Position numbers and translations under genes: made by a program. Shown here piece after piece: positions 1-64,000 of a DNA stretch of 64,000 nucleotides (its first letter is position 1; each line of letters begins with the position of its first letter). The stretch is taken from the NCBI RefSeq assembly GCF_008838325.1, contig NZ_CP042829.1:2542001-2606000 (forward strand). The letters run 5' to 3'. Source of the stretch: Tepidiforma bonchosmolovskayae. GTDB lineage: Bacteria > Chloroflexota > Dehalococcoidia > Tepidiformales > Tepidiformaceae. The notes under the pieces were generated by a model. It was not told the origin of the DNA and did not search any database. It worked only from the letters and a program-made list of their open reading frames with translations.

Positions 1-8
1 ACACCGCG

Positions 9-617
9 ATGCCCGAATCGCTCGCCACGCCCGAACCGATCCAGCGCCTGATCGAGGCCTTCCACCGCCTGCCCGGGATCGGCCCAAAGTCGGCCCAGAG
101 GCTCGCCTACCACCTGGTGCGCACCTCACCGCAGGAGGCGGAGAGCCTCGCCCGGGCAATCGTCGAGGCGCGCGAGCGCATCCACTACTGCTCCCGCTGC
201 GTGAACCTCACTGAGCGCGACCCCTGCGCAGTCTGCGCCGACCCCCGCCGCGACCAATCCACCATCTGCGTCGTCGAACAGCCGCTCGATGTGCTGGCGA
301 TCGAACGGTCGGGCATCTACCGCGGGGTGTACCACGTCCTCCACGGCATCCTGAACCCGATGGAAGGGATCGGCCCGGAGCACCTGCACATCGACGCCCT
401 CGTCGCGCGGGTCGCCGGTGGTGACGTGCGGGAAGTCATCATGGCGACGAATCCCAGCCTGGAAGGCGAAGCCACGGTCATGTACATCCAGCGGGTGCTC
501 GCCCCGCACGGGGTCCGGGTGACCCGCCTCGCCCGCGGTCTGCCCTCGGGCGCCGACCTCGAGTACGCCGATACGATGACGCTCGCCCGCGCGCTCGAGG
601 GGCGCCAGGAGCTCTAG
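9..617 (+). CDS. recR: Recombination mediator RecR
   Basis: RecR forms a clamp-like ring that works with RecO (and RecF where present) to load RecA on gapped DNA. The 202-residue product has an N-terminal helix-hairpin-helix region (LPGIGPKSAQRLA, residues 21-33), a four-cysteine zinc finger (C61, C64, C73, C76) and a Toprim domain starting near residue 86 with the acidic motif VVEQPLD and the conserved ATNPSLEGEAT segment. Length matches the family (about 200). The ATG lies only 8 nt from the window edge, so its upstream neighbour cannot be seen; a dnaX/ybaB partner would be usual. recO follows after one base, so the two are probably translated together. Confidence 0.97.
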   Translation: MPESLATPEPIQRLIEAFHRLPGIGPKSAQRLAYHLVRTSPQEAESLARAIVEARERIHYCSRCVNLTERDPCAVCADPRRDQSTICVVEQPLDVLAIERSGIYRGVYHVLHGILNPMEGIGPEHLHIDALVARVAGGDVREVIMATNPSLEGEATVMYIQRVLAPHGVRVTRLARGLPSGADLEYADTMTLARALEGRQEL

Positions 618-618
618 C

Positions 619-1380
619 ATGGCCGGCCGGCCGCCGCGCACAGTCGCCACTGAAGGCGTCGTACTGCGGCGCCGCCCGGCCGGCGATGCCGACGCCATCC
701 TCGTCCTCCTCACCCCGGGCGAGGGCCGCGTCGATGCTGTCGCCCGCGGCGTGCGCAAGCCCCAGAGCAAACTGCGCGGCCATGTCGAACCGGTGACGCG
801 CTCCCGGTTCCTGCTCGCCCACGGCCGCTCCCTCGACGTCGTCGCGCAGGCCGAGTCGGTCGATGCCTACCTCGGCATCAAGGCGAACCTTGATGCCCTC
901 GCCGCCGCCATCTACTGCTGCGAGCTGGCCGAGCGCTTCGCTGCTGAGCGCTCGGCCCAGCCCGACCTCTACCTTTTGCTCGTCGACGTCCTCGACGCCC
1001 TTGCACGCGGGGTGAACCCGGCGCTCGCTGCCCGCTACTTCGAACTGCACCTGCTCGCCGTTTGCGGCTTCGAGCTCCAGGTTGCGGCCTGCGCCAGCTG
1101 CGGCGCCGAACTGCCCGAGGCGGATGCCCTGTTCTCCGCAGCTTCCGGCGGCCTGCTGTGTGCCGCCTGCCGCGTCGAGGTGCCGGGCCGGCTCCTCTCG
1201 GTGCGCGCCCAGAAGGTGCTTCGCTACGCCCGCCGGGCCGGGGTCGATGCCTTTTGCGGCGTGCGCGTCCCGGCCGAGACCGCCGAGGAGGTCCGCGCCG
1301 CCCTCGGCGAAGCGGTGAGGGCAGTCCTCGACGCGGAGCCGCGCTCTGCCCGGTTTTTCGAAACCCTTCCGCCCTCATGA
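619..1380 (+). CDS. recO: DNA repair protein RecO
   Basis: RecO anneals single strands and partners RecR in RecA loading. The 253-residue protein has the N-terminal OB-fold region (TEGVVLRRRPAGDAD, then a segment around LVLLTPGEGR) and a C-terminal zinc-binding element with two CxxC pairs at about residues 155-180 (CASCG and CAAC), as in Gram-positive type RecO. The start ATG follows the recR stop codon by one base, which indicates coupling. recR and recO being adjacent is a known arrangement and supports both calls. Confidence 0.94.
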   Translation: MAGRPPRTVATEGVVLRRRPAGDADAILVLLTPGEGRVDAVARGVRKPQSKLRGHVEPVTRSRFLLAHGRSLDVVAQAESVDAYLGIKANLDALAAAIYCCELAERFAAERSAQPDLYLLLVDVLDALARGVNPALAARYFELHLLAVCGFELQVAACASCGAELPEADALFSAASGGLLCAACRVEVPGRLLSVRAQKVLRYARRAGVDAFCGVRVPAETAEEVRAALGEAVRAVLDAEPRSARFFETLPPS

Positions 1381-1484
1381 ATCGGCGGCCCTCCCGGCGG
1401 CGTACCCTCGGTGCGTGTACAATGCGGCTGCACAGCTGAATCTTGGGCCGACCCGAGAAACCCCTGTCGCTGGAGGAGGGGAGG

Positions 1485-1925
1485 ATGCCCCTGTACGAGT
1501 ACTACTGCGAGCCCTGCAACGGGATTTTTGAGGAGCTTCGCCCAATGCGCGAAGCCAGCGAGCCGGTGCCCTGCCCGGTCTGCTACAAGGACGCGAAGCG
1601 GATCATGCCTACATCGTTCGCGGCGTTCACCTTCCGCGACGGCTATCCGCGTCGCATCCCCGACGACGGCAAGTACTGGCACCTCGGCAAGAAAGTCTCC
1701 CGGCTGGTCACCAGCGCCCGGCCGAACGAACACCCCGAGGTCAACAAGCCGGAACCGAAGAAGCGGAAGACGAAGGGCGAGAAGCAGGAGCTCCAGGACA
1801 TGAAGGAGCTGGCGGCGAAGCGGGAGCTCGTCGACCTGTACGGCAACGAGATCAAGCCCGAGGAAGTCCCCGAAGTCGTCGAGCAGGGCCGGGTGGTCCG
1901 CAAAGGCACGCCCCGCGGACTCTAA
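1485..1925 (+). CDS. FmdB-family zinc ribbon protein with basic C-terminal tail
   Basis: The N-terminus (MPLYEYYCEPC, then CPVC) is the FmdB/CxxC_CxxC_SSSS putative regulatory zinc ribbon, with cysteines at about 8, 11, 30 and 33. The rest (to residue 146) is charged and lysine-rich (PEPKKRKTKGEKQE) with no recognised domain; FmdB proteins are often only 70-110 residues, so this is a long member. The start at 1485 is preceded by a strong purine-rich ribosome site (GGAGGAGGGGAGG, 1472-1484), which rules out the in-frame TTG at 1443. The molecular function of the family is not established; regulation or metal binding is only suspected. Confidence 0.8.
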   Translation: MPLYEYYCEPCNGIFEELRPMREASEPVPCPVCYKDAKRIMPTSFAAFTFRDGYPRRIPDDGKYWHLGKKVSRLVTSARPNEHPEVNKPEPKKRKTKGEKQELQDMKELAAKRELVDLYGNEIKPEEVPEVVEQGRVVRKGTPRGL

Positions 1926-1951
1926 CGCCTCGTTGCGTCCCCCAGTCTGCG

Positions 1952-1975
1952 GGCGGAGGCCCGGGCTGCTCCGCC
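1952..1975. terminator. Hairpin between convergent genes, possible bidirectional terminator
   Basis: A 7-bp perfect stem (GGCGGAG, 1952-1958, with CTCCGCC, 1969-1975) lies in the short gap between the end of the FmdB-type gene and the end of the polyprenyl synthase gene on the other strand. It is followed by TTAA but not by a long T run, so termination is plausible but not certain. Confidence 0.4.
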
Positions 1976-2001
1976 TTAACCGCCCGCCGACGAGCCAGGT
2001 G

Positions 2002-2979
2002 TCAGCTGTTCCGCGAGAGCACGTACTCGCTCAGGTCGATGAGGCAGCGCTTCGTCTCCGACTCGGGCAGGAACGCGATCGCCTCCTGCGCCCTGCGGAT
2101 GTACTCCCTCGCCATCTCCATTGACGCCTCGATGCATTCGGAGTTACGCACCGCCTCGAGCGCTTCCCGCAGGCGCGCCTCACGGTCCCTCCTCGCGAGG
2201 ATGAATCGTCGGATCGGGTTGTCCTTCGGGTACCGCTCGAGGAACAGCAGCCCGGGCAGGGTGATCGTCCCTTCGAGCAGGTCGCTCCCGACCGGCTTCC
2301 CCATTACCGCCTCGTCGCCGACAAAGTCGAGGACGTCGTCGACGATCTGGAAGGCCATGCCGAAGCTGTAGCCGTAGGTCCGCATCGCCTCGACGATCCG
2401 CTCGTCGCAGTTGCCGAGCATCGCTCCGCCTTCGGTGGCGTTGGCGAAGAGCGCGGCGGTTTTGCCCCCGATCCGCCAGAGGTAGTGCTGGACGTCTTTC
2501 CCGGCGTCGAAGGCAGCGGCGTCCTGGTCGAGCTCGCCGCTCGTCATCTTCATCAGCGCCAGCGCGAAGAGGCGGGTCACCGCCAGGCTCCCCGTCCGGG
2601 TCACCATCTCGGCCGCGTTGGCGAACATGTAGTCCCCAAGCAGCACCGTCAGCGCATTGTCGAACACAGCGTTGGCCGTCGGGCGGCCCCGCCGGCTGGT
2701 CGCGCCATCCACGACGTCGTCGTGGACCAGGCTCGCAGTGTGGAGCAGCTCGATGGCAGCCCCGAGCGGCACCAGCTTGTTGAGGTTGTAGTCCCCGAGA
2801 TGACCGGCAAGAAGGACAAGCGCCGGCCGCAGCCGCTTGCCGCGGGCCTGGAGCGCATGGTCGAGCATCCGCTTCAGCGGCGGCAGGTCGACGTTTTTTG
2901 TCGATTCGAGGAGGTCTTCAACGAGGACCATGTCCTCGGCGACGGGACCGTAGAGCTCCGCCACCTGCAGGGACGTCAT
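2002..2979 (-). CDS. Trans-polyprenyl diphosphate synthase
   Basis: This enzyme condenses isopentenyl diphosphate onto an allylic primer to make an all-trans prenyl chain. The 325-residue protein has both aspartate-rich motifs, DDVVD (residues 87-91) and DDVLD (214-218), the GKRLRP substrate motif near residue 47 and the late GKPVGSDLLEGT segment. The residue five places before the first motif is small (alanine, in HTASLVHDD). In this family that usually allows products longer than C15-C20, so a menaquinone side-chain synthase is a reasonable inference given the men operon in this window. Its start overlaps the end of the tatD gene by 4 nt (ATGA). Confidence 0.9.
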   Translation of the reverse strand: MTSLQVAELYGPVAEDMVLVEDLLESTKNVDLPPLKRMLDHALQARGKRLRPALVLLAGHLGDYNLNKLVPLGAAIELLHTASLVHDDVVDGATSRRGRPTANAVFDNALTVLLGDYMFANAAEMVTRTGSLAVTRLFALALMKMTSGELDQDAAAFDAGKDVQHYLWRIGGKTAALFANATEGGAMLGNCDERIVEAMRTYGYSFGMAFQIVDDVLDFVGDEAVMGKPVGSDLLEGTITLPGLLFLERYPKDNPIRRFILARRDREARLREALEAVRNSECIEASMEMAREYIRRAQEAIAFLPESETKRCLIDLSEYVLSRNS

Positions 2980-3794
2980 GGCGACGCAGCCCCGGCGAGC
3001 GCCGCCGTGACCAGGCGCCGCGCGTTCTCCGTCGTTACCCGCGCCACTTCCGCGAACGTTTCTCCGCGCGCCGCGGCAACAGCTCGCGCAGTTTCGACGA
3101 TGCAGGCCGGTTCGTTGCGCTGTCCTCGCATTCCCTGAGGAGGAAGGTACGGAGTGTCGGTTTCGATCACAAGTGAGCGTGCTGGCAACCCGGCAGCCAG
3201 CCGCCGCGTCCGGTCGTTCTTCGGGTACGTAACCGGCCCGGCGACCGACACGAGGTAACCGAGTTCGACGAACGGCTGCGCCTCCTCGAGCGTTCCGCCG
3301 AAGCAGTGCATCACCCCGGGCAGGGGCAGGCCGGCCGCAGCCGCTGCCTTCGCAAACGCCTCGAGCTGCGGGAGAATCGCCGTCTCCGCTGCCCGCGAAT
3401 GCACGCAGACCGGCTTGCGCACATCAAGCGCAATCTGGAGCTGGGCGTCCAGCAGCCGCCGCTGGTTCGGCTCTGACGACCATCCGCGGTAGGCGTCGAG
3501 CCCAATCTCGCCGATGGCCACCACCTCCGGTGCTGCGGCCAGCTCACGCAGGCGCGGGAGCAGCGCTGGCCACGCCGTGTCGGCCTCGTGCGGGTGCAGG
3601 CCGACCGCCGGGTAGAGCCGGCCCGGGTGCTGCCCGGCGAGGCGGACCGCTTCCTCGCTCGACGGGAGGTCGTAGCCGATCACGACCATGGAGGTCACGC
3701 CGGCGGACCATGCCCGGGCAAGCACGGCCTCAACATCGGCGGCGATCTTCGGGTCCGTCAGGTGGGCGTGGGTATCGAACAGCTCCGCGGTCAT
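2976..3794 (-). CDS. TatD-family metal-dependent hydrolase/DNase
   Basis: TatD proteins are TIM-barrel metallohydrolases with 3'-5' exonuclease activity reported for several members. The 272-residue sequence starts with FDTHAHL (first HxH metal ligand pair), continues with the GEIGLDAYR glutamate motif and a CVHSRAA segment, and ends with the IETDTPYLPP motif typical of the family. It overlaps metG upstream and the polyprenyl synthase downstream by 4 nt each. metG-tatD adjacency is common in bacteria, which supports the assignment. The natural substrate cannot be deduced. Confidence 0.92.
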   Translation of the reverse strand: MTAELFDTHAHLTDPKIAADVEAVLARAWSAGVTSMVVIGYDLPSSEEAVRLAGQHPGRLYPAVGLHPHEADTAWPALLPRLRELAAAPEVVAIGEIGLDAYRGWSSEPNQRRLLDAQLQIALDVRKPVCVHSRAAETAILPQLEAFAKAAAAAGLPLPGVMHCFGGTLEEAQPFVELGYLVSVAGPVTYPKNDRTRRLAAGLPARSLVIETDTPYLPPQGMRGQRNEPACIVETARAVAAARGETFAEVARVTTENARRLVTAALAGAASP

Positions 3795-5440
3795 GCCTCC
3801 GCGGCCTCGCGCGGCTCAATCTTCGTGTAGAGCGGCCGGGCCGGCCCGAGCCTCGTACCCGGCTGCACCGGCTGGAACCTCCACCCCTGGGTACGGACCG
3901 CGCCCTCCTGCCCGAGGTCGGCATGCAGCTGCTCGGTCGAGAACGGGAGCACCGGGTGCAGGAGCGTCTTCAGCGCGTTGATGGCATCGAGCGCGGTGAC
4001 GAGCGTCTCGGCGGCGTGGTCGGGGTCGGTCTTGACGGCCTTCCACGGGGCCCGTTCATCGAGGTACTTGTTGGCCGATTGCGCGAGCTGCAGCGCGGTC
4101 TGGAGGCCGCCGCGGAAATGGCATCGCTCGAACTCGTTCCCGACCGCATCGAACATCGACTCGCACTCGGCCAGCAGCGCCGTGCTCTCCGGCGTCCGCG
4201 AGGCCACCGCCGGCACCGTCCCGCCGAAGTTGCGGTGGACCATCGATATCACGCGGTTCGCAAGGTTGCCCCAGGTGGCAATGAGCACGTCGTTGTTTGC
4301 CCGGATGAGCTCGTCTTCGCTGAACACGCTGTCGTTGCTCTCCGGCATGATGGTGGTCAGGTAGAACCGGATGACGTCAGCGTGATACTGGTCGAGGAGG
4401 TCGAGCATCCACGTGCCCGTCCCCTTCGATTTGCTCTGCTTCTGCCCGGCGGCGAAGTTCACGTACTGGTTCGCCGGCACGTCGTAGGGGAGGTTGAGGC
4501 CCCCGTACCCAAGGAGCATCGCCGGCCAGATGATGGTGTGAAACGGGATGTTGTCCTTCCCAATGAAGTAGTACGAACGGGTCGCCGGGTCCTGCCAGAA
4601 CGGCCGCCACGCTTCGGGCTCGCCGCGGGTCTGCGCCCACTCCTTGCTTGCCGAGAGGTAGCCGATGACCGCATCGAACCAGACATAAATGCGCTTGTCC
4701 TCGTAGCCGGGCACCGGCACGGGCACCCCCCACGAGATATCGCGGGTGATTGCGCGGTCCTTCAGCCCCTCATTCAGCATGCCGAGGGTGAAGTTCTGGA
4801 CGTTGCGGCGCCAGTGCGGCTGCCGGGAAACCCATTCGCGCAGCGGCTCCTCGAACGCCGAGAGCTTCAGGAAGAAGTGCTCGGAGGGCTTCAGCACCGG
4901 CCTCGCGCCGCTCAACTTGCTCCGCGGGTCGCGCAGTTCCGTCGCATCGAGCGTCTTGCCGCAATTGTCGCACTGGTCGCCGCGTGCTTCGGTGTACCCG
5001 CAGTACGGGCAGGTGCCCTCGACGTACCGGTCGGGCAGGAACCGCCCGACCTCGGGGTCGAAGAGGTACTCGTCGGTCCGGCGGTAGAGGTATCCCTTCT
5101 CGAGGAGCCGCAGGAACATGTCCTGCGTCACGGCGTAGTGGTTCTCGGTCAGCGTGGTCGTGAAGAGGTCGAACGAAATGCCGAACCGCTCCCACACCTC
5201 GAGAATCTTCGGGTGGTACCGCTCCACCACCTCGCGCGGCGTGATTCCTTCGCGGTCTGCAGTGACGGTGATTGGCGTCCCGTGGCAATCCGACCCGGAG
5301 ACCATGAGCACATCATTCCCGCGCAGGCGCTGGTACCGGGCGAAGATATCGGCGGGCAGGTAGGCGCCGGCCGCCTGGCCGACGTGCAGGAGGTAGTTTG
5401 CGTACGGCCACGCGACGCAGACGAGGACACGGTCGGGCAC
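3791..5440 (-). CDS. metG: Methionyl-tRNA synthetase
   Basis: It charges tRNA-Met and initiator tRNA. The 549-residue class I synthetase shows CVAWPYAN at the N-terminus, the GSDCHGTPI motif, a single zinc knuckle (CPYCG and CDNCG at about residues 141-158) and the anticodon-domain segment. The class I signatures are altered: HIGH reads HVGQ and KMSKS reads KQSKS. The C-terminal EMAP-II-like tRNA-binding domain of longer MetRS proteins is absent. Translation starts at GTG 5440 behind an AGGTG site. A TAGGAT -10-like box on the minus strand (5474 to 5469) lies upstream, with no good -35. Confidence 0.93.
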   Translation of the reverse strand: MPDRVLVCVAWPYANYLLHVGQAAGAYLPADIFARYQRLRGNDVLMVSGSDCHGTPITVTADREGITPREVVERYHPKILEVWERFGISFDLFTTTLTENHYAVTQDMFLRLLEKGYLYRRTDEYLFDPEVGRFLPDRYVEGTCPYCGYTEARGDQCDNCGKTLDATELRDPRSKLSGARPVLKPSEHFFLKLSAFEEPLREWVSRQPHWRRNVQNFTLGMLNEGLKDRAITRDISWGVPVPVPGYEDKRIYVWFDAVIGYLSASKEWAQTRGEPEAWRPFWQDPATRSYYFIGKDNIPFHTIIWPAMLLGYGGLNLPYDVPANQYVNFAAGQKQSKSKGTGTWMLDLLDQYHADVIRFYLTTIMPESNDSVFSEDELIRANNDVLIATWGNLANRVISMVHRNFGGTVPAVASRTPESTALLAECESMFDAVGNEFERCHFRGGLQTALQLAQSANKYLDERAPWKAVKTDPDHAAETLVTALDAINALKTLLHPVLPFSTEQLHADLGQEGAVRTQGWRFQPVQPGTRLGPARPLYTKIEPREAAEA

Positions 5441-5500
5441 GGTTCACCTGGGGAAAGAGCTCTCCCAAATCCTACCACACAGGCCGTATTCCGCTGCCGT

Positions 5501-6340
5501 TCAGCCGGTTTCGTGCGCGCCGCCGTTGAGCCGGTCCCACGCCGCGTACAGCTCTCCCCGGGGCGCGCCAGTCAGGCGGGCCACCTCGGCGGCGGCCGCT
5601 CCGCGGCGGGCACCTGCGCGCTTGAAGGCCCCGAGGAGCTCCTGGGCGTCCGCTGCGGCCGGGGCCTCCGCGGTCGGGCCGATGACCACCGTGCACTCCC
5701 CGCGTGCTGCGGCGAAGCGGTCCGCCAGCTCCGATGTCCGGCCGCGCACAACCTCCTCATGGATCTTGGTCAGCTCCCTCGCAACGACCGCTTCCGGGTC
5801 GCCGAGGACATCGGCGGCCTCGCGGAGGAGGGCAGCCAGGCGGCCCGGGGCCTCGAAGCAGACGACCACGCGGTCAGGTCCTGCCAGGCGTGCGAGCGCT
5901 GCCCGGCGTTCACCCGCCTTGCGCGGCAGAAACCCTGCGAATACGGCGACCTGCGCATCGAACCCTGACACGGACAGCGCGGCTGCCAGGGCCGAGGGGC
6001 CGGGTACCGGGATGACGCGGACGCCGGCCCGGTGGGCCGCCGCCACGAGCCGCGCCCCCGGGTCGGAGACCCCGGGCGTCCCGGCGTCCGAGGCGAGCAC
6101 TGCGATGCCGGCAGCGGCCGCTTCGAGCACCTCCGGGGTCCGCTCGCGCACGTTGTGCTCGGTCAGGCTGACGAGCCGCGCCCTGCTCCCTGCTGCCCGC
6201 GCGAGTCGGCCCGTGACGCGGGTGTCCTCGGCCGCGATGAGCGAGGCCAGCCGGAGCGCGTCCTGGGCCCGCGGAGAGAGGTCGCCGAGATTCCCGAGCG
6301 GAGTGGCGACCACGTACAGCCCGGGATGCCAGGCCGTCAT
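5501..6340 (-). CDS. rsmI: 16S rRNA (cytidine-1402 2'-O)-methyltransferase RsmI
   Basis: RsmI methylates the ribose of C1402 in the decoding centre of 16S rRNA, using S-adenosylmethionine. The sequence carries the tetrapyrrole-methylase fold motifs of the family: LYVVATPLGNLGD at the N-terminus, AAEDTRV, SLTEHN, the SDAGTPGVSDPG loop and the VPGPSALAAALSVSG segment. From the ATG at 6340 it is 279 residues, close to the usual length; a TTG twelve bases upstream is also in frame. It is transcribed away from guaB3, and the intergenic region between them holds a promoter for guaB3. Confidence 0.95.
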   Translation of the reverse strand: MTAWHPGLYVVATPLGNLGDLSPRAQDALRLASLIAAEDTRVTGRLARAAGSRARLVSLTEHNVRERTPEVLEAAAAGIAVLASDAGTPGVSDPGARLVAAAHRAGVRVIPVPGPSALAAALSVSGFDAQVAVFAGFLPRKAGERRAALARLAGPDRVVVCFEAPGRLAALLREAADVLGDPEAVVARELTKIHEEVVRGRTSELADRFAAARGECTVVIGPTAEAPAAADAQELLGAFKRAGARRGAAAAEVARLTGAPRGELYAAWDRLNGGAHETG

Positions 6341-6396
6341 CGAGCTGTCCAATCGAAGCTATTGCACATAAGCGGCTCCCGCGAATCGAATTTGTG

Positions 6397-6425
6397 TTGA
6401 CCCGTCAACCCGGCCCTCCTACACT
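6397..6425 (+). promoter_or_regulatory. Sigma-70-type promoter of guaB3 with overlapping palindrome
   Basis: The -35 box TTGACC (6397-6402) and the -10 box TACACT (6420-6425) are separated by exactly 17 bp, which places a start near 6432, about 53 nt before the TTG start codon. The -35 lies inside the inverted repeat TTGA-CCCG-TCAA (6397-6408), which could be an operator. Confidence 0.65.
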
Positions 6426-6484
6426 CGATTACAACGCCGCGGCCGCCCGACAGGCCGCAATTCTAGCCCCGGGATTGCGCTGAA

Positions 6485-7708
6485 TTGAGTACTGCTGTGA
6501 ACCTTTCCTCCGCCGCCTCCGATGAGCCGGAGCGCGGCCCCGCGCCGTACCCGCAGGGGGACCAGCCCGTTCCGACCTTTAAACAGCTCAGGCGCGCATA
6601 CGGCTTCGACGAAGTCGCCATCGTTCCCGGCACCGTCACCATCAACCCCGAGCTGACAGAGCTCGGCCTCGACATCGGCCCCCACCACTTCGCCATTCCC
6701 TTCCTCGCCTCGGCGATGGATGCCGTCGTCGACCCGTCCTTTGCCATCGCCATGCACAAGGCCGGGGGCCTCGCGGTGCTCAATCTCGAAGGGGTGTGGA
6801 CGAAGTACGACGACCCCGGCTCCATCCTCCAGGAGGTCGCCTCCGTCAGCCGCGATGAGGCGACCGCGCTCCTCCAGCATGCCTACCAGCAGCCGATCCG
6901 GGAAGACCTCATTCACCGGCGCATTCAGGAGATTAAGGCCGGCGGCGCCGTTGCTGCCGTCTCCGTAACCCCGATGAACACCAAGCGCTGGGCTCCGCTC
7001 ATCCAGGAGGCCGGCGCCGACATCCTGGTGGTCCAGAGCACGGTGACGACGGCCCGGCACGTCTCCACGAGCGTCGAAGGCCTCCGTTTCGAGAAGCTCG
7101 TCAAGGAGATTCACATCCCGGTCGTGGTCGGCAACACCGTCGGCTTCGAGGCCACCCTCGAGCTGATGCGCACCGGCGTGGCTGCCGTGCTCGTCGGTGT
7201 CGGTCCGGGCGCCGCCTGCACGAGCCGCGAGGTGCTGGGCATCGGCGTCCCGCAGGTGACCGCTACCATCGACTGCGCTGCCGCCCGCGACTACTACTTC
7301 AAGGAGAGCGGCCGCTACGTCCCGATCATCACCGACGGCGGCATCCGCACTGGCGGTGATGTCTGCAAGTGTTTCGCGGCCGGTGCAGACGGGGTCATGA
7401 TGGGCTCGCCCTTCGCCGCCACCACCGAGGCGCCGGGGCGCGGCTACCACTGGGGCATGGCCACGCCGCACGCCCACCTGCCGCGCGGCACCCGCGTCGC
7501 AGTCGGCGTCAACACCACGCTGCAGAAGCTCCTCTTCGGTCCGACGAGCCGCACCGACGGCACCGAGAACCTCGTCGGCGCCCTGCGCACGGCCATGGGC
7601 ATGTGCGGCGCACGGACCATCAAGGAGTTCCAGAAGGCGGAGATGGTCGTCGCACCCGCCATCAAGACCGAAGGCAAGATCTACCAGTTTGCGCAGGCTG
7701 GCACCTAG
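6485..7708 (+). CDS. GuaB3-type IMP dehydrogenase family protein
   Basis: The product is an IMP dehydrogenase/GMP reductase barrel without the CBS regulatory domains. Family features include the AVLNLEGVWTKYDDP segment, the IITDGGIRTGGD phosphate-binding stretch, GSPFAATTEAPGRGYHWG, and the C-terminal LVGALRTAMGMCG part. Together these match the GuaB3 group rather than canonical GuaB. The loop VGPGAACTS keeps a cysteine (C245 counted from the TTG) at the IMPDH nucleophile position, so oxidation of IMP to XMP for guanine nucleotide synthesis is plausible. Start choice is TTG 6485, with a GTG at 6497 as the alternative. A clear promoter lies upstream, and the next gene overlaps its end by 20 nt. 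Confidence 0.88.
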   Translation: MSTAVNLSSAASDEPERGPAPYPQGDQPVPTFKQLRRAYGFDEVAIVPGTVTINPELTELGLDIGPHHFAIPFLASAMDAVVDPSFAIAMHKAGGLAVLNLEGVWTKYDDPGSILQEVASVSRDEATALLQHAYQQPIREDLIHRRIQEIKAGGAVAAVSVTPMNTKRWAPLIQEAGADILVVQSTVTTARHVSTSVEGLRFEKLVKEIHIPVVVGNTVGFEATLELMRTGVAAVLVGVGPGAACTSREVLGIGVPQVTATIDCAAARDYYFKESGRYVPIITDGGIRTGGDVCKCFAAGADGVMMGSPFAATTEAPGRGYHWGMATPHAHLPRGTRVAVGVNTTLQKLLFGPTSRTDGTENLVGALRTAMGMCGARTIKEFQKAEMVVAPAIKTEGKIYQFAQAGT

Positions 7709-8282
7709 GCTCCTCCTGCTCCTGCTGATCGTCACGGCGGCACCGGCTGTCCCGGCCGGTGCCGCCGCTCCATGTATCGCGGTCGACCCGGCTGCTCCCG
7801 ACGCAGCCGTCCTCGCCGCCAACGTTGTCGTGGTCGGAACGGTCGTGCGTGTGGCTGGCGGGCCCGACATCGTTCCCGAAGCGTTCCTCAAGGGCACCGT
7901 GACCCGCCAGGCCGTGCACCTTCCGGCCCAGCCCCCCGACCCTGCGGCCTGTGCGCCCGCCGAACTCCCTGAGGGCGCCCGCGTGCTCGCGTTCCTGGCC
8001 GTGGCCGACGGCGCCGTAGCCTGGCCCGGGAGCGGAGCGGTCTTCATCCTCCGCGATGGACAGGCTGTCCGCGCCGACGGCCAGGCCGCCCTCACCGAAC
8101 GCGAACTTGTCGACCGTATCCGGGCCCTGACCGGGCAGCTTGCGGCGCCGCCAGCCGACGACGAACCGGGCGCAGGTATCGACTGGACCGGGACCATCGT
8201 CCCGGTCGGCGGCCTTCTCCTCGGCGTCTTTGCCATTGGGCTGGTGTTGATGCGGGTCTGGCACCGCATTGACCCGAGCTAG
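7689..8282 (+). CDS. Putative exported, C-terminally anchored protein of unknown function
   Basis: I do not recognise the family. The 197-residue product begins with basic residues and a leucine-rich hydrophobic stretch ending in AAPAVPAGAAAP, which looks like a signal peptide. A middle domain rich in small residues follows (about 30-150), then a single membrane span near residues 168-188 and a short basic tail (WHRIDPS), so it is likely anchored with its body outside. The start is a TTG inside the end of guaB3. Two cysteines (near residues 29 and 77 of the precursor) could form a disulfide. It ends 3 nt into the converging HAD gene. Confidence 0.6.
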   Translation: MRRLAPRLLLLLLIVTAAPAVPAGAAAPCIAVDPAAPDAAVLAANVVVVGTVVRVAGGPDIVPEAFLKGTVTRQAVHLPAQPPDPAACAPAELPEGARVLAFLAVADGAVAWPGSGAVFILRDGQAVRADGQAALTERELVDRIRALTGQLAAPPADDEPGAGIDWTGTIVPVGGLLLGVFAIGLVLMRVWHRIDPS

Positions 8283-9070
8283 AGCACGAGCGACACGAGG
8301 AATGCAGCCAGGGCGTCCTCCCCGGGCTCGAGGATGAGGTCGGCGGCGTCGCGGGCGTACGGGTCGGCGTGCGCCATGGCGGCGCCCAGTCCCGCCCAGG
8401 CGAGCATCGCTGCATCATTGACGCTATCGCCCACGGCCACCACGTCGTCCCGGTCGATGCCGTAGTCGGCGCAGATGAGCGAGAGCGCATGCCCCTTGTT
8501 CGCCTCTGGCGCTACCGCCACGGTCACCTCTGGGAAATCCAGCACGTGCAGCCGCTCGCCGTATCGCCCCACGAGCTCCCGGTGGATTCCGCCGGCCTGC
8601 TCGGCGTCGGAAATGATGCCTACCCCGGTTGGCACCACGCCCGAGAATTCAGGGTCCGGCCGGTATTCGGGCTCGATGCCGCTCACCTCGCCATACCGGC
8701 GGGTTGCTGCGGACGGACGGCTCGCGATGTACCGCACCGGGTTGAACCATTCGTAGTCGAGCCCGCGCTCGCGCGCGAAGTTGATGATGTCGACCGCCAG
8801 CCGCCGCTCAATCGGGAAGACGTGCAGCATCTCGCCGTCGATGCGGTGCACGGAACACCCCTGCTGACAGACGAGCGGCGTAATGAGGCGCAGCTCTCTT
8901 GCCACCCGGACGGTGCCCGGGAACATCCTGCCGCTCGCAAGCACCACCGGGATGCCCGCAGCAGTGAGCTTTCGCACTGCCTCACGCACCGCGGCCGGCG
9001 GCGAATGGTCGCTGCCACCGTGGCCCGGAGGGATAACCGTCCCGTCAATGTCGAGGGCAACGAGCTTCAC
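8279..9070 (-). CDS. Cof-type HAD-IIB family phosphatase
   Basis: This is a haloacid dehalogenase superfamily hydrolase. The nucleophile motif LVALDIDGT sits at the N-terminus, LASGR is motif II, and GDSVNDAAML is the acidic motif IV. A large cap domain lies between them, as in Cof/YidA-type sugar phosphatases. The GTG at 9070 overlaps the prmC stop codon (GTGA), which is the junction style used throughout this region. It gives a 263-residue protein, and this start is preferred over a codon five residues upstream. The physiological substrate is unknown. Confidence 0.85.
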   Translation of the reverse strand: MKLVALDIDGTVIPPGHGGSDHSPPAAVREAVRKLTAAGIPVVLASGRMFPGTVRVARELRLITPLVCQQGCSVHRIDGEMLHVFPIERRLAVDIINFARERGLDYEWFNPVRYIASRPSAATRRYGEVSGIEPEYRPDPEFSGVVPTGVGIISDAEQAGGIHRELVGRYGERLHVLDFPEVTVAVAPEANKGHALSLICADYGIDRDDVVAVGDSVNDAAMLAWAGLGAAMAHADPYARDAADLILEPGEDALAAFLVSLVL

Positions 9071-9888
9071 GCCCACCGCAGGCACACCACCCGGTTGATC
9101 CCCGCGAGGTCGACCACGAGGGCTGCCCGCGCCCCGGCCGCCCGGCCCAGCGCAGCGACCGGCTCGGCCTGCCCGAAGCCTACTTCGAGCGCGAGCAGCT
9201 TCGGGCGAAGCCGTACCGCGCAGTCGGCGATCAGCTCACGGACCAGGCGGAGCCCGTCGGACCCCCCGTCAAGGGCAACCCGCGGCTCCCAGCGGCTCAC
9301 CTCCGGTTCGAGCGCGTCAATCTCTGCCGATGGGATGTACGGCAGGTTTGCGAGCACGATGTCCGCGCGGCCAATGGGCGTTGCGAGGTTGCCGAGCAGG
9401 AGCTGCACGCCCGGGGCGTGCGCGGCCGCATTGAGCCTCGCGAACCGCAGCGCCACGGGGCTGATGTCAGTGGCTGCCATCCGGGCTGCCGGTGCCTCGG
9501 CCGCGACGGAGACGGCGACCGCGCCGCTCCCGGTCCCAACTTCGACGACGGTCGCGCCGGGGGCCCCGCGCAGCTCCTCGAGGGCAATCTCGACGAGCAG
9601 TTCGGTCTCCGGGCGGGGGATGAGCACCCCGGGCCCGACGGCGAACCGGCGCCCGTAGAACTCGCGCCACCCGGTGATGTACGCAAGGGGTTCGCGCTGT
9701 TCCCGCCGCTCCAGCCATGCCTCCAGCCGCCGGCGAGCTTCGCCCTCAAGCACGGCCCCGGCAAAGTACGCTGCCCGCGAGATGCCGGCCGCTTCGCGCA
9801 CCAGCACCTCCGCCTCGAAGCGGGCGTCTTCCAGTCCGGCCGCTTCCAGCCGCCGGGCTGCAGCCCCCGCAACCTCGCGGGCGTTCAT
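9067..9888 (-). CDS. prmC: Peptide chain release factor glutamine methyltransferase PrmC
   Basis: PrmC methylates the glutamine of the GGQ motif in release factors. The 273-residue protein has the N-terminal helical domain, then the [18 protein letters not shown] segment, the SAM-binding [14 protein letters not shown] motif and a catalytic tetrapeptide that reads NLPY instead of the usual NPPY. It follows prfA, its substrate gene, with a 4-nt ATGA overlap, the classic prfA-prmC pairing, which makes the assignment secure despite the variant residue. Confidence 0.94.
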
Positions 9889-10961
9889 GCCATCGCTTCG
9901 AGGCGCGCCGCCTCGTCGGCGGTCGCGACCGCGTCGATGATATCGTCGAGGTCGCCGTCGAGCCGCTGGGAGATGTTGTGCACCGTCAGGCCGATGCGGT
10001 GGTCGGTGATCCGGTCCTGCGGGAAATTGTACGTCCGAATCTTCTCGCTCCGGTCTCCGGTCCCCACCTGGCTGCGCCGGTGCGCGGTCAGCTCGGCCTC
10101 CTGCTTCTGCTGCTCCAGGTCGAACAGCCGCGAGCGGAGGTGGGTCATCGCCTTGATCCGGTTCTTGAGCTGCGACCGCTCGTCCTGGCAGACCACGACG
10201 ATCCCGGTCGGGATGTGCGTGATGCGCACCGCGGTCGCGACCTTGTTGACGTTTTGTCCGCCCGCTCCGGAGGAGTGGAAGATGTCGACCCGCAGGTCTT
10301 TCTCGTCGATGTCCACGTCGACCTCTTCCGCCTCCGGAAGCACGGCCACGGTCGCCGTTGAGGTGTGGATCCGCCCCTGGGCCTCCGTCTCCGGGACCCG
10401 CTGGACGCGGTGAACGCCGCTTTCGTATTTCAGCCGCGAGTAGGCGCCCTCGCCCCGCACCTCGAAGACGACTTCCTTGAAGCCGCCCTTGTCGGATTCT
10501 GAGGCGCTCAGGACCTCCGTCTGCCAGCCTTTCCGCTCGGCGTACCGCTGGTACATCCGGAAGAGCTCATGGGCGAACAGGGCAGCTTCCTCGCCTCCAG
10601 CGCCGGCGCGGATTTCGACGATCACGTTCCGGCTGTCGCGGGGGTCTTTGGGCAGCAGCATCCGCTTCAGCCGCCGCTCGAGCTCCTCCATCCGGCGCTC
10701 GGCATCCTCGAGTTCCGCCTGCGCCAGCTCCTTCATCTCCGGGTCCGACTCCTGCAGGAGCGCGCGGGCACTGCTTGCATCCTCCTGCGCGGAGCGGTAC
10801 TCGCGGAAGACCTCCACGATCGGCTCAATCTCGGCGCGCTCTTTCGCCAGTTTGCTCACCGCCTCGAAGTCGGCGGCAACCTCCGGGCGCCCCATTTCCG
10901 CGGTCAGTTCGTCATAACGGGCGTTCACCCGCTCCAGCTGGGCCAGTACGTTTGCATCCAT
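9885..10961 (-). CDS. prfA: Peptide chain release factor 1
   Basis: RF1 recognises UAA and UAG and triggers peptide release. The 358-residue protein has the N-terminal helical domain, the codon-recognition domain with the anticodon-like tripeptide in [10 protein letters not shown], and the universal GAGGQNVNK loop near residue 230. The PET sequence, rather than SPF, marks it as RF1 and not RF2. It heads the operon prfA-prmC-HAD. An extended -10 promoter and a hairpin lie in its 5' leader (separate entries). Confidence 0.97.
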
Positions 10962-10978
10962 GGCTTCGCAACACGATG

Positions 10979-11000
10979 ACGGTCCGCCTGGGGCGGACCG
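10979..11000 (-). promoter_or_regulatory. Perfect hairpin in the prfA leader
   Basis: An 8-bp perfect inverted repeat with a 3-nt loop (GGTCCGCC-TGG-GGCGGACC) sits about 20-40 nt upstream of the prfA start codon and downstream of the predicted transcription start. It could shape translation of prfA or act as the end of the fabZ transcript; there is no T run after it on either strand. Confidence 0.4.
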
Positions 11001-11023
11001 CCGGGACGTTCACTCCTGTCTCG

Positions 11024-11032
11024 AGTATACCA
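11024..11032 (-). promoter_or_regulatory. Extended -10 promoter for prfA operon
   Basis: Read on the minus strand the site is TGG-TATACT (11032 to 11024), a full extended -10 element with no recognisable -35 at 17 bp. It predicts a start near 11017 and a leader of about 56 nt for prfA. Confidence 0.55.
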
Positions 11033-11041
11033 CCGGGGCGT

Positions 11042-11482
11042 TCAGGCTCCCGCCGGGTCGGCAAGCGCAAAGGTGATGCTCCCCTCCGCGGCCACCTGCC
11101 CGTCGACTGTGGCCCGCACGCGGCCCTTGCCGACCGGCCCGCGCATTTTCTCGAGTTCGAACTCCAGCCGGAGCTGGTCGCCTGGCACCACCGGCCGCCG
11201 GAACCTGAGCTGCTCAATGCCCCCGAAGAGCGGCAATTTGCCGCCGGTATCGGCCCCGCGGAGCAATGTCACGGCCGCGACCTGGGCGAGTGCTTCGACA
11301 ATCAGCACGCCCGGCATGATCTTTCTTCCCGGGAAATGGCCTTCGAAGAACCACTCGTTCGCCGTGACGTTCTTGATGCCGACGCCGCGGCGGCCCTCCT
11401 CGATTTCGATGACCCGGTCGACCAGCAGGAACGGGTAGCGGTGCGGGATGATTCGCTCGATCTCTTCGATGTCGATGGTCAC
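11042..11482 (-). CDS. fabZ: 3-hydroxyacyl-ACP dehydratase FabZ
   Basis: FabZ removes water from 3-hydroxyacyl-ACP in type II fatty acid synthesis. The hot-dog fold protein shows the catalytic histidine in [12 protein letters not shown], the [20 protein letters not shown] helix with the catalytic glutamate, and the late [12 protein letters not shown] segment. The GTG at 11482 overlaps the stop codon of the upstream PHP gene (GTGA) and gives 146 residues, the normal length; a longer reading from 11512 would overlap that gene deeply. It closes the rny-ymdB-PHP-fabZ run. Confidence 0.95.
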
Positions 11483-12339
11483 AGGGCTCCCTCCATGGCG
11501 CCGCAGGCGCAATTCGCATCGATAAATCGGACAAACGCGTCCACCCGGTCGTCGGGGAACGGGATATCGCCGATGTCGCGGTCGTCAGGATTGCCGAGCC
11601 CGTGGTAATCGCTGCCCCCGGAGGCCGCCATGCCGAGGTCGGCAGCCAGCGCGGCATGGGCGGCGATGACGTCCGCCGGGTAGTGCTTGTAGTACGTTTC
11701 GAGGCCGTCGGCTCCGAGGTCGCGCAGGTGCCGGATGACCTCGGGGTAGTTCTCGCCGATATACACCGGGTGGGCGACGAATACCACGCCCCCGTGCTCG
11801 TGGATGATAGCGATGGCGTCCTTCGGGTCGAGCTTCTCCCGGTTGACATCGGCCGGCTTGCCATTGCCCAGCCACCGGTCGAACGCCTCCTGGACGCTCG
11901 CCACGTACCCTTTCTCGAGAAGCGCTCGCGCGACGTGAGGCCGTCCGACCGTCGCCTCGCCAGCGATCTCGAACACCCGCTTCGTCTCGAGGGGCATGCC
12001 GTGGTCCCGCAGGATGCTCACAATCTTCTCCACCCGGGCGAGCCGGCCTTCGCGCTGCCAGCGGAAGAACTCCTGCAGCCGTCTGCCGGCCGGGTCGAAA
12101 CCGAATCCGAGCAGGTGGACATCGGCCTTTCCGACTTCGGTGCTGATCTCGACACCAGGGATGAGCCGCAGGCCCAGCCGGGCCGCCGCTGCTGCAGCTT
12201 CCGGAAGGCCGTCGGTCGTGTCGTGGTCGGTCAGCGAGAGGATGCGGACGCCGTTGGCCGCGGCGCGCTCCATAACCCACGCCGGGGATTGGACGCCGTC
12301 CGACGCCGTTGAATGCAGGTGGAAGTCGCCGATGGCCAC
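11479..12339 (-). CDS. PHP-domain metal-dependent phosphoesterase
   Basis: The 286-residue protein has the PHP metal motifs in order: [11 protein letters not shown] at the N-terminus, [28 protein letters not shown], and a late GGSDYHG. This layout matches the YciV/RNase AM group (3',5'-nucleoside bisphosphate phosphatase or 5'-3' exoribonuclease acting on short RNA). A role in RNA or nucleotide turnover would suit its position next to RNase Y and YmdB. It starts at a GTG 2 nt downstream of the ymdB stop. The substrate is inferred from family membership only. Confidence 0.85.
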
Positions 12340-12340
12340 G

Positions 12341-13108
12341 TCATCCGACCTCCTGGTCGACGCGCTCGATGCGGACGGCCCGGCGTGTGGTGTCGTCGGC
12401 CTCGACCAGCACGCCGTTGATGACGGCAGGGCCCTCCGCCGGCGCGAGGCGCGTCGGCATCTGCGTCAGGAACTTCGTGAGCACCGCCTGGATGTCGTCC
12501 CCGATCACCGAATCCCGGGCGCCGCACATCCCGGCGTCGGTGCAGTAGGCGGTGCCGTGCCGCAGCAGGCGGCAGTCCGCGGTCGGCACATGGGTGTGCG
12601 TCCCGACGACAAAGGTCACGCGGCCGTCGAGATGCCAGCCCATGGCCTGCTTCTCGCTCGTTGCTTCGGCGTGAAAGTCCACCACGATGAACCGATTTGG
12701 CGACATCGAGGCCAGCGCGGCGTCAACCGCGCGGAACGGGTCGTCGTAGTCAGCCGGCATGAAGGCCCGCCCGATCAGGTTGATGACCACGAGGTCTCCG
12801 CATTCCGCGACCCCCCGGCCGGGGGCGCCTGGCGGATAGTTCAGCGGCCGCGTGATCCCGCGGGTCGATTCGAGGTACGGGTAGAGTTCGCGGTGCTGAA
12901 AGGTGTGGTTCCCACCCGTGATGACGTCGACGCCGGCGGCGAACAGGGCATCGGCGTGGCGGGGAATCAGGCCCTTGCCGCCGGAGCAGTTCTCGCCATT
13001 GGCTACGACATAATCGAGCCGGAGTTCATGGCGGAGCGCCGGCAGGGAGCGGATAACCGCCTCCCGGCCGGCGCTGCCGACAATGTCGCCGAGGAACAGC
13101 AGCCGCAT
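12341..13108 (-). CDS. YmdB-type metallophosphoesterase
   Basis: Members of this family (TIGR00282) hydrolyse 2',3'- or 3',5'-cyclic nucleotides; Bacillus YmdB affects biofilm and sporulation programmes. The 255-residue product starts MRLLFLGDIVGSAGR, with the metal ligands in GDIVG, NGENCSGGKG, GGNHTFQ and a late VVGTHTHVPTAD. The ATG at 13108 lies 8 nt after the rny stop. Physical linkage to rny is a widely conserved arrangement and suggests a shared role in RNA metabolism. Confidence 0.92.
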   Translation of the reverse strand: MRLLFLGDIVGSAGREAVIRSLPALRHELRLDYVVANGENCSGGKGLIPRHADALFAAGVDVITGGNHTFQHRELYPYLESTRGITRPLNYPPGAPGRGVAECGDLVVINLIGRAFMPADYDDPFRAVDAALASMSPNRFIVVDFHAEATSEKQAMGWHLDGRVTFVVGTHTHVPTADCRLLRHGTAYCTDAGMCGARDSVIGDDIQAVLTKFLTQMPTRLAPAEGPAVINGVLVEADDTTRRAVRIERVDQEVG

Positions 13109-13115
13109 CGCGCCC

Positions 13116-14645
13116 CTACCGCGCGTACTCGGTGGCGCGCGTCTCCCGGACCACGGTGACCTTGATCTGGCCCGGGTACTCCATCGTCTCCTCGATCTTC
13201 TGGCTGACGTCACGCGCGATGCGCATCGCCTCCAGGTCGTCCACGATCTCGGGCTTCACGATGACGCGCACCTCGCGCCCCGCCTGGATGGCGAAGGCGG
13301 ACTCAACGCCCCTGTAGCTCTTGGCGATGTTCTCCAGCGTCTCGAGCCGCTTGATGTACGCCTCGAGTGATTCGCGCCGGGCCCCCGGGCGCCCGCCCGA
13401 GATGGCGTCGGCCATCATCACGATGATCGCCTCCACCGTGCGCGGTTCCACCTCTTCGTGGTGGGCCTCGATGCAGTGCGCAATCGCCTCCTTCACCTTG
13501 TAGCGCCGCGCAATTTCCGCGCCGATGAGCGCATGCGTTCCCTCGACCTCGTGGTCAACGGCCTTGCCGAGGTCGTGGAGGAAGCCCCCGGCCCGCGCCA
13601 CTTCCACGTCGGCGCCAATTTCGTGCGCAATCATGGCGGCGATGTGCGCCGTCTCGATGGAGTGGCGCATCACGTTCTGGCCGTAGCTTGTCCGGTACTT
13701 CAGGCGGCCGAAAATCTTGAGGACCTCCGGGTGGAGGTTGAGGACGCCGGCCTCGACCGCCGCGGCCTCGGCAGCCTCCAGCATGGTCGCCTCGACATCG
13801 CGCCGCGCCCGGTTGACCGCTTCCTCGATGCGCGTGGGGTGGATGCGCCCGTCCTGCACCAGCATCGTCAGCGCCTGCCGCGCAATCTCCCGCCGGACCG
13901 GGTCGAACGCACTGACGGTCACCGCATCGGGCGTGTCATCGATGATCAGGTCGACGCCCGTCGCCGCCTCGATTGCGCGGATGTTGCGCCCCTCGCGGCC
14001 GATGATGCGGCCCTTCATATCGTCGCTCGGGATGGGGACAACGGAGACGGTCGTCTCGGCGGTGACCTCCGAGGTGTACCGCTGGATGGCCGTGGCGAGG
14101 ATTTTCCGGGCGCGCTGCGCGGCGGTGGCCTCTACCTCCTTCTCCATCTCGCGGACCCGGCGGGACGCCTCCTCTCGAATCTCTACCTCGACAGCGGCGA
14201 GGAGTTGCTGCCGAGCCTCTTCGACCGAGAGGTTCGCGACCCGCTCCAGTTCGGTCGCCTGCCGCTGCCGGAGCTCTTCCGCTTCGGCGCGGAGTCTCTC
14301 AATCTGGGCCTCTCGGTCGCGCAGCGACTGCTCCCTCCGCTCGAGCGTCTCGAGCTTCCGGTCGAGGTTCTCCTCTTTCTGGGCGAGGCGCTGTTCGATG
14401 CGCGAAATCTCGGCGCGCCGCTCCTTCATCTCCGCCTCGAAGGAGTTCCGGAGCGCGAGGGTCTCTTCCTTGGCCTGGAGCAGGAGCTCCTTCTGTCGTG
14501 TTTCGGCCTCAGCGAGGATGCGGCTGGCCTGTTCCTCTGCCTGCAGCAGTGATGTCCCGGTAACGCGGCGGCGGTACAGGAAGCCCGCTGCCGCTCCAAC
14601 CAGCAATCCCACGAGGCCGACGATAATCGCAGTTATCGCCAGCAT
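13116..14645 (-). CDS. rny: Ribonuclease Y
   Basis: RNase Y is a membrane-anchored endoribonuclease that starts mRNA decay. The 509-residue protein has one N-terminal membrane segment (AIIVGLVGLLVGAAAGFLY), a long charged coiled coil (about residues 30-190), a KH domain (GREGRNIRAIEAATGVD, about 215-235) and an HD domain with the HDLGKAVDHE catalytic motif. All parts are present and the length is normal. It is first in the run rny-ymdB-PHP-fabZ. The upstream 116 nt contain a GGAG ribosome site, but I see no convincing promoter. Confidence 0.96.
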   Translation of the reverse strand: MLAITAIIVGLVGLLVGAAAGFLYRRRVTGTSLLQAEEQASRILAEAETRQKELLLQAKEETLALRNSFEAEMKERRAEISRIEQRLAQKEENLDRKLETLERREQSLRDREAQIERLRAEAEELRQRQATELERVANLSVEEARQQLLAAVEVEIREEASRRVREMEKEVEATAAQRARKILATAIQRYTSEVTAETTVSVVPIPSDDMKGRIIGREGRNIRAIEAATGVDLIIDDTPDAVTVSAFDPVRREIARQALTMLVQDGRIHPTRIEEAVNRARRDVEATMLEAAEAAAVEAGVLNLHPEVLKIFGRLKYRTSYGQNVMRHSIETAHIAAMIAHEIGADVEVARAGGFLHDLGKAVDHEVEGTHALIGAEIARRYKVKEAIAHCIEAHHEEVEPRTVEAIIVMMADAISGGRPGARRESLEAYIKRLETLENIAKSYRGVESAFAIQAGREVRVIVKPEIVDDLEAMRIARDVSQKIEETMEYPGQIKVTVVRETRATEYAR

Positions 14646-14761
14646 TCGGTATCTCCAGGGCGGTCATACGAGATGACACGTTTGATACTCCGGCGTACTG
14701 AGTTTCGCCGAAAGTTCTCATCTCCATCGTACGCGCCGCTCTCCCAAAAAGGAACCGCGCG

Positions 14762-15400
14762 CTACCCCGTGGGCCGCCCTCTGCCAGGGCGCCGCGGGCG
14801 GGGAAGATGGAGGTCGAACGCAACCCCCGCCGCCCGGACAAGCGCCGCCACCGAGAGGCCGAGCAGCGTCGCCGCACTGCTGGAAACGTCGTACGCGGCC
14901 CACGTGGCCAGCCCGCCGAGGCCGGCTGCCGTGGCGTTCACTTCGCTGTGCAGCACCAGCGGCACGCGGTCGGCGAGCAGGTCGCGAATCACGCCGCCGC
15001 CTGTCGCTGTGAGGATCGCCATGAGCAGCGCGCCGCTCCAGCCCTCGCCGGCGTTGATGGCGGCCAGCGCCCCGGCGACCGCGAACGCGCCGAGCCCACC
15101 GGTTTCGGCAATCGTCACGACGGCCCGCGGGTAGGGCCGGCCCCGCCATGCCAGCGCCATGGCGAACACGGCCCCGCCAGTCGCCCAGAGCAGGTAGTCG
15201 GGGCGCGCGAGGACGAGCGGCTGCCGGTCGAGAATGACGTCGCGCATGACGCCGCCGCCCGTCGCGGTGACGAGCCCCATGACCCACAGGCCGAAGACGT
15301 CGAAATTCCGGCGAACGCCGGCCTGCACCCCGGAGATGGCGAACGCAACCGCGCCGACCCGGTCGAGCACCCCAACCAGCGCGGTCGTATCCAACTCCAC
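14762..15400 (-). CDS. TRIC/UPF0126 family membrane channel protein
   Basis: The protein has two homologous three-helix halves, each carrying the ATGGGV-RD signature (TATGGGVMRDVILD near residue 46 and TATGGGVIRDLLAD near 130). This is typical of the bacterial TRIC-like cation channels (YadS/YicG group). Its 212 residues are almost all hydrophobic membrane segments, with a short basic tail. It starts at GTG 15400 behind an AGGTG site. Potassium or amino acid transport has been proposed for relatives; the specific cargo cannot be told from sequence. Confidence 0.87.
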   Translation of the reverse strand: MELDTTALVGVLDRVGAVAFAISGVQAGVRRNFDVFGLWVMGLVTATGGGVMRDVILDRQPLVLARPDYLLWATGGAVFAMALAWRGRPYPRAVVTIAETGGLGAFAVAGALAAINAGEGWSGALLMAILTATGGGVIRDLLADRVPLVLHSEVNATAAGLGGLATWAAYDVSSSAATLLGLSVAALVRAAGVAFDLHLPRPRRPGRGRPTG

Positions 15401-15437
15401 CGGGGCACCTCCGGGGCGCGCAGGGACGGGCCGGGCG

Positions 15438-16445
<1,008 letters not shown>

Positions 16446-16504
16446 CTACCTCGGGCTGGGGTTGGGGGTCAAAGCGCGGCGTTTGCGCCACCGCGGGAGC
16501 AGGC

Positions 16505-17320
16505 CTAGATCGGGAGGATGGCCCGCCGCGGGTGCCGGTCGTGCGCGTAGTTCTCGTAGGGGTTGATGCCGAGCTCGCGGAGCATCGCGTACCCCTCGAT
16601 GACCTGGATCTTGCCATCGACGAGCCGGACCCAATCCGCGTACCGCGGCCGAGCCGGGTCGATCGCCAGCTCGACCATCGCCATGTGGTCGCCGGCCAGC
16701 AGGTTCGTAACCCGGAGCTTGCCGAATGCCGGCATCGGGATCGATGCAAACAGGCCCAGCACGTTCTCGGGGCCCGTTGCAACGCCGTACACCCCATCGA
16801 TCACCGTGGCTTTCGCGGAGAGTTGGGCCGCCGCAGCCTCGCGGTCACCGGCGAGGAGGGCATCGTAGAAAGCCTTGACCACCTGGCGGGTCTGCGAGGG
16901 GCTCCCGCCACGGTAACCGAGCGCGTCATTCAGCGCGGCGGTCGCCGGCTTGTCGAGCGTGATGTCCCGGAGGGTCGCGTACAGACGCCGCCGGGCGACC
17001 TCTTCTTCGTCGTGGCTCTCGAACTCGAACACTTCGATCACGCGCTGGGTGAACGGGCGCCAGTCGTACCCCTTGGCCTCGATGGTGGCGCGGACGGCGA
17101 CCGTGTTCCCCTCCTCGATGTACTCGAGGTCCGCATAGTTGCAGTCCTGGTAATCCCGCAGGAACTCGCGGTGCCAGTCGGCAATGGAGACCGCGTCGCG
17201 CAGGGTCGGCCCGCGGAACGACTGGAAGACCGCATCCGGCCGGTGCCTCGCCTCGATTTCAGCGAACCGGTCGAAGTTGATAGCGGTAATCAGGGCGTTG
17301 ACGGCGGGGATGTGGGACAT
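16505..17320 (-). CDS. Tandem NTF2/SnoaL-like domain protein, function unknown
   Basis: The 271-residue protein reads as two SnoaL/NTF2-like cone domains. The first (about 1-120) contains the WHREFLRDYQDCNYADLEYI segment and an AVRATIEAKGYDW strand. The second (about 145-265) contains VVKAFYDALLAGD, a typical first helix of the fold, and VIDGVYGVATGPENV. These domains may be enzymes (isomerase or cyclase type) or binding modules, and no catalytic residue is diagnostic here. The ATG at 17320 is preceded by AGGTGG and by a good promoter, so longer readings are rejected. No specific function can be assigned. Confidence 0.65.
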   Translation of the reverse strand: MSHIPAVNALITAINFDRFAEIEARHRPDAVFQSFRGPTLRDAVSIADWHREFLRDYQDCNYADLEYIEEGNTVAVRATIEAKGYDWRPFTQRVIEVFEFESHDEEEVARRRLYATLRDITLDKPATAALNDALGYRGGSPSQTRQVVKAFYDALLAGDREAAAAQLSAKATVIDGVYGVATGPENVLGLFASIPMPAFGKLRVTNLLAGDHMAMVELAIDPARPRYADWVRLVDGKIQVIEGYAMLRELGINPYENYAHDRHPRRAILPI

Positions 17321-17353
17321 ACGGGCTCGGCCACCTGCGCTGGGGTCGGCCGG

Positions 17354-17382
17354 ATTGTACCCCGGTTCACGAAATGGGTCAC
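17354..17382 (-). promoter_or_regulatory. Promoter of the NTF2-like gene
   Basis: On the minus strand a -35 GTGACC (17382 to 17377) and a -10 TACAAT (17359 to 17354) are separated by 17 bp. The predicted start near 17347 gives a leader of about 27 nt that contains the AGGTGG ribosome site. ilvC may share this transcript. Confidence 0.6.
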
Positions 17383-17526
17383 TGAACGGCTTGGGGACCG
17401 TGGGGGAGGGGTAGAAACGCCGACCGCGACCGCTCTCCGTCCCGCTGGCGCGCATTTCAGGCCCCGATCCCCTACCCTTCGTGCTCGGATCCCTTGTGAG
17501 CGGCATCGGGCCGCACTGGAGCTCCC

Positions 17527-20091
17527 ATGTCCAGCGCAGAAACGCAACCCACACCCCCACGCGACGTCCTCACCCGGGCAGAAGCTGAAGCACGGGCCGC
17601 CCGCGTCCGTACCTGTGCCTACACCATCAGCCTCGACATCTCTTCCAGCGCGCCATCCTATCGCGGCGACACCACCCTCAACTTCGACCTCCAGGGCGAG
17701 GGCGACCTCTTCCTCGATTTCCGCGGCCGCACCATCGAACGTCTCGAGGTGAACGGGCGGCAGATCCCGAGCCCAAACTGGAACGGCTACCGGCTCTGGC
17801 TGCCCGCCAATGCGCTCGCTCCTTCGAATACTGTCCGGGTTGTCTACGAAAACGACTACGACCACGAAGGCGACGGCTTCCACCAGTTCATCGACCCGGA
17901 AGATGGGCAGGAGTACCTCTACACCAACTTCGAGCCGTACGAGAGTCACCGCCTGTTCCCGCAGTTCGACCAGCCCGACATCAAGGGCACCTACCGCCTC
18001 GAGGTGACAGCACCGGCCGACTGGGAGCTCATCCACAACACCGCCCCGGAGGCAGTCGAGGCCGCGCCGGACGGACGCCGCCGCTGGCGCTTCCTTCCCA
18101 CGAAGCCGTTCTCGACCTACCTCTTCGCCCTCGTTGCCGGGCCGTACCACGTGGTTCGCGACCGCCACGGCGACATCGACCTCGGCCTCTACTGCCGGAA
18201 GTCGCTCGCCCGCTACCTGGATGCCGCCGAGATTTTCGAAGTTTCGAAGCAGGGGCTGGACTTCTACGCCGACTTCTTCGGCGTTCCGTACGCGTTCGGC
18301 AAGTACGACCAGGTCTTTGTGCCGGAGTTCAACTCCGGAGCGATGGAAAACGTGGGCTGTGTCACCCACAACGAGTACATGGTCTTCCGCGACCCGCCCA
18401 CCATGAACCAGCGGCGCGCCCGGGCCGAGGTGGTCCTCCACGAAATGGCGCACATGTGGTTCGGCGACCTGGTCACCATGCGCTGGTGGGATGACCTGTG
18501 GCTGAACGAAAGCTTCGCGACCTACATGTCGTACCTGTGCATGGAGCGGGCCACGAAGTTCGACAGCGGCTGGCTCGACTTCGCCTCCTCCATCAAGAAC
18601 TGGGCCTACCGGCAGGACCAGCTGGTCACCACCCACCCCATCGCCGGCGATGTCGAGGACACCGACCAGACCTTCCTCAACTTCGACGGCATTACCTATG
18701 GCAAGGGGGCCTCGGTCCTGAAGCAGCTCGTCGCCGCGGTCGGGCTCGAAGGATTCCGCGAGGGGATGCGCGAATACTTCCGCCGCCACGCGTACAGCAA
18801 CGCCACGCTGGCCGATTTCCTCGCGGCAGTCGAGCACGGGAGCGGCATCTCGCTCGCGGAATGGGCCCGTCTCTGGCTCGAAACGCCGTCACTCAACACG
18901 ATTGCCGCCCACTGGACCGCCGACGGCGACCGGCTGAGCCGCCTTTGGCTCACCCAGTCGGCACCGCCGGAGTACCCGTACCTCCGCCCGCATCGGCTCG
19001 ACGTCGGGCTGGCGCGCGAAGAGGGAGCCGAGCTCCGCATCACCGTGCTCCGAGCCTCGATTTCCGGGGAGGAGGCTGAGCTTCCTGAGGCGGCCGGGCT
19101 GCCGCGCCCGAACTTCGTCTTCCCGAACTACGGCGACCACGGCTACTGCAAGGTCGCCCTCGACCCGGAATCGCTCCGGTACATCCTGGCCAACATCGGC
19201 CGGGTCGACGATACCCTGCTCCGCCTTCAGCTTTGGGCCTCGCTCTGGAACATGGTCCGCGACCAGCAGCTGGCCTCGCTCGACTACCTTGCTCTCGTAC
19301 GGTCGGCTGCCCCTGCGGAGCGGCACCCTGAACTCGCCGAGACCATCACCGCGAACGCGCTCGCCGCAATCTCCCGGTACGTGCCCGAACCCCGCATCGA
19401 GGCGGAGGCACACAGCTTTTTCGAGACGGCGAAATCGGCGCTCGCATCGGTGCCCGAAGGGGACCTGAAGAAGATCTGGGCGCGGGCGCTCATCGGGGCG
19501 GCGGCGGTTCCCGACGATGTCGCCTATCTCACCGCCCTGGCCGACGGCACCGCAGCGATCCCCGGCGTTAAGCTCGACCAGGAGATGCGCTGGTCAATCG
19601 CCGTGAAGGCTGCAGCGTACGCGCTCCCCGGCGCCGCCGAGCGCGTCGCCGCTGAAGCGCAGCGCGACCCCTCGGACCGCGGCGTGCGTGCGCGGCTCCG
19701 GGCCGAAACCTCCGTGCCCGACCCCGCCGTGAAAGCGGCAGCCTGGGAGAAATTCCTCGGCGACGGGTACGGCTCGCTCTACCTCACCGGCGCCGCGATG
19801 TCCGGTTTCAACTGGCGGCACCAGCGGGCCATCCTCGAACCGTACGTCGAGCGGTTCTTCGAGGTGCTCCCTGGCGTCTTCCGCGACCGGGACAAGGAGT
19901 TTGCCGCGGACTTCTTCCGTAACCTCGCCCCGGCTTACCGGGTCGAGCCGGATGTCATCGAACGAGCCCGTCGCGTGCTCGAGACCGCCGGCGGGAACGT
20001 CCTCCTCTCGCGCACCGTCCGCGAGTTCATCGACGACATGGAGCGCGCTATCCGCTGCCGCGAATTCGCGAGTCGCACGGCGGCCAGCTGA
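17527..20091 (+). CDS. pepN: M1-family aminopeptidase N
   Basis: This is a zinc aminopeptidase that removes N-terminal residues from peptides. The 854-residue protein has the N-terminal beta saddle domain, the exopeptidase motif GAMEN (residues 271-275) and the zinc motif HEMAH (305-309) with the third ligand E328 in WLNESF. A conserved NFDGITYGKGASVLKQL segment follows, and then a large helical C-terminal domain. The order and length match actinobacterial-type PepN. No signal peptide is present, so it should act in the cytoplasm. It stands alone on the plus strand, with an upstream GGAG ribosome site at 17517. Confidence 0.94.
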   Translation: MSSAETQPTPPRDVLTRAEAEARAARVRTCAYTISLDISSSAPSYRGDTTLNFDLQGEGDLFLDFRGRTIERLEVNGRQIPSPNWNGYRLWLPANALAPSNTVRVVYENDYDHEGDGFHQFIDPEDGQEYLYTNFEPYESHRLFPQFDQPDIKGTYRLEVTAPADWELIHNTAPEAVEAAPDGRRRWRFLPTKPFSTYLFALVAGPYHVVRDRHGDIDLGLYCRKSLARYLDAAEIFEVSKQGLDFYADFFGVPYAFGKYDQVFVPEFNSGAMENVGCVTHNEYMVFRDPPTMNQRRARAEVVLHEMAHMWFGDLVTMRWWDDLWLNESFATYMSYLCMERATKFDSGWLDFASSIKNWAYRQDQLVTTHPIAGDVEDTDQTFLNFDGITYGKGASVLKQLVAAVGLEGFREGMREYFRRHAYSNATLADFLAAVEHGSGISLAEWARLWLETPSLNTIAAHWTADGDRLSRLWLTQSAPPEYPYLRPHRLDVGLAREEGAELRITVLRASISGEEAELPEAAGLPRPNFVFPNYGDHGYCKVALDPESLRYILANIGRVDDTLLRLQLWASLWNMVRDQQLASLDYLALVRSAAPAERHPELAETITANALAAISRYVPEPRIEAEAHSFFETAKSALASVPEGDLKKIWARALIGAAAVPDDVAYLTALADGTAAIPGVKLDQEMRWSIAVKAAAYALPGAAERVAAEAQRDPSDRGVRARLRAETSVPDPAVKAAAWEKFLGDGYGSLYLTGAAMSGFNWRHQRAILEPYVERFFEVLPGVFRDRDKEFAADFFRNLAPAYRVEPDVIERARRVLETAGGNVLLSRTVREFIDDMERAIRCREFASRTAAS

Positions 20092-20203
20092 GCCGAAGAC
20101 CCCGCCGGCCCGCGGACGCGGCTGCCCGTGAGCCCACCTACAGCCCGAAGGCGGCCTCCGCGGTAGCCTGTGTCTAACCCCGCTGAAAGAAGCTCAACGT
20201 CCC

Positions 20204-21487
20204 ATGATCGCGACGTCGACGAGTCAGCCCACCCCGTCCGTGACCACTGAGCAGGGAGCGATCACCGCAACCCCCCTGTCGCCCGGAACGGTGGAGTGGT
20301 ACAGGGCGCGGGGCGAGCGCTGGCTGCGCGAACACGCAACGGTCACCTGGGAGCGGCCCTCGCGCGGCCTCCAGGTGTTCGGGCTCGGAACCGCGACGCG
20401 CAGGATTGGCGCCCGTGGCGAGGGGCTCCGCGAGGCGCGCGCCGCCATCGAAGAGCTGCTCGCCGGCCTTTGGGAAAGTCCCGCCGGAGCCCCTGCCCCG
20501 ATGGTGTTCCTCTCCGCCAGCTTTGACCCCGGCAATCCGCTCCGCGACCCTGCCTGGGACGCCTTCGGGGGGTGGCAGGTCCTGCTTCCCGCGATCACCA
20601 TCGTCCGCCGGGGCGAGGCGTGGTCCGGCGTAGCCTGCGCGGGCGACTTCCCCGCCGGGCCCGCCGAGGAGACAGCTCCGCTCGAGGAGCAGACCGGCGC
20701 GAATCTCGGCTCCGCAATCGCTGAGGCGGTCGGGGAAATCCGCGCCGGGCAGTACCAGAAGGTCGTCCTTGCGGGCTCTCGCGTCGTGCCGGTCGGCCCG
20801 GCGGCGCCGGCCGACATCCTCGCGCGCCTGGTCGCTGCGTTTCCGACGACCTGCATCTTCAGCATCCGGGCGGGCGGGTGGACCTGGCTTGGCGCAAGTC
20901 CGGAGCCGCTTGCCGGGGTGCAGGACGGCCGCCTGGAGCTCGTGTCGCTGGCCGGCTCCCGCCGTCGCGGCCGAGACGCCGCCGAAGATGCGGCGCTCGA
21001 AGCCGAACTCCTTGCGAGCGAAAAGGAGCGCTGGGAGCACCGCCTCGTCGTCGAGGCGATCCGCCAGGAGGTCGGCGAGCTCGCTGAAGGGCTCGAAATC
21101 CCCGGCGCGCCCACGGTCATGAAACTCGCCAACATTCAGCACCTCTACACGCCGATTGCAGGCCGCCTTGCCCCCGGCGCCTCGCTGCTCGACGTGGTCG
21201 AACGACTGCACCCCACGCCTGCCGTCGGCGGCTGGCCGCGCGACGCCGCGCTCGACGCCATCCGCCGGCTCGAGCGGATGGACCGGGGCTGGTACGCGGG
21301 GCCCGTCGGCTGGGTTGACCCATCGGGCAACGGCGAGTTCGTCGTCGGGCTCCGCACGGCGCTGGTCGGAGGCGGGCGCGCCCGCCTCTACGCGGGCGCC
21401 GGCATCGTCGCTGACTCCACGCCGGCCGGCGAGCTCGAAGAGATTGAAACGAAGCTGGACGCCCTCCGGGGGGTCATCAACCGGTGA
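20204..21487 (+). CDS. menF: Isochorismate synthase
   Basis: It converts chorismate to isochorismate, the first step of menaquinone head-group synthesis. The 427-residue chorismate-binding enzyme shows the GQYQKVVLAGSR segment, the SLAGSRRRGRD loop, the TPAVGGWPRDAA motif with its catalytic-region residues, and the GWYAGPVGWVDPSGNGEF signature near the C-terminus. It is the first of six men genes joined by 4-nt overlaps. Salicylate or siderophore use of isochorismate is less likely in this context. A TAGCCT -10-like box lies about 36 nt upstream of the ATG. Confidence 0.94.
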   Translation: MIATSTSQPTPSVTTEQGAITATPLSPGTVEWYRARGERWLREHATVTWERPSRGLQVFGLGTATRRIGARGEGLREARAAIEELLAGLWESPAGAPAPMVFLSASFDPGNPLRDPAWDAFGGWQVLLPAITIVRRGEAWSGVACAGDFPAGPAEETAPLEEQTGANLGSAIAEAVGEIRAGQYQKVVLAGSRVVPVGPAAPADILARLVAAFPTTCIFSIRAGGWTWLGASPEPLAGVQDGRLELVSLAGSRRRGRDAAEDAALEAELLASEKERWEHRLVVEAIRQEVGELAEGLEIPGAPTVMKLANIQHLYTPIAGRLAPGASLLDVVERLHPTPAVGGWPRDAALDAIRRLERMDRGWYAGPVGWVDPSGNGEFVVGLRTALVGGGRARLYAGAGIVADSTPAGELEEIETKLDALRGVINR

Positions 21488-23202
21488 ACACGGCCCGCGA
21501 GAACACCATCGCGGCCCGGGCGCTGATCGGCGGCCTGGCCGCCGCAGGGGTGCGCCACGCCGTGATCACTCCCGGCAGCCGCTCAACGCCGCTTGTCTTC
21601 GCCCTCGCCGACCAGGACGTCATCACGCCGTACCTCGTCATCGATGAGCGCTCTGCTGGTTTCTTTGCGCTTGGGTTAGCCCGAAAAACGGGCCGCCCTG
21701 TGCCGATTGCCTGCACCTCAGGCACGGCCGTCGCGAATCTCTTCCCGGCCATCGCCGAGGCGAACCTCTCCCGCGTGCCGGTCATTGCGCTCACAGCCGA
21801 CCGGCCGCCGAGGCTCCGCGAGGTGGGCGCGGCCCAGACCATCGACCAGGTCCATCTCTTCGGCCGCCATGTGCGCTGGTCCGTTGACCTCCCCGTTCCC
21901 GGCCCGGGGGCCGCGGCAGGCTTCGAGGCGGCGGGCACCCGCGCAGTCCAGGCAGCGATGGCGGGGCTGCCAGGGCCGGTCCAGGTGAATGTCCCGTTCG
22001 ACGAGCCGCTGGTCGAACCGCCGGCCGACCACCCCGGCGCCTATCTGCCGCCCGCCGGCGACCTCTCCCTCCCCCAATTCCCGGTACCCGCTTCGCCGCT
22101 CGACCGCATCGCCGGCCTGCTCCGGTCGGCGCGTCGGCCGCTCATCATCGCTGGCCCGGAAGCCGGCGGACTCCCCGTCGGGGCGCTGCTGCGACTCGCG
22201 GATTCACTCGGCGCCCCAATCCTCGCCGACCCCCTCAGCGGCCTCCGTGCAGGGGTGCCGGACGGGGCGCCGGTGCTCGACGCCTTCGACGCATGGTTCC
22301 GGTCGGTGCCGCCCCCGCCGCCCGATTTTGTGCTTCGATTTGGTGCATCGCCGACCTCGAAGGTGCTCAACCAGCTGCTGGCCGGCTGGTCCGACGCCGT
22401 GCACGTCCTGGTCGACCTTCCCGGGGGCTACCGCGAACCGAACGGAACGCGGCCGTTGGTGCTGATGGGGTCGCCGGCAGCCGCGGCCGAGGCGCTCGCT
22501 GCAGTACCGGCGCAGGCAGAGGGCAGGTGGCGAGGACGACTGCTGGAGGCTGACCGCGCGGCACGGGCCGCACTCGATGCGGCGAGCCGCGAGCCGTGCG
22601 AGCCATTCGAGGGTCGTGTGTTCACTGAGCTGCGCGACCTCCTCCCGCCGGGCGCAACGCTGGTTGCGGGCAACAGCATGCCCGTGCGCGACCTGGATAA
22701 CTTCTTCGGGCTCCGGCAGGAGCCCCTCGACATCACCGCGAACCGCGGGGCGAACGGCATCGACGGCGTCATGTCGAGCGCAGCCGGCGCCGCGGCCGCC
22801 GGTACGCCCACCGCGGTCGTGGTCGGCGATGTCTCGTTCCTGCACGACCTGAATGCGCTCTGGGCCGCGCGCGAGCATCGGCTGCCGCTCCTCGTCGTTG
22901 TGGTGAACAACGGCGGCGGCGGTATCTTCCACTACCTTCCGCAGGTGGCTCATACCGACGCCTTCGAGCGCTGGTTCGCGACGCCGCCCGGCATCGAACC
23001 CGCACGGGCCGCTGCCCTGTTCGACCTTCCCTTCTGCCGCGCCGAATCGTGGCCGGCGTTCTGCGAAGCCGTCGAGAGCTGGGTTCAGGCCCCAGGTCCC
23101 TTCGTCGTCGAAGTGCGAACTGACCGTCGCGCCAACGTCGCGATGCACCAGCGTGCCTGGGCCGCCGCGGCCCGCGCTGCTGCGGAGGTGCTCGGCCGGT
23201 GA
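21484..23202 (+). CDS. menD: SEPHCHC synthase MenD
   Basis: MenD is a thiamine diphosphate enzyme that joins 2-oxoglutarate to isochorismate. The 572-residue protein has the N-terminal PYR domain with VITPGSRSTPL and the glutamate of VIDERSAGFFALG, a central domain, and the C-terminal PP domain with NRGANGIDGVMSSA and GDVSFLHDLNAL, where GDxxFxHDxN binds the cofactor metal. Length and order agree with the family. The start GTG overlaps the menF stop codon (GTGA). Confidence 0.96.
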   Translation: MNTARENTIAARALIGGLAAAGVRHAVITPGSRSTPLVFALADQDVITPYLVIDERSAGFFALGLARKTGRPVPIACTSGTAVANLFPAIAEANLSRVPVIALTADRPPRLREVGAAQTIDQVHLFGRHVRWSVDLPVPGPGAAAGFEAAGTRAVQAAMAGLPGPVQVNVPFDEPLVEPPADHPGAYLPPAGDLSLPQFPVPASPLDRIAGLLRSARRPLIIAGPEAGGLPVGALLRLADSLGAPILADPLSGLRAGVPDGAPVLDAFDAWFRSVPPPPPDFVLRFGASPTSKVLNQLLAGWSDAVHVLVDLPGGYREPNGTRPLVLMGSPAAAAEALAAVPAQAEGRWRGRLLEADRAARAALDAASREPCEPFEGRVFTELRDLLPPGATLVAGNSMPVRDLDNFFGLRQEPLDITANRGANGIDGVMSSAAGAAAAGTPTAVVVGDVSFLHDLNALWAAREHRLPLLVVVVNNGGGGIFHYLPQVAHTDAFERWFATPPGIEPARAAALFDLPFCRAESWPAFCEAVESWVQAPGPFVVEVRTDRRANVAMHQRAWAAAARAAAEVLGR

Positions 23203-24038
23203 CGCGGTATGAGGTTGCACCGGGGTTCTCACTGAACGTGGAAACCTGGGGCGAGGGGCCGCCCCTCGTTCTCCTCCACGGGTTCACCGGCTCCGCCCGT
23301 GCATGGGGCCGGTTCGGTGAGCTCCTTGGCGCGCGGTACCGCTGCGTGGCCGCCGACATCGTCGGCCATGGCCTGTCGGATGCCCCGGCAGACCTCGAGC
23401 ACTACCGGATGGAGCAGGCAGCCCGGGACCTCGTTGCCGCTGTCCGCGCTGCGACCGGACGCGAGCGCTGCGCATGGCTGGGCTATTCGATGGGCGGGCG
23501 CACGGCGATCGCGGTGGCCTGTCTCCAGCCGGAGGCCGTCGTGGCCCTGGTGACCATCGGGGCCTCGCCCGGGCTCTCAACCGAAGCCGAGCGGGCTGAA
23601 CGTCGCCGCGCCGACGAAGCGCTCGCCGACCGAATCGAACGCGACGGAGTCGAGGCGTTCGTCAGCTACTGGGAGTCGCTCCCGCTGTGGGCCTCGCAGT
23701 CGCACCTTCCGGCAGAGGTTCTGCGCGCGCAGCGCCAGGTGCGGCTGGCAAACCGCCCGGCCGGGCTCGCCGGCAGCCTGCGCGGGATGGGGACCGGCGC
23801 GCAGCCGCCCTTCCACGACGCTCTACGGTCGCTTGCTGCCCCGTTCCTCGCGCTCGCGGGTGAACTGGACGCGAAGTACGCTGACATCGCCCGCGTGATG
23901 GCCGCGCTCGCACCGGCTGGCAGCGCAGGGCTTATCCCGGGCGCCGGGCACGCCGCCCAGCTCGAGGCGCCCGATGCGGTTTTCACCGCGGTCGATACCT
24001 TCCTTCGCCAGCACTACCTCCCGGAGGCTCCTCCATGA
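23199..24038 (+). CDS. menH: SHCHC synthase MenH (alpha/beta hydrolase)
   Basis: MenH removes pyruvate from SEPHCHC to give SHCHC. The 279-residue alpha/beta hydrolase has the [13 protein letters not shown] oxyanion region, the nucleophile elbow GYSMGGR (serine near residue 95), a lid domain in the middle and the final catalytic histidine in [12 protein letters not shown]. By sequence alone it could be another hydrolase; its place between menD and menB with 4-nt overlaps on both sides makes MenH by far the best call. Confidence 0.9.
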
Positions 24039-24865
24039 CCGCCATCCAGTGGCAGACGGTCCAGACCTACGACGACATCATTTTCCAGCGCGCCGAAGGC
24101 ATCGCGCGCATCAGCATCAACCGGCCCGAGGTCCACAACGCGTTCCGGCCGAAAACTACCTTCGAGCTGATCGATGCCTTTTCCCGCGCCCGCGAGGACC
24201 CCGAGGTCGGCGTCATCCTCTTTACCGGCGAGGGCGGCCGGGCGTTCTGCTCCGGCGGCGACCAGCGCGTCCGCGGTCACGGCGGCTACGTCGGTGACGA
24301 CAACGTCCCCCGCCTGAATGTCACTGACCTCCACAAGCTCATCCGCTCCATCCCGAAGCCGGTCATCGCGCTGGTTGCGGGCTGGGCGATCGGCGGCGGG
24401 CACGTGCTCCACGTTATCTGCGACCTGACCATCGCTGCTGAGAACGCCCGCTTCGGTCAAACCGGCCCGAAGGTCGGCAGCTTCGACGGTGGCTTTGGCG
24501 CCATCCAGCTCGCCCGGAACGTCGGCCAGAAAAAGGCACGCGAGATCTGGTACCTTTGCCGCCAGTACGACGCCCGCGAGGCGCTCGAGATGGGACTGGT
24601 CAACGCGGTGGTCCCGCTGGAAGAGCTTGAGGCCGAAGGCGTCCGCTGGGCGAAACAAATCCTGAAAATGAGCCCGATCGCCATCCGGATGCTGAAGTCT
24701 GCCTTCAACGCTGAACTCGATGGGATGGTCGGCATTACCGAGCTCGCCCACAACGCAAACATGCTCTTCTACATGACCGACGAGGCGAAGGAGGGCCGCA
24801 ACGCCTTCCTTGAAAAGCGCGAGCCCGCCTACTCCGACTTCGCGAAGTTCCCCCGCCGTCCGTGA
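24035..24865 (+). CDS. menB: 1,4-dihydroxy-2-naphthoyl-CoA synthase
   Basis: MenB closes the naphthoyl ring in a Dieckmann-type reaction on o-succinylbenzoyl-CoA. The 276-residue crotonase-fold enzyme has the [11 protein letters not shown] oxyanion segment, the [18 protein letters not shown] helix and the [14 protein letters not shown] segment. The QTG sequence is the form seen in type I MenB such as that of E. coli, which uses bicarbonate as a catalytic base. The C-terminal [12 protein letters not shown] tail is also characteristic. It overlaps menH and menC by 4 nt each. Confidence 0.97.
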
Positions 24866-25965
24866 GCCGGGTCGTCTCCGCGGAGCTGGTGCCCTACCGC
24901 CTCAGGCTGCGCAGCGCCCACCGCGACGCGCGAGGCGGCTTCGCCGCGCGGGAAGGGGTGCTCCTGAAGCTGTCCGACGAAAGCGGTCGCGTAGGTCTCG
25001 GGGACTGTGCCCCCCTGCCGCCGGTAACGCAGCCGCTCGATGTTTGCTGCCGGGCCCTCGTCGCGGAGGCGGAGCGCCTGCCGGGGATGGACCCCGTCTC
25101 CGGATTCCCTGAGCTCATGGACGCCCCGGATGCCGGCCTCCCCACCCCTGCCCGGGCCGCTGTCGAGATGGCGCTCGGGTGGCTCGCCGCGCAGGAGCTC
25201 GGCACCACGCTCGGCAGGCTGCTCGCCTCGGACTCACCCGTTCGCCCGGCGAGCCTGGTGGTCAATGCCCTGGTTGATGCCGCCGATGTCGCCGAGGCCA
25301 TCGCCCAGGCCGCGCGGTTCTCTGCCGAGGGCTACACGGTCTTCAAGGTGAAGGTCGGCCTCGGCGCTGACCGGGATGCCGCCGTTCTGCGAGGGCTCCG
25401 CGACCGCATCGGGCCGGGGGCCGTGATGCGCATCGACGCGAATGGAGCCTGGTCGCCCGCGGAGTTCGTGGCGATGGCCCCGCTGCTTCACGCGGCCGGT
25501 GTCGACCTTGTCGAGCAGCCGGTTGCCCCCGGCGTGCCGCCTGCGGAATGGGCCCGGCTCCGCTGGGAGACCGGCCTGCGCATCGCCGCCGACGAGTCGC
25601 TGGCCGACGGCGCCCGGGGGCTGGAGCTGATCCGGGCGAAGGCCTGCGATGCCGTCGTGTTGAAACCGTCGCTGCTGGGGCTCGCTGCGGCGGCCCGGCT
25701 CGCCCGCGCGGCCCGGGAGGCGGGCCTCGAGGTGATCGTGAGCGGCGCGTTCGAGAGCGGGGCGGGGTTCGGAGCCGCGCTGGAGTTCGCCGCAGCGCTT
25801 GGTTCGCCGGGCGCCGCCCACGGCTTCGCGACCGCCCTCGCAGTGCTCGATGACCCGGTGGTTTCCGGCGTGCCCCTGCCCTCGGCTGGCGGTGTCGAGC
25901 TCCCGGCTGCCGGGGTGCTCCCAGCCCTGGCCCCCGCCGAGAGCGCCAGGGAGGCGCTCACGTGA
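24862..25965 (+). CDS. menC: o-Succinylbenzoate synthase
   Basis: MenC dehydrates SHCHC to o-succinylbenzoate. The 367-residue protein belongs to the enolase superfamily (muconate cycloisomerase group): the KxK base motif in FKVKVG, metal ligands in [14 protein letters not shown] and the AADESLADG segment, and the second lysine in VVLKPSLLG. Related enzymes include dipeptide epimerases and N-acylamino acid racemases, but its position between menB and menE decides the role. Start is a GTG overlapping the menB stop (GTGA). Confidence 0.93.
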
Positions 25966-27431
25966 GCTCCCCTGCCCTCCCGCCGTTCGACTGGGTTGCG
26001 CACCGGGCCTCAGTTCTCCCGCGTCACCCTGCCGTCGAATTTGGCACTGAGGTTTGGTCCTTCGCAGAACTCGATCGCCGGGTGTCCGTGTTCGCGCAGG
26101 CGCTGCTCGATGCCGGCGTGCGCCCCGGCGACCGGGTCGGGCTGCTGGCGGGCAATTCTGCGCAGTACGTTGCCGCGGTGTTCGGCGCGGCGCGCGCCGG
26201 GGCCGTCGTCGCGCCGCTGAACTGGCGGCTCGCGCCCGGGGAGCTCGCCTGGCAGCTTGGCCGTATCGGTGCGTGGCTGCTGCTCCACGACCGGGCGTTT
26301 GCGGCCGCGGGGGCCGAAGCGGCGAACGCCGCCGGCGTCTCCGCTATGGACCTTGCCGCCGCGGGCGACGGCGCCGGGGACAGCCGAGGCGACTGGCCCG
26401 GCACGTGGTCCGGCGATTTCGTGCTGATGTTTACCTCGGGCACCACCGGCCGACCCAGGGCTGCACGACTCACCTTCGAAAACTTCTTTGCCAGCGCCGC
26501 TGCTTCTGCCTTCAACATCGGCGTCGACCCTTCGGACCGCTGGCTGGCGTGTATGCCCCTCTGCCACGTCGGCGGGCTCTCTATCGCGACCCGGTCGCTC
26601 ATCCAGGGCACGACCGCCGTCATCCACGCCGGGTTCGATGCCGGTGCGGTGAACCGCGCCCTCCGCGAGGAGCACATCACCCTGCTGTCCGTCGTTCCGA
26701 CGATGCTCGCGCGCCTGCTCGAGGCCGACGAGCGCCCGTACCCGCCGGCCGTACGGGCGGTCCTGGTCGGCGGCGGCCCGGTCGCGCTGGAGCTGCTGGA
26801 ACGCGCCGCCGCGCGGGGGCTGCCGGTTCTCCAGACCTACGGCCTCACGGAGGCGACCAGCCAGGTCACGACCCTGGCCCCGGGCGATGCGCTTGCTCAC
26901 CTCGGCTCGGCCGGGAAGCCGCTCTTCGGCGTGCGCCTGCGGGTTGCGGCGCCGGCAGGCCAACCGGGAGAGATCCTCGTTGCCGGGCCCACGGTCTTCG
27001 CGGGCTACTTCGATGACCCGGAGGCGACGGTGCGCACCCTCCGCGATGGCTGGCTCCACACCGGCGACATCGGCACCATCGATTCCGACGGGTTCCTGAC
27101 CATCCTCGACCGGCGCGACGACCTGGTGGTGACCGGCGGCGAGAACGTCTACCCTGCTGAGGTCGAAGCGGCGCTCGAAACCCATCCGGCGGTTCGCGAA
27201 GCTGCTGTCGTGGGCCTGCCCGACACCCACTGGGGCCAGGTGGTGGCCGCTGCGGTTGTGTTCAGGGAGGCCGGGGCGCCCGGCTGGAGCGACCTCGAGG
27301 CGTGGCTGCGGGAGCGGCTTGCCAGGTACAAGGTGCCGCGGCGCTGGCTCGCCCTCGATGAACTTCCCCGGACGACGAGCGGGAAGCTCCAGCGCCACCT
27401 CGTCCGCGCCCGGTTCGGCCGCGAGCCGTAA
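25962..27431 (+). CDS. menE: o-Succinylbenzoate-CoA ligase
   Basis: MenE activates o-succinylbenzoate through an adenylate and transfers it to CoA. The 489-residue ANL-family ligase has the phosphate loop TSGTTGRPRA, the motif LQTYGLTEATSQV, the hinge region HTGDIGTIDSDGFLTILDRRDD and the C-terminal catalytic lysine in TTSGKLQRH. It completes the six-gene men run, overlapping menC by 4 nt. A short hairpin follows before the next gene, which may mark partial separation of expression. Confidence 0.94.
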   Translation: MSSPALPPFDWVAHRASVLPRHPAVEFGTEVWSFAELDRRVSVFAQALLDAGVRPGDRVGLLAGNSAQYVAAVFGAARAGAVVAPLNWRLAPGELAWQLGRIGAWLLLHDRAFAAAGAEAANAAGVSAMDLAAAGDGAGDSRGDWPGTWSGDFVLMFTSGTTGRPRAARLTFENFFASAAASAFNIGVDPSDRWLACMPLCHVGGLSIATRSLIQGTTAVIHAGFDAGAVNRALREEHITLLSVVPTMLARLLEADERPYPPAVRAVLVGGGPVALELLERAAARGLPVLQTYGLTEATSQVTTLAPGDALAHLGSAGKPLFGVRLRVAAPAGQPGEILVAGPTVFAGYFDDPEATVRTLRDGWLHTGDIGTIDSDGFLTILDRRDDLVVTGGENVYPAEVEAALETHPAVREAAVVGLPDTHWGQVVAAAVVFREAGAPGWSDLEAWLRERLARYKVPRRWLALDELPRTTSGKLQRHLVRARFGREP

Positions 27432-27433
27432 AA

Positions 27434-27456
27434 TCCCCGGGACGCACGACCGGGGA
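27434..27456 (+). promoter_or_regulatory. Hairpin covering the ribosome site of the LLM gene
   Basis: A 7-bp inverted repeat (TCCCCGG, 27434-27440, with CCGGGGA, 27450-27456) lies between menE and the next gene. Its right arm contains most of the GGGGAG ribosome site, so it could lower translation of the LLM oxidoreductase relative to the men genes. Confidence 0.35.
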
Positions 27457-27464
27457 GCCTGCCC

Positions 27465-28400
27465 ATGAACTTCGGCCTGCACATCGGCCAGCAGAACATC
27501 GCGATCGACGAGCTTCGCCGCCTCTGGCGGTGGGCCGACACCGCCGGATTCGACTGGGTTGACGTCTGGGACCACTTCTACGAGGCGCCCCCGGTCGACG
27601 GCAACGGAAGCTGTTTCGAGGCGACGACCTGCATGGCCGCCATGGCCTGCGAAACGTCGAACGTCAGGATCGGCGTGCTCGTCCTCGGCATGGGCTACCG
27701 GCACCCCGCCGTCCTCGCCAACGCCCTGTGCACCATCGACCACCTGAGCGGCGGCCGCCTCGAAATCGGCCTCGGCGCCGGCTGGCACGAGCCCGAGTAC
27801 CGGGCCTACGGCATCCCGTTCCCTCCGATTAGGGAGCGCCTGGACATGCTCGAAGAAGGCATCCAGGTGATTCGGCTCCTGACTACCCGGGACCGGTCCG
27901 ACTACCACGGCCGCTTCTACCGGCTTGAGAACGCCGCCTGCAATCCGAAGCCCGTCCAGCCCCGGCCGCGCATCTGGGTCGGGGGCAACGGCGAGCGGCG
28001 GACCCTCCGTATCGCCGCCCGCCATGCCGACGGCTGGAACACGCCGTACACCTCGCCCGAGGAGTTCGCGCGCCTCTCCAGTGTGCTCGACCGCTGGTGT
28101 GAGTCCGAGGGACGGGACCCGGCGTCCATTGAACGCACCGTGAATCTCTCCTTCCACATGGCTGCCCGCCCGTCCGACCTTCCCAGGGTCGAAGCGCAGT
28201 ACCGCCAGACGTGGGGTCCGGCCGCCGAGGCGATGCGCCTGCGGGGCGTGGTGACCGGGCTCCCCGGGCAGGCCGTCGACCTCGTCGGCCGGTACCGCGA
28301 TGCCGGCGCAGCCCGGGTCAATATCGCCATCCGTCCGCCGGTCGACTGGGACGCGCTCGCGGCGTGGACCGCAGAAGTTATTCCCGCGTTCGCCAGCTGA
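27465..28400 (+). CDS. LLM-class (luciferase-like) F420/FMN-dependent oxidoreductase
   Basis: The 311-residue TIM-barrel protein carries the hallmarks of the luciferase-like monooxygenase family: an N-terminal MNFGLHIGQQN, a WADTAGFDWVDVWDHF segment, RIGVLVLGMGYRHPAVLA, the GRLEIGLGAGWHEPEY motif and PRIWVGGNGERRTLRIAARHADGWN. Such segments are typical of members annotated as F420-dependent in Actinobacteria and Chloroflexota. Cofactor and substrate are not provable from sequence; F420 or FMN are both possible. It lies 33 nt after menE and could be cotranscribed. Confidence 0.82.
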   Translation: MNFGLHIGQQNIAIDELRRLWRWADTAGFDWVDVWDHFYEAPPVDGNGSCFEATTCMAAMACETSNVRIGVLVLGMGYRHPAVLANALCTIDHLSGGRLEIGLGAGWHEPEYRAYGIPFPPIRERLDMLEEGIQVIRLLTTRDRSDYHGRFYRLENAACNPKPVQPRPRIWVGGNGERRTLRIAARHADGWNTPYTSPEEFARLSSVLDRWCESEGRDPASIERTVNLSFHMAARPSDLPRVEAQYRQTWGPAAEAMRLRGVVTGLPGQAVDLVGRYRDAGAARVNIAIRPPVDWDALAAWTAEVIPAFAS

Positions 28401-28425
28401 CTGGCCGCCGCCCGCCGTCCGGCCG

Positions 28426-28440
28426 TACGATCAGGGAGTG
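28426..28440 (+). promoter_or_regulatory. Leaderless-type promoter of dxr
   Basis: TACGAT (28426-28431) is followed by exactly six bases and then the GTG start codon, so transcription should begin at or next to the start codon. No -35 consensus is seen. The purines AGGGA directly before GTG are too close to work as a normal ribosome site. Confidence 0.5.
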
Positions 28441-29592
28441 AAGCCCCCGTTGCGCGTCGCCGTCCTCGGCTCGACCGGGTCGATCGGCCGGCAGGCGCTC
28501 GATGTCATCGCCCGATTCCCGAACCGGTTCGCCGTGGCCGCGCTGGCTGCCGGCGCAAACGCCGACCTCCTCGCAGAGCAGGTCGCAGCGTTGCGGCCCC
28601 GCTACGTCTTCGCCGAACGGGGCTCGCCCCGGCTCGAGGAGGCCGCGGCCGCCGTCGGCGCACTGGTCGAACGTCCCGAAGCCGTTGCCGTCGCGCCGGA
28701 TGTGGACATTGTCCTCGTCGCGACGGCAGGTGCGGCGGGCCTGCTGCCGACGCTCGCCGCCCTGCGGATCGGCCGCCCCGTGGCAATCGCCAACAAAGAG
28801 GTGCTGGTCATGGCCGGCCACCTGGTCCGGGAGGCGATGCAGGCCGGCGGCGGCGAGCTGCGCCCGGTCGACAGCGAACATTCAGCCATCTGGCAGTGCC
28901 TCTGGGGCGAATCGCCGCGCGCAATCAGGCGAATTATCCTCACGGCCAGCGGCGGCGCCTTCCGGGACTTCTCCCGCGACCAGCTCGCCGCCGTGACCCC
29001 TGAACAGGCCCTTGACCACCCCACGTGGAAGATGGGCCGCAAGATTACCGTCGATTCCGCCACACTGGTGAACAAGGGGATGGAGACCATTGAGGCCATG
29101 TGGCTGTTCGATGTCCCGATGGACGCCGTCGACGTCGTGCTCCACCGGGAGTCAATCGTGCACAGCCTCGTGGAGTTCACGGACGGCAGCGTCAAGGCCC
29201 AGCTTGGCGTGCCGGATATGCGCCTTCCCATCCAGCTCGCCCTGAGCTACCCCGAACGGATGCCGGAGCCCCCGATGCCGCTCCTCGACCTCGCCGCCGT
29301 CGGCGCCCTGCACTTTGGCCGTCCCGACCTCGACCGCTTTCCCTGCCTGCGCCTCGCGATGGAGGCCGGCCGCATCGGCGGGACTGCTCCAGCCGCCATG
29401 GCTGCCGCGGACGAAGTTGCAGTGGAGCGCTTCCTCCGCCGCGAAATCGGCTTCCTCGATATCCCGCGCGTGATCGAACAGGTGCTCGAACAGCATCAGC
29501 CTGTCCCGGCCCCATCGCTCGATGAGGTGCTCGCGGCCGATGCCGAAGCCCGACGGATTGCGGCTGCAGTAGCCCCGGGGGTGCCGGCATGA
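28438..29592 (+). CDS. dxr: 1-Deoxy-D-xylulose 5-phosphate reductoisomerase
   Basis: DXR makes 2-C-methyl-D-erythritol 4-phosphate, the committed step of the MEP isoprenoid pathway. The protein has the NADPH motif VAVLGSTGSIGRQAL at the N-terminus, AIANKEVLVMAG, the metal and substrate motif RPVDSEHSAIWQ, the flexible loop TASGGAFRD and the KMGRKITVDSATLVNKG segment. GTG 28438 gives 384 residues, the normal length. It overlaps rseP by 4 nt (ATGA), a common dxr-rseP pairing. Confidence 0.96.
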   Translation: MKPPLRVAVLGSTGSIGRQALDVIARFPNRFAVAALAAGANADLLAEQVAALRPRYVFAERGSPRLEEAAAAVGALVERPEAVAVAPDVDIVLVATAGAAGLLPTLAALRIGRPVAIANKEVLVMAGHLVREAMQAGGGELRPVDSEHSAIWQCLWGESPRAIRRIILTASGGAFRDFSRDQLAAVTPEQALDHPTWKMGRKITVDSATLVNKGMETIEAMWLFDVPMDAVDVVLHRESIVHSLVEFTDGSVKAQLGVPDMRLPIQLALSYPERMPEPPMPLLDLAAVGALHFGRPDLDRFPCLRLAMEAGRIGGTAPAAMAAADEVAVERFLRREIGFLDIPRVIEQVLEQHQPVPAPSLDEVLAADAEARRIAAAVAPGVPA

Positions 29593-30776
29593 CCTTTCTC
29601 GCCATCGACCCGCTCGCCATCCTGCAGGCTGCGGTGCCGTTCCTCGGCATGCTCGTCGTGCTCGTCGTCATCCACGAGTTCGGACACTTCCTCGCTGCGA
29701 AGGCGTTCGGCATCAAGGTGCTCGAGTTCGGCATCGGCTTTCCGCCGCGCGCCTGGACGTTCCTCCGCAAGGGCGAGACCGAGTACACGCTGAACTGGCT
29801 TCCGATTGGCGGTTTCGTCCGCCTCCTCGGCGAGGAGGACCCGTCCGACCCCCGCAGCCTCGCGGCCCAGGCGGCCTGGAAGCGGCTCGTCGTCATGTCC
29901 GCCGGCGTTGTAATGAACTTCGCTCTGGCCATCATCCTGCTTGCTGTCGGGTTCATGGTTCCGCGCGAACGGGCCCTGACGATGGCGCAGATTATCGAAG
30001 TTGCACCGGGTTCCCCGGCCGCTGAGGCGCGGGTCGAAGGGGTCATGCGGGACGGCTCGGCGCCGAAGCAGGGCCTCCAGCCGGGCGATATCGTGCTCGA
30101 GGTCGAAGGCAAGGAAGTCCGCAACACGTCCGAACTCGTCTACGCCAACCGCCTGAACCTCGGAAAGACGCAGAAATGGATCATCAATCGCGGAGGGGCG
30201 ACCCTTACCGCCTACGTCTACGCCCGCTGGGACCCGCCTCCGGGACAGGGTCCGACCGGCATCCGGATTGGCGCGCCGTCGACCTGCGCCATCGACGCCG
30301 ACGGCAACCCGACGAACTGCCAGCTGCTCTACCCCTACACGGAAAAAGTCTGGGATTGGCCGTGGGTCGCCTTCCCCAAAGCTTTCGTTTCGCTCCGGGA
30401 GACGTTCCAGCTCACGGTCAACGAAGTCCGGGTGATGATTTCCGGCACCTCTGGCGCCTCGATGTCCAGCGGTCAGCCCGCGCTCACCGGCCCGGTCGGC
30501 ATCGCCGAGACGACCGGCGCAATCATCGACGAGCAGGGCTGGCGGCCGCTCATCGAACTCGCTGCCCTGCTCAGCCTGAACCTCGCCATCTTCAACGCCC
30601 TCCCCATCCCGATGCTCGATGGCGGACGCATGCTGTTCGTCGTCATTGAAATCCTGCGCGGCGGCCGGCGCATCTCGCCGGAGAAGGAGGCGCTGGTTCA
30701 CTTCATGGGCTTCGCCCTCCTCCTGTTCGGCGTGCTCGTAGTCACCTACTTCGATATCGCCCGGATCGTGAGCTGA
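29589..30776 (+). CDS. rseP: RseP-type site-2 membrane metalloprotease
   Basis: This intramembrane zinc protease cuts single-pass membrane proteins such as anti-sigma factors. The 395-residue protein has the zinc motif HEFGH (residues 29-33) inside the first membrane helix, a PDZ domain in the middle (GSPAAEARVEGV to LQPGDIVLEVEG), and the third ligand in the NALPIPMLDGGR motif near the C-terminus. At least four membrane segments are visible. No anti-sigma factor partner is in the window. It overlaps dxr by 4 nt and the following gene by one base (TGATG). Confidence 0.94.
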   Translation: MTFLAIDPLAILQAAVPFLGMLVVLVVIHEFGHFLAAKAFGIKVLEFGIGFPPRAWTFLRKGETEYTLNWLPIGGFVRLLGEEDPSDPRSLAAQAAWKRLVVMSAGVVMNFALAIILLAVGFMVPRERALTMAQIIEVAPGSPAAEARVEGVMRDGSAPKQGLQPGDIVLEVEGKEVRNTSELVYANRLNLGKTQKWIINRGGATLTAYVYARWDPPPGQGPTGIRIGAPSTCAIDADGNPTNCQLLYPYTEKVWDWPWVAFPKAFVSLRETFQLTVNEVRVMISGTSGASMSSGQPALTGPVGIAETTGAIIDEQGWRPLIELAALLSLNLAIFNALPIPMLDGGRMLFVVIEILRGGRRISPEKEALVHFMGFALLLFGVLVVTYFDIARIVS

Positions 30777-31084
30777 TGTACACGGCAATCTTTGTCGGCC
30801 TCTACCTCGCGGGCTGGGCTACGCTCGCCTTTCTGCCCTGGCTCGGGTGGAGCGTCGCGACCCGCGGCCGGGCCGGCCTCTGGAACCTGCCGCTCTGCCT
30901 GGCGGCCGGGGTCACTGCCGGGCTCGCTGTGCCGCTCCTCGGCGCCACCGGGTGGGGAGGATTCTGGCTGAGCTTCGCGCTCGCCTTTGTCGTTCCGCTT
31001 GGACTGCTCGCGGCACGCCACTGGGCGCGTTTGCCGCAGCCGGCCGCGAGCCCGGCGCCCGGGAGGCCGCCGCAGCGCTCATGA
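30776..31084 (+). CDS. Small membrane protein of unknown function
   Basis: The 102-residue product has three hydrophobic segments (roughly residues 3-25, 36-56 and 62-82) and a short proline- and arginine-rich tail. I do not recognise a family. The ATG overlaps the rseP stop by one base (TGATG), and its own stop overlaps the next start (ATGA), so it is translated as part of the dxr-rseP transcript. An accessory role for rseP is possible but unsupported. Confidence 0.6.
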   Translation: MYTAIFVGLYLAGWATLAFLPWLGWSVATRGRAGLWNLPLCLAAGVTAGLAVPLLGATGWGGFWLSFALAFVVPLGLLAARHWARLPQPAASPAPGRPPQRS

Positions 31085-32001
31085 GCCAGTTCGCCCTTTC
31101 GACGATGTTCGCCCAGCAGCCGCGCTTCGAGGACGGCGCCGGCTTCGCCCGCTTCGCCGCCGAAGCCGGTTACGACGCCGTCGAAATCAGCCACTCGACG
31201 CCGGCCGCGAAGGTCGCCGCCATTCGCGCGGCGAGGGTGCTCCCGATCGTCTCGATTCACCAGCCTGCGCCGTACGAACGGCTCCCAAACGGGCGGGGCA
31301 ACGGGAGCCTGAATCTTGCCGCGCTCGATGAGGATGAGCGGCGCCAGGCGGTTGCGGCCGCTGCCCGGTCCATCGACCTGGCGGCCGAGGTCGGCGCCCG
31401 GCGGGTGGTCGTCCACCTGGGCCATGTGGGCACGGTGTCCGAACAGTTCGAGGAAGAGCTTGCCCTGCGCCGCGCCTTCGACGCCGGGGAACGGGAGAGC
31501 GCACGGGTTAGGGAACTGCGCGAGGCGCTCATCGCCCGGAGGGCTGCGACCGCCGGGCCGCACCTCGCTGCTGCCCGGCGGTCGCTCCAGGAGCTGGTTG
31601 CCCTCGCCCGGCCCCGCGGCATCGCCATCGGCATCGAAAACCGTTACCACTACCACGAGATCCCGCACCCCGACGAGTACGCGCAGCTTCTCGATGGGTT
31701 CGCGCCCGAGGAGGCCGGCTACTGGCACGACGTCGGCCATGCTGAGGTGCTCCACCGGCTCGGACTCATCGACCGGCACGCCTGGCTCGACCGCTGGTCG
31801 GGCCGGTGCATCGGCGCCCACCTCCACGATGTCGAAGGCATCGGCGACCATCGCGCCCCGGGCGACGGCGACGTCTCCTGGGAGTATGTCGTCCAGGGCA
31901 TCCGGCACCTGTCGTCGTTCACGCTCGAAATCAACCAGCACCAGCCCGACGAGCGGGTCCGCGCGGCCCGCGGTTTCCTGGCTGGCGTCGGGCTCGGCTA
32001 A
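31081..32001 (+). CDS. Xylose isomerase-like TIM-barrel sugar phosphate isomerase/epimerase family protein
   Basis: The 306-residue protein has the AP endonuclease 2/xylose isomerase-like barrel: FARFAAEAGYDAVEIS near the N-terminus, VHLGHVGTV, the metal ligand glutamate in IAIGIENRYHYHEIP, YWHDVGHAEVLHRLG, the IGAHLHDVEG motif and FTLEINQHQP. These positions correspond to the metal ligands of the family. Substrates range from sugars to inositols, so no reaction is assigned. Its last codons overlap nadC, transcribed toward it, by 4 nt. Confidence 0.8.
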   Translation: MSQFALSTMFAQQPRFEDGAGFARFAAEAGYDAVEISHSTPAAKVAAIRAARVLPIVSIHQPAPYERLPNGRGNGSLNLAALDEDERRQAVAAAARSIDLAAEVGARRVVVHLGHVGTVSEQFEEELALRRAFDAGERESARVRELREALIARRAATAGPHLAAARRSLQELVALARPRGIAIGIENRYHYHEIPHPDEYAQLLDGFAPEEAGYWHDVGHAEVLHRLGLIDRHAWLDRWSGRCIGAHLHDVEGIGDHRAPGDGDVSWEYVVQGIRHLSSFTLEINQHQPDERVRAARGFLAGVGLG

Positions 32002-32852
32002 AACTCGAGCTCGAGGCTGATGTCCAGGGCGCGGGCGCTGTGGGTGAGCGCCCCGACCGAGATTGCATCGACGCCCGTCTCTGCGATTGCGCGCACGGTG
32101 TCGAGGCGGACGCCGCCCGAGGCCTCGAGCCTGGCCCGCCCGGCCACCCGCCGCACTGCCTCCGCCATCTCCTCGCGGGTCATGTTGTCGAGAAGAATCC
32201 ACTCCGGCTGTGCGGCGAGCGCCTCCTCCAGCTGCTCGAGCCGGTCGATTTCAATCTCGATCGCGATGCCGGGGCGAAGCGCGCGGATGGCGGCCGCCGC
32301 TTCGGCCAGTGTTCGCCCCTCTCTTCGAATCGCTTCGCGGTGGTTGTCCTTGATCATCGCCATCGCAGCGAGGTCGCGCCGGTGATTGGTGCCGCCGCCG
32401 CACCTGACTGCGTACTTCTCGAGGTCGCGCAGGCCGGGGGTGGTCTTCCGGGTGTCCAGGACGCGGACGCCGGTGCCGGCAACCGTATCGACGAAGGCCC
32501 GCGTCAGGGTTGCGGTGCCGCACATCCGCTGCAGGAAATTGAGCGCCACACGCTCCGCCTGGAGGAGCGCCCGCACCGGTCCCTCGACGGTCGCAAGATG
32601 GTCCCCCCGGGTGAACCGGTCCCCGTCCTGCACGTGCGGGGTAGACCGGCAGCGGCTGTCGAGGAGGCGGAAGCAGGCCGCCGCCACGTCGAGCCCTGCC
32701 GCGACGCCGCCTTCTTTTGCGAGGAACGTCGCCCTGCCCTCCAGGCCGGGGTCCACGGTCGCGAGCGTCGTAACATCGTCGAACGCGCGGTCTTCGTTGA
32801 GGGCAGCTCGCACCACCGCCTCAATCACTGCCGGGTCGAGCGGATCAAGCAC
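31998..32852 (-). CDS. nadC: Nicotinate-nucleotide pyrophosphorylase (carboxylating)
   Basis: NadC turns quinolinate and PRPP into nicotinate mononucleotide, CO2 and pyrophosphate, in de novo NAD synthesis. The 284-residue protein has the N-terminal VRAALNEDRAFDDVT segment, the catalytic-region motif LNFLQRMCGTATLTR, DTRKTTPGLRDLEKYAVRCGGG with the conserved basic residues, and the IEIEIDRLEQLEEAL and ASGGVRLDTVR barrel strands. GTG 32852 lies inside the end of nadB (8-nt overlap). nadA is not in the window. Confidence 0.95.
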   Translation of the reverse strand: MLDPLDPAVIEAVVRAALNEDRAFDDVTTLATVDPGLEGRATFLAKEGGVAAGLDVAAACFRLLDSRCRSTPHVQDGDRFTRGDHLATVEGPVRALLQAERVALNFLQRMCGTATLTRAFVDTVAGTGVRVLDTRKTTPGLRDLEKYAVRCGGGTNHRRDLAAMAMIKDNHREAIRREGRTLAEAAAAIRALRPGIAIEIEIDRLEQLEEALAAQPEWILLDNMTREEMAEAVRRVAGRARLEASGGVRLDTVRAIAETGVDAISVGALTHSARALDISLELEF

Positions 32853-34389
32853 GGATGAACACCTGCCGTCGGCGCCAGTGTGCGTCGTCGCGCTCGGGGT
32901 AGTCGCTCCGGTAGTGGCCGCCGCGGCTCTCCGTCCGGCGCAACGCGGCTGTGAGCATAAGGGCCGCGACGGTGGTCATCTGCTGCCGTTCAAACTCCTC
33001 CCGGGTGCATACCGCCGCCAGGCGGGCCGGCCATCCCGCGATAGTCCGCAGCCCCCGCTCGAGCCCGGGCCCGTCTCGTTCGATCCCGGCGCACTCCCAC
33101 ATCATCGCCTGGAGCTCGCGGTGCGACGGCGCGGCAGTCGCAGGGGCGGGGAAGGGGATGCGGTCCGGCGTGGCCGGCGCTGCTCCGCCGCCTCCCGCGG
33201 CGAGGTGCTCCACCACCCGCTTGCCGAAGACGACGGTTTCCATCAGGGAGTTGCTCGCCAGCCGGTTGGCGCCATGCACGCCGGTGCAGGCGCACTCGCC
33301 GCACGCGTACAGCCGGGCGACCGTCGTTCGGCCCCAGGTGTCGGTCCGCACGCCCCCCATCAGGTAGTGGGCCGCCGGGGCCACCGGGATGGGGTCCACC
33401 CGCATGTCGATGCCCGCCTCCATGCAGTGGGCAAAGATGGCCGGAAACCGCGCCGCCAGATCGACGGACTTGAGCCCGGTGCAGTCGAGATAGACGTGGT
33501 CACTTCCCTCCCGGCGCATCTCCCGGACGATTGCCCGTGAGACGACGTCGCGCGGCGCAAGGTCTGCGAGCGGGTGGTACCGCTGCATGAACGCCTCGCC
33601 CGCAAGATTTCGGAGCACGGCCCCCTCGCCCCTGACCGCTTCCGAGATCAGAAACGTGGGAAGGCCGGGCACCCGCAGGGCCGTGGGGTGGAACTGGTAG
33701 AACTCGATGTCGGCAATCTCCGCGCCTGCGTCGAAGGCGAGCGCCACGCCATCGCCTGTCGCCACCTCTGGATTGGTCGTGTGCGAAAAGAGCTGCCCGG
33801 CCCCGCCGGTGCCGAGGACAATGGCATCGCCTTCGTACCACTCCCGCTCGCCGGTTTGGAGGTGGACCGCCTCGACGCCGTGCGCCTCGCCTTCCTCGAC
33901 CGCCAGCCGCGTGACAAGCGTGTGGTCGAGGATGGTGATTGCGGGATCCATCGCGGCTGCCGAAAGCGCCGTCTCGATCTCCGCACCGGTCCGGTCCCCG
34001 CCGGCGTGCAGGACACGCGCGCGGCTGTGGGCGGCCTCTCGGCCGAGCGCAACCTCGCCGCCCAGCGAGTCGAACGACACGCCGTACCGCACGAGGTCGC
34101 GGATGCGCGCCGGCGCCTCGTAGCAGAGGATGCGGGCCGCTTCTTCGTCGACGAGCCCGGCCCCGGCCGCAATCGTGTCAGCAAGGTGCTGTTCCGGGGA
34201 ATCGAGCGGGCCGACCGCGGCCGCGATGCCGCCCTGCGCCCAGCGGGTGTTGCAGTCGTCGATGCTGCCCTTGGTGAGAACCAGCACCGGGCCGAGCCGC
34301 CGGGCTTCGAGTGCGACGAACAATCCCGAGATCCCGCTGCCGACCACGATGACCGCGTACCGCCTCCGGGTCCCGGGAGCGCCTGTCAT
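32845..34389 (-). CDS. nadB: L-aspartate oxidase
   Basis: NadB is the FAD enzyme that oxidises L-aspartate to iminoaspartate, the first step toward quinolinate. The protein has the FAD-binding VIVVGSGISGLFVAL motif, a TRWAQGGIAAAV loop, the HSRARVLHAGGDRTG segment and the VARLYACGECACTGVHGANRLASNSL signature. The ATG at 34389 gives 514 residues, the usual length, and starts just before the FAD motif. A longer reading adds 21 residues without family support. The promoter layout at this start predicts a leaderless transcript. Confidence 0.95.
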   Translation of the reverse strand: MTGAPGTRRRYAVIVVGSGISGLFVALEARRLGPVLVLTKGSIDDCNTRWAQGGIAAAVGPLDSPEQHLADTIAAGAGLVDEEAARILCYEAPARIRDLVRYGVSFDSLGGEVALGREAAHSRARVLHAGGDRTGAEIETALSAAAMDPAITILDHTLVTRLAVEEGEAHGVEAVHLQTGEREWYEGDAIVLGTGGAGQLFSHTTNPEVATGDGVALAFDAGAEIADIEFYQFHPTALRVPGLPTFLISEAVRGEGAVLRNLAGEAFMQRYHPLADLAPRDVVSRAIVREMRREGSDHVYLDCTGLKSVDLAARFPAIFAHCMEAGIDMRVDPIPVAPAAHYLMGGVRTDTWGRTTVARLYACGECACTGVHGANRLASNSLMETVVFGKRVVEHLAAGGGGAAPATPDRIPFPAPATAAPSHRELQAMMWECAGIERDGPGLERGLRTIAGWPARLAAVCTREEFERQQMTTVAALMLTAALRRTESRGGHYRSDYPERDDAHWRRRQVFIRA

Positions 34390-34425
34390 GCAGTTAGTGT
34401 ACGGGCTACACGAAGTCCCCACCAA
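34390..34425 (-). promoter_or_regulatory. Leaderless-type promoter of nadB
   Basis: On the minus strand a -35 TTGGTG (34425 to 34420) is followed after 18 bp by the -10 TACACT (34401 to 34396). The -10 box lies six bases from the ATG at 34389, so the mRNA probably starts at the initiation codon itself. Confidence 0.6.
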
Positions 34426-34509
34426 CACGACATCCGGTTCGCCTGTCGGCACGGGCCCCGGTATGCTGTGGAGCTATCGAAATTCCTGAGAGAAGTAAAG
34501 GCCCCTACG

Positions 34510-36060
34510 ATGTTTTCCAAGGTCCTGGTAGCGAACCGCGGCGAAATCGCGCTCCGCATCGTCCGCGGCCTTCGTGACCTCGATATTCGGTCGGTGGCCG
34601 TCTACTCCGATGTGGACCGCCTGTCGCAGCACGTCCGCTATGCGGACGAGGCGCACTACATCGGGCCGGCAGACGCCCGCCAGAGCTACCTCAACGTCGA
34701 GCGCATCATCGATGTCGCCAAGCGGTGCGGCGCCGATGCCGTCCACCCCGGTTACGGATTCCTCGCCGAGAACGCCGAATTCGCCGAAGCCTGCGAACAG
34801 GCCGGCCTCGTCTTTATCGGCCCGTCGCCGGAATCCATCCGCCGCCTGGGCGACAAGATCGAGGCCCGCCGCATCGCTGAGCAGGCTGGGGTTCCCGTGC
34901 TGCCAGGGAGCGGCGAGCTGACCTCGGTCGATGAAGCGCTTGCGTACGCCGAGCGCATCGGCTACCCGGTGATGATTAAAGCCGCCGCGGGCGGGGGCGG
35001 GCGCGGCATCCGGCTCATCGAGACGCCCGAAGAGCTTCCCGGCGCTGCCGCGCGCGCCATGCAGGAAGCCGCCGCCGCATTCGGCAACCCGGCCATCTAC
35101 GTCGAAAAGAACCTGAAGCGCGTCCGCCACATCGAGGTGCAGGTCATCGGCGACCGCTACGGCAACATCGTGCCGCTTGGCGAGCGCGAGTGCTCGATCC
35201 AGCGGCGCCATCAAAAAATCATCGAAGAGTGCCCATCGGTCGCGGTCAGCCCCCAGCTCCGGCGGACGCTCTCGCGCGCAGCGGTGCGCATCGCGCGTGC
35301 CGCCAATTACCATAACGTCGGAACAGTGGAGTTCCTGCTCGACGAAGGCGGGCACCATTACTTCCTCGAAATGAACACCCGGCTGCAGGTCGAACACCCG
35401 GTCACCGAAATCGTCACCGGCACCGACCTTGTCAAAGACCAGATCATCGTCGCGGCCGGCGAAGAGCTTCCCTACGAAGAGGCCGACCTCCTGACCCGCG
35501 GCTGGGCGATCGAGTGCCGCATCGTCGCCGAAGACCCGTTCAACAACTTCCTGCCGTCGGTCGGGCGGGTCGTCTTTGCGCGCGAACCGGCGGGCCCGGG
35601 CATCCGCGTCGAAAGCGCCCTCTACGACGGCATGGAAGTGACGCCGTACTACGACTCCCTCCTGGCCAAGGTCACTGCCTGGGGCCGGAACCGCGAAGGC
35701 GCCCGCCAGCGCATGAAGCGCGCCCTCGCCGAGTTTCGCGTCGTCGGCGTCGCCACGAACATCCCCTACCTCCAGCAAATCCTCGACCTCCCCGATTTCA
35801 TCGCCGGCGACATCGATACCGGCTTCCTCGACCGGAACCAGGTGCTCGCGGAGGAACACTACGAGGAGCAGCGGCGAGCCGCCGAAATCGCTGCCCTCCT
35901 GCTGGTCACCGTCGGCGAGCGGGACTCCGGCGACCGGCCGCTCAACGGACAGGCCGCGCCGACCAACGGCTACCGCGCGCAGATCGGCGCCTGGCGGCGC
36001 CAGCAGAGCGCTTCGACCCTCGCAGGAGGTGGCATGGGCCGATGGCCGAGAAGTTTCTAG
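34510..36060 (+). CDS. accC: Biotin carboxylase subunit (AccC type)
   Basis: The enzyme carboxylates biotin on a carrier using ATP and bicarbonate. The 516-residue protein has the N-terminal VLVANRGEIALRIVRG, the ADAVHPGYGFLAENAEFA loop, the ATP-grasp glycine loop GGGGRGIR, and the late EMNTRLQVEHPVTE with the catalytic arginine. It is about 65 residues longer than E. coli AccC, the extra part being a charged tail, as in acyl-CoA or pyruvate carboxylase BC subunits. A GAGAGAAG site precedes the ATG. The next gene, a biotin carrier, begins inside its end. No carboxyltransferase subunit lies in the window, so the acceptor (acetyl-CoA or another acyl-CoA) is open. Confidence 0.92.
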   Translation: MFSKVLVANRGEIALRIVRGLRDLDIRSVAVYSDVDRLSQHVRYADEAHYIGPADARQSYLNVERIIDVAKRCGADAVHPGYGFLAENAEFAEACEQAGLVFIGPSPESIRRLGDKIEARRIAEQAGVPVLPGSGELTSVDEALAYAERIGYPVMIKAAAGGGGRGIRLIETPEELPGAAARAMQEAAAAFGNPAIYVEKNLKRVRHIEVQVIGDRYGNIVPLGERECSIQRRHQKIIEECPSVAVSPQLRRTLSRAAVRIARAANYHNVGTVEFLLDEGGHHYFLEMNTRLQVEHPVTEIVTGTDLVKDQIIVAAGEELPYEEADLLTRGWAIECRIVAEDPFNNFLPSVGRVVFAREPAGPGIRVESALYDGMEVTPYYDSLLAKVTAWGRNREGARQRMKRALAEFRVVGVATNIPYLQQILDLPDFIAGDIDTGFLDRNQVLAEEHYEEQRRAAEIAALLLVTVGERDSGDRPLNGQAAPTNGYRAQIGAWRRQQSASTLAGGGMGRWPRSF

Positions 36061-36560
36061 TCCGCACCGAGGACTCGTTCGAAGCGTACGAAATCGAGCG
36101 GCACGAAACGGGCGTCCGTGTCCGGCGCGAAGGCGAAGAACACTGGACCGAGGTCGAGCTCCACCGTGTCGGCGACTCGCAGCTGTACCTGCTGATGCTT
36201 GAGCATCGGCCCGTGGAGATTTACCTCGAACGTCGCCGCGGCGGCGCCCGCGCCACCATCGGCCGGCACGGGTTCGACTTCAAGGTCGAGCGCTGGCGCC
36301 CGCAGGCCGCGAAACTGGCCGCGCAGCAGGTCCAGACCGGTCTCCGGCGCATCACCGCGCCGATGACCGGCTCGATCATCGAGGTGCGCTGCCGGCCGGG
36401 AGACCAGGTGGCGCAGGGCGATGTTCTTCTCGTTATCGAGTCGATGAAGATGAACAACGAACTCCGCTCGCCCGCGGCCGGCGTTGTTGAGCAGGTCGCC
36501 GTCGCAAACGGCCAGCGTGTCAATGCCGGGGACCTGCTCGTTGCCCTCCACGTCAGCTGA
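36042..36560 (+). CDS. Biotin carboxyl carrier protein with N-terminal BT-like domain
   Basis: The C-terminal third is a biotinyl/lipoyl domain with the biotin lysine K136 in ESMKMN, flanked by ITAPMTGSI and RSPAAGVV. The first 95 residues form a beta-rich region (FLVRTEDSFEAYEIERHETG and a YLLMLEHRPVEIYLERRRGG strand pair) that resembles the BT domain linking carboxylase and carrier parts in acyl-CoA carboxylase alpha chains. The gene starts at ATG 36042 with an AGGAGG ribosome site (36024-36029) inside accC, overlapping it by 19 nt. Length is 172 residues. It would act with the upstream biotin carboxylase. Confidence 0.88.
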   Translation: MAEKFLVRTEDSFEAYEIERHETGVRVRREGEEHWTEVELHRVGDSQLYLLMLEHRPVEIYLERRRGGARATIGRHGFDFKVERWRPQAAKLAAQQVQTGLRRITAPMTGSIIEVRCRPGDQVAQGDVLLVIESMKMNNELRSPAAGVVEQVAVANGQRVNAGDLLVALHVS

Positions 36561-36575
36561 ACCGCATTCGGGCTA

Positions 36576-36605
36576 TTGACCCCCTCCCGGCGCCGGCGCT
36601 AGGGT
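36576..36605 (+). promoter_or_regulatory. Promoter of the SRP RNA gene
   Basis: The -35 box TTGACC (36576-36581) and the -10 box TAGGGT (36600-36605) are 18 bp apart. The predicted start, seven bases on, falls at about 36612, which is where the closing helix of the SRP RNA begins. Confidence 0.7.
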
Positions 36606-36611
36606 AAGGAT

Positions 36612-36879
36612 GGCTGTGCTAGACGGGGAGCTAGCGGTGCCCTGAACCCGCAATCCGCTATAGCGGGGTCGAATTCCTGCTCGAGGGCTGCGCTTTCGGG
36701 GACTGTCCTCTTCAGTCGGCGCCGAGGGTCTGGTCCTGCGCGGCGAGGCGCTCCGAACCTGGTCAGGTCCGGAAGGAAGCAGCCATAAGGGGTTTGCCTC
36801 GGGTGCCGCAGTCAACCGGGCCTGAGCCGGCTGTTGCAGAGCAAGCCCGGGAGCCAGTTCGACAGCAGGTGCACGGCCA
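36612..36879 (+). ncRNA. ffs: Signal recognition particle RNA, large bacterial form
   Basis: The conserved apical domain is unmistakable: GGTCAGGTCCGGAAGGAAGC (36759-36778) with the following CAGCCATAA, where SRP protein Ffh binds. The 5' part (GGGGAGCTAGCGGTGCCCTG and AATCCGCTATAGCGGGG) matches the Alu-type domain of the Bacillus-like large SRP RNA. The ends pair as GGCTGTGC (36612-36619) with GCACGGCC (36872-36879), which sets a length of about 268 nt. E. coli 4.5S RNA is much shorter, so this is the long form with an Alu domain. A good promoter sits directly upstream. This gene fills most of the gap between the biotin carrier gene and the YabE-like gene. Confidence 0.95.
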
Positions 36880-36942
36880 CCTTTCCAACGCTTCGACCGG
36901 CCCGGCCCCGCACGGGCTCGCGTCAATCCACGAGGAGTGCGT

Positions 36943-38412
36943 GTGACGCAGGCCCTGCCGCGGCCCTTGGGCCGTTCCCGGCTCCGCTCCGAGCGCCGTG
37001 CGTATGTCCGGCGGGCCCGCGCGCGGATCTTCCGCGGGCGCAACCACGCGGCCGCCGTGGTCGCGCTCACGCTGGTCGTCATCGCCGGGTTCCGAGCCTT
37101 CCCGGGCCGCGATGTTCTCGTCGTCTCAGACGCCGGCGCACAGGTCTACCACACGGTCTTCCCCGGCGAAGTCTGGTCGCTGCCCGGCCTCGACCGCCCC
37201 GAGGCGGGCAGGCCTCGAACCTTCGCGTCCACCGGGCTCGCCGGCATCGGCCTCCCGCGTACCCGCGACGTGACGATGGTGGTCGACGGCCGGGAGTTCC
37301 TTCTGCGTACGTCCGCGGCAACGATCGGCGGCGCCCTCGCCTCTGCCGGCGTCGAACTCGGCCCCCGAGACCGGGTCCGCCTGAACGGCGCCGTGGCAAC
37401 CCCCGGGACGCCGCTCTCCGGCGTCCGGCTCACGTCTGCCAGCGCGCAGGGCATCAATGCCGTCGGCCGGCCCCGCATCGAGGTTGAACGCGCCCGCCGC
37501 TACGTCGTTTTCATCGACGCCATGCGCGTCGACGTGCAGTCGTCTGCCGCGACGGTCGGCGAACTCGTCGCGGACCTGGGGCTCATCGTCCGCGAGGCCG
37601 ACCTCGTGGAGCCGCCGATGGACACCCCGCTGACCGCCGGCATGGCGGTCCGCCTGGCGCCCGCGCGCACCATTACGGTCGTCCTCGACGGCCAGGCGCA
37701 GGCGCTCTACACCAGGGCGGCCACGGTTGCCGAGGTGCTGGTCCTCCTGGACCTGCAGGGGGCCGAGGTCGTTGAACTCTCGCATGCGCGGGACGCGTAC
37801 CTTCCGGCCGGCAGCACCCTCGTGGTTGGGACTCTCCGGACGATCCGCGAAGAGGTCGTCGAGCCGCTGCCGCCGGCGACGCTTGTCGAAGAGGACCCGT
37901 CGCTGCCGCGCGGCCATGTCCGGCTCATCACCGGGCGGCCGGGCGAGGTCCGCACCGTCGTCGAAGCGGTGTACCGGAACGGGGTGCTCGAGTCGCGTAC
38001 GGTGGTCAGCCAGGCCGTCACGCGAGCGCCGGTCGCCAACCGCCAGGTGGTGGGAACGCGCGACGCGGACGCTCCGGGGCTCTTCCTCGCAAGCCCGGAG
38101 TACACCGGTCCGTACCGGAAAAAGCTCACGGTTTGGGCCACCTGGTATAACGCCAGCCACGGCCCTTGGGCTCCCGGCGACCCCGCGTACGGCAGGACTG
38201 CCACCGGCGTCATCGTCGACCGCGGCATTTGCGCCGTCGACCCGCAGGTGATTCCGCTCGGCACCCGGTTCGTCGTGCCCGGGTATGGGCTCTGCGTGGC
38301 GGCCGACGTCGGCGGCGGCATCAAGGGCGCGAAGATCGACCTCGGCTTTCCCGAGGATGCCGGCCCGAACCCGTGGCGCACGGGGACAGTCGATATCTAC
38401 ATCCTCGACTGA
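36943..38412 (+). CDS. YabE/RpfB-like protein with DUF348, G5 and 3D domains
   Basis: The protein has a basic N-terminus, one membrane segment (about residues 38-55, HAAAVVALTLVVIAG), three DUF348 ubiquitin-like repeats (starting near MVVDGREF, VFIDAMRVD and VVLDGQAQ), a G5 domain (IREEVVEPLPPATLVEEDP) and a C-terminal 3D domain. In the 3D domain, three aspartates lie in CAVDPQVIPLGT, VAADVGGG and AKIDLGF. The 3D fold resembles the catalytic part of MltA lytic transglycosylases, so a cell-wall muralytic role outside the membrane is likely. GTG 36943 fits the GAGG site; a GTG two codons earlier is possible. Synteny with rsmA and ispE matches Bacillus yabE and actinobacterial rpfB loci. Confidence 0.9.
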   Translation: MTQALPRPLGRSRLRSERRAYVRRARARIFRGRNHAAAVVALTLVVIAGFRAFPGRDVLVVSDAGAQVYHTVFPGEVWSLPGLDRPEAGRPRTFASTGLAGIGLPRTRDVTMVVDGREFLLRTSAATIGGALASAGVELGPRDRVRLNGAVATPGTPLSGVRLTSASAQGINAVGRPRIEVERARRYVVFIDAMRVDVQSSAATVGELVADLGLIVREADLVEPPMDTPLTAGMAVRLAPARTITVVLDGQAQALYTRAATVAEVLVLLDLQGAEVVELSHARDAYLPAGSTLVVGTLRTIREEVVEPLPPATLVEEDPSLPRGHVRLITGRPGEVRTVVEAVYRNGVLESRTVVSQAVTRAPVANRQVVGTRDADAPGLFLASPEYTGPYRKKLTVWATWYNASHGPWAPGDPAYGRTATGVIVDRGICAVDPQVIPLGTRFVVPGYGLCVAADVGGGIKGAKIDLGFPEDAGPNPWRTGTVDIYILD

Positions 38413-38428
38413 CCCGGGCGGCCCAACC

Positions 38429-38443
38429 TACGATGGAATCGTG
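38429..38443 (+). promoter_or_regulatory. Leaderless-type promoter of rsmA
   Basis: TACGAT (38429-38434) is followed by six bases and then the GTG start codon of rsmA. The hexamer is identical to the one in front of dxr, at the same spacing. There is no -35 consensus. Confidence 0.5.
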
Positions 38444-39274
38444 GCCCGTACCCAATCCGAACGGTTGCCCGGCCCGCGCCCGCGCAAGGCGCTCGGCCAG
38501 CACTTCCTCCGCGATTCGGGGGTGCTGGCCGACATCGTCACGGCGCTGCACGTCCCCGGGGGCGGTCTCGTGGTCGAAATCGGCGCCGGCACCGGCCAGC
38601 TGACCGCTGCCCTCCTCGATGCGGGCTGCGAGGTCCTCGCCGTCGAGATCGAGCCCCGGCTCGTCGGGCACCTTCGCAATCGTTTCCGCAAGCACGAGCG
38701 GCTGCGCATCGTCGAAGGCGACGCCCGCACCATTGACTTTGGCGGGCTGGTCCCGCCCGGGAGGCCGTTCGTGGTCGTCGGCAATCTTCCGTACTTCGCG
38801 GCCAATCCGATCGTCCGCAACATCCTCGAGAATCCCCGGCGCCCGCAGGAAGCGGTCGTCATGGTCCAGCGGGAAGTCGCCCGGGAGATGGCTGCAGCGC
38901 CGGGCGAATGGTCGCTCCACACCGTCTCCATCCGCGTGTATGCCGAGCCCGAGCTCCTCTTCGACGTTCCGCCGGAAGCCTTCGACCCGCCGCCTGCCGT
39001 CTGGTCGTCGGTGGTCCGGCTCAGCATCCTGCCCGAGCCGCGGATCCCTGAGGCCGAAATTCCGGAGTTCTTCGAGTTCGTAAGCCGCGTATTCCGCAAC
39101 CCGCGGAAGCAGGTCCATAACAGCCTCGCAAGGGGTGTTTGGCTCCCGCCCGGCGGCGCCCGCGAGGCGCTCGAACGCGCCGGCATCGACCCGATGCGCC
39201 GCCCCGAGACGCTCAACCTCGAGGAGTGGCAGGCGCTGCGGCGCGCGTGCCGCGAGGTGGTCGCGGTTGGCTGA
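38441..39274 (+). CDS. rsmA: 16S rRNA dimethyladenosine transferase RsmA (KsgA)
   Basis: RsmA dimethylates two adjacent adenines near the 3' end of 16S rRNA and monitors small-subunit assembly. The 277-residue protein has the RKALGQHFLRDSG N-terminus, the SAM motif VVEIGAGTGQLTAALL, VEIEPRL, the catalytic NLPY motif (VVGNLPYFAANPI), and the late FDPPPAVWSSVVRL segment. GTG 38441 puts the start at the usual distance before the GQHFL motif. ispE begins inside its end, and the YabE-like gene precedes it, an order shared with Bacillus and Actinobacteria. Confidence 0.96.
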   Translation: MARTQSERLPGPRPRKALGQHFLRDSGVLADIVTALHVPGGGLVVEIGAGTGQLTAALLDAGCEVLAVEIEPRLVGHLRNRFRKHERLRIVEGDARTIDFGGLVPPGRPFVVVGNLPYFAANPIVRNILENPRRPQEAVVMVQREVAREMAAAPGEWSLHTVSIRVYAEPELLFDVPPEAFDPPPAVWSSVVRLSILPEPRIPEAEIPEFFEFVSRVFRNPRKQVHNSLARGVWLPPGGAREALERAGIDPMRRPETLNLEEWQALRRACREVVAVG

Positions 39275-40136
39275 GCGGCTGGCTGCACCGGCGCCGGCGA
39301 AAGTCAATCTCGCGCTGGATGTGCTCGGCCGGCGCACCGACGGCTACCACGAACTCGACACCCTGTTTCTCGAGCTCGAACTCGCTGACCGGCTTGAACT
39401 CGTTCCGGCTGATGCTCCGGGACTCGAGGTTTCGGGGCCGCACGCGACGGACGTGCCCGCCGGCCCCGGGAATCTCGCCTGGCGGGCCCTCGAACTTGCT
39501 GCCGCGGCTGCCGGCGTTGTGCCGCGGTACACCCTGCGCATCGACAAGCAGATCCCGGCCGCCGGGGGGCTCGCCGGCGGATCGTCCGACGCTGCGGCCG
39601 TGCTTCGGCTCGCTGCGCGGCTCTGGCCGGAAAGCGCGCCGAAGCTGCCGGCCCTGGCGCTCGAGCTCGGGAGCGACGTCCCGTTCTTCCTCTTGGGCGG
39701 GTTCGCGCGGGGCCGCGGGCGCGGCGAGCTCCTCGAGCCGCTCCCGCCGCTGTGCGCGCACGACGTTGTGCTCTTCCTGCCCCCGGCCGGCACGGAGGCC
39801 GTGGAGCGGAAAACGGCTGCAGTCTTCGCGAAGCTGGCGGAACTTGACCCGCGCCCGCCTGCGGTCTCTTCGGTGCTCGAACGCGTCCGCGGCGGCTCCC
39901 TTTCGACCGAGGACCTGCTGGGCGCCAATGCACTCGAACGCGCTGCGCTTGCCGTCTTCCCCTGGCTGGAGGAGCACCGTGCGCGGATCGAGGCGGCGAT
40001 TGGGAGCCCGGTTGTGCTGACGGGGGCCGGCCCAACCTGGTTCTGGATCGGACCGGCCGGGTCCGGGCGGGCCGTCGCGCAGCGCGCCCGGCAGGCGGGG
40101 CTCGAGGTCATCGAGACACGGACGGCTGCGCGGTGA
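39267..40136 (+). CDS. ispE: 4-Diphosphocytidyl-2-C-methyl-D-erythritol kinase
   Basis: IspE phosphorylates CDP-methylerythritol in the MEP pathway. The GHMP-kinase motifs are present: APAKVNLALDVLGRRTDGYHEL at the N-terminus (given in part), the ATP loop IPAAGGLAGGSSDAAA, the SDVPFFLLGG segment with the catalytic aspartate, and a C-terminal LTGAGPTWFWI motif. The start is a TTG at 39267, inside the last codons of rsmA (8-nt overlap), giving 289 residues; longer readings only extend over rsmA. Together with dxr it shows the organism uses the MEP route. Confidence 0.93.
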   Translation: MAERLAAPAPAKVNLALDVLGRRTDGYHELDTLFLELELADRLELVPADAPGLEVSGPHATDVPAGPGNLAWRALELAAAAAGVVPRYTLRIDKQIPAAGGLAGGSSDAAAVLRLAARLWPESAPKLPALALELGSDVPFFLLGGFARGRGRGELLEPLPPLCAHDVVLFLPPAGTEAVERKTAAVFAKLAELDPRPPAVSSVLERVRGGSLSTEDLLGANALERAALAVFPWLEEHRARIEAAIGSPVVLTGAGPTWFWIGPAGSGRAVAQRARQAGLEVIETRTAAR

Positions 40137-40552
40137 CGGTCAACACGATCATTGCCGGCTGGGCGATGGGCTACGCCATGGCCATCATCTCCACCTTCGC
40201 CCTCACCTACATCGCCGTGCAGCCCGGGGCTCAGCGGTTCGTCCAGCGCATCATTGACCCCGAGGTGCCCGGGGCGCTCCTCGCGGTTCCGATTTCGATC
40301 GGCACCGGCATTCTCTGGACCATGGGCGGGCTCGTCCTCGCTTCGCTCTACCTGCTGGGGGATTTCTCCGAGATGCGGCCCGCGCTCGGGGCGCCGAGCG
40401 GCCCTTGGCTGCTGCTGGTGGCGGCGCTTGGCTGGCTGCCGGTGCCGGTGCTCTGGCTGATTTCGCGGCGGCTCTGGTGGCTGTGGCTGGGCATGTCCGG
40501 GAGCTTCATCGTCCTCTTCGGCTGGGCGATGCCCCTCCTCGGGGAGCGGTGA
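40133..40552 (+). CDS. Small integral membrane protein of unknown function
   Basis: The 139-residue product has about four hydrophobic segments (residues 5-27, 48-72, 90-108 and 113-133) with short loops, and no recognised motif. The GTG start overlaps the ispE stop codon (GTGA), so it is the third gene of the rsmA-ispE unit. An extended -10 promoter for the next gene lies exactly over its stop codon. No function is suggested. Confidence 0.6.
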   Translation: MTVNTIIAGWAMGYAMAIISTFALTYIAVQPGAQRFVQRIIDPEVPGALLAVPISIGTGILWTMGGLVLASLYLLGDFSEMRPALGAPSGPWLLLVAALGWLPVPVLWLISRRLWWLWLGMSGSFIVLFGWAMPLLGER

Positions 40553-40558
40553 TATACT
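40550..40558 (+). promoter_or_regulatory. Extended -10 promoter of the PHP gene
   Basis: TGA-TATACT (40550-40558) is an extended -10 element whose TG comes from the stop codon of the preceding gene. No -35 box is seen. The predicted start near 40565 gives a leader of about 38 nt that includes the GGAGGG ribosome site (40591-40596). Confidence 0.55.
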
Positions 40559-40602
40559 CCCCCCACTCGTGAAAATCCGAACGAATCTCCGGAGGGCGCC
40601 GT

Positions 40603-41316
40603 TTGCCGGGCACCATCATTGACATGCACCTGCATACCACCCGGGGCGCCTCGGATTCCATGCTCGACCCCGATGACCTCATCGCCGAGGCGCGCCGCGT
40701 CGGGCTGACCGGCGTGAACATCACCGAGCACGACCGGATGTGGGAGCCCTGGGACCTCAACCCCTTCCGCAAGAAGCACGAAGGCATCTTCGTCTCGAAC
40801 GGCATGGAAGTTTCCACCGATATGGGGCACATCCTCGCCATCGGGCTGAAGGGGTACGCACCGGGCATCCGCCGCCTCGAAAAGCTCCGCGAGGTGGCCG
40901 ACGAGCAGGGAGCTTTCTTGATCGTCGCGCACCCCTTCCGCCACTTCTTTGACCCGGTACACTTCAAGCGCGAGGGCAAGGAGCCGTTCAGGCTGACCCC
41001 CGAGGAAGCCGCCAGGCTGCCGGTGTTCCAGCTGGTCGATGCCATCGAAGTCCTCAACGGCTGCAACACCCCGCGCGAGAACTACTTCGCCCTCCAGGTC
41101 GCGAAGGTGCTCGGCAAGCCGGGCACCGGCGGCTCCGATGCCCACAGCACCCAGGGCATCGGCTACTTCACGGCGGTCTTCGAAGAGGAGCTCCTGAGCC
41201 AGGAGCACATGGTCGACCAGCTCCACAAGGGCAGGTTTTACCCGGCGCGCGGCCTCCCCGAGGGAAAGCTCGAAAACTACTGGGAGACCGCCGAGCCCAT
41301 CCCGTTCTACGAATGA
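40603..41316 (+). CDS. PHP-domain phosphoesterase
   Basis: The 237-residue protein carries PHP metal ligands in IIDMHLHTT, the ITEHDRMWEPW segment, NGMEVSTDMGH, IVAHPFRHFF and GTGGSDAHS. It is shorter than the PHP protein encoded at 11.5-12.3 kb and belongs to a different subgroup (PHP-associated metal-dependent hydrolase). The TTG start at 40603 sits 6 nt behind a GGAGGG site, which is strong evidence for this start. The substrate is unknown; histidinol phosphate and polymerase-associated PHP roles are not indicated by context. Confidence 0.82.
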   Translation: MPGTIIDMHLHTTRGASDSMLDPDDLIAEARRVGLTGVNITEHDRMWEPWDLNPFRKKHEGIFVSNGMEVSTDMGHILAIGLKGYAPGIRRLEKLREVADEQGAFLIVAHPFRHFFDPVHFKREGKEPFRLTPEEAARLPVFQLVDAIEVLNGCNTPRENYFALQVAKVLGKPGTGGSDAHSTQGIGYFTAVFEEELLSQEHMVDQLHKGRFYPARGLPEGKLENYWETAEPIPFYE

Positions 41317-41355
41317 ACGCCGCTCCCGACGCCATAGCCGGTTGCGAGGTGGCCC

Positions 41356-42615
41356 GTGGGCGCTGACCGGCGCGCGTGGCTTGCCATCGGTGCGATGGCC
41401 ACCGCCTGCGCGCCCGGCATTGCCCTCCGCTTTGCAGGCTACCATCCCCCCGCGGTCGCCGGCGCCGCGATCTTCGGGCTCGCCATCCTCGCCGCTGCCT
41501 TCCTCCTGAGCTGGGGCGCCGAGACTGCCGAGATGGACATCTCGCAGGGGCTCGCGCTGGCGATCATCGCCATCATCGCGGTCCTGCCCGAGTACGCCGT
41601 CGACTTTGTTCTTGCCTGGAAGGCCGGCGCTGACCCCGCCGAGGCCGAGCGCGGGCTTGCCGTCGCCAACATGACGGGAGGGAACCGGCTGCTCATCGGT
41701 ATCGGCTGGCCGCTCGTCTTCTTCCTGTTCTTCTACCGCACACGCATCAAGGAGCTCATCGTAGACCGCGAGCGAAGCCTCGAACTCACCTTCCTGGCAG
41801 CGGCCACGGCCTACGTCATCTTTATCCCGCTCCGCAGCCACGTCAGCGTCATCGACACCATCGTGCTCGTGTCGCTCTTTGTGATGTACATGTTCTTCAC
41901 CTCGCGGGTCGAGACGGAGGAGGTGGAACTCGTTGGGCCGGCTCGCGCCATCGGGGCCCTCCAGAATGCGCCCCGGCGAGCGGTCGTGGTCGTCCTGCTG
42001 GTCTACAGCGCGGCGGCTATCTTCGCCTCTGCCGAGCCGTTTGCGGAGTCGCTCGTCCACATCGGTGAGCAGTTCGGTGTGAGCGAATTTTTCCTGATCC
42101 AGTGGCTGGCACCGCTCGCCTCTGAATCACCCGAGGTGCTGGTCGCCTGCCTGCTCGCATGGCGCGGACGTGCCGCCGCGGGCATGGGCGTTCTCATCTC
42201 CTCCAAGGTCAACCAGTGGACGCTCCTCATCGGGACGCTCCCGGTCGCATTCCTCGTCTCAGCGGGCGACTTCGGGTGGACCATCGGCTTGCCGCTGGAT
42301 GCGCGCCAGCGCGACGAAATCTTCCTGACAGCTGCGCAGAGCGCCTTTGCCATTGCTGTGTTCGCGAATCTGAAAATGTCGCGGGTCGAGGCCGCCGCGC
42401 TCTTCCTGCTGTTCGCGACCCAGCTGTTCATCACGAACGAGCACGCGCGCGTGCTCTACGGAATGGCCTACGCGGCGCTCTGCCTCGTCCTGCTGGCCTG
42501 GAACTGGCGCGACCTGCCCCGAACCGCGCGCGATGCCTTCGCCATCATGCGCGGCCGTGAGCTGCCTGGAGCGGAACACGAACTCCCTGCGCGCGACCCG
42601 GACCCCGTCCCGTAG
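41356..42615 (+). CDS. Sodium/calcium exchanger family membrane protein
   Basis: The 419-residue protein has about eleven membrane segments and two inverted alpha repeats typical of the Ca/cation antiporter superfamily. The first contains AVLPEYAVDFVLAWKAG and NMTGGNRLLIG. The second contains LASESPEVLVACLLAWRG and ISSKVNQWTLLIGTLP. The repeat acidic residues are in PEY and SPE. Asparagines follow in both halves (NMTGGN and SSKVNQ). Ion choice (Ca, Na, H or K) cannot be read from this. Start is GTG 41356. Confidence 0.85.
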   Translation: MGADRRAWLAIGAMATACAPGIALRFAGYHPPAVAGAAIFGLAILAAAFLLSWGAETAEMDISQGLALAIIAIIAVLPEYAVDFVLAWKAGADPAEAERGLAVANMTGGNRLLIGIGWPLVFFLFFYRTRIKELIVDRERSLELTFLAAATAYVIFIPLRSHVSVIDTIVLVSLFVMYMFFTSRVETEEVELVGPARAIGALQNAPRRAVVVVLLVYSAAAIFASAEPFAESLVHIGEQFGVSEFFLIQWLAPLASESPEVLVACLLAWRGRAAAGMGVLISSKVNQWTLLIGTLPVAFLVSAGDFGWTIGLPLDARQRDEIFLTAAQSAFAIAVFANLKMSRVEAAALFLLFATQLFITNEHARVLYGMAYAALCLVLLAWNWRDLPRTARDAFAIMRGRELPGAEHELPARDPDPVP

Positions 42616-42673
42616 GTTCGCCGGATCGCGAAGGCCGCCTCCGCGGGCGGCCATTCGACGTGGAAGGCAGGGG

Positions 42674-42749
42674 TGGTACGCCCGGGAGGATTCGAACCTC
42701 CGACCTTTGGGTCCGCAACCCAACACTCTATCCCCTGAGCTACGGGCGC
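42674..42749 (-). tRNA. tRNA-Arg (anticodon GCG)
   Basis: Read on the minus strand, all cloverleaf parts are present: a 7-bp acceptor stem (GCGCCCG with CGGGCGT, first pair G-U), D arm GCTC/GAGT, anticodon arm TTGGG-TTGCGGA-CCCAA, T arm GGAGG-TTCGAAT-CCTCC, discriminator A and an encoded CCA (42676 to 42674). The anticodon is GCG, which reads CGC and CGU arginine codons. Bacteria usually read this box with an ACG (inosine) tRNA, so this is unusual. Only ten bases separate it from the tRNA-Leu gene upstream, so both come from one transcript. Confidence 0.93.
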
Positions 42750-42759
42750 AAAGAAAACG

Positions 42760-42846
42760 TGGTGCCGAAGGTGAGATTTGAACTCACACGCCCACAGGGG
42801 GCACTACGCCCTGAACGTAGCGCGTCTGCCATTCCGCCACTTCGGC
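42760..42846 (-). tRNA. tRNA-Leu (anticodon CAG)
   Basis: A class II tRNA with a long variable arm. Acceptor GCCGAAG pairs with CTTCGGC, the anticodon arm is CTACG-TTCAGGG-CGTAG, the variable arm includes TGCCCCTGTGGGCGT, and the T arm is TGAG-TTCAAAT-CTCA. The CCA end is encoded. Anticodon CAG reads CUG. Its own promoter (TTGAAC, 17 bp, GATAAT) lies upstream. Confidence 0.95.
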
Positions 42847-42855
42847 ACTCTTACG

Positions 42856-42884
42856 ATTATCGGCCCCCCGGACACCCCGTTCAA
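42856..42884 (-). promoter_or_regulatory. Promoter of the tRNA-Leu/tRNA-Arg unit
   Basis: On the minus strand, -35 TTGAAC (42884 to 42879) and -10 GATAAT (42861 to 42856) are 17 bp apart, placing the start a few bases before the mature tRNA-Leu 5' end. Confidence 0.55.
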
Positions 42885-42896
42885 CCGAGAATCGAC

Positions 42897-42973
42897 TGGT
42901 GGGCGGTACTGGACTCGAACCAGTGGCCTCGTCGGTGTGAACGACGCGCTCTAACCATCTGAGCTAACCACCC
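42897..42973 (-). tRNA. tRNA-Val (anticodon CAC)
   Basis: Acceptor GGGTGGT pairs with ACCGCCC (one G-U pair), D arm GCTC/GAGC, anticodon arm CGTCG-TTCACAC-CGACG, T arm ACTGG-TTCGAGT-CCAGT, discriminator A and encoded CCA (42899 to 42897). Anticodon CAC reads GUG. Confidence 0.96.
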
Positions 42974-42984
42974 GCCGGATTCTC

Positions 42985-43013
42985 AGTCTATGCCCGGCGG
43001 CCAGCCTGTTCAA
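42985..43013 (-). promoter_or_regulatory. Promoter of tRNA-Val
   Basis: On the minus strand, -35 TTGAAC (43013 to 43008) and -10 TAGACT (42990 to 42985) have a 17-bp spacer. Start is predicted near 42978, a few bases before the mature tRNA. The -35 and the three bases before it (CGG) match those in front of tRNA-Leu. Confidence 0.6.
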
Positions 43014-43050
43014 CCGCTTCCCTCACGGCCTCCCCTCCGCATGCCGCCGC

Positions 43051-43066
43051 TGCTACAGTGACCCGC

Positions 43067-43069
<3 letters not shown>
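43051..43069 (+). promoter_or_regulatory. Leaderless-type extended -10 promoter of fumC
   Basis: TGC-TACAGT (43051-43059) is an extended -10 element followed by seven bases and the ATG at 43067. No ribosome site is visible, which fits a leaderless mRNA. Confidence 0.5.
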
Positions 43070-44458
<1,389 letters not shown>

Positions 44459-44504
44459 CCCTCGCGCCAGCCGCCGGGGACGTCTCCCGCCAGGCCGTCC
44501 CCGG

Positions 44505-45791
44505 CTACGGCTCCAGCGGGTAGAAGACCAGCCCGGTGCCCAGCTTCGGGTGGAAGAAGGTCGACTTCTGGGGCATCCGCTCACCCTGGTCCGCGAGCCG
44601 CATCACGTCTTCGATGCTGACAGGGTTCAGCAGGAATGCAGCGGAGCTCCCGGGGCGGTCGTCGAGGAAGGCGAAGACCTCCTCGAGGTCGTGGGTGTAT
44701 GCGATGGCGCCGGCAGCAAGGTCCTCGTCGGAGATGTTCCAGAGCGGTTCGAGCACGCCGTAGCGCAGGACGTTGGGTCCGATCCCCAGCCATGCCTCCG
44801 ACCGCCCGGCGGGGATGCTGCCGGCGAGCCTTGCCCCAGGCCGCCGGCGGAGGGCGTAGACCTGGCGGGGCTCGAGTTCGAGGGCGACGGTATCGCACGT
44901 TTCGAGGAGCGCCATCAGCGCTTCGGTCCGCTCCGGTTCGCCCTCGGGGAGCTTGACGTGTTCGATTTCAAAGGCGTCACCGAGCCGCCGGCGCCAGTCT
45001 GCCGGTGCCGGGCGCGGGACGAGCCGGTGGATTGGGCGAATCACCAGCCCCGGGTCGTCGGCAGCGACGATGGCCGCCATCGTGAAGCGCGCCGGGTGCG
45101 TCGGGGGAAGCTCGCCCTGCGCGAGACGCCAGTTGCGGTAGTTCACCGCTGTCTCGTACCGGTGGTGCCCGTCGGCGATGTAGAACGACTCGGCGAGGAG
45201 CGGCGCGAGCTGGCGCATCTCGTAACTCCCGGCCTCGACCGCCCAGAAGCGATGGTGGTCCCCTTCGAAGCTGGTGGCAACGGCAGTCGGGGGCAGCTCC
45301 GCGATGACCCGCTCGATGAACTGCCGCAGCTGCCCTGCACGGTCCCGGGCGATGCAGAACACCGGGCTGAACTGGACGCCTGTGGCCTGGAGCAGTTTGA
45401 GGCGGTCCTCCTTCGGGCCCGACATCGTGAACTCGTGCGGTTTCACCCCGCCGGCCTCCCACGGCTGGGCCTCAACTGCCGCAATGACGCCGCGCCGGGT
45501 GTAGATGTGCCCGCCTTCGATGAACTCCTGTTCGTAGACGTAGAGCATCGGCGCCGGGTCGCGTGCCAGCAGCTGCCGCTCCGTCCAGTCGCGCAGGAGG
45601 CTCGCCACCCGGGCATACCGTTCTTCGCCGCCATCGGCGAGTTCGAGGTGCACAGCGTTGCATGGATTCCGCTCGGCGAGCGCCCGCTGCATCGCAGGCG
45701 TGATTACGTCGTACGGCGGTGCGAGGAGGTCATCGAGAGGGCCGGCGGCCGGCGTGTACCGCAGTCCGCGGAACGGCATGAACTGGGGCAT
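44505..45791 (-). CDS. DUF1015 family protein
   Basis: The 428-residue protein matches the DUF1015/COG4198 family: FMPFRGLRYTP at the N-terminus, LAPPYDVITPAMQ, NPCNAVHLELADG, the IADGHHRYETAVNYR motif with conserved histidines, and a final QKSTFFHPKLGTGLVFYPL. The family is widespread but has no settled enzymatic role. The ATG at 45791 starts directly at the conserved N-terminus; a longer reading has no support. It is divergent from the HIT gene, with 70 nt between them. Confidence 0.9.
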   Translation of the reverse strand: MPQFMPFRGLRYTPAAGPLDDLLAPPYDVITPAMQRALAERNPCNAVHLELADGGEERYARVASLLRDWTERQLLARDPAPMLYVYEQEFIEGGHIYTRRGVIAAVEAQPWEAGGVKPHEFTMSGPKEDRLKLLQATGVQFSPVFCIARDRAGQLRQFIERVIAELPPTAVATSFEGDHHRFWAVEAGSYEMRQLAPLLAESFYIADGHHRYETAVNYRNWRLAQGELPPTHPARFTMAAIVAADDPGLVIRPIHRLVPRPAPADWRRRLGDAFEIEHVKLPEGEPERTEALMALLETCDTVALELEPRQVYALRRRPGARLAGSIPAGRSEAWLGIGPNVLRYGVLEPLWNISDEDLAAGAIAYTHDLEEVFAFLDDRPGSSAAFLLNPVSIEDVMRLADQGERMPQKSTFFHPKLGTGLVFYPLEP

Positions 45792-45861
45792 CGTCTCTCC
45801 CGGTCGGGTCGTGGTGGTCGTTTGTTCGGCGGGGCGCCGGACCGGTAAGATCCGAATCCCC

Positions 45862-46191
45862 ATGCCAACATACTGCGTCTTTTGCAATATTGTCGCGGGC
45901 AAGGAGCCCGCGAATATCATTTACGAGGATGACGAAATTATCGTTATCCAGAATATCCTGCGCTGGGTCCCCGTTATGCTGCTGGCGATGACCAAGCAGC
46001 ACACCACGCAGGCCGAACTCTGGGCGTATCACATGGGAAAGGTCGGCCCCATCGCGGCCGAGATCGGACGCCAGCTCTGCCCGGGCGGCTTCCGCCTGCT
46101 CTCGAATTTCGGGTACGACGCGATGCAGAGCCAGGAGCACGGCCACCTCCACATTCTCGGCGGCACGTTCCTCGGCCATTACGTGGGCTGA
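45862..46191 (+). CDS. HIT-family nucleotide-binding protein
   Basis: The 109-residue protein has the N-terminal [12 protein letters not shown] zinc-type CxxC, the [11 protein letters not shown] strand and the histidine triad HGHLHIL near residue 94. Members are nucleotide hydrolases or transferases (HINT group). The ATG at 45862 lies 10 nt after a TAAGAT box, so the leader is only a few bases long. It overlaps the end of the convergent rph gene by 13 bp. Confidence 0.9.
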
Positions 46192-46913
46192 GCGGCGGCC
46201 AGCGCCTCCTGCTGCTTCGCGAAGAGCTGCCCGATGCCGTGCCGGGCAAGGTCGAGCAGGGCATCCATGGCGGCACGCGAAAACGGCTTCCCCTCGGCGG
46301 TGCCCTGGACCTCGACGTAGGCGTCCTCGCCGGTCATCACCACATTGAAGTCGACCTCTGCGGTCGAGTCCTCCTCGTAGCAGAGGTCGAGCATTGGCAC
46401 GCCGCCGACGATACCAACCGAGACAGCAGCCACCGGCGAGAGGATGCACGCCTCGCTGACCAGGCCGGCTGCTGCCAGCTTCCGGACGGCCAGCCGAAGC
46501 GCAACGTACGCCCCGGTGATGGAGGCCGTCCGCGTGCCCCCGTCGGCCTGGAGGACGTCGCAGTCGAGCGTGATGGTGCGCGGACCAAGCAGCTCGAGGT
46601 CGACCACGCCCCGCAGCGAGCGGCCGATGAGCCGCTGAATCTCCTGCGTGCGGCCGCCCGGCCGTCCGCGCTCTACCTCGCGCTGGCTGCGGGTGTGAGT
46701 TGCCCTGGGCAGCATGGCGTATTCGGCGGTAACCCAGCCGCTCTGAGTGTTCCGCAGGAACGGCGGCTGCCGGTCCTCGACGCTTGCGGCGCACAGGACG
46801 CGCGTTCGCCCAAACTCGACGAGGCAGCTCCCTTCGGCAAAGTCGAGAACATTGGTGGCAAGATGCACGGGGCGCAGCTCGTCTGGAGCGCGCCCATCGA
46901 TGCGCGTGGTCAT
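46179..46913 (-). CDS. rph: Ribonuclease PH
   Basis: RNase PH is a phosphate-dependent 3'-5' exoribonuclease that trims tRNA 3' ends. The 244-residue protein has [18 protein letters not shown], the [14 protein letters not shown] strand pair, [13 protein letters not shown] with the phosphate-binding arginine, the [20 protein letters not shown] signature and a final [14 protein letters not shown]. The ATG at 46913 has a GGAG site upstream and matches the family start. It begins 66 nt after comEC ends. Confidence 0.96.
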
Positions 46914-46978
46914 GATGGGCTCCGGGAGCAGGATGGCGTCTCCGAGGGTAGCCGCGGGCCCGCTCCCGGGCAAAGCCG

Positions 46979-49303
46979 CTACCGCTCCGTCCGCACCCGG
47001 ATACGCCCTCCCTCCACGTCGACCCGGATGCGGCCGTCGGCGTCGGTCCGTACCACGGTGGCGCCTTCGAGCGCAGCCAGGGTGCTCGGGTGGGGGTGAC
47101 CGAACGGGTTGCCCGCTCCGACGCTGATGAGCGCCAGGCCGCCATTCGCCAGCGCGAGGAAGTTGGGGTCGCTCGTCCGTGAACCGTGGTGGGGCACTTT
47201 CAGGATGTCGACCTGCTCAAGCCCGGCCGCAAGAAGCGCCCGCTGGGCCGGCCCCTCGCTGTCGCCCGTGAGCAGCAGCCGGACGCCGTCGTACTCGACC
47301 AGCACCACCAGGGACCGCTGGTTGAGCGACCCACCGCCGCCTTCCGGCGGCCAGAGCACCGTGAACTGGACGCCGTCGACCGAGAAGTGGTCTCCGGCCC
47401 GGGCGACGCTCTCCCGGTCCTCGACCGCGGCTGTCGCCAGGGCTGCCGTGCGGGTATCGTTCCGGTCGCCTGTGGTGACGACGGTCCGCACCCGGTAGCG
47501 CGACGCCAGTGCCGGCAGCCCCCCGATATGGTCCTCCTGCGGGTGACTCACGAGGACGAGTTCGATCGTGCGGTCCCAGTGCGGCATCACGGCGCCGAGC
47601 TGCCGTGCGAGCCGGAGGCCGCTCGGCCCGGTGTCGACCAGCACCTGCGCGCCGCCTGGCGTTGTGAGCAGGATGGCGTCCCCCTGCCCGATGTCCAGCA
47701 TGTCGATGCGGAGGTGCCCGGGGCGCCCGTCGATGCCGGGCGCTATCGCGAGCACGAGCGCGCCCGTTGCCCCGCCGACCAGCAGCCGATTGCCCAGCAC
47801 CGCGCGGCTCCGCACCGTTTCGGGGAGTTCGCGCGTGTCGGGGAGGTAGCGGTAGGCGATGAGCGCGGCGGCCGCCAGGAGCGACATTGCGAGTGCGGCT
47901 GTCCCCGGGCTCAGCCGCCCGGATTCGAGGGCTGCCCAGCCGGGGCTGGCAGCGAGCTGCGCGGTGTCGAGGATGAAGGCGAGCGGGTAGTAGGCGGCTG
48001 CGCCCGCCGCTGCAGCGGCTCCCGGCGCGGCCGCTCCTGCCAGCGCAGTCGCCAGGGAGGCCCAGAACGCGACCGCGACGACCGGCTGCACCAGCACGTT
48101 CGCGAGCGGCCCGATGAGCGAGACGGAGCCGAAATGCGCCCACGTTATCGGCGTGGTGGCGATGGTGGCGGCCAGCGAAAGCGCCGCCACGTCGGTGAGC
48201 CAGCCGGGCAGCCAGCTGACCGGCCACCAGCGCCGCGCCGACTCGGCGCCATGACGGAGCCACGGCCCGAAGGCAATCAGGCCGGCAGTGGCTGCCGCGC
48301 TGAGCTGGAACCCGGGGTCAACGGCAAGCCGCGGCCACCCGGCGGTGATGACGATAACGGCGGCGGCAAGGCCGGGCATCCCGCTCTGGGGACGCCCGAT
48401 AAGTTCCCCCGCGAACAACACGGCGGTCATGACCGCCGCCCGCACCACGCTCGGTTCGAAGCCGGCAATCGCGACGTACCCTGCAACCGCGACCGCTGCG
48501 AGCGGCCAGCCCCGTCGCCGGCCGATGAGCCGGACGGCAGCTGCCATCGTGAGGGCCGCAACCAGCACAAGATTCGCGCCCGACACCGCCACAAGGTGCC
48601 GCAGCCCGCTCCGGTTGAACGCCTCGACGACGTCCCGCGGGAGGCCGCCGTCCCGTCCGAATGCGATACCCCCGGCGAGGGACGCCTCAGGTTCGGGGAG
48701 CGCTCGTTGGAGGGAGCGGTCGAGGGCCAGCCGCGCCCGCGTCAGCTCGCGGCCGGCGCTCCGTTCCCCCGGAGCCTCAAGCGTGTCCTTTGGACGGTAC
48801 AGAACAGCGCCGACGCCCTGCCGGGCGAGGTACGCACGGTAATCGAAGTCGTCGAAGACCGGCGCCGCCTTCAGCTCGCCTTCGAGCCGGACCCGGTCGC
48901 CTGGCAGGTACTTCGCGTACTGGTGGAGCCATGCCCTGACGGTTCCCGCCTGCTCGACGGTGGTCCCGTCCTCGAGCACGAGCCGGTCGACCCGGATGTC
49001 GTACGCGGTCGTGAGGTCGCCGGGGTCGGGCTCGCTCACGACGGTCCCGAATAGCGTCGCCTCTTTTCCGGTGAATTCCGATACCGGGATCACCTCAGGC
49101 TGCAGCGCCCCTGCGAGACGCGCTCCTGCAGCCGCGGCGAGCACGACCCCGGCTGCCGCGGTCGGCCAGGAAATCTGCCGCCATGCCGCCAGCGCGGCGG
49201 CCGGTGCCGCCACCCAGGCGGCGCCCAGCCACCACGGCGCGCCCCACAGCCCGACCGGCAGCAGCCCCGCAATCCAGGCGGCCGCAAGGATGATGAGCAG
49301 CAT
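46979..49303 (-). CDS. comEC: DNA uptake channel protein ComEC/Rec2
   Basis: ComEC carries single-stranded DNA across the membrane during natural transformation. The 774-residue protein has N-terminal membrane helices with a DUF4131 domain ([12 protein letters not shown] region), the competence domain with many helices ([18 protein letters not shown] is its usual signature) and a C-terminal metallo-beta-lactamase domain with the HPQEDHIGG metal motif, GDRND and a VPHHGS motif. All three parts are intact, so it is likely functional. No comEA or pilus genes are nearby. rph follows on the same strand. Confidence 0.94.
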
Positions 49304-49424
49304 CGGCAGGCGAGGCTAGCAGAACCGGAGGGGCCTCCGCAGCCCGGTTTGACGGGCGCTGTGGGCGTCCGTAGAGTCCGGCGGCGAAACCGTCCCCACT
49401 CTTGGCGCAGACAGGAGCAGCTGC

Positions 49425-50618
49425 ATGGTCACACAGCGGCGAGATGCCGCAATCGTTGGAATCTACGAATACCCGAAGCGGAAGGCCCCCGGCGTGACGC
49501 CCCTGCAGATCAAAGCGGAGTGCGCCGCCCGGGCGCTCGAGGATGCCGGTCTTTCCTGGAAAGACGTTGATGGGCTGTACGACGCCCAGGACGGTGCCGG
49601 GATGGCCGGCCTGAGCCTCGCGGAGTACTTCGGCTTCAGGCCGAACGTCATCGATACCACCGCCGTCGGCGGGAGCTCCTACGAGTTCCACGCCGCCCAC
49701 GCGAAGCGGGACATCGCTGCCGGCCGCTGCAGGGTCGCCCTCCTCACCTACGGTTCGACGGCGCACAGCGACGCGCGCCGCATCGGAACGATGCCCGGGA
49801 TGGGCGGCGGTGCGCCGAGCCCGCTCTCGAACATGACCGACCCGTACGGCATGACGCTCATCGCCAACTATGCAATGGTCGCGCGCCGGCACATGCACCA
49901 GTACGGCACGACGAGCGAGCAGCTCGCCCGTATCGCCGTTGCCACCCGCGCCCACGCGATGCGGAATCCGCAGGCTGTCCAGGCGATGACCGACCTTGAA
50001 TTCCAGGACATCCGTGAAATCACGGTCGACGACGTAGTGAATTCGCGCATGATCGCCGATCCACTCCACCTGCTCGACTGCTGCATGGTGTCCGATGGCG
50101 GCGGCGCGGTCGTCATTGCAGCGCCCGAGGTTGCCCGCGACTGCCGGAAGAAGCCCGTCTGGATCATCGGCGCCGGAGAGGCGACAAGCTATTCCGAGAA
50201 CGGCAGTGACATCACGATCAGCGCCGCGGCGCAATCTGCTCCGCGCGCCTGGGCCGAGGCCGACGTCCGCCCCGACGAAATCGACGTCGCGATGATTTAC
50301 GACTCGTTCACCATCACCGTCCTCGTGATGCTCGAAGACCTGGGCTTCTGCAAGAAGGGCGAAGGCGGGGCCTTCGTCTCCGAGCAGCGCCTCCGCTTCG
50401 ATAGCCCGCTGAAGCCGGCCCTCAACACCGACGGCGGGGGGCTCAGCTCGAACCACCCCGGCATGCGCGGCATCTTCCTCCTCATCGAAGCGACCCGCCA
50501 GCTGCGCGGCGAGTCGACCTCGCAGGTCCCGGGTGCGCGCCTCGCCGTCGCGCATGGCAATGGCGGGATGCTCGCCACCAGCCACACCGGCGGCACCATC
50601 GTCCTCGCAGGTGATTGA
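49425..50618 (+). CDS. SCP-x/Ltp2-like thiolase-fold protein lacking the catalytic cysteines
   Basis: The 397-residue protein has the thiolase fold of the sterol-carrier-protein-x group: an N-terminal AAIVGIYEYPK, a DVDGLYDAQDG segment, DEIDVAMIYDSFT, and a C-terminal GGLSSNHPGMRG carrying the conserved histidine. The position of the nucleophilic cysteine reads TAVGGSSYEF (S84, S85), and the usual C-terminal CGGGG reads HGNGGM. This makes classical thiolysis unlikely. It resembles proteins that work with a DUF35 partner, such as the steroid-side-chain aldolase Ltp2. The next gene encodes exactly such a partner, 2 nt downstream. Substrate is unknown. Confidence 0.8.
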   Translation: MVTQRRDAAIVGIYEYPKRKAPGVTPLQIKAECAARALEDAGLSWKDVDGLYDAQDGAGMAGLSLAEYFGFRPNVIDTTAVGGSSYEFHAAHAKRDIAAGRCRVALLTYGSTAHSDARRIGTMPGMGGGAPSPLSNMTDPYGMTLIANYAMVARRHMHQYGTTSEQLARIAVATRAHAMRNPQAVQAMTDLEFQDIREITVDDVVNSRMIADPLHLLDCCMVSDGGGAVVIAAPEVARDCRKKPVWIIGAGEATSYSENGSDITISAAAQSAPRAWAEADVRPDEIDVAMIYDSFTITVLVMLEDLGFCKKGEGGAFVSEQRLRFDSPLKPALNTDGGGLSSNHPGMRGIFLLIEATRQLRGESTSQVPGARLAVAHGNGGMLATSHTGGTIVLAGD

Positions 50619-50620
50619 CC

Positions 50621-51031
50621 ATGCCTGACCGTCCCCAACCGCGATTCCCCGAGCCCGATACCCAGCCGTTCTGGGAAGCAACGAAGGAGCACCGGCTGCT
50701 CTACCAGGTCGACCGCGACACCGGCGACGTGGTCTTCTTTCCGCGCCGCCACAACCCGAAAAACGGCTCGTCGAACCTGGAGTGGCGCGAATCGAAAGGC
50801 CTGGGCACCGTCTACACGTTCAGCGTCGTCCGCCTCAACCGCCACCCGGCCTTCGCCGAGCTCGGCCCCTACGCCGTCGCCTACGTCGACCTCGATGAGG
50901 GGTTCCGGATGCTGACGAACATCGTCAACGTGGCCGACCCGACGAAGGACATCTTCATCGGCCAGCGCGTCAGGGTGACCTGGCTCGATCAGTCGACGGG
51001 GATTTCGATTCCCGTCTTCGAACCCGCCTGA
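50621..51031 (+). CDS. DUF35 OB-fold acyl-CoA-binding partner without zinc cysteines
   Basis: The 136-residue protein has the DUF35 layout: a helical start (EPDTQPFWEATKEHRLLYQV), the rubredoxin-like region, then an OB fold (LGTVYTFSVVRL, YAVAYVDLDEGFRMLTNIV, IFIGQRVRVTWLDQ). The four cysteines that normally bind zinc in the first part are missing; the stretch reads FPRRHNPKNGSSNLEW. The ATG at 50621 is 2 nt after the thiolase-like stop, so the two are certainly one unit. DUF35 partners supply an acyl-CoA tunnel for thiolase-like aldolases. Confidence 0.82.
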   Translation: MPDRPQPRFPEPDTQPFWEATKEHRLLYQVDRDTGDVVFFPRRHNPKNGSSNLEWRESKGLGTVYTFSVVRLNRHPAFAELGPYAVAYVDLDEGFRMLTNIVNVADPTKDIFIGQRVRVTWLDQSTGISIPVFEPA

Positions 51032-51043
51032 GGCTGCCGGCCG

Positions 51044-52165
51044 TCAGGCCCGCACCTTCGGCAGGATCGCCTGGATGTCGATGAAACGGTCGGCGGCGTG
51101 CCGCAGGTTCGATGCCGTGCTGCCGCCGACCGACACGACCTCAACTCTGACGCCCTTCGCCTGGACGACTTCGACGAGCCGCTCGAAGTCCCCATCGCCC
51201 GAGACAAGGACGACGACATCGAGCCGGTCGAGCATCTCCATGATGTCGAGCGCCATTTCGATATCGACGTTCGCCTTGATGGTGCCATCGGAGAAGCGCT
51301 TGAACGGCTTCCGCACCACCCGGAAGCCCTGGTCGATGAACGGCTCGGCGAACCGCTGGGTCTCGATGCTCACGCCGGGGTCCTCGTGCACCGGGGAGTA
51401 CGCGACAGCGCGGACGAGCTGCCGACCCTCCGAGAGGTAGTCCAGCAGCTTCTTCCAGTTGACCCGGTGCTTCAGCCGGTCGAGAGCCAGCTCGATGTTC
51501 GCAGCGTCGACGAAGACGCCGATCCGCGGTGCCGCTGCGGGCGCGGCGCCCGGTGCATGCGCGACCCTGCGCGCCAGGTCCTCCTGCACCCGTACGAGCT
51601 GCGCGAGCTGCGCGGCCTGCGCCTCCAGCGTGCGAGTCAGCGCCGAGACTTCGTGCGCCAGCTGGGCGAGCTGTTTTTCGGCCGGGAGCGGTGCCGACGT
51701 GCGGTCCTTCCGGGCCGCCGGGACAGCCGCAGGCTCGGCCGGTGCGGCCTGCTCGGGCTCGGCCGCGCGCTGCAACTGCCCGGCCCGCCGCACAACGCGG
51801 GCAGGCGCCGGGACCGTGACCGGGGCCGACGCGGGCGGTTCCGGCGCTGCTGCGGGAGCCGCCGCCGGTTCTTCGACAATCGTGGCGACGCGGGAGCGCC
51901 GCCGGCGGGCCGCCGGAGCGGCCTCCTGCGCCGGCGGCTCGACGGCGGCCGGAGCAGGCGCCGTGGGCTCCGCCGCGGCGGCGTCAGCCCGCTGCTCAGT
52001 CGCGGGAGCCGCGGGTTGTTCGGCCGCGGACCGGCGCGACGAGCGCCGCCGTCGCGGCCTGGGGTCTTCGAGCACCTCGCTCGACGGTTCAGGGGGAGGA
52101 GGCGGTGTCGGCTCTGCCGCCGGTGCGGCGGGTTTTTCCCGCCTGGGGAAGATGTTCAACGCCAT
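51044..52165 (-). CDS. NYN-domain (LabA/DUF88) protein with long disordered N-terminus
   Basis: The C-terminal 170 residues form a PIN-like NYN domain: IGVFVDAANIELALD with the first acidic ligands, KANVDIEMALDIME, and VVVLVSGDGDFERLVEVVQ with the GDxDF signature. NYN domains are usually ribonucleases or RNA-binding modules. The first 200 residues are alanine-, proline- and arginine-rich and look disordered, followed by a short coiled coil (LAQLAHEVSALTRTLEAQ). ATG 52165 gives 373 residues. It lies 10 nt after the Mrp gene and is cotranscribed with it. Confidence 0.82.
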   Translation of the reverse strand: MALNIFPRREKPAAPAAEPTPPPPPEPSSEVLEDPRPRRRRSSRRSAAEQPAAPATEQRADAAAAEPTAPAPAAVEPPAQEAAPAARRRRSRVATIVEEPAAAPAAAPEPPASAPVTVPAPARVVRRAGQLQRAAEPEQAAPAEPAAVPAARKDRTSAPLPAEKQLAQLAHEVSALTRTLEAQAAQLAQLVRVQEDLARRVAHAPGAAPAAAPRIGVFVDAANIELALDRLKHRVNWKKLLDYLSEGRQLVRAVAYSPVHEDPGVSIETQRFAEPFIDQGFRVVRKPFKRFSDGTIKANVDIEMALDIMEMLDRLDVVVLVSGDGDFERLVEVVQAKGVRVEVVSVGGSTASNLRHAADRFIDIQAILPKVRA

Positions 52166-52175
52166 GTAGCTGGGG

Positions 52176-53243
52176 TTACCCACCCATCCTTTGCAAAACG
52201 CTGATCCGGGCCGCCACATTCCGGGCGATCCGGTCGAAGGCGCGCGCCGATTCACTCTCGGGCGCGCCGTACACCACCGGGACACCGCGGTCCGCGCCTT
52301 CGCGGACTCCGGGCTCGATGGGAATTTCCCCGAGGAAGTCGATGCCGAGCTCCTCGGCGGCTTCGCGAGCGCCGCCGTGGCCGAAGATGTCGTACCGCTT
52401 GCCCGTGTCGGGGGCCACGAAGTAGCTCAAGTTCTCCACCATGCCGAAGACCGGCACCCCGAGCTTCTCGAACATCGCTACGGCCTTCATCGCATCCTCG
52501 ACCGAGACGGCCTGCGGGCTCGACACGATGATGACTCCGGTGATCGGCGCATCCTGGGCCATGCTCATCGAGGCGTCGCTCGTGCCTGGCGGCAGGTCGA
52601 TGACGAGGTAGTCGGTGTCGCCCCACGGGACGTCGTGCAGGAGCTGTCGGACAGCGCTGCCGATCATCGGCCCGCGCCAAACCACCGGCGTCCCCCGCGG
52701 CAGCAGGAACCCGATCGACACGACGCGCACGCCGTACCGCTCGACCGGCTTCAGTCCCTCGTTCGACCCGGCCTGCAGGCCGGCCGGGAGGCCGAACATG
52801 GTCGGCAGGTTCGGCCCGGTGATGTCGGCATCGATCAGCCCAACGCTTGCACCGGCTTTGGCGAGGGCCACAGCGATATTCGAGGCGACAGTTGACTTCC
52901 CGACGCCGCCTTTGTTCGAGGCGACCGCGATGATGTTGCGCACACCCGGGATCGGCTTTTGCCCTTCGCGCGGGTTCGAAGCCCGCACCTGTGCGCCCCA
53001 TGAGATGACGACATCTTCCACGCCGGGGACAGAAGCAAGAGCGCCCCGTACGTCCTGTTCGATCGTCTGGCGCAGCGGACAGGCCGGGGTCGTCAGTTCG
53101 ATCGTGAGGGATATCCGCCCGCCTTCAATCGCGAGGTCTTTCACCATCCCGAGGCGAACAATGGAGGCGTGCAGCTCCGGGTCGTGGACCGTTTCAAGCG
53201 CCGCGACGACCGCATCGCGGTCGATGATTGCTGCAGAGGACAT
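52176..53243 (-). CDS. Mrp/ApbC-type iron-sulfur carrier P-loop ATPase
   Basis: The 355-residue protein has an N-terminal DUF59/MIP18 domain (HDPELHASIVRLGMVKD), the deviant Walker A NKGGVGKSTVASNIAVALA, the DADITGPNLPTMFGL switch and the later VIDLPPGTSDASMSMAQ. Members assemble or deliver Fe-S clusters. The CPxC pair that bridges a cluster between subunits in typical Mrp/Nbp35 proteins is absent here; the site reads ENLSYFVAPDTG. ATG 53243 starts shortly before the DUF59 domain. The NYN gene follows on the same transcript. Confidence 0.88.
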   Translation of the reverse strand: MSSAAIIDRDAVVAALETVHDPELHASIVRLGMVKDLAIEGGRISLTIELTTPACPLRQTIEQDVRGALASVPGVEDVVISWGAQVRASNPREGQKPIPGVRNIIAVASNKGGVGKSTVASNIAVALAKAGASVGLIDADITGPNLPTMFGLPAGLQAGSNEGLKPVERYGVRVVSIGFLLPRGTPVVWRGPMIGSAVRQLLHDVPWGDTDYLVIDLPPGTSDASMSMAQDAPITGVIIVSSPQAVSVEDAMKAVAMFEKLGVPVFGMVENLSYFVAPDTGKRYDIFGHGGAREAAEELGIDFLGEIPIEPGVREGADRGVPVVYGAPESESARAFDRIARNVAARISVLQRMGG

Positions 53244-53424
53244 CGGCGACGCGCCTTTCTGCTGAGCTGGCAATGCGGGTCTCTCGCCCGGCCATCCCGC
53301 GAACCGGGCCGGTGCCAGCAGCATCTTGATCGTATCGGGTTTCTCCAGCCCGGCCAAACGGAGGCAGGGCATTTACCGCGAGTTTCTGGGTGACGCCGTA
53401 GCGTGGTGCTGCGCCCCCGCACAA

Positions 53425-53452
53425 TGGTATACTGGCGATTACCGACCGGTAA
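53425..53452 (+). promoter_or_regulatory. Extended -10 promoter with inverted repeat at the start site
   Basis: TGG-TATACT (53425-53433) is followed by the perfect inverted repeat TTACCG-AC-CGGTAA (53439-53452), which spans the predicted transcription start near 53440. No -35 consensus is present. The repeat is placed where a repressor would block initiation. Confidence 0.55.
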
Positions 53453-53471
53453 GCACATGATCGGAGCACGC

Positions 53472-53690
53472 ATGACAGAAGCACCTACCACGACGGCAGA
53501 AACCGGGCAGGCCCTCTGCCGGCACCACTGGGTCATCGAAACCCCGAACGGCGCGGTGAGCACCGGCCGCTGCAAGCGGTGCGGCCTCGTCCGCGACTTC
53601 CGCAATTCCTCCGAAGACCCGCTCTGGGACAGCGACAGCTTCAGCCTGAACGGGTCCCGCTACCGCGGGCGGCGCGCAGCCGACTCCTGA
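53472..53690 (+). CDS. Small zinc-ribbon-like protein of unknown function
   Basis: The 72-residue protein has possible zinc ligands in CRHHWVIE and CKRCG (about residues 16-38), followed by a polar tail ending in arginines (SRYRGRRAADS). I do not recognise a named family. The ATG at 53472 has a GGAG site 6 nt upstream; an ATG 15 nt earlier is in frame. It has its own promoter and a strong hairpin behind it, so it is a single-gene unit. The intergenic stretch before it (53244-53424) shows nothing else. Confidence 0.65.
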   Translation: MTEAPTTTAETGQALCRHHWVIETPNGAVSTGRCKRCGLVRDFRNSSEDPLWDSDSFSLNGSRYRGRRAADS

Positions 53691-53717
53691 GAACCCCCGC
53701 AGGAAGTCCAGCGACAG

Positions 53718-53739
53718 GGGCCGGGCGCAAGCCCGGCCC
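53718..53739 (+). terminator. Strong GC hairpin after the small zinc-ribbon gene
   Basis: A 9-bp perfect stem GGGCCGGGC (53718-53726) and GCCCGGCCC (53731-53739) closes a GCAA tetraloop. Only TTCG follows, so intrinsic termination would be without a proper U tract, but the stem position between two units suggests it acts as a terminator. Confidence 0.5.
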
Positions 53740-53756
53740 TTCGCGCTGCCGCGGGG

Positions 53757-53771
53757 TACACTGAGCGCGTG
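53757..53771 (+). promoter_or_regulatory. Leaderless-type promoter of pyrD
   Basis: TACACT (53757-53762) lies exactly six bases before the GTG start of pyrD, so transcription should begin on the start codon. No ribosome site is visible. Confidence 0.5.
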
Positions 53772-54719
53772 GATATCGACCTCTCCGTCGACCTCGCGCC
53801 CGGGCAGAAGCGCGGGCTCCTCCTGCGCAATCCGGTCATGCCGGCCAGCGGGACGTTTAGCTGGGGGTTCGAATTCGAGCAGCACTTCGGGCGCGAAGGC
53901 ATCGAACGTCTCGGCGCCGTGGTTTCGAAAGGCGTCACGATGGAGCCCCGCGCCGGCAACCGCCAGCCGCGGGTCGCCGAGACCCCGGCCGGCATGCTCA
54001 ACTCCATCGGCCTCCAGAACGTCGGCATCCGCGCCTGCATCGACGAGCTGGCGCCCCAGTGGGCCCGCTGGGATACCCCGGTCGTCGTCAACATCGCCGG
54101 CGACACCGTCGAAGAGTTCGGCGAGATGGCGCGCATGCTTGACGGTGTGCCGGGGGTGGCAGCCATCGAGCTCAACATTAGCTGTCCGAACGTCGATACC
54201 GGCGGCATGGAGATCGGCCAGAGCGTCGAGGCTTCCGCCCGCGCCACGCGCGCGGCGGTCCGCAACACCGACCTCCCCGTCATCGTGAAGCTGACGCCGA
54301 ACGTGACCGACCCGGTGGAGCTGGCGCTCGCCTGCGAGGCCGAGGGCGCCGCGGCGATCTGCGCCGTGAACACCGTGCTCGGCATGGCGATCGATATCGA
54401 GCGCCGCCGACCGGTCCTGCCCCGGGCCCGCGGCGGCCTGAGCGGTCCGGCCATCAAGCCGATCGCCCTCCGCATCGTCTACGACGTCGCGGGCGCCGTG
54501 CGAATCCCCGTAATCGGGTGCGGAGGCATCGCCACGGCCCGTGATGCGCTTGAATTCCTCATGGCCGGGGCGAGCGCCGTGCAGGTGGGGACTGCCACGT
54601 TCGCCAATCCCCGGGCGCTGCTCGATATCATCGACGGGCTGGAGGCGTGGTGTGCCGCGAATGGTGTCACGCGCCTCGCGGACATCGTCGGCTGCGCCCG
54701 GCCGGCAACGGTCGCCTGA
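53769..54719 (+). CDS. pyrD: Dihydroorotate dehydrogenase, class 1B type
   Basis: PyrD oxidises dihydroorotate to orotate in pyrimidine synthesis. The 316-residue FMN barrel has RNPVMPASGTFSWG near the N-terminus, NSIGLQNVG, the catalytic cysteine C139 in LNISCPNVDTGG (cysteine rather than serine means class 1), VIVKLTPNV and the phosphate-binding IPVIGCGGI. Class 1B enzymes need the electron-transfer subunit PyrK for NAD; pyrK is not adjacent and would have to lie outside the window. It begins a seven- to nine-gene run that continues into the arg genes. Confidence 0.93.
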   Translation: MDIDLSVDLAPGQKRGLLLRNPVMPASGTFSWGFEFEQHFGREGIERLGAVVSKGVTMEPRAGNRQPRVAETPAGMLNSIGLQNVGIRACIDELAPQWARWDTPVVVNIAGDTVEEFGEMARMLDGVPGVAAIELNISCPNVDTGGMEIGQSVEASARATRAAVRNTDLPVIVKLTPNVTDPVELALACEAEGAAAICAVNTVLGMAIDIERRRPVLPRARGGLSGPAIKPIALRIVYDVAGAVRIPVIGCGGIATARDALEFLMAGASAVQVGTATFANPRALLDIIDGLEAWCAANGVTRLADIVGCARPATVA

Positions 54720-54721
54720 CC

Positions 54722-55741
54722 ATGCGCGCGATGCAGCTTCGCGGGCCGGCACCGATCGCGGCCCGGCCGCTGGCCGAGGCCGAACTCCCGCAGCCCGAGC
54801 CGGGCCCGGGGGAGCTTCTGCTCCGGCTCACGGCGTGCGGCATCTGCCGGACCGACCTGCAGCTCGTCGAGGGCGACCTGAAGGCCCGCCGCCTGCCGGT
54901 CATCCCGGGCCACCAGGCGGTTGGTGTGGTGGCTGCCGTCGGGCCCGGCGTTGACGGCTGGCTCCCCGGCGACCGCGCCGGGGTGGCGTGGCTTGCAGGG
55001 GCCTGCGGGGCCTGCCGCTACTGCCGCTCGGGGCGAGAAAACCTCTGTGAATCGGCAACCTTCACCGGCTGGGACCGCGACGGCGGGTACGCCGAGTTCA
55101 TGACGGTGCGGGCAGACTTCGCCCTGCGCCTGCCCGGGCAGTTCGGCGACCTCGATGCCGCGCCCCTGCTGTGCGGCGGTGTGATTGGCTACCGGTCGCT
55201 CCGGGTCAGCGGTATCCAGCCGGGCGGCCGGCTCGGCCTTTTCGGCTTCGGCGCGTCTGCGACGCTCGCCATCCAGGTGGCCCGCCACTGGGGCTGCGAG
55301 GTGTACGTGGTCACCCGTTCGAAAGCTGAGCAGGAGCGTGCCCTCCGCCTTGGCGCCCGCTGGGCCGGCGGTTACGACGATGCTGTGCCGGTTCCGCTCG
55401 ATGCAGCCGTGACCTTTGCACCCGCCGGCGAGGTCGTCGTACGCGCGCTCGCTGCCGTGGACCGCGGCGGAACGGTCGCCATCAACGCCATACACCTCGA
55501 CCGTGTGCCGGAGTTTCCGTACGACCTCCTCTGGTGGGAACGGACCATCAGGAGCGTTGCGAACTTCACGCGCCAGGACGCCCGCGAGTTCCTCGAAATC
55601 GCGGCATCCATCCCCATCCGGACCGAGTACGACCTCTACCCGCTCTCCGCCGCCAACGAGGCCCTCGAAGCGCTTTCCGCAGGCAACGTCCATGGGGCCG
55701 CCGTGCTCGATATCGCTGGTTCGCTGGGCCGCGACGCGTAA
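54722..55741 (+). CDS. Zinc-dependent alcohol dehydrogenase family protein
   Basis: The 339-residue MDR protein has the catalytic zinc site motif TACGICRTDLQL, the GHQAVG histidine motif and a structural zinc loop with four cysteines (CGACRYCRSGRENLC). The nucleotide-binding LGLFGFGASATLAIQVARHWG of the Rossmann domain follows (shown in part), and then SRSK-type residues (VTRSKAEQE) after the second strand. The layout resembles AdhA-type bacterial alcohol dehydrogenases. Its place between pyrD and argC is odd and does not reveal the substrate. Confidence 0.88.
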   Translation: MRAMQLRGPAPIAARPLAEAELPQPEPGPGELLLRLTACGICRTDLQLVEGDLKARRLPVIPGHQAVGVVAAVGPGVDGWLPGDRAGVAWLAGACGACRYCRSGRENLCESATFTGWDRDGGYAEFMTVRADFALRLPGQFGDLDAAPLLCGGVIGYRSLRVSGIQPGGRLGLFGFGASATLAIQVARHWGCEVYVVTRSKAEQERALRLGARWAGGYDDAVPVPLDAAVTFAPAGEVVVRALAAVDRGGTVAINAIHLDRVPEFPYDLLWWERTIRSVANFTRQDAREFLEIAASIPIRTEYDLYPLSAANEALEALSAGNVHGAAVLDIAGSLGRDA

Positions 55742-55751
55742 CAATCTGCCC

Positions 55752-56783
55752 GTGACGTACCGCGTGGGGATTATCAACGTGACCGGCTACGCCGGCATGG
55801 AGGCGGCGCGCCTCCTCTGGAATCACCCCGCAGCCCGCCTGGTGGCAGCCACCGGCCGGTCGCTCGCGGGCCAGCGGCTCGGCGATGCCTTCCCGTCGCT
55901 CGGCCTCTACGCAGACCTGCCCATCACGGAGAGCATCGAGGCCGACGTCGATGTCGTCTTCTCGTCGCTGCCGACTGCGGAGAGTGCGAAGGCCTGTGCG
56001 CCCTTCGTCCGCGCGGGCGTGAAGGTCATCGACATCGCAGCCGACTTCCGGCTGAAGGCGCCGGGGGCGTTCGAACAGTGGATGGGCGGCGGCCAGCCGC
56101 ACCCCGCGCCCGACCTCCTGCCCGAAGCCGTCTACGGCCTCCCCGAGCTGAACCGCGACCGCATCGCCGCAGCCAGGCTGGTCGCCAATCCAGGCTGCTA
56201 CCCGGCGGCGGCGATCCTCGCCCTCGCCCCGGCGGTGAGCGCCGGCATCATCGCGCCCTCGATCGTTGTGGATGCCAAATCCGGCATTTCGGGCGCGGGG
56301 CGCGGGAGCGGGGGCGGGTTCGGCTACAGCGAAGTGAACGAGGACGTCTCGGCCTACAAAATCGCCAACCACAACCACCAGCCGGAGATCGCCCAGGAGC
56401 TCGGCGCCCTCCGCGGCGGTGACGAGCCGCGGGTCACCTTCGTCCCGCACCTCGTCCCGATGACCCGTGGGATCCACGCCACCTGCTACGCGCCGCTCGC
56501 TCGCGAGATCACCCAGGCCGAGGTCCTCGACCTCTATCGCGATTTCTACCATCACGCTCCGTTCACTTCGGTGTCGACCGTTCCCCCGCACACCAAGCAC
56601 ACGCTGGGAACCAACCGCTGCATCGTGCACCCCGTGCTCGACGCCCGGAACGGCGTGCTCGTTGTGGCCAGCGTCCTCGACAACCTCGGCAAGGGAGCTG
56701 CCGGCCAGGCGATCGAGAACATGAACCTGATGCTCGGCATCGACCAGACTGCCGGGCTGCAGCTGCCGGCGGTGTACCCCTGA
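55752..56783 (+). CDS. argC: N-acetyl-gamma-glutamyl-phosphate reductase
   Basis: ArgC reduces acetylglutamyl phosphate to the semialdehyde with NADPH. The 343-residue protein has IINVTGYAGMEAARLL, a SSLPTAESAKA segment, DIAADFRL, the catalytic cysteine C149 in NPGCYPAAAI and the conserved FVPHLVPMTRGIHAT. GTG 55752 is 10 nt after the preceding gene and is preceded by a TAACAAT sequence six bases away, which might be another, weaker start signal. argJ overlaps its stop by one base. Confidence 0.95.
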   Translation: MTYRVGIINVTGYAGMEAARLLWNHPAARLVAATGRSLAGQRLGDAFPSLGLYADLPITESIEADVDVVFSSLPTAESAKACAPFVRAGVKVIDIAADFRLKAPGAFEQWMGGGQPHPAPDLLPEAVYGLPELNRDRIAAARLVANPGCYPAAAILALAPAVSAGIIAPSIVVDAKSGISGAGRGSGGGFGYSEVNEDVSAYKIANHNHQPEIAQELGALRGGDEPRVTFVPHLVPMTRGIHATCYAPLAREITQAEVLDLYRDFYHHAPFTSVSTVPPHTKHTLGTNRCIVHPVLDARNGVLVVASVLDNLGKGAAGQAIENMNLMLGIDQTAGLQLPAVYP

Positions 56784-57979
56784 TGGCGACAGTCGACCCG
56801 GCCGGCCACGTCACCTCGCCCGCCGGTTTCCGCGCGGGCGCGACCTACGCCGGCGTCAAGACCTACGGCGACGGCAAGCTCGACCTCGCCATCCTCGTCA
56901 GCGATTACCCCTGCACGACGGCTGCCGTGTACACGCGGAGCCGCCTCCACGCGGCATCGATCGATATCAACCGGGCGAAGCTGGCAGGACGGCCGGCCCG
57001 CGGCGTCGTCGTGAATGCGGGGGTTGCGAACGCGAGCACCGGCGAACGCGGGCTTCGCGACGGCTACGAGCTCGCCCGTCTCGCCGCCGGCCACGCCGGC
57101 ATCCCGGCCGAGGAGATGCTGGTCTGCAGCACCGGGGTCATCGGGCATTTCCTCCCGATGGAGAAGCTCGGCGGGGCGATGCCATCAATCGTGCTCCATC
57201 GCGACGGGGGGCCGGAATTCGCCCGGGCCATCATGACAACCGACACGCGCCCCAAGAGCGGCGCGGTACGCTTCGGCCCCTACACCATCGGCGGGTCGTG
57301 CAAGGGTTCGGGCATGATTCACCCGAATATGGCGACGATGCTCGCTTTCCTCACCACCGATGCGCCGGTCGAAGGCACCTTCCTTCAGCAGGCGTTCGCG
57401 AAGGCGGTCGACGACTCATTCAACCTGGTATCGGTCGACGGCGATACCAGTCCCAGCGACACGGCTCTGCTGTTCGCCAACGGTGCGGCCGGCGGCAACC
57501 CCATCCGGCCCGGCCACCCGCTTGCGGCGGAGTTCGAGGCCGCCCTGCGCGACCTGTGCGTTTACCTCGCCAGGGAGGTGGCCCGCGACGGCGAAGGCGC
57601 GACCCGGCTCATTGAGTTCACGGTCACCGGCGCGGCCACCGCGGAAGACGCCCGCGCGCTGGTGCGCCTCCTCAGCACCTCCTACCTCCTGAAGTCGGCC
57701 GTGCACGGTGCCGACCCCAACTGGGGGCGAATCGCCGCCGTTGTCGGCCGTTCCGGGGTCGACCTCGACGAAGAGGCCGTGACCATCGACCTCTGCGGCA
57801 CGCGCGTGTTCGAGCACGCCCGCCCCACCGCCTTCGATGCAGACGCCCTCTCTGCAGCGATGCGGGCGAGCGAGGTGGAAATCCGGGTCGACCTCGGCGT
57901 CGGCTCTGCCGCCGCGACCGGATGGGGGTGCGACCTTTCGGCCGAGTACGTCGCCATCAACGCGGACTACCACACATGA
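56783..57979 (+). CDS. argJ: Glutamate N-acetyltransferase/amino-acid acetyltransferase ArgJ
   Basis: ArgJ moves the acetyl group from acetylornithine back to glutamate, so the pathway runs as a cycle; some members also use acetyl-CoA. The 398-residue precursor has the self-cleavage site GMIHPNMA-TML, with T185 as the new N-terminal nucleophile. KGSGMIHPNMATML lies in a typical context, and the C-terminal HGADPNWGR motif is present. Whether it is mono- or bifunctional cannot be read from sequence. It overlaps argC by one base and argB by four. Confidence 0.95.
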   Translation: MATVDPAGHVTSPAGFRAGATYAGVKTYGDGKLDLAILVSDYPCTTAAVYTRSRLHAASIDINRAKLAGRPARGVVVNAGVANASTGERGLRDGYELARLAAGHAGIPAEEMLVCSTGVIGHFLPMEKLGGAMPSIVLHRDGGPEFARAIMTTDTRPKSGAVRFGPYTIGGSCKGSGMIHPNMATMLAFLTTDAPVEGTFLQQAFAKAVDDSFNLVSVDGDTSPSDTALLFANGAAGGNPIRPGHPLAAEFEAALRDLCVYLAREVARDGEGATRLIEFTVTGAATAEDARALVRLLSTSYLLKSAVHGADPNWGRIAAVVGRSGVDLDEEAVTIDLCGTRVFEHARPTAFDADALSAAMRASEVEIRVDLGVGSAAATGWGCDLSAEYVAINADYHT

Positions 57980-58743
57980 CCACCGGGCCATTCGTCATCA
58001 AGGTCGGGGGCAGCACGCTCGGCTCGACCGACACCACCTACGCGGATATCGCCGCGCTCGCCCGCTCCGGTGACGTTCCGGTGGTCGTCCACGGCGGGGG
58101 CGCCGAAGCGAGCCGCTGGCTCGAGGCAATGGGCATCCCGTCCCGCTTCGAACGCGGCCTGCGGGTGACCGACGAGCGGGTGCTGCCGGTCGTCGTCGCG
58201 GTGTTCGCCGGGCTGGTCAACAAGCGGATTGTCGCCGCGATCAACGCCGCCGGGGCAGCGGCCGTGGGGCTCAGCGGGGCCGATGGCCGGGTGCTCGAGT
58301 GCCGCATCGCCGACCTGTCCCTCGGATTCGTCGGCGAGCCCGTCCGCGTCAATCCCGGCCCCATCATGGCGCTCCTGCAGGCCCGTATTGTGCCGGTCAT
58401 CGGCCCGATAGGCGCCGTGCCCGGGGAACCGGCCGACCAGCTGGTCAACGTCAACGCCGACACCGTTGCCGGCAACATCGCGGCGGCCCTCGGCGCCCGG
58501 CGGCTCGTCTTCCTCACCGATGTCGACGGTGTCCGCGATGCTGCCGGCGAGCGCATCCCTCTGCTCGATGCCGCCCGCGCCCGGGCCCTCGTCGCCGACG
58601 GCACCATCTCCGGCGGCATGGTCCCCAAGATCGAAGCCTGCCTCCACGCGCTGGCGCTCGGCGTCGCTGTGCAGATTGTTGATGGCACCCGCCCGGGGGC
58701 GCTGCAATCGCTCGAAGGCACCGGGACCCTGCTCGAACCCTGA
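57976..58743 (+). CDS. argB: Acetylglutamate kinase
   Basis: ArgB phosphorylates N-acetylglutamate. The 255-residue amino-acid kinase has FVIKVGGSTLG at its very start, the VVVHGGGAEASRWLEAMG loop, the RGLRVTDERVL acetylglutamate-binding segment, NVNADTVAGNIAAALG and a C-terminal SGGMVPKIEAC. It has no N-terminal helix before the first strand. In known enzymes that helix is needed for arginine feedback inhibition, so this one is probably arginine-insensitive. The RGLRVTD segment argues against the LysW-dependent LysZ relatives. Confidence 0.92.
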   Translation: MTTGPFVIKVGGSTLGSTDTTYADIAALARSGDVPVVVHGGGAEASRWLEAMGIPSRFERGLRVTDERVLPVVVAVFAGLVNKRIVAAINAAGAAAVGLSGADGRVLECRIADLSLGFVGEPVRVNPGPIMALLQARIVPVIGPIGAVPGEPADQLVNVNADTVAGNIAAALGARRLVFLTDVDGVRDAAGERIPLLDAARARALVADGTISGGMVPKIEACLHALALGVAVQIVDGTRPGALQSLEGTGTLLEP

Positions 58744-58769
58744 CGAGGCTTAACACTTCCGGGTATCCT
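58740..58769 (+). promoter_or_regulatory. Possible internal promoter for ppk1
   Basis: CTGACG (58740-58745), overlapping the argB stop codon, and TATCCT (58764-58769) are 18 bp apart, which would start ppk1 mRNA near 58776. Both boxes are imperfect. Confidence 0.35.
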
Positions 58770-58801
58770 TGCGTGGTACGGTTGGTGCAACGCAGGTCAC
58801 C

Positions 58802-60907
58802 ATGGAAGGCGCCCCATCATCCGCCCGGTCCGAGTCTCATGTCCCCATGCCGGGCGGCCATCCGCCGGCGTGGGACCTTGATGACCCGGCACTGTATCTG
58901 AACCGCGAACTGAGCTGGCTCGAGTTCAACCAGCGGGTTCTTGCCGAGGCCAGTGACCGGCGCAACCTCCTGCTCGAACGGGTGAAATTCCTCGCAATTA
59001 CCGCGAGCAACCTCGACGAGTTCTTTTCCAAGCGGGTCGGCTGGCTCAAGCGGATGCTCGCCACCGATGCGCGGACCCGGACGGTGGATGGCCTCACCAT
59101 CGCCGAACAGTACGACCTCGTGGTGAATCGCTGCCATCGCATGCGCCGCGATGCCGAGGCTGTCTGGCACTGCGAGCTGCTTCCCGAGCTCGCCGACCAC
59201 GGCATCCGCATCGTCCGCTTCACGGAGCTGGAACAACCAGCCCGGCAGGCCCTGCGCGAGTACTTCGAGCGCTCCATCTTCCCGGTGCTCACCCCCCTCG
59301 TCGTCGACCCGGCCCATCCGTTCCCGTTCATCTCGGGCGGGTCGCTCTCACTGGCCCTGAACATCCGCCATCCCGGCACCGGCCAGGACAGGTTCGCCCG
59401 CGTCAAGATTCCGCCGAACCGGCCGCGCTTCGTCGAGGCCGGCGATTTCCGTTTTGTGCTGCTCGAAGACCTGATCGCCGCGCACCTCGACATGCTGTTC
59501 CCGGGCATGGAGGTGACAGACTGGCAGGAGCTGCGGGTGCTCCGCAGCGCCGAAACCGGCGCTCCCGGCGAAGAAGCGGATGACCTCCTGGAGCTGATCG
59601 AGAGCGCACTTCGCCGCCGCCGCCTGGCGGAGGCCGTTTCCGTCGAGATTACCGGTGACCTCCCGTCGGCCCGCATGGAGCTCCTGCTCGAGGAACTCCA
59701 GGTGTCCGAGCGCGATATCTACCGCTCCCATGGACCGCTGGGCCTGCAGGACCTGTTCCAGATTGCGAGCCTCGACCTGGCGCCGCTGCGCGACCCGCCG
59801 TTTACACCGGCGGTGCCCTCTGCCTTCGCCGGTCCGGGCGATGCACCCGGCTTCTTCGCGACGATCCGGGAGCGCGACCTGCTCGTCCACCATCCCTACG
59901 AGTCGTTCGACGAGACCGTCGTGCGCTTTGTGGAGGAAGCTTCCGAGGACCCGGCCGTCCTCGCCATCAAGGCGACGATGTACCGCACCTCGCCGGACTC
60001 CCCCATCCTCGAAGCGCTCATCGACGCGGCCGGGCGCGGCAAACAGGTCGCGGTCCTCGTCGAACTGACGGCGCGGTTCGATGAGGCGAACAATATCCTC
60101 TGGGCGCGCAAGCTCGAGGCTGCTGGTGTTCACGTCGCCTATGGCCAGCCCGACCTGAAAATCCACTCGAAGATTTGCCTCGTCGTTCGCGAGGAGGCGA
60201 ACGGCGTCACCATGTACGCCCATATCGGGACGGGCAATTACAACTCCCGAACGGCCCGGATCTACACCGACCTCGGCCTGTTTACCGCGGACCCCAGCAT
60301 CTGCGGCGATATTCTGCGCATCTTCAACCTGCTCACCGGCTTCGGTGAGCAGTTCCGGACCGACGTCGTGCTGGCTGCGCCCTCGAACCTCCGCCAGTCC
60401 ATCACCGACCGCATCCGCCGCGAAATCGAGCACGCGCGCGCGGGACGCCCCGCCCGGCTCATCTTCAAGATGAACGCCCTCGAGGATTTTGAGTGCACCC
60501 GACTCCTCTACGAGGCGGCCATGGCCGGTGTACAGGTCGACCTCGTCATCCGCGGCATCTGCCGGCTTCGGCCCGGGCTCCCCGGGCTATCGGAGAACGT
60601 CCGGGTCGTCAGCATCATCGGGCGGTTCCTTGAGCACGCCCGCATCTACTACTTCGAGAATAACGGCGACCCGGAGTATTTCATCGGCAGCGCCGACCTG
60701 ATGAAGCGCAACCTCGACGAGCGGATCGAGGTCCTTGCGCCTGTGCGGTCGCCTGAGCACCGCGCGCAGCTCCGCGAACTCCTCGAGCTGCAGCTGAACG
60801 ACCGGCGCCAGGGCTGGCGGCTGCGCGACGCAACCTGGGAGCGGGACCCCTCCGTCACCGAGCCCGGCTGCCAGGCGATCCTCCTCGAACGTGCCCCCTT
60901 CTCCTGA
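58802..60907 (+). CDS. ppk1: Polyphosphate kinase 1
   Basis: PPK1 reversibly builds polyphosphate from ATP. The 701-residue protein (from ATG 58802) has the N-terminal LYLNRELSWLEFNQRVLAEA domain, a head domain, and two phospholipase-D-like C-terminal domains. The autophosphorylated histidine (H455) is in KIHSKICLV, followed by HIGTGNYNSRTARIYTD. The second domain contains IRGICRLRPG and the YFIGSADLMKRNLDER motif. It sits inside the arginine cluster between argB and argD, which is not a usual location. Later or earlier ATGs are possible starts. Confidence 0.95.
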   Translation: MEGAPSSARSESHVPMPGGHPPAWDLDDPALYLNRELSWLEFNQRVLAEASDRRNLLLERVKFLAITASNLDEFFSKRVGWLKRMLATDARTRTVDGLTIAEQYDLVVNRCHRMRRDAEAVWHCELLPELADHGIRIVRFTELEQPARQALREYFERSIFPVLTPLVVDPAHPFPFISGGSLSLALNIRHPGTGQDRFARVKIPPNRPRFVEAGDFRFVLLEDLIAAHLDMLFPGMEVTDWQELRVLRSAETGAPGEEADDLLELIESALRRRRLAEAVSVEITGDLPSARMELLLEELQVSERDIYRSHGPLGLQDLFQIASLDLAPLRDPPFTPAVPSAFAGPGDAPGFFATIRERDLLVHHPYESFDETVVRFVEEASEDPAVLAIKATMYRTSPDSPILEALIDAAGRGKQVAVLVELTARFDEANNILWARKLEAAGVHVAYGQPDLKIHSKICLVVREEANGVTMYAHIGTGNYNSRTARIYTDLGLFTADPSICGDILRIFNLLTGFGEQFRTDVVLAAPSNLRQSITDRIRREIEHARAGRPARLIFKMNALEDFECTRLLYEAAMAGVQVDLVIRGICRLRPGLPGLSENVRVVSIIGRFLEHARIYYFENNGDPEYFIGSADLMKRNLDERIEVLAPVRSPEHRAQLRELLELQLNDRRQGWRLRDATWERDPSVTEPGCQAILLERAPFS

Positions 60908-60961
60908 CTGGCGGGATGCGCCCGGCCGCCGCGAGGCCGTACCATGCCCCGGGAGGCCCGC

Positions 60962-62164
60962 ATGACTGACTGGATCGCCGAAGAGCACCGCTATCTGTTC
61001 CAGAACTATGGCCGGCAGCCGGTCGTCATCGAGCGTGGGCAGGGGACACGCGTCTGGGACATCGAAGGGAACGAGTACCTTGATTTCGTCGGCGGAGTTG
61101 CCGTCAACGTCCTGGGCCACAGCCACCCGGCCGTCGTGGCCGCCATCGCCGACCAGGCCGGCCGCGTCATCCACACGTCGAACCTCTTCTACACCACGCC
61201 GATGATCGAACTCGCCCGGCTGCTCGTCGAGCGGTCAGGGCTCGACCGGGCGTTCTTCTGCAATTCCGGCACCGAGGCGGTCGAGGCCGCCATCAAGCTC
61301 GCCCGGCGCTGGGGCCACGATACCCGCGGCGGGGCGTTCGAAATCATCACCACCACCGAGAGCTTCCACGGGCGGACCATGGGTTCGCTTTCGGCGACCG
61401 GGAACCAGCGCTACCGTGAGCCGTTCGAACCGCTCGTTCCCGGTTTCCGGATTGTGCCCTGGAACGACCTCGATGCCGTCCGGCAGGCGACCACCGACCG
61501 GACGGTCGCGGTCATGGTCGAGCCGATCCAGGGCGAAGGCGGCGTCAACATGCCTGCGCCGGGCTACCTTGCGGGGCTCCGCGCCTGGTGTGATGAACGC
61601 GGCCTCCTCCTGATCTTTGACGAGGTACAGACCGGCATCGGCCGCACGGGGACGTTCTTCGCCTTCGAACACGACGGCGTGCGGCCTGACGTCATGGCCC
61701 TGGCGAAGGGGCTTGCCGGCGGCGTGCCGATCGGCGCAATCCTCGCCCGGGACGAGGTCGCGGCCCACTTCGTGAAGGGCGACCACGGCAGCACCTTCGG
61801 CGGCAACCCCCTCGCCGCTGCTGCCGCCCTGGCTACCGTCCGTGAAGTGCTCGCGCCCGGGTTCCTCGAGCGCGCCCGGGAGGCCTCGGCCCGGCTGGTT
61901 GAGCGTCTCCGCTCGCTCGAAGACCGGTACGGGCTGGTCACCGAGGTGCGCGGCCGGGGCATGCTGCTGGCAATCGGCCTTGCGCGCGATTGCTCGGCCG
62001 AGCTGGTCGACGAGGCGCGCAGGCGGGGCCTGCTCGTGAACAACGTCCGGCCGAACGCGATCCGCCTGATGCCCCCGCTCACTGTCTCTCATGACGAAAT
62101 TGACCGGGCCTGCGACATCCTCGAAGCCGCCATCCGCGCCATCGAGGGCGCATTCAGCAAGTAG
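60962..62164 (+). CDS. argD: Acetylornithine aminotransferase
   Basis: ArgD transaminates acetylglutamate semialdehyde to acetylornithine, using pyridoxal phosphate. The 400-residue class III aminotransferase has FVGGVAVNVLGHSHPAVV, the FFCNSGTEAVEAAIKLAR segment, FHGRTMGSLSATGN, the DEVQTGIGRTG motif with the cofactor aspartate, the Schiff-base lysine K249 in ALAKGLAGG and a final GSTFGGNPLAAA. A GGGAGG site lies 6 nt before ATG 60962. A role as succinyldiaminopimelate aminotransferase is possible in addition. A TACCAT box at 60940-60945 may give it its own start. Confidence 0.94.
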   Translation: MTDWIAEEHRYLFQNYGRQPVVIERGQGTRVWDIEGNEYLDFVGGVAVNVLGHSHPAVVAAIADQAGRVIHTSNLFYTTPMIELARLLVERSGLDRAFFCNSGTEAVEAAIKLARRWGHDTRGGAFEIITTTESFHGRTMGSLSATGNQRYREPFEPLVPGFRIVPWNDLDAVRQATTDRTVAVMVEPIQGEGGVNMPAPGYLAGLRAWCDERGLLLIFDEVQTGIGRTGTFFAFEHDGVRPDVMALAKGLAGGVPIGAILARDEVAAHFVKGDHGSTFGGNPLAAAAALATVREVLAPGFLERAREASARLVERLRSLEDRYGLVTEVRGRGMLLAIGLARDCSAELVDEARRRGLLVNNVRPNAIRLMPPLTVSHDEIDRACDILEAAIRAIEGAFSK

Positions 62165-62184
62165 GCTGGAGGCAACAGGGGCGA

Positions 62185-62541
62185 ATGTGGACCGTGCTTA
62201 TTGTCGAGCTGGTCGCCGGCCTGGTCCTCGGCTGGGTCGGTTGGCTCGCGCTGACCGGGAAGCTTCCCCGGCAGGGTTTTGCCGGGATCCGCACCCGCTA
62301 CACGCTTTCCAGCGACCAGCGATGGGAAGCGGTCCACCGCCACGGGGGCCCGTACCTCGTATTCGGGGCTGTCGCCGTAGCCGCTGCCGCCGCGGCCCTC
62401 CTCCCTTTCGCCATCGCCGGCGCGCTCCCGCACGGATTCACCGTCGCTGCCGTCCTGGCAATCGCCGTTGTGGCGGTGGGTTCCGCACTGGCCGCCTGGC
62501 GCATTGGCGAATCCCGCGCACGCGCCGAGCTGGGCGACTGA
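62185..62541 (+). CDS. SdpI-family small membrane protein
   Basis: The 118-residue protein has three hydrophobic segments (about residues 4-24, 56-78 and 84-104) and the SdpI family signature between the first two: GFAGIRTRYTLSSDQRWEAVHRHGG. In Bacillus SdpI gives immunity to a killing peptide, but most relatives have no known toxin partner. No sdpC-like toxin gene is seen here. The ATG at 62185 has a GGAGG-like site upstream. It lies between argD and argG and probably shares their transcript. Confidence 0.8.
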   Translation: MWTVLIVELVAGLVLGWVGWLALTGKLPRQGFAGIRTRYTLSSDQRWEAVHRHGGPYLVFGAVAVAAAAAALLPFAIAGALPHGFTVAAVLAIAVVAVGSALAAWRIGESRARAELGD

Positions 62542-62610
62542 TGGCGGGTTTCCCGCTGCCGGGCGCCCGGCGATACTGAGGCAACACCGCAATTCGCCCG
62601 GGGAGCCAGC

Positions 62611-63849
62611 GTGCCGAAGCTCGTCCTTGCCTACTCCGGTGGCCTCGATACCACCACCGCCATCAAGTGGCTGACCGTCGAACAGGGCTACGAGGTCATC
62701 GCCCTGAATATCGATGTCGGCAAGAGCCGCGAACAGCCGGTCGTCGAATCGCGTGGGCTCGCCGCCGGCGCCGTCAAAGTGCGCGTCATTGACGCCCGCG
62801 AGGATTTCCTCCGCTACTTCGCCTTCCCGGCGCTTGCCGCCGGCGCCGTCTACCAGGACCAGTATCCGCTCGCGACTGCGCTCGCCCGGCCGCTCATGGC
62901 CAAGCTGCTGGTTGATGTCGCCCACGAAGAGGGCGCCGTGGCCGTGGCCCACGGCTGCACCGGCAAGGGGAACGACCAGGTCCGCTTCGACGTTGGCATC
63001 CAGACGCTCGACCCGAGCCTAAAGATCGTCGCCCCCACCCGCGAGAACGCCATGCCGCGCGAGTACCAGATTGAGTACCTCAAGCGGCACGGCGTGGACA
63101 TCCCCTGGGGCGACAAGGGCCCGTTCAGCATCGACGAGAATCTGTGGGGCCGCAGCGCCGAAGCCGGGGTCCTCGAGGATCCCTGGGCCGAACCCCCGCG
63201 CGAGGCGTACGAGTGGACGTGCGACCCGGAGGAAGCGCCTGCAACACCTGCGTACATCGAAATTGAGTTCGAATCCGGCGTTCCCGTTCGGCTCGATGGG
63301 CAGGAGCTTGGCCCGGTCGAGCTCGTCGAGCGGCTGAACGACCTCGGCGGCCTGCACGGCGTCGGGCGCATCGACCACATCGAAGACCGGCTCGTCGGCA
63401 TCAAGAGCCGGGAGATCTACGAGGCGCCGGCTGCGGTGATTCTCCACACCGCCCACGCCGCCCTCGAGGCGATGACCCTCTCGAAGCAGCAGCTCAAGCT
63501 GAAGAAGTACATCGCCACGGAGTACGCCGAGCTCATCTACAACGGGCTCTGGTTCAGCGCCCACCACCAGGACCTCGCTGCCTACGTCGCCAGCACGCAG
63601 CGTCACGTGACCGGCACCATCCGGGTCAAGCTTCAGCGCGGACGGGCGGTCGTCGTCGGCCGCAAGGCGCCCCGTTCGCTGTACGACCGGGGGCTCGCTA
63701 CCTATGATCGGGGCGACACCTACGACCAGTCGGCGGCAGTCGGCTTCATCAACATCTGGGGCCTTCAAACGCGCACGCAGGTCCGGACGCAGCTGCTGGC
63801 CGACCTGCCCGAGGCGCTCCGCATCGCGATGCCGCACCAGCACGACTGA
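62611..63849 (+). CDS. argG: Argininosuccinate synthase
   Basis: ArgG joins citrulline and aspartate with ATP. The 412-residue enzyme starts with the PP-loop KLVLAYSGGLDTTTAIKWL (position 3-21), followed by AHGCTGKGNDQVRFD, the PWGDKGPFSIDENLWGRS segment and GVGRIDHIEDRLVGIKSREIYE. These are all hallmarks of the family. GTG 62611 has a GGGGAG site upstream. argF and argH are not in the window. The next gene starts 19 nt downstream. Confidence 0.97.
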   Translation: MPKLVLAYSGGLDTTTAIKWLTVEQGYEVIALNIDVGKSREQPVVESRGLAAGAVKVRVIDAREDFLRYFAFPALAAGAVYQDQYPLATALARPLMAKLLVDVAHEEGAVAVAHGCTGKGNDQVRFDVGIQTLDPSLKIVAPTRENAMPREYQIEYLKRHGVDIPWGDKGPFSIDENLWGRSAEAGVLEDPWAEPPREAYEWTCDPEEAPATPAYIEIEFESGVPVRLDGQELGPVELVERLNDLGGLHGVGRIDHIEDRLVGIKSREIYEAPAAVILHTAHAALEAMTLSKQQLKLKKYIATEYAELIYNGLWFSAHHQDLAAYVASTQRHVTGTIRVKLQRGRAVVVGRKAPRSLYDRGLATYDRGDTYDQSAAVGFINIWGLQTRTQVRTQLLADLPEALRIAMPHQHD

Positions 63850-63868
63850 CCAGAGGGGAACCATCACC

Positions 63869-64000
63869 ATGGCCGTTGCTACCGAACCAGCGGGCTCCGT
63901 CAGCTACGAAGGCCCGAGCCCGGATACCGAGTTCCTGGGGTACGCACAGGCGAACTTTCTCGTGACCGTCCCGGGGTGGAAGGCACGCGAAGTTGCGGTC
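63869..64000 (+). CDS. Incomplete open reading frame at the window edge
   Basis: Only the first 44 codons are present, starting at ATG 63869 behind an AGGGGAA site. The visible product begins MAVATEPAGSVSYEGPSPDTEF and continues with a YAQANFLVTVPGWK segment. I do not recognise it. In an arg cluster argH would be expected next, but this start does not look like ArgH. Confidence 0.55.
   Translation, partial: MAVATEPAGSVSYEGPSPDTEFLGYAQANFLVTVPGWKAREVAV

Follow-up and report, generated by a model that had tools for sequence, protein, structure and literature searches.

The closest described relatives of the gene pair analyzed here are two aldolases built from a thiolase-fold subunit and a DUF35 subunit, the bile-acid aldolase CtSal-CtShy (PDB 9myr, PMC12329534) and the steroid aldolase TcLtp2-ChsH2 (PDB 6ok1). 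For Sal, Tyr302 has been proposed as the base and Cys304 as the acid, the corresponding residues of Ltp2 being Tyr294 and Tyr344 (PMC12329534). The Sal C304S variant was inactive (PMC12329534), and Ltp2 H296 variants retain some activity. In the literature DUF35 subunits count as zinc proteins, and the zinc site of Shy has been suggested to shape how the substrate binds (PMC12329534, PMC6996347); all DUF35 proteins structurally characterized up to 2019 bind zinc (PMC6996347).

The window is a 64,000-nucleotide stretch of the Tepidiforma bonchosmolovskayae genome, a contig of 2.75 Mb, and the named organisms nearest to it at this locus are likewise Tepidiforma. An earlier note, made from its sequence, had pointed to a thiolase-fold/DUF35 pair akin to Ltp2-ChsH2 in which catalytic and zinc cysteines are both missing. 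That kinship is borne out, with both subunits lying near Ltp2-ChsH2 and Sal-Shy by sequence and fold. Thiolase-fold/DUF35 aldolases are a known kind of enzyme; the surprising part of this pair is its apparently zinc-free DUF35 subunit.

The gene pair and its flanks

Both genes lie on the + strand, with 2 nt between the stop codon of the first and the ATG of the second. The thiolase-fold large subunit, P0001 (49425..50618, 397 aa), is PRK08142/PRK06158-like by its open reading frame, Pfam and NCBIfam profiles, PDB matches and structural model, and the DUF35 small subunit, P0002 (50621..51031, 136 aa), combines OB_ChsH2_C with a degenerate zf-ChsH2 by open reading frame, Pfam, PDB matches and model. 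Shine-Dalgarno-like sequences on the same strand precede P0001 (AGGAG, 49413..49417, 7 nt before the ATG) and P0002 (AGGTGA, 50609-50614). The preferred start of P0002 is the ATG at 50621, where its orthologs also begin; an alternative listed TTG at 50615 runs into the stop of P0001.

Upstream of the pair, on the opposite strand, are genes for ComEC, RNase PH and DUF1015, then fumarase, and downstream come an NYN-domain protein, an Mrp-type ATPase and, beyond these, dihydroorotate dehydrogenase, alcohol dehydrogenase and argJ. The alcohol dehydrogenase, of the zinc type, lies ~4 kb downstream beside dihydroorotate dehydrogenase and arginine genes. Fatty-acid and steroid catabolic genes were looked for in the Tepidiforma flanks and none was found, as the earlier note had stated; the neighbors are housekeeping genes. 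A functional link to the DUF1015-RNase PH-ComEC block was rejected: this block was seen in no clade but the window's own and is read as vertical synteny. Elsewhere in the genome, ~114 kb from the pair, a FAS1_DH/MaoC-like gene pair (L154 6355-7283, G000:C1 about 2706350-2707280) adjoins a PEP-utilizer-domain protein, a pirin and a CoA-transferase III.

Active-site positions of the large subunit

P0001 matches the Pfam profile Thiolase_C_1 and falls below the curated cut-offs of the NCBIfam models PRK08142 (423 vs 462 bits) and PRK06158 (391 vs 421 bits). Its residues were mapped against L012, an SCP2-type thiolase encoded elsewhere in this genome and carrying the motifs NACATGS, LHDCF and GHPLG. 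The nucleophilic cysteine of L012 aligns with Gly83 in the VGGSSY motif of P0001 (Gly82-Gly83-Ser84-Ser85, 49668..49679, + strand), the GGSS that the earlier note had read at this site, and the alignment rules out that a nucleophilic cysteine had been misplaced. The note was also right that the second cysteine is missing, and wrong in placing its site at the HGNGG glycine loop (residues 377-381, 50553..50567, + strand). As the second catalytic cysteine of SCP2-type enzymes is located in the HDCF loop (PMC12329534), the informative substitution is instead YDSF (Tyr292-Asp293-Ser294-Phe295, 50298..50309, + strand), the equivalent of HDCF in SCP2 thiolases, YDHF in Ltp2 and YDCY in Sal (PMC12329534), in which Ser294 aligns with the cysteine and Tyr292 replaces the histidine. 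The histidine of the thiolase GHP motif is retained as His344 (Asn343-His344-Pro345, 50451..50459, + strand), aligning with the Ltp2 acid Tyr344 and with Gln352 of Sal.

P0001 has the glycine for the nucleophile and the catalytic tyrosine within YDx[FY] that mark the Ltp2 and Sal aldolases (Gly83, Tyr292), and lacks their known second catalytic residues, Ltp2 Tyr344 or Sal Cys304, with His344 and Ser294 at these positions. By the motifs tested, P0001 is neither a cysteine thiolase nor a proven Ltp2 or Sal.

The ortholog family and its selection

A family scan in which each bacterial and archaeal species was represented by a single genome found relatives encoded on 504 stretches. The top 80 of these are 69-96% identical and come chiefly from Gammaproteobacteria and Chloroflexota, and also from Bacillota, Myxococcota, Actinomycetes and Entotheonella; several are metagenome-assembled genomes (MAGs) with weak taxonomic labels. 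One MAG (L102, CAMAVY010000038.1) is titled Klebsiella pneumoniae, a label that is likely wrong; its ortholog groups with uncultured Gammaproteobacteria.

The DUF35 gene directly follows the thiolase gene in 95 distinct ortholog pairs from several phyla, so that the strict two-gene unit seen in the window holds across them, and Gly83, Ser85, Tyr292, Asp293, Ser294, Phe295, His344 and Pro345 are unchanged in all 95. The nucleophilic cysteine of SCP2-type thiolases is accordingly absent throughout (Gly83, 95/95), as is HDCF (YDSF, 95/95), and ordinary thiolase motifs were found in none of the orthologs examined. Absence of the thiolase cysteines is, on these alignments, a mark of the whole family and not of the window pair alone. 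Thus neither observation that the earlier note had named as telling against its reading, a misplaced nucleophilic cysteine or close relatives with thiolase motifs, was made among the sequences compared.

Within the genus, dN/dS ranged from 0.014-0.056 for the thiolase gene and 0.015-0.051 for the DUF35 gene. Invariant motifs combined with such values for the thiolase gene indicate an active site kept by selection, the product of neither chance nor decay, and the strong purifying selection on the DUF35 gene rules out a decaying or pseudogene partner. In three of four same-genus comparisons the zinc-less ribbon shows zero amino-acid changes. In Tepidiforma sp. KatS3mg064 (L017/L093) the thiolase gene is broken by a frame change at residue 100/101; as the DUF35 gene is intact, this is probably an assembly error of the metagenome contig.

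Comparison with known systems

Among PDB sequences, P0001 matched 4u4e best (322 bits), followed by Sal (174), Ltp2 (159) and thiolases (<=125), and P0002 matched Shy-DUF35 (74 bits), ChsH2 (58) and a thiolase DUF35 (25). The AlphaFold model of P0001 (pLDDT 84.8, with residues 336-345 around His344 below 50) matched Sal at Z 48.0, 4u4e at 45.8, Ltp2 at 45.7, the DUF35-bound thiolase 6esq at 45.0 and TbSLP at 44.2; as the score of 6esq nearly equals that of Ltp2, fold comparison of P0001 cannot by itself tell an aldolase from a thiolase. The model of P0002 (pLDDT 93.7), which shows the OB fold and ribbon hairpin, matched ChsH2 of 6ok1 over residues 6-136 (Z 18.0, rmsd 1.5 over 126), followed by Shy (17.6), archaeal Trf (15.4) and the DUF35s of thiolases and acyltransferases (<=13.4). 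Both models match along their full length.

CtSal-CtShy, whose large subunit is the top structural match of P0001 at 33% identity, shares the two-subunit thiolase-fold/DUF35 architecture, the glycine at the nucleophile site and YDx[FY] with its catalytic tyrosine, whereas P0001 has Ser294 for the catalytic Cys304 and His344 for Gln352, and P0002 is separate rather than MaoC-fused and lacks zinc ligands where CtShy has C3H1. TcLtp2-ChsH2, which contributes the top structural match of P0002, shares the architecture, the YDxF loop and a possible acid/base residue at Tyr344/His344; P0001 differs in His344 for Tyr344 and Ser294 for His296, and the pair has neither an igr-type operon nor zinc. The Sphaerobacter "putative thiolase" 4u4e and the NCBIfam families PRK06158/PRK08142 have YDSF and T/NHPG motifs in common with P0001, are 45-49% identical and form one sub-family with it by score, although P0001 lies under the curated cut-offs of both models; our literature search found no published work on the uncharacterized 4u4e, and biochemical studies of members of this family were likewise not found. 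SCP2-type or DUF35-bound thiolases (6esq, 7pxp and L012) share the fold, the DUF35 partnership and the GHP-type histidine, but P0001 lacks the nucleophilic and HDCF cysteines of the SCP2 type and has tyrosine for the HDCF histidine.

Gene context in other genomes

Homologs of ~42-50% identity on annotated plasmids, among them one of a haloarchaeon, lie in acyl-CoA degradation (beta-oxidation) clusters that also hold ligases, CoA-transferases, SDR and ECH proteins. A MaoC hydratase lies within 6-8 kb in 11 of the 16 annotated distant-homolog loci and an acyl-CoA dehydrogenase in 9, as counted from feature tables with no background rate; MaoC beside these homologs recalls the hydratase-then-aldolase order of steroid pathways. 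In Gammaproteobacteria and two Myxococcota, the ortholog pair is followed by an opposite-strand two-gene hot-dog unit (HadB-like plus a FAS1_DH region) at 32 loci, with a PHP-type metallohydrolase at 34 and CoaE at 37. Gene order and distance vary from locus to locus, which argues against pure synteny, yet most of these loci belong to one class, and the gammaproteobacterial MaoC link may be partly vertical synteny. The HadB-like neighbor fits degradation or synthesis alike.

Several further observations were made on these neighborhoods. In L085, L089, L098 and ~30 other gammaproteobacterial loci, the pair is adjoined by a recurring block of MaoC-like, FAS1_DH and PHP metallohydrolase genes with CoaE or a metallophosphoesterase, and the HadB-like protein has, by eye, RFTDHE at the usual hydratase Asp/His motif site. 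In Chloroflexota outside the window's clade (L059, L061-L068, L099, L117, L128, L137, L141), a calcineurin-like phosphoesterase lies just upstream on the opposite strand. CoaE, PHP and metallophosphoesterase genes recur beside the pair, and no mechanism was found that would use them.

Zinc state of the DUF35 subunit

In P0002, Pfam recognizes OB_ChsH2_C and, barely above its cut-off, zf-ChsH2. Its four zinc positions (31, 34, 45, 48) are D, T, N and N, so that all four zinc cysteines are missing, as the earlier note had claimed, and neither C4 nor C3H1 ligands are present. Within the ribbon (residues 27-52, 50699..50776, + strand), alignment and model show both zinc knuckles replaced by turn-like segments, DRDTGD (31-36) and NPKNG (45-49), which suggests a metal-free P0002. 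Our literature search, with most subscription journals outside it, found no published zinc-free DUF35. The window's genome encodes another thiolase/DUF35 pair (L005/L008, G000:C1 about 2145633-2147017), with a YDAF loop and a DUF35 protein also without zinc cysteines (NKQTGKAYFPPRPFDPRD).

C4 ligands are present in 74 of the 95 partners; one partner is C3H1 (L033), two are partial (L089, L114) and 18 are ligand-free, the zinc-less knuckles being turn-like and reading, for example, DRDTGD/NPKNG, DPKTGD/SPYTG, NDATGE/DPKTG or DSDG/STVTG. The earlier note had called the pair one step further diverged than Ltp2-ChsH2; this holds for the zinc-less DUF35 side and not for the pair as a whole, whose thiolase active site is invariant family-wide and most of whose orthologs have C4 partners. 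The spacing of the Shy finger, C-x3-H-x8-C-x2-C, is described as unique to Shy; it occurs in L033, a member of the ortholog family studied here, and also in L001/L010 of the window's own genome (about 2280664-2282247), L010 being a Sal-like YDCY protein.

In order to map the zinc state onto a phylogeny, a tree of the thiolase subunit was used, as the trait is not contained in the sequences of that tree. The zinc-less state costs 5-6 changes on it, at least three of which are forced by well-supported branches, and a DUF35 tree built without the ribbon columns gives 5. Constraining the zinc-less sequences together cost 192 log-likelihood units (AU p 2.5e-49), by which one ancestral loss for all zinc-less Dehalococcoidia is strongly rejected. 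A single loss in the Tepidiforma-like set alone was not rejected (AU p 0.10), and one loss with regain is inseparable from several losses in that clade. Change counts alone do not separate loss from gain; we infer loss because C4 occurs in distant homologs and other phyla. It is thus well supported that DUF35 zinc was lost repeatedly and independently beside an unchanged catalytic subunit. No thiolase residue was found that clearly tracks the zinc state in the two Chloroflexota clades alike, and zinc loss is, as judged from the alignments, separate from the loss of the thiolase cysteines and leaves the aligned active-site positions unaffected.

Proposed function and alternatives

The reading toward which we lean, with some reserve, is that the pair forms an alpha-beta-beta-alpha complex whose aldol chemistry would form or cleave the bond between C2 and C3 of a 3-hydroxyacyl-CoA, with no covalent acyl-cysteine. 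Two thiolase-fold subunits would be flanked by two DUF35 subunits, and the CoA thioester would sit in the thiolase cleft. Tyr292 may take the proton from the 3-hydroxyl, as proposed for Sal Tyr302 and Ltp2 Tyr294, and cleavage of the C-C bond would release an aldehyde or a ketone and leave an acyl-CoA enolate, which His344, at the site of the Ltp2 acid Tyr344, might protonate or whose oxyanion it might hold, possibly helped by Ser294. As Sal C304S is dead, Ser294 was not equated with the cysteine and the acid role is given to His344. DUF35 would serve for structure and docking, with beta-turns holding its ribbon in place of zinc. In support of an aldolase, both subunits have their best PDB sequence match outside 4u4e in an aldolase subunit, and glycine occupies the nucleophile position in every ortholog, as in Sal; against it stand the similar fold scores of 6esq and Ltp2, the low-confidence region around His344 and the lack of catabolic neighbors in Tepidiforma. 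The earlier note had proposed an aldolase or an acyl-CoA-handling enzyme; the first stands as the leading guess, and the second is backed as far as homology and the context of distant relatives reach.

A cysteine-independent Claisen-type or decarboxylating enzyme, which would hold acyl-CoA noncovalently and condense, thiolyse or decarboxylate 3-ketoacyl- or malonyl-type CoA esters, is unlikely, though it survives best among the alternatives. It would suit the retained GHP-type His344, the SDR dehydrogenases common in distant homologs' clusters, which would yield 3-ketoacyl-CoA, and the model match to TbSLP, for which weak decarboxylation of malonyl-CoA is reported (PMC12329534); however, both subunits are nearer aldolases, Sal showed no such decarboxylation (PMC12329534), and the aldolase-type tyrosine replaces the HDCF histidine in every ortholog. 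Quite improbable is a catalytically dead scaffold or acyl-CoA carrier, for which PhlA of PhlABC is a precedent as an inactive thiolase-fold subunit (PMC2954200) and with which the missing nucleophile and the absence of nearby pathway genes in Tepidiforma would agree. The invariance of Tyr292, Asp293, Ser294 and His344 in 95 sequences, together with the low dN/dS, exceeds the needs of a scaffold, and unlike in phlABC no active thiolase gene adjoins as a partner.

Equally improbable is that the DUF35 ribbon still binds a metal through Asp, His or Asn (e.g. D31, D33, D36, H44), zinc being exchanged and not lost. Several zinc-less versions do have D-x-x-T-G-D or D-x-D-G loops, but the replacements vary by lineage (NPKNG, SPYTG, NPKTG, DPKTG, STVTG) and resemble standard beta-turns, and the model of P0002 is confident without metal, a weak point as AlphaFold does not model metals. 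A true thiolase with a relocated cysteine can be largely dismissed, as invariant Cys220 (95/95) and Cys309 (invariant in the alignments) both lie outside the catalytic loops and have counterparts in aldolases (Cys-Cys at the place of Cys220 in Ltp2, Cys309 in Ltp2 and Sal), and so are no marker of thiolase activity.

Significance

Returning to the aldolase reading, we tentatively raise the possibility, on balance somewhat doubtful, that the family makes up a third class of thiolase-fold acyl-CoA aldolase, widespread and with a Tyr292/Ser294/His344 site, a non-steroid substrate and a repeatedly metal-free DUF35 subunit; if such a metal-free class is real, DUF35 zinc would be dispensable for the complex. 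The C4, C3H1, partial and zinc-free partners on one unchanged catalytic subunit provide a natural series for probing the role of zinc. Finally, public records annotate the catalytic subunit as a thiolase or acetyl-CoA acetyltransferase despite the absent thiolase cysteines, and its re-annotation would alter predictions of acyl-CoA metabolism for many uncultured marine Gammaproteobacteria and Chloroflexota.
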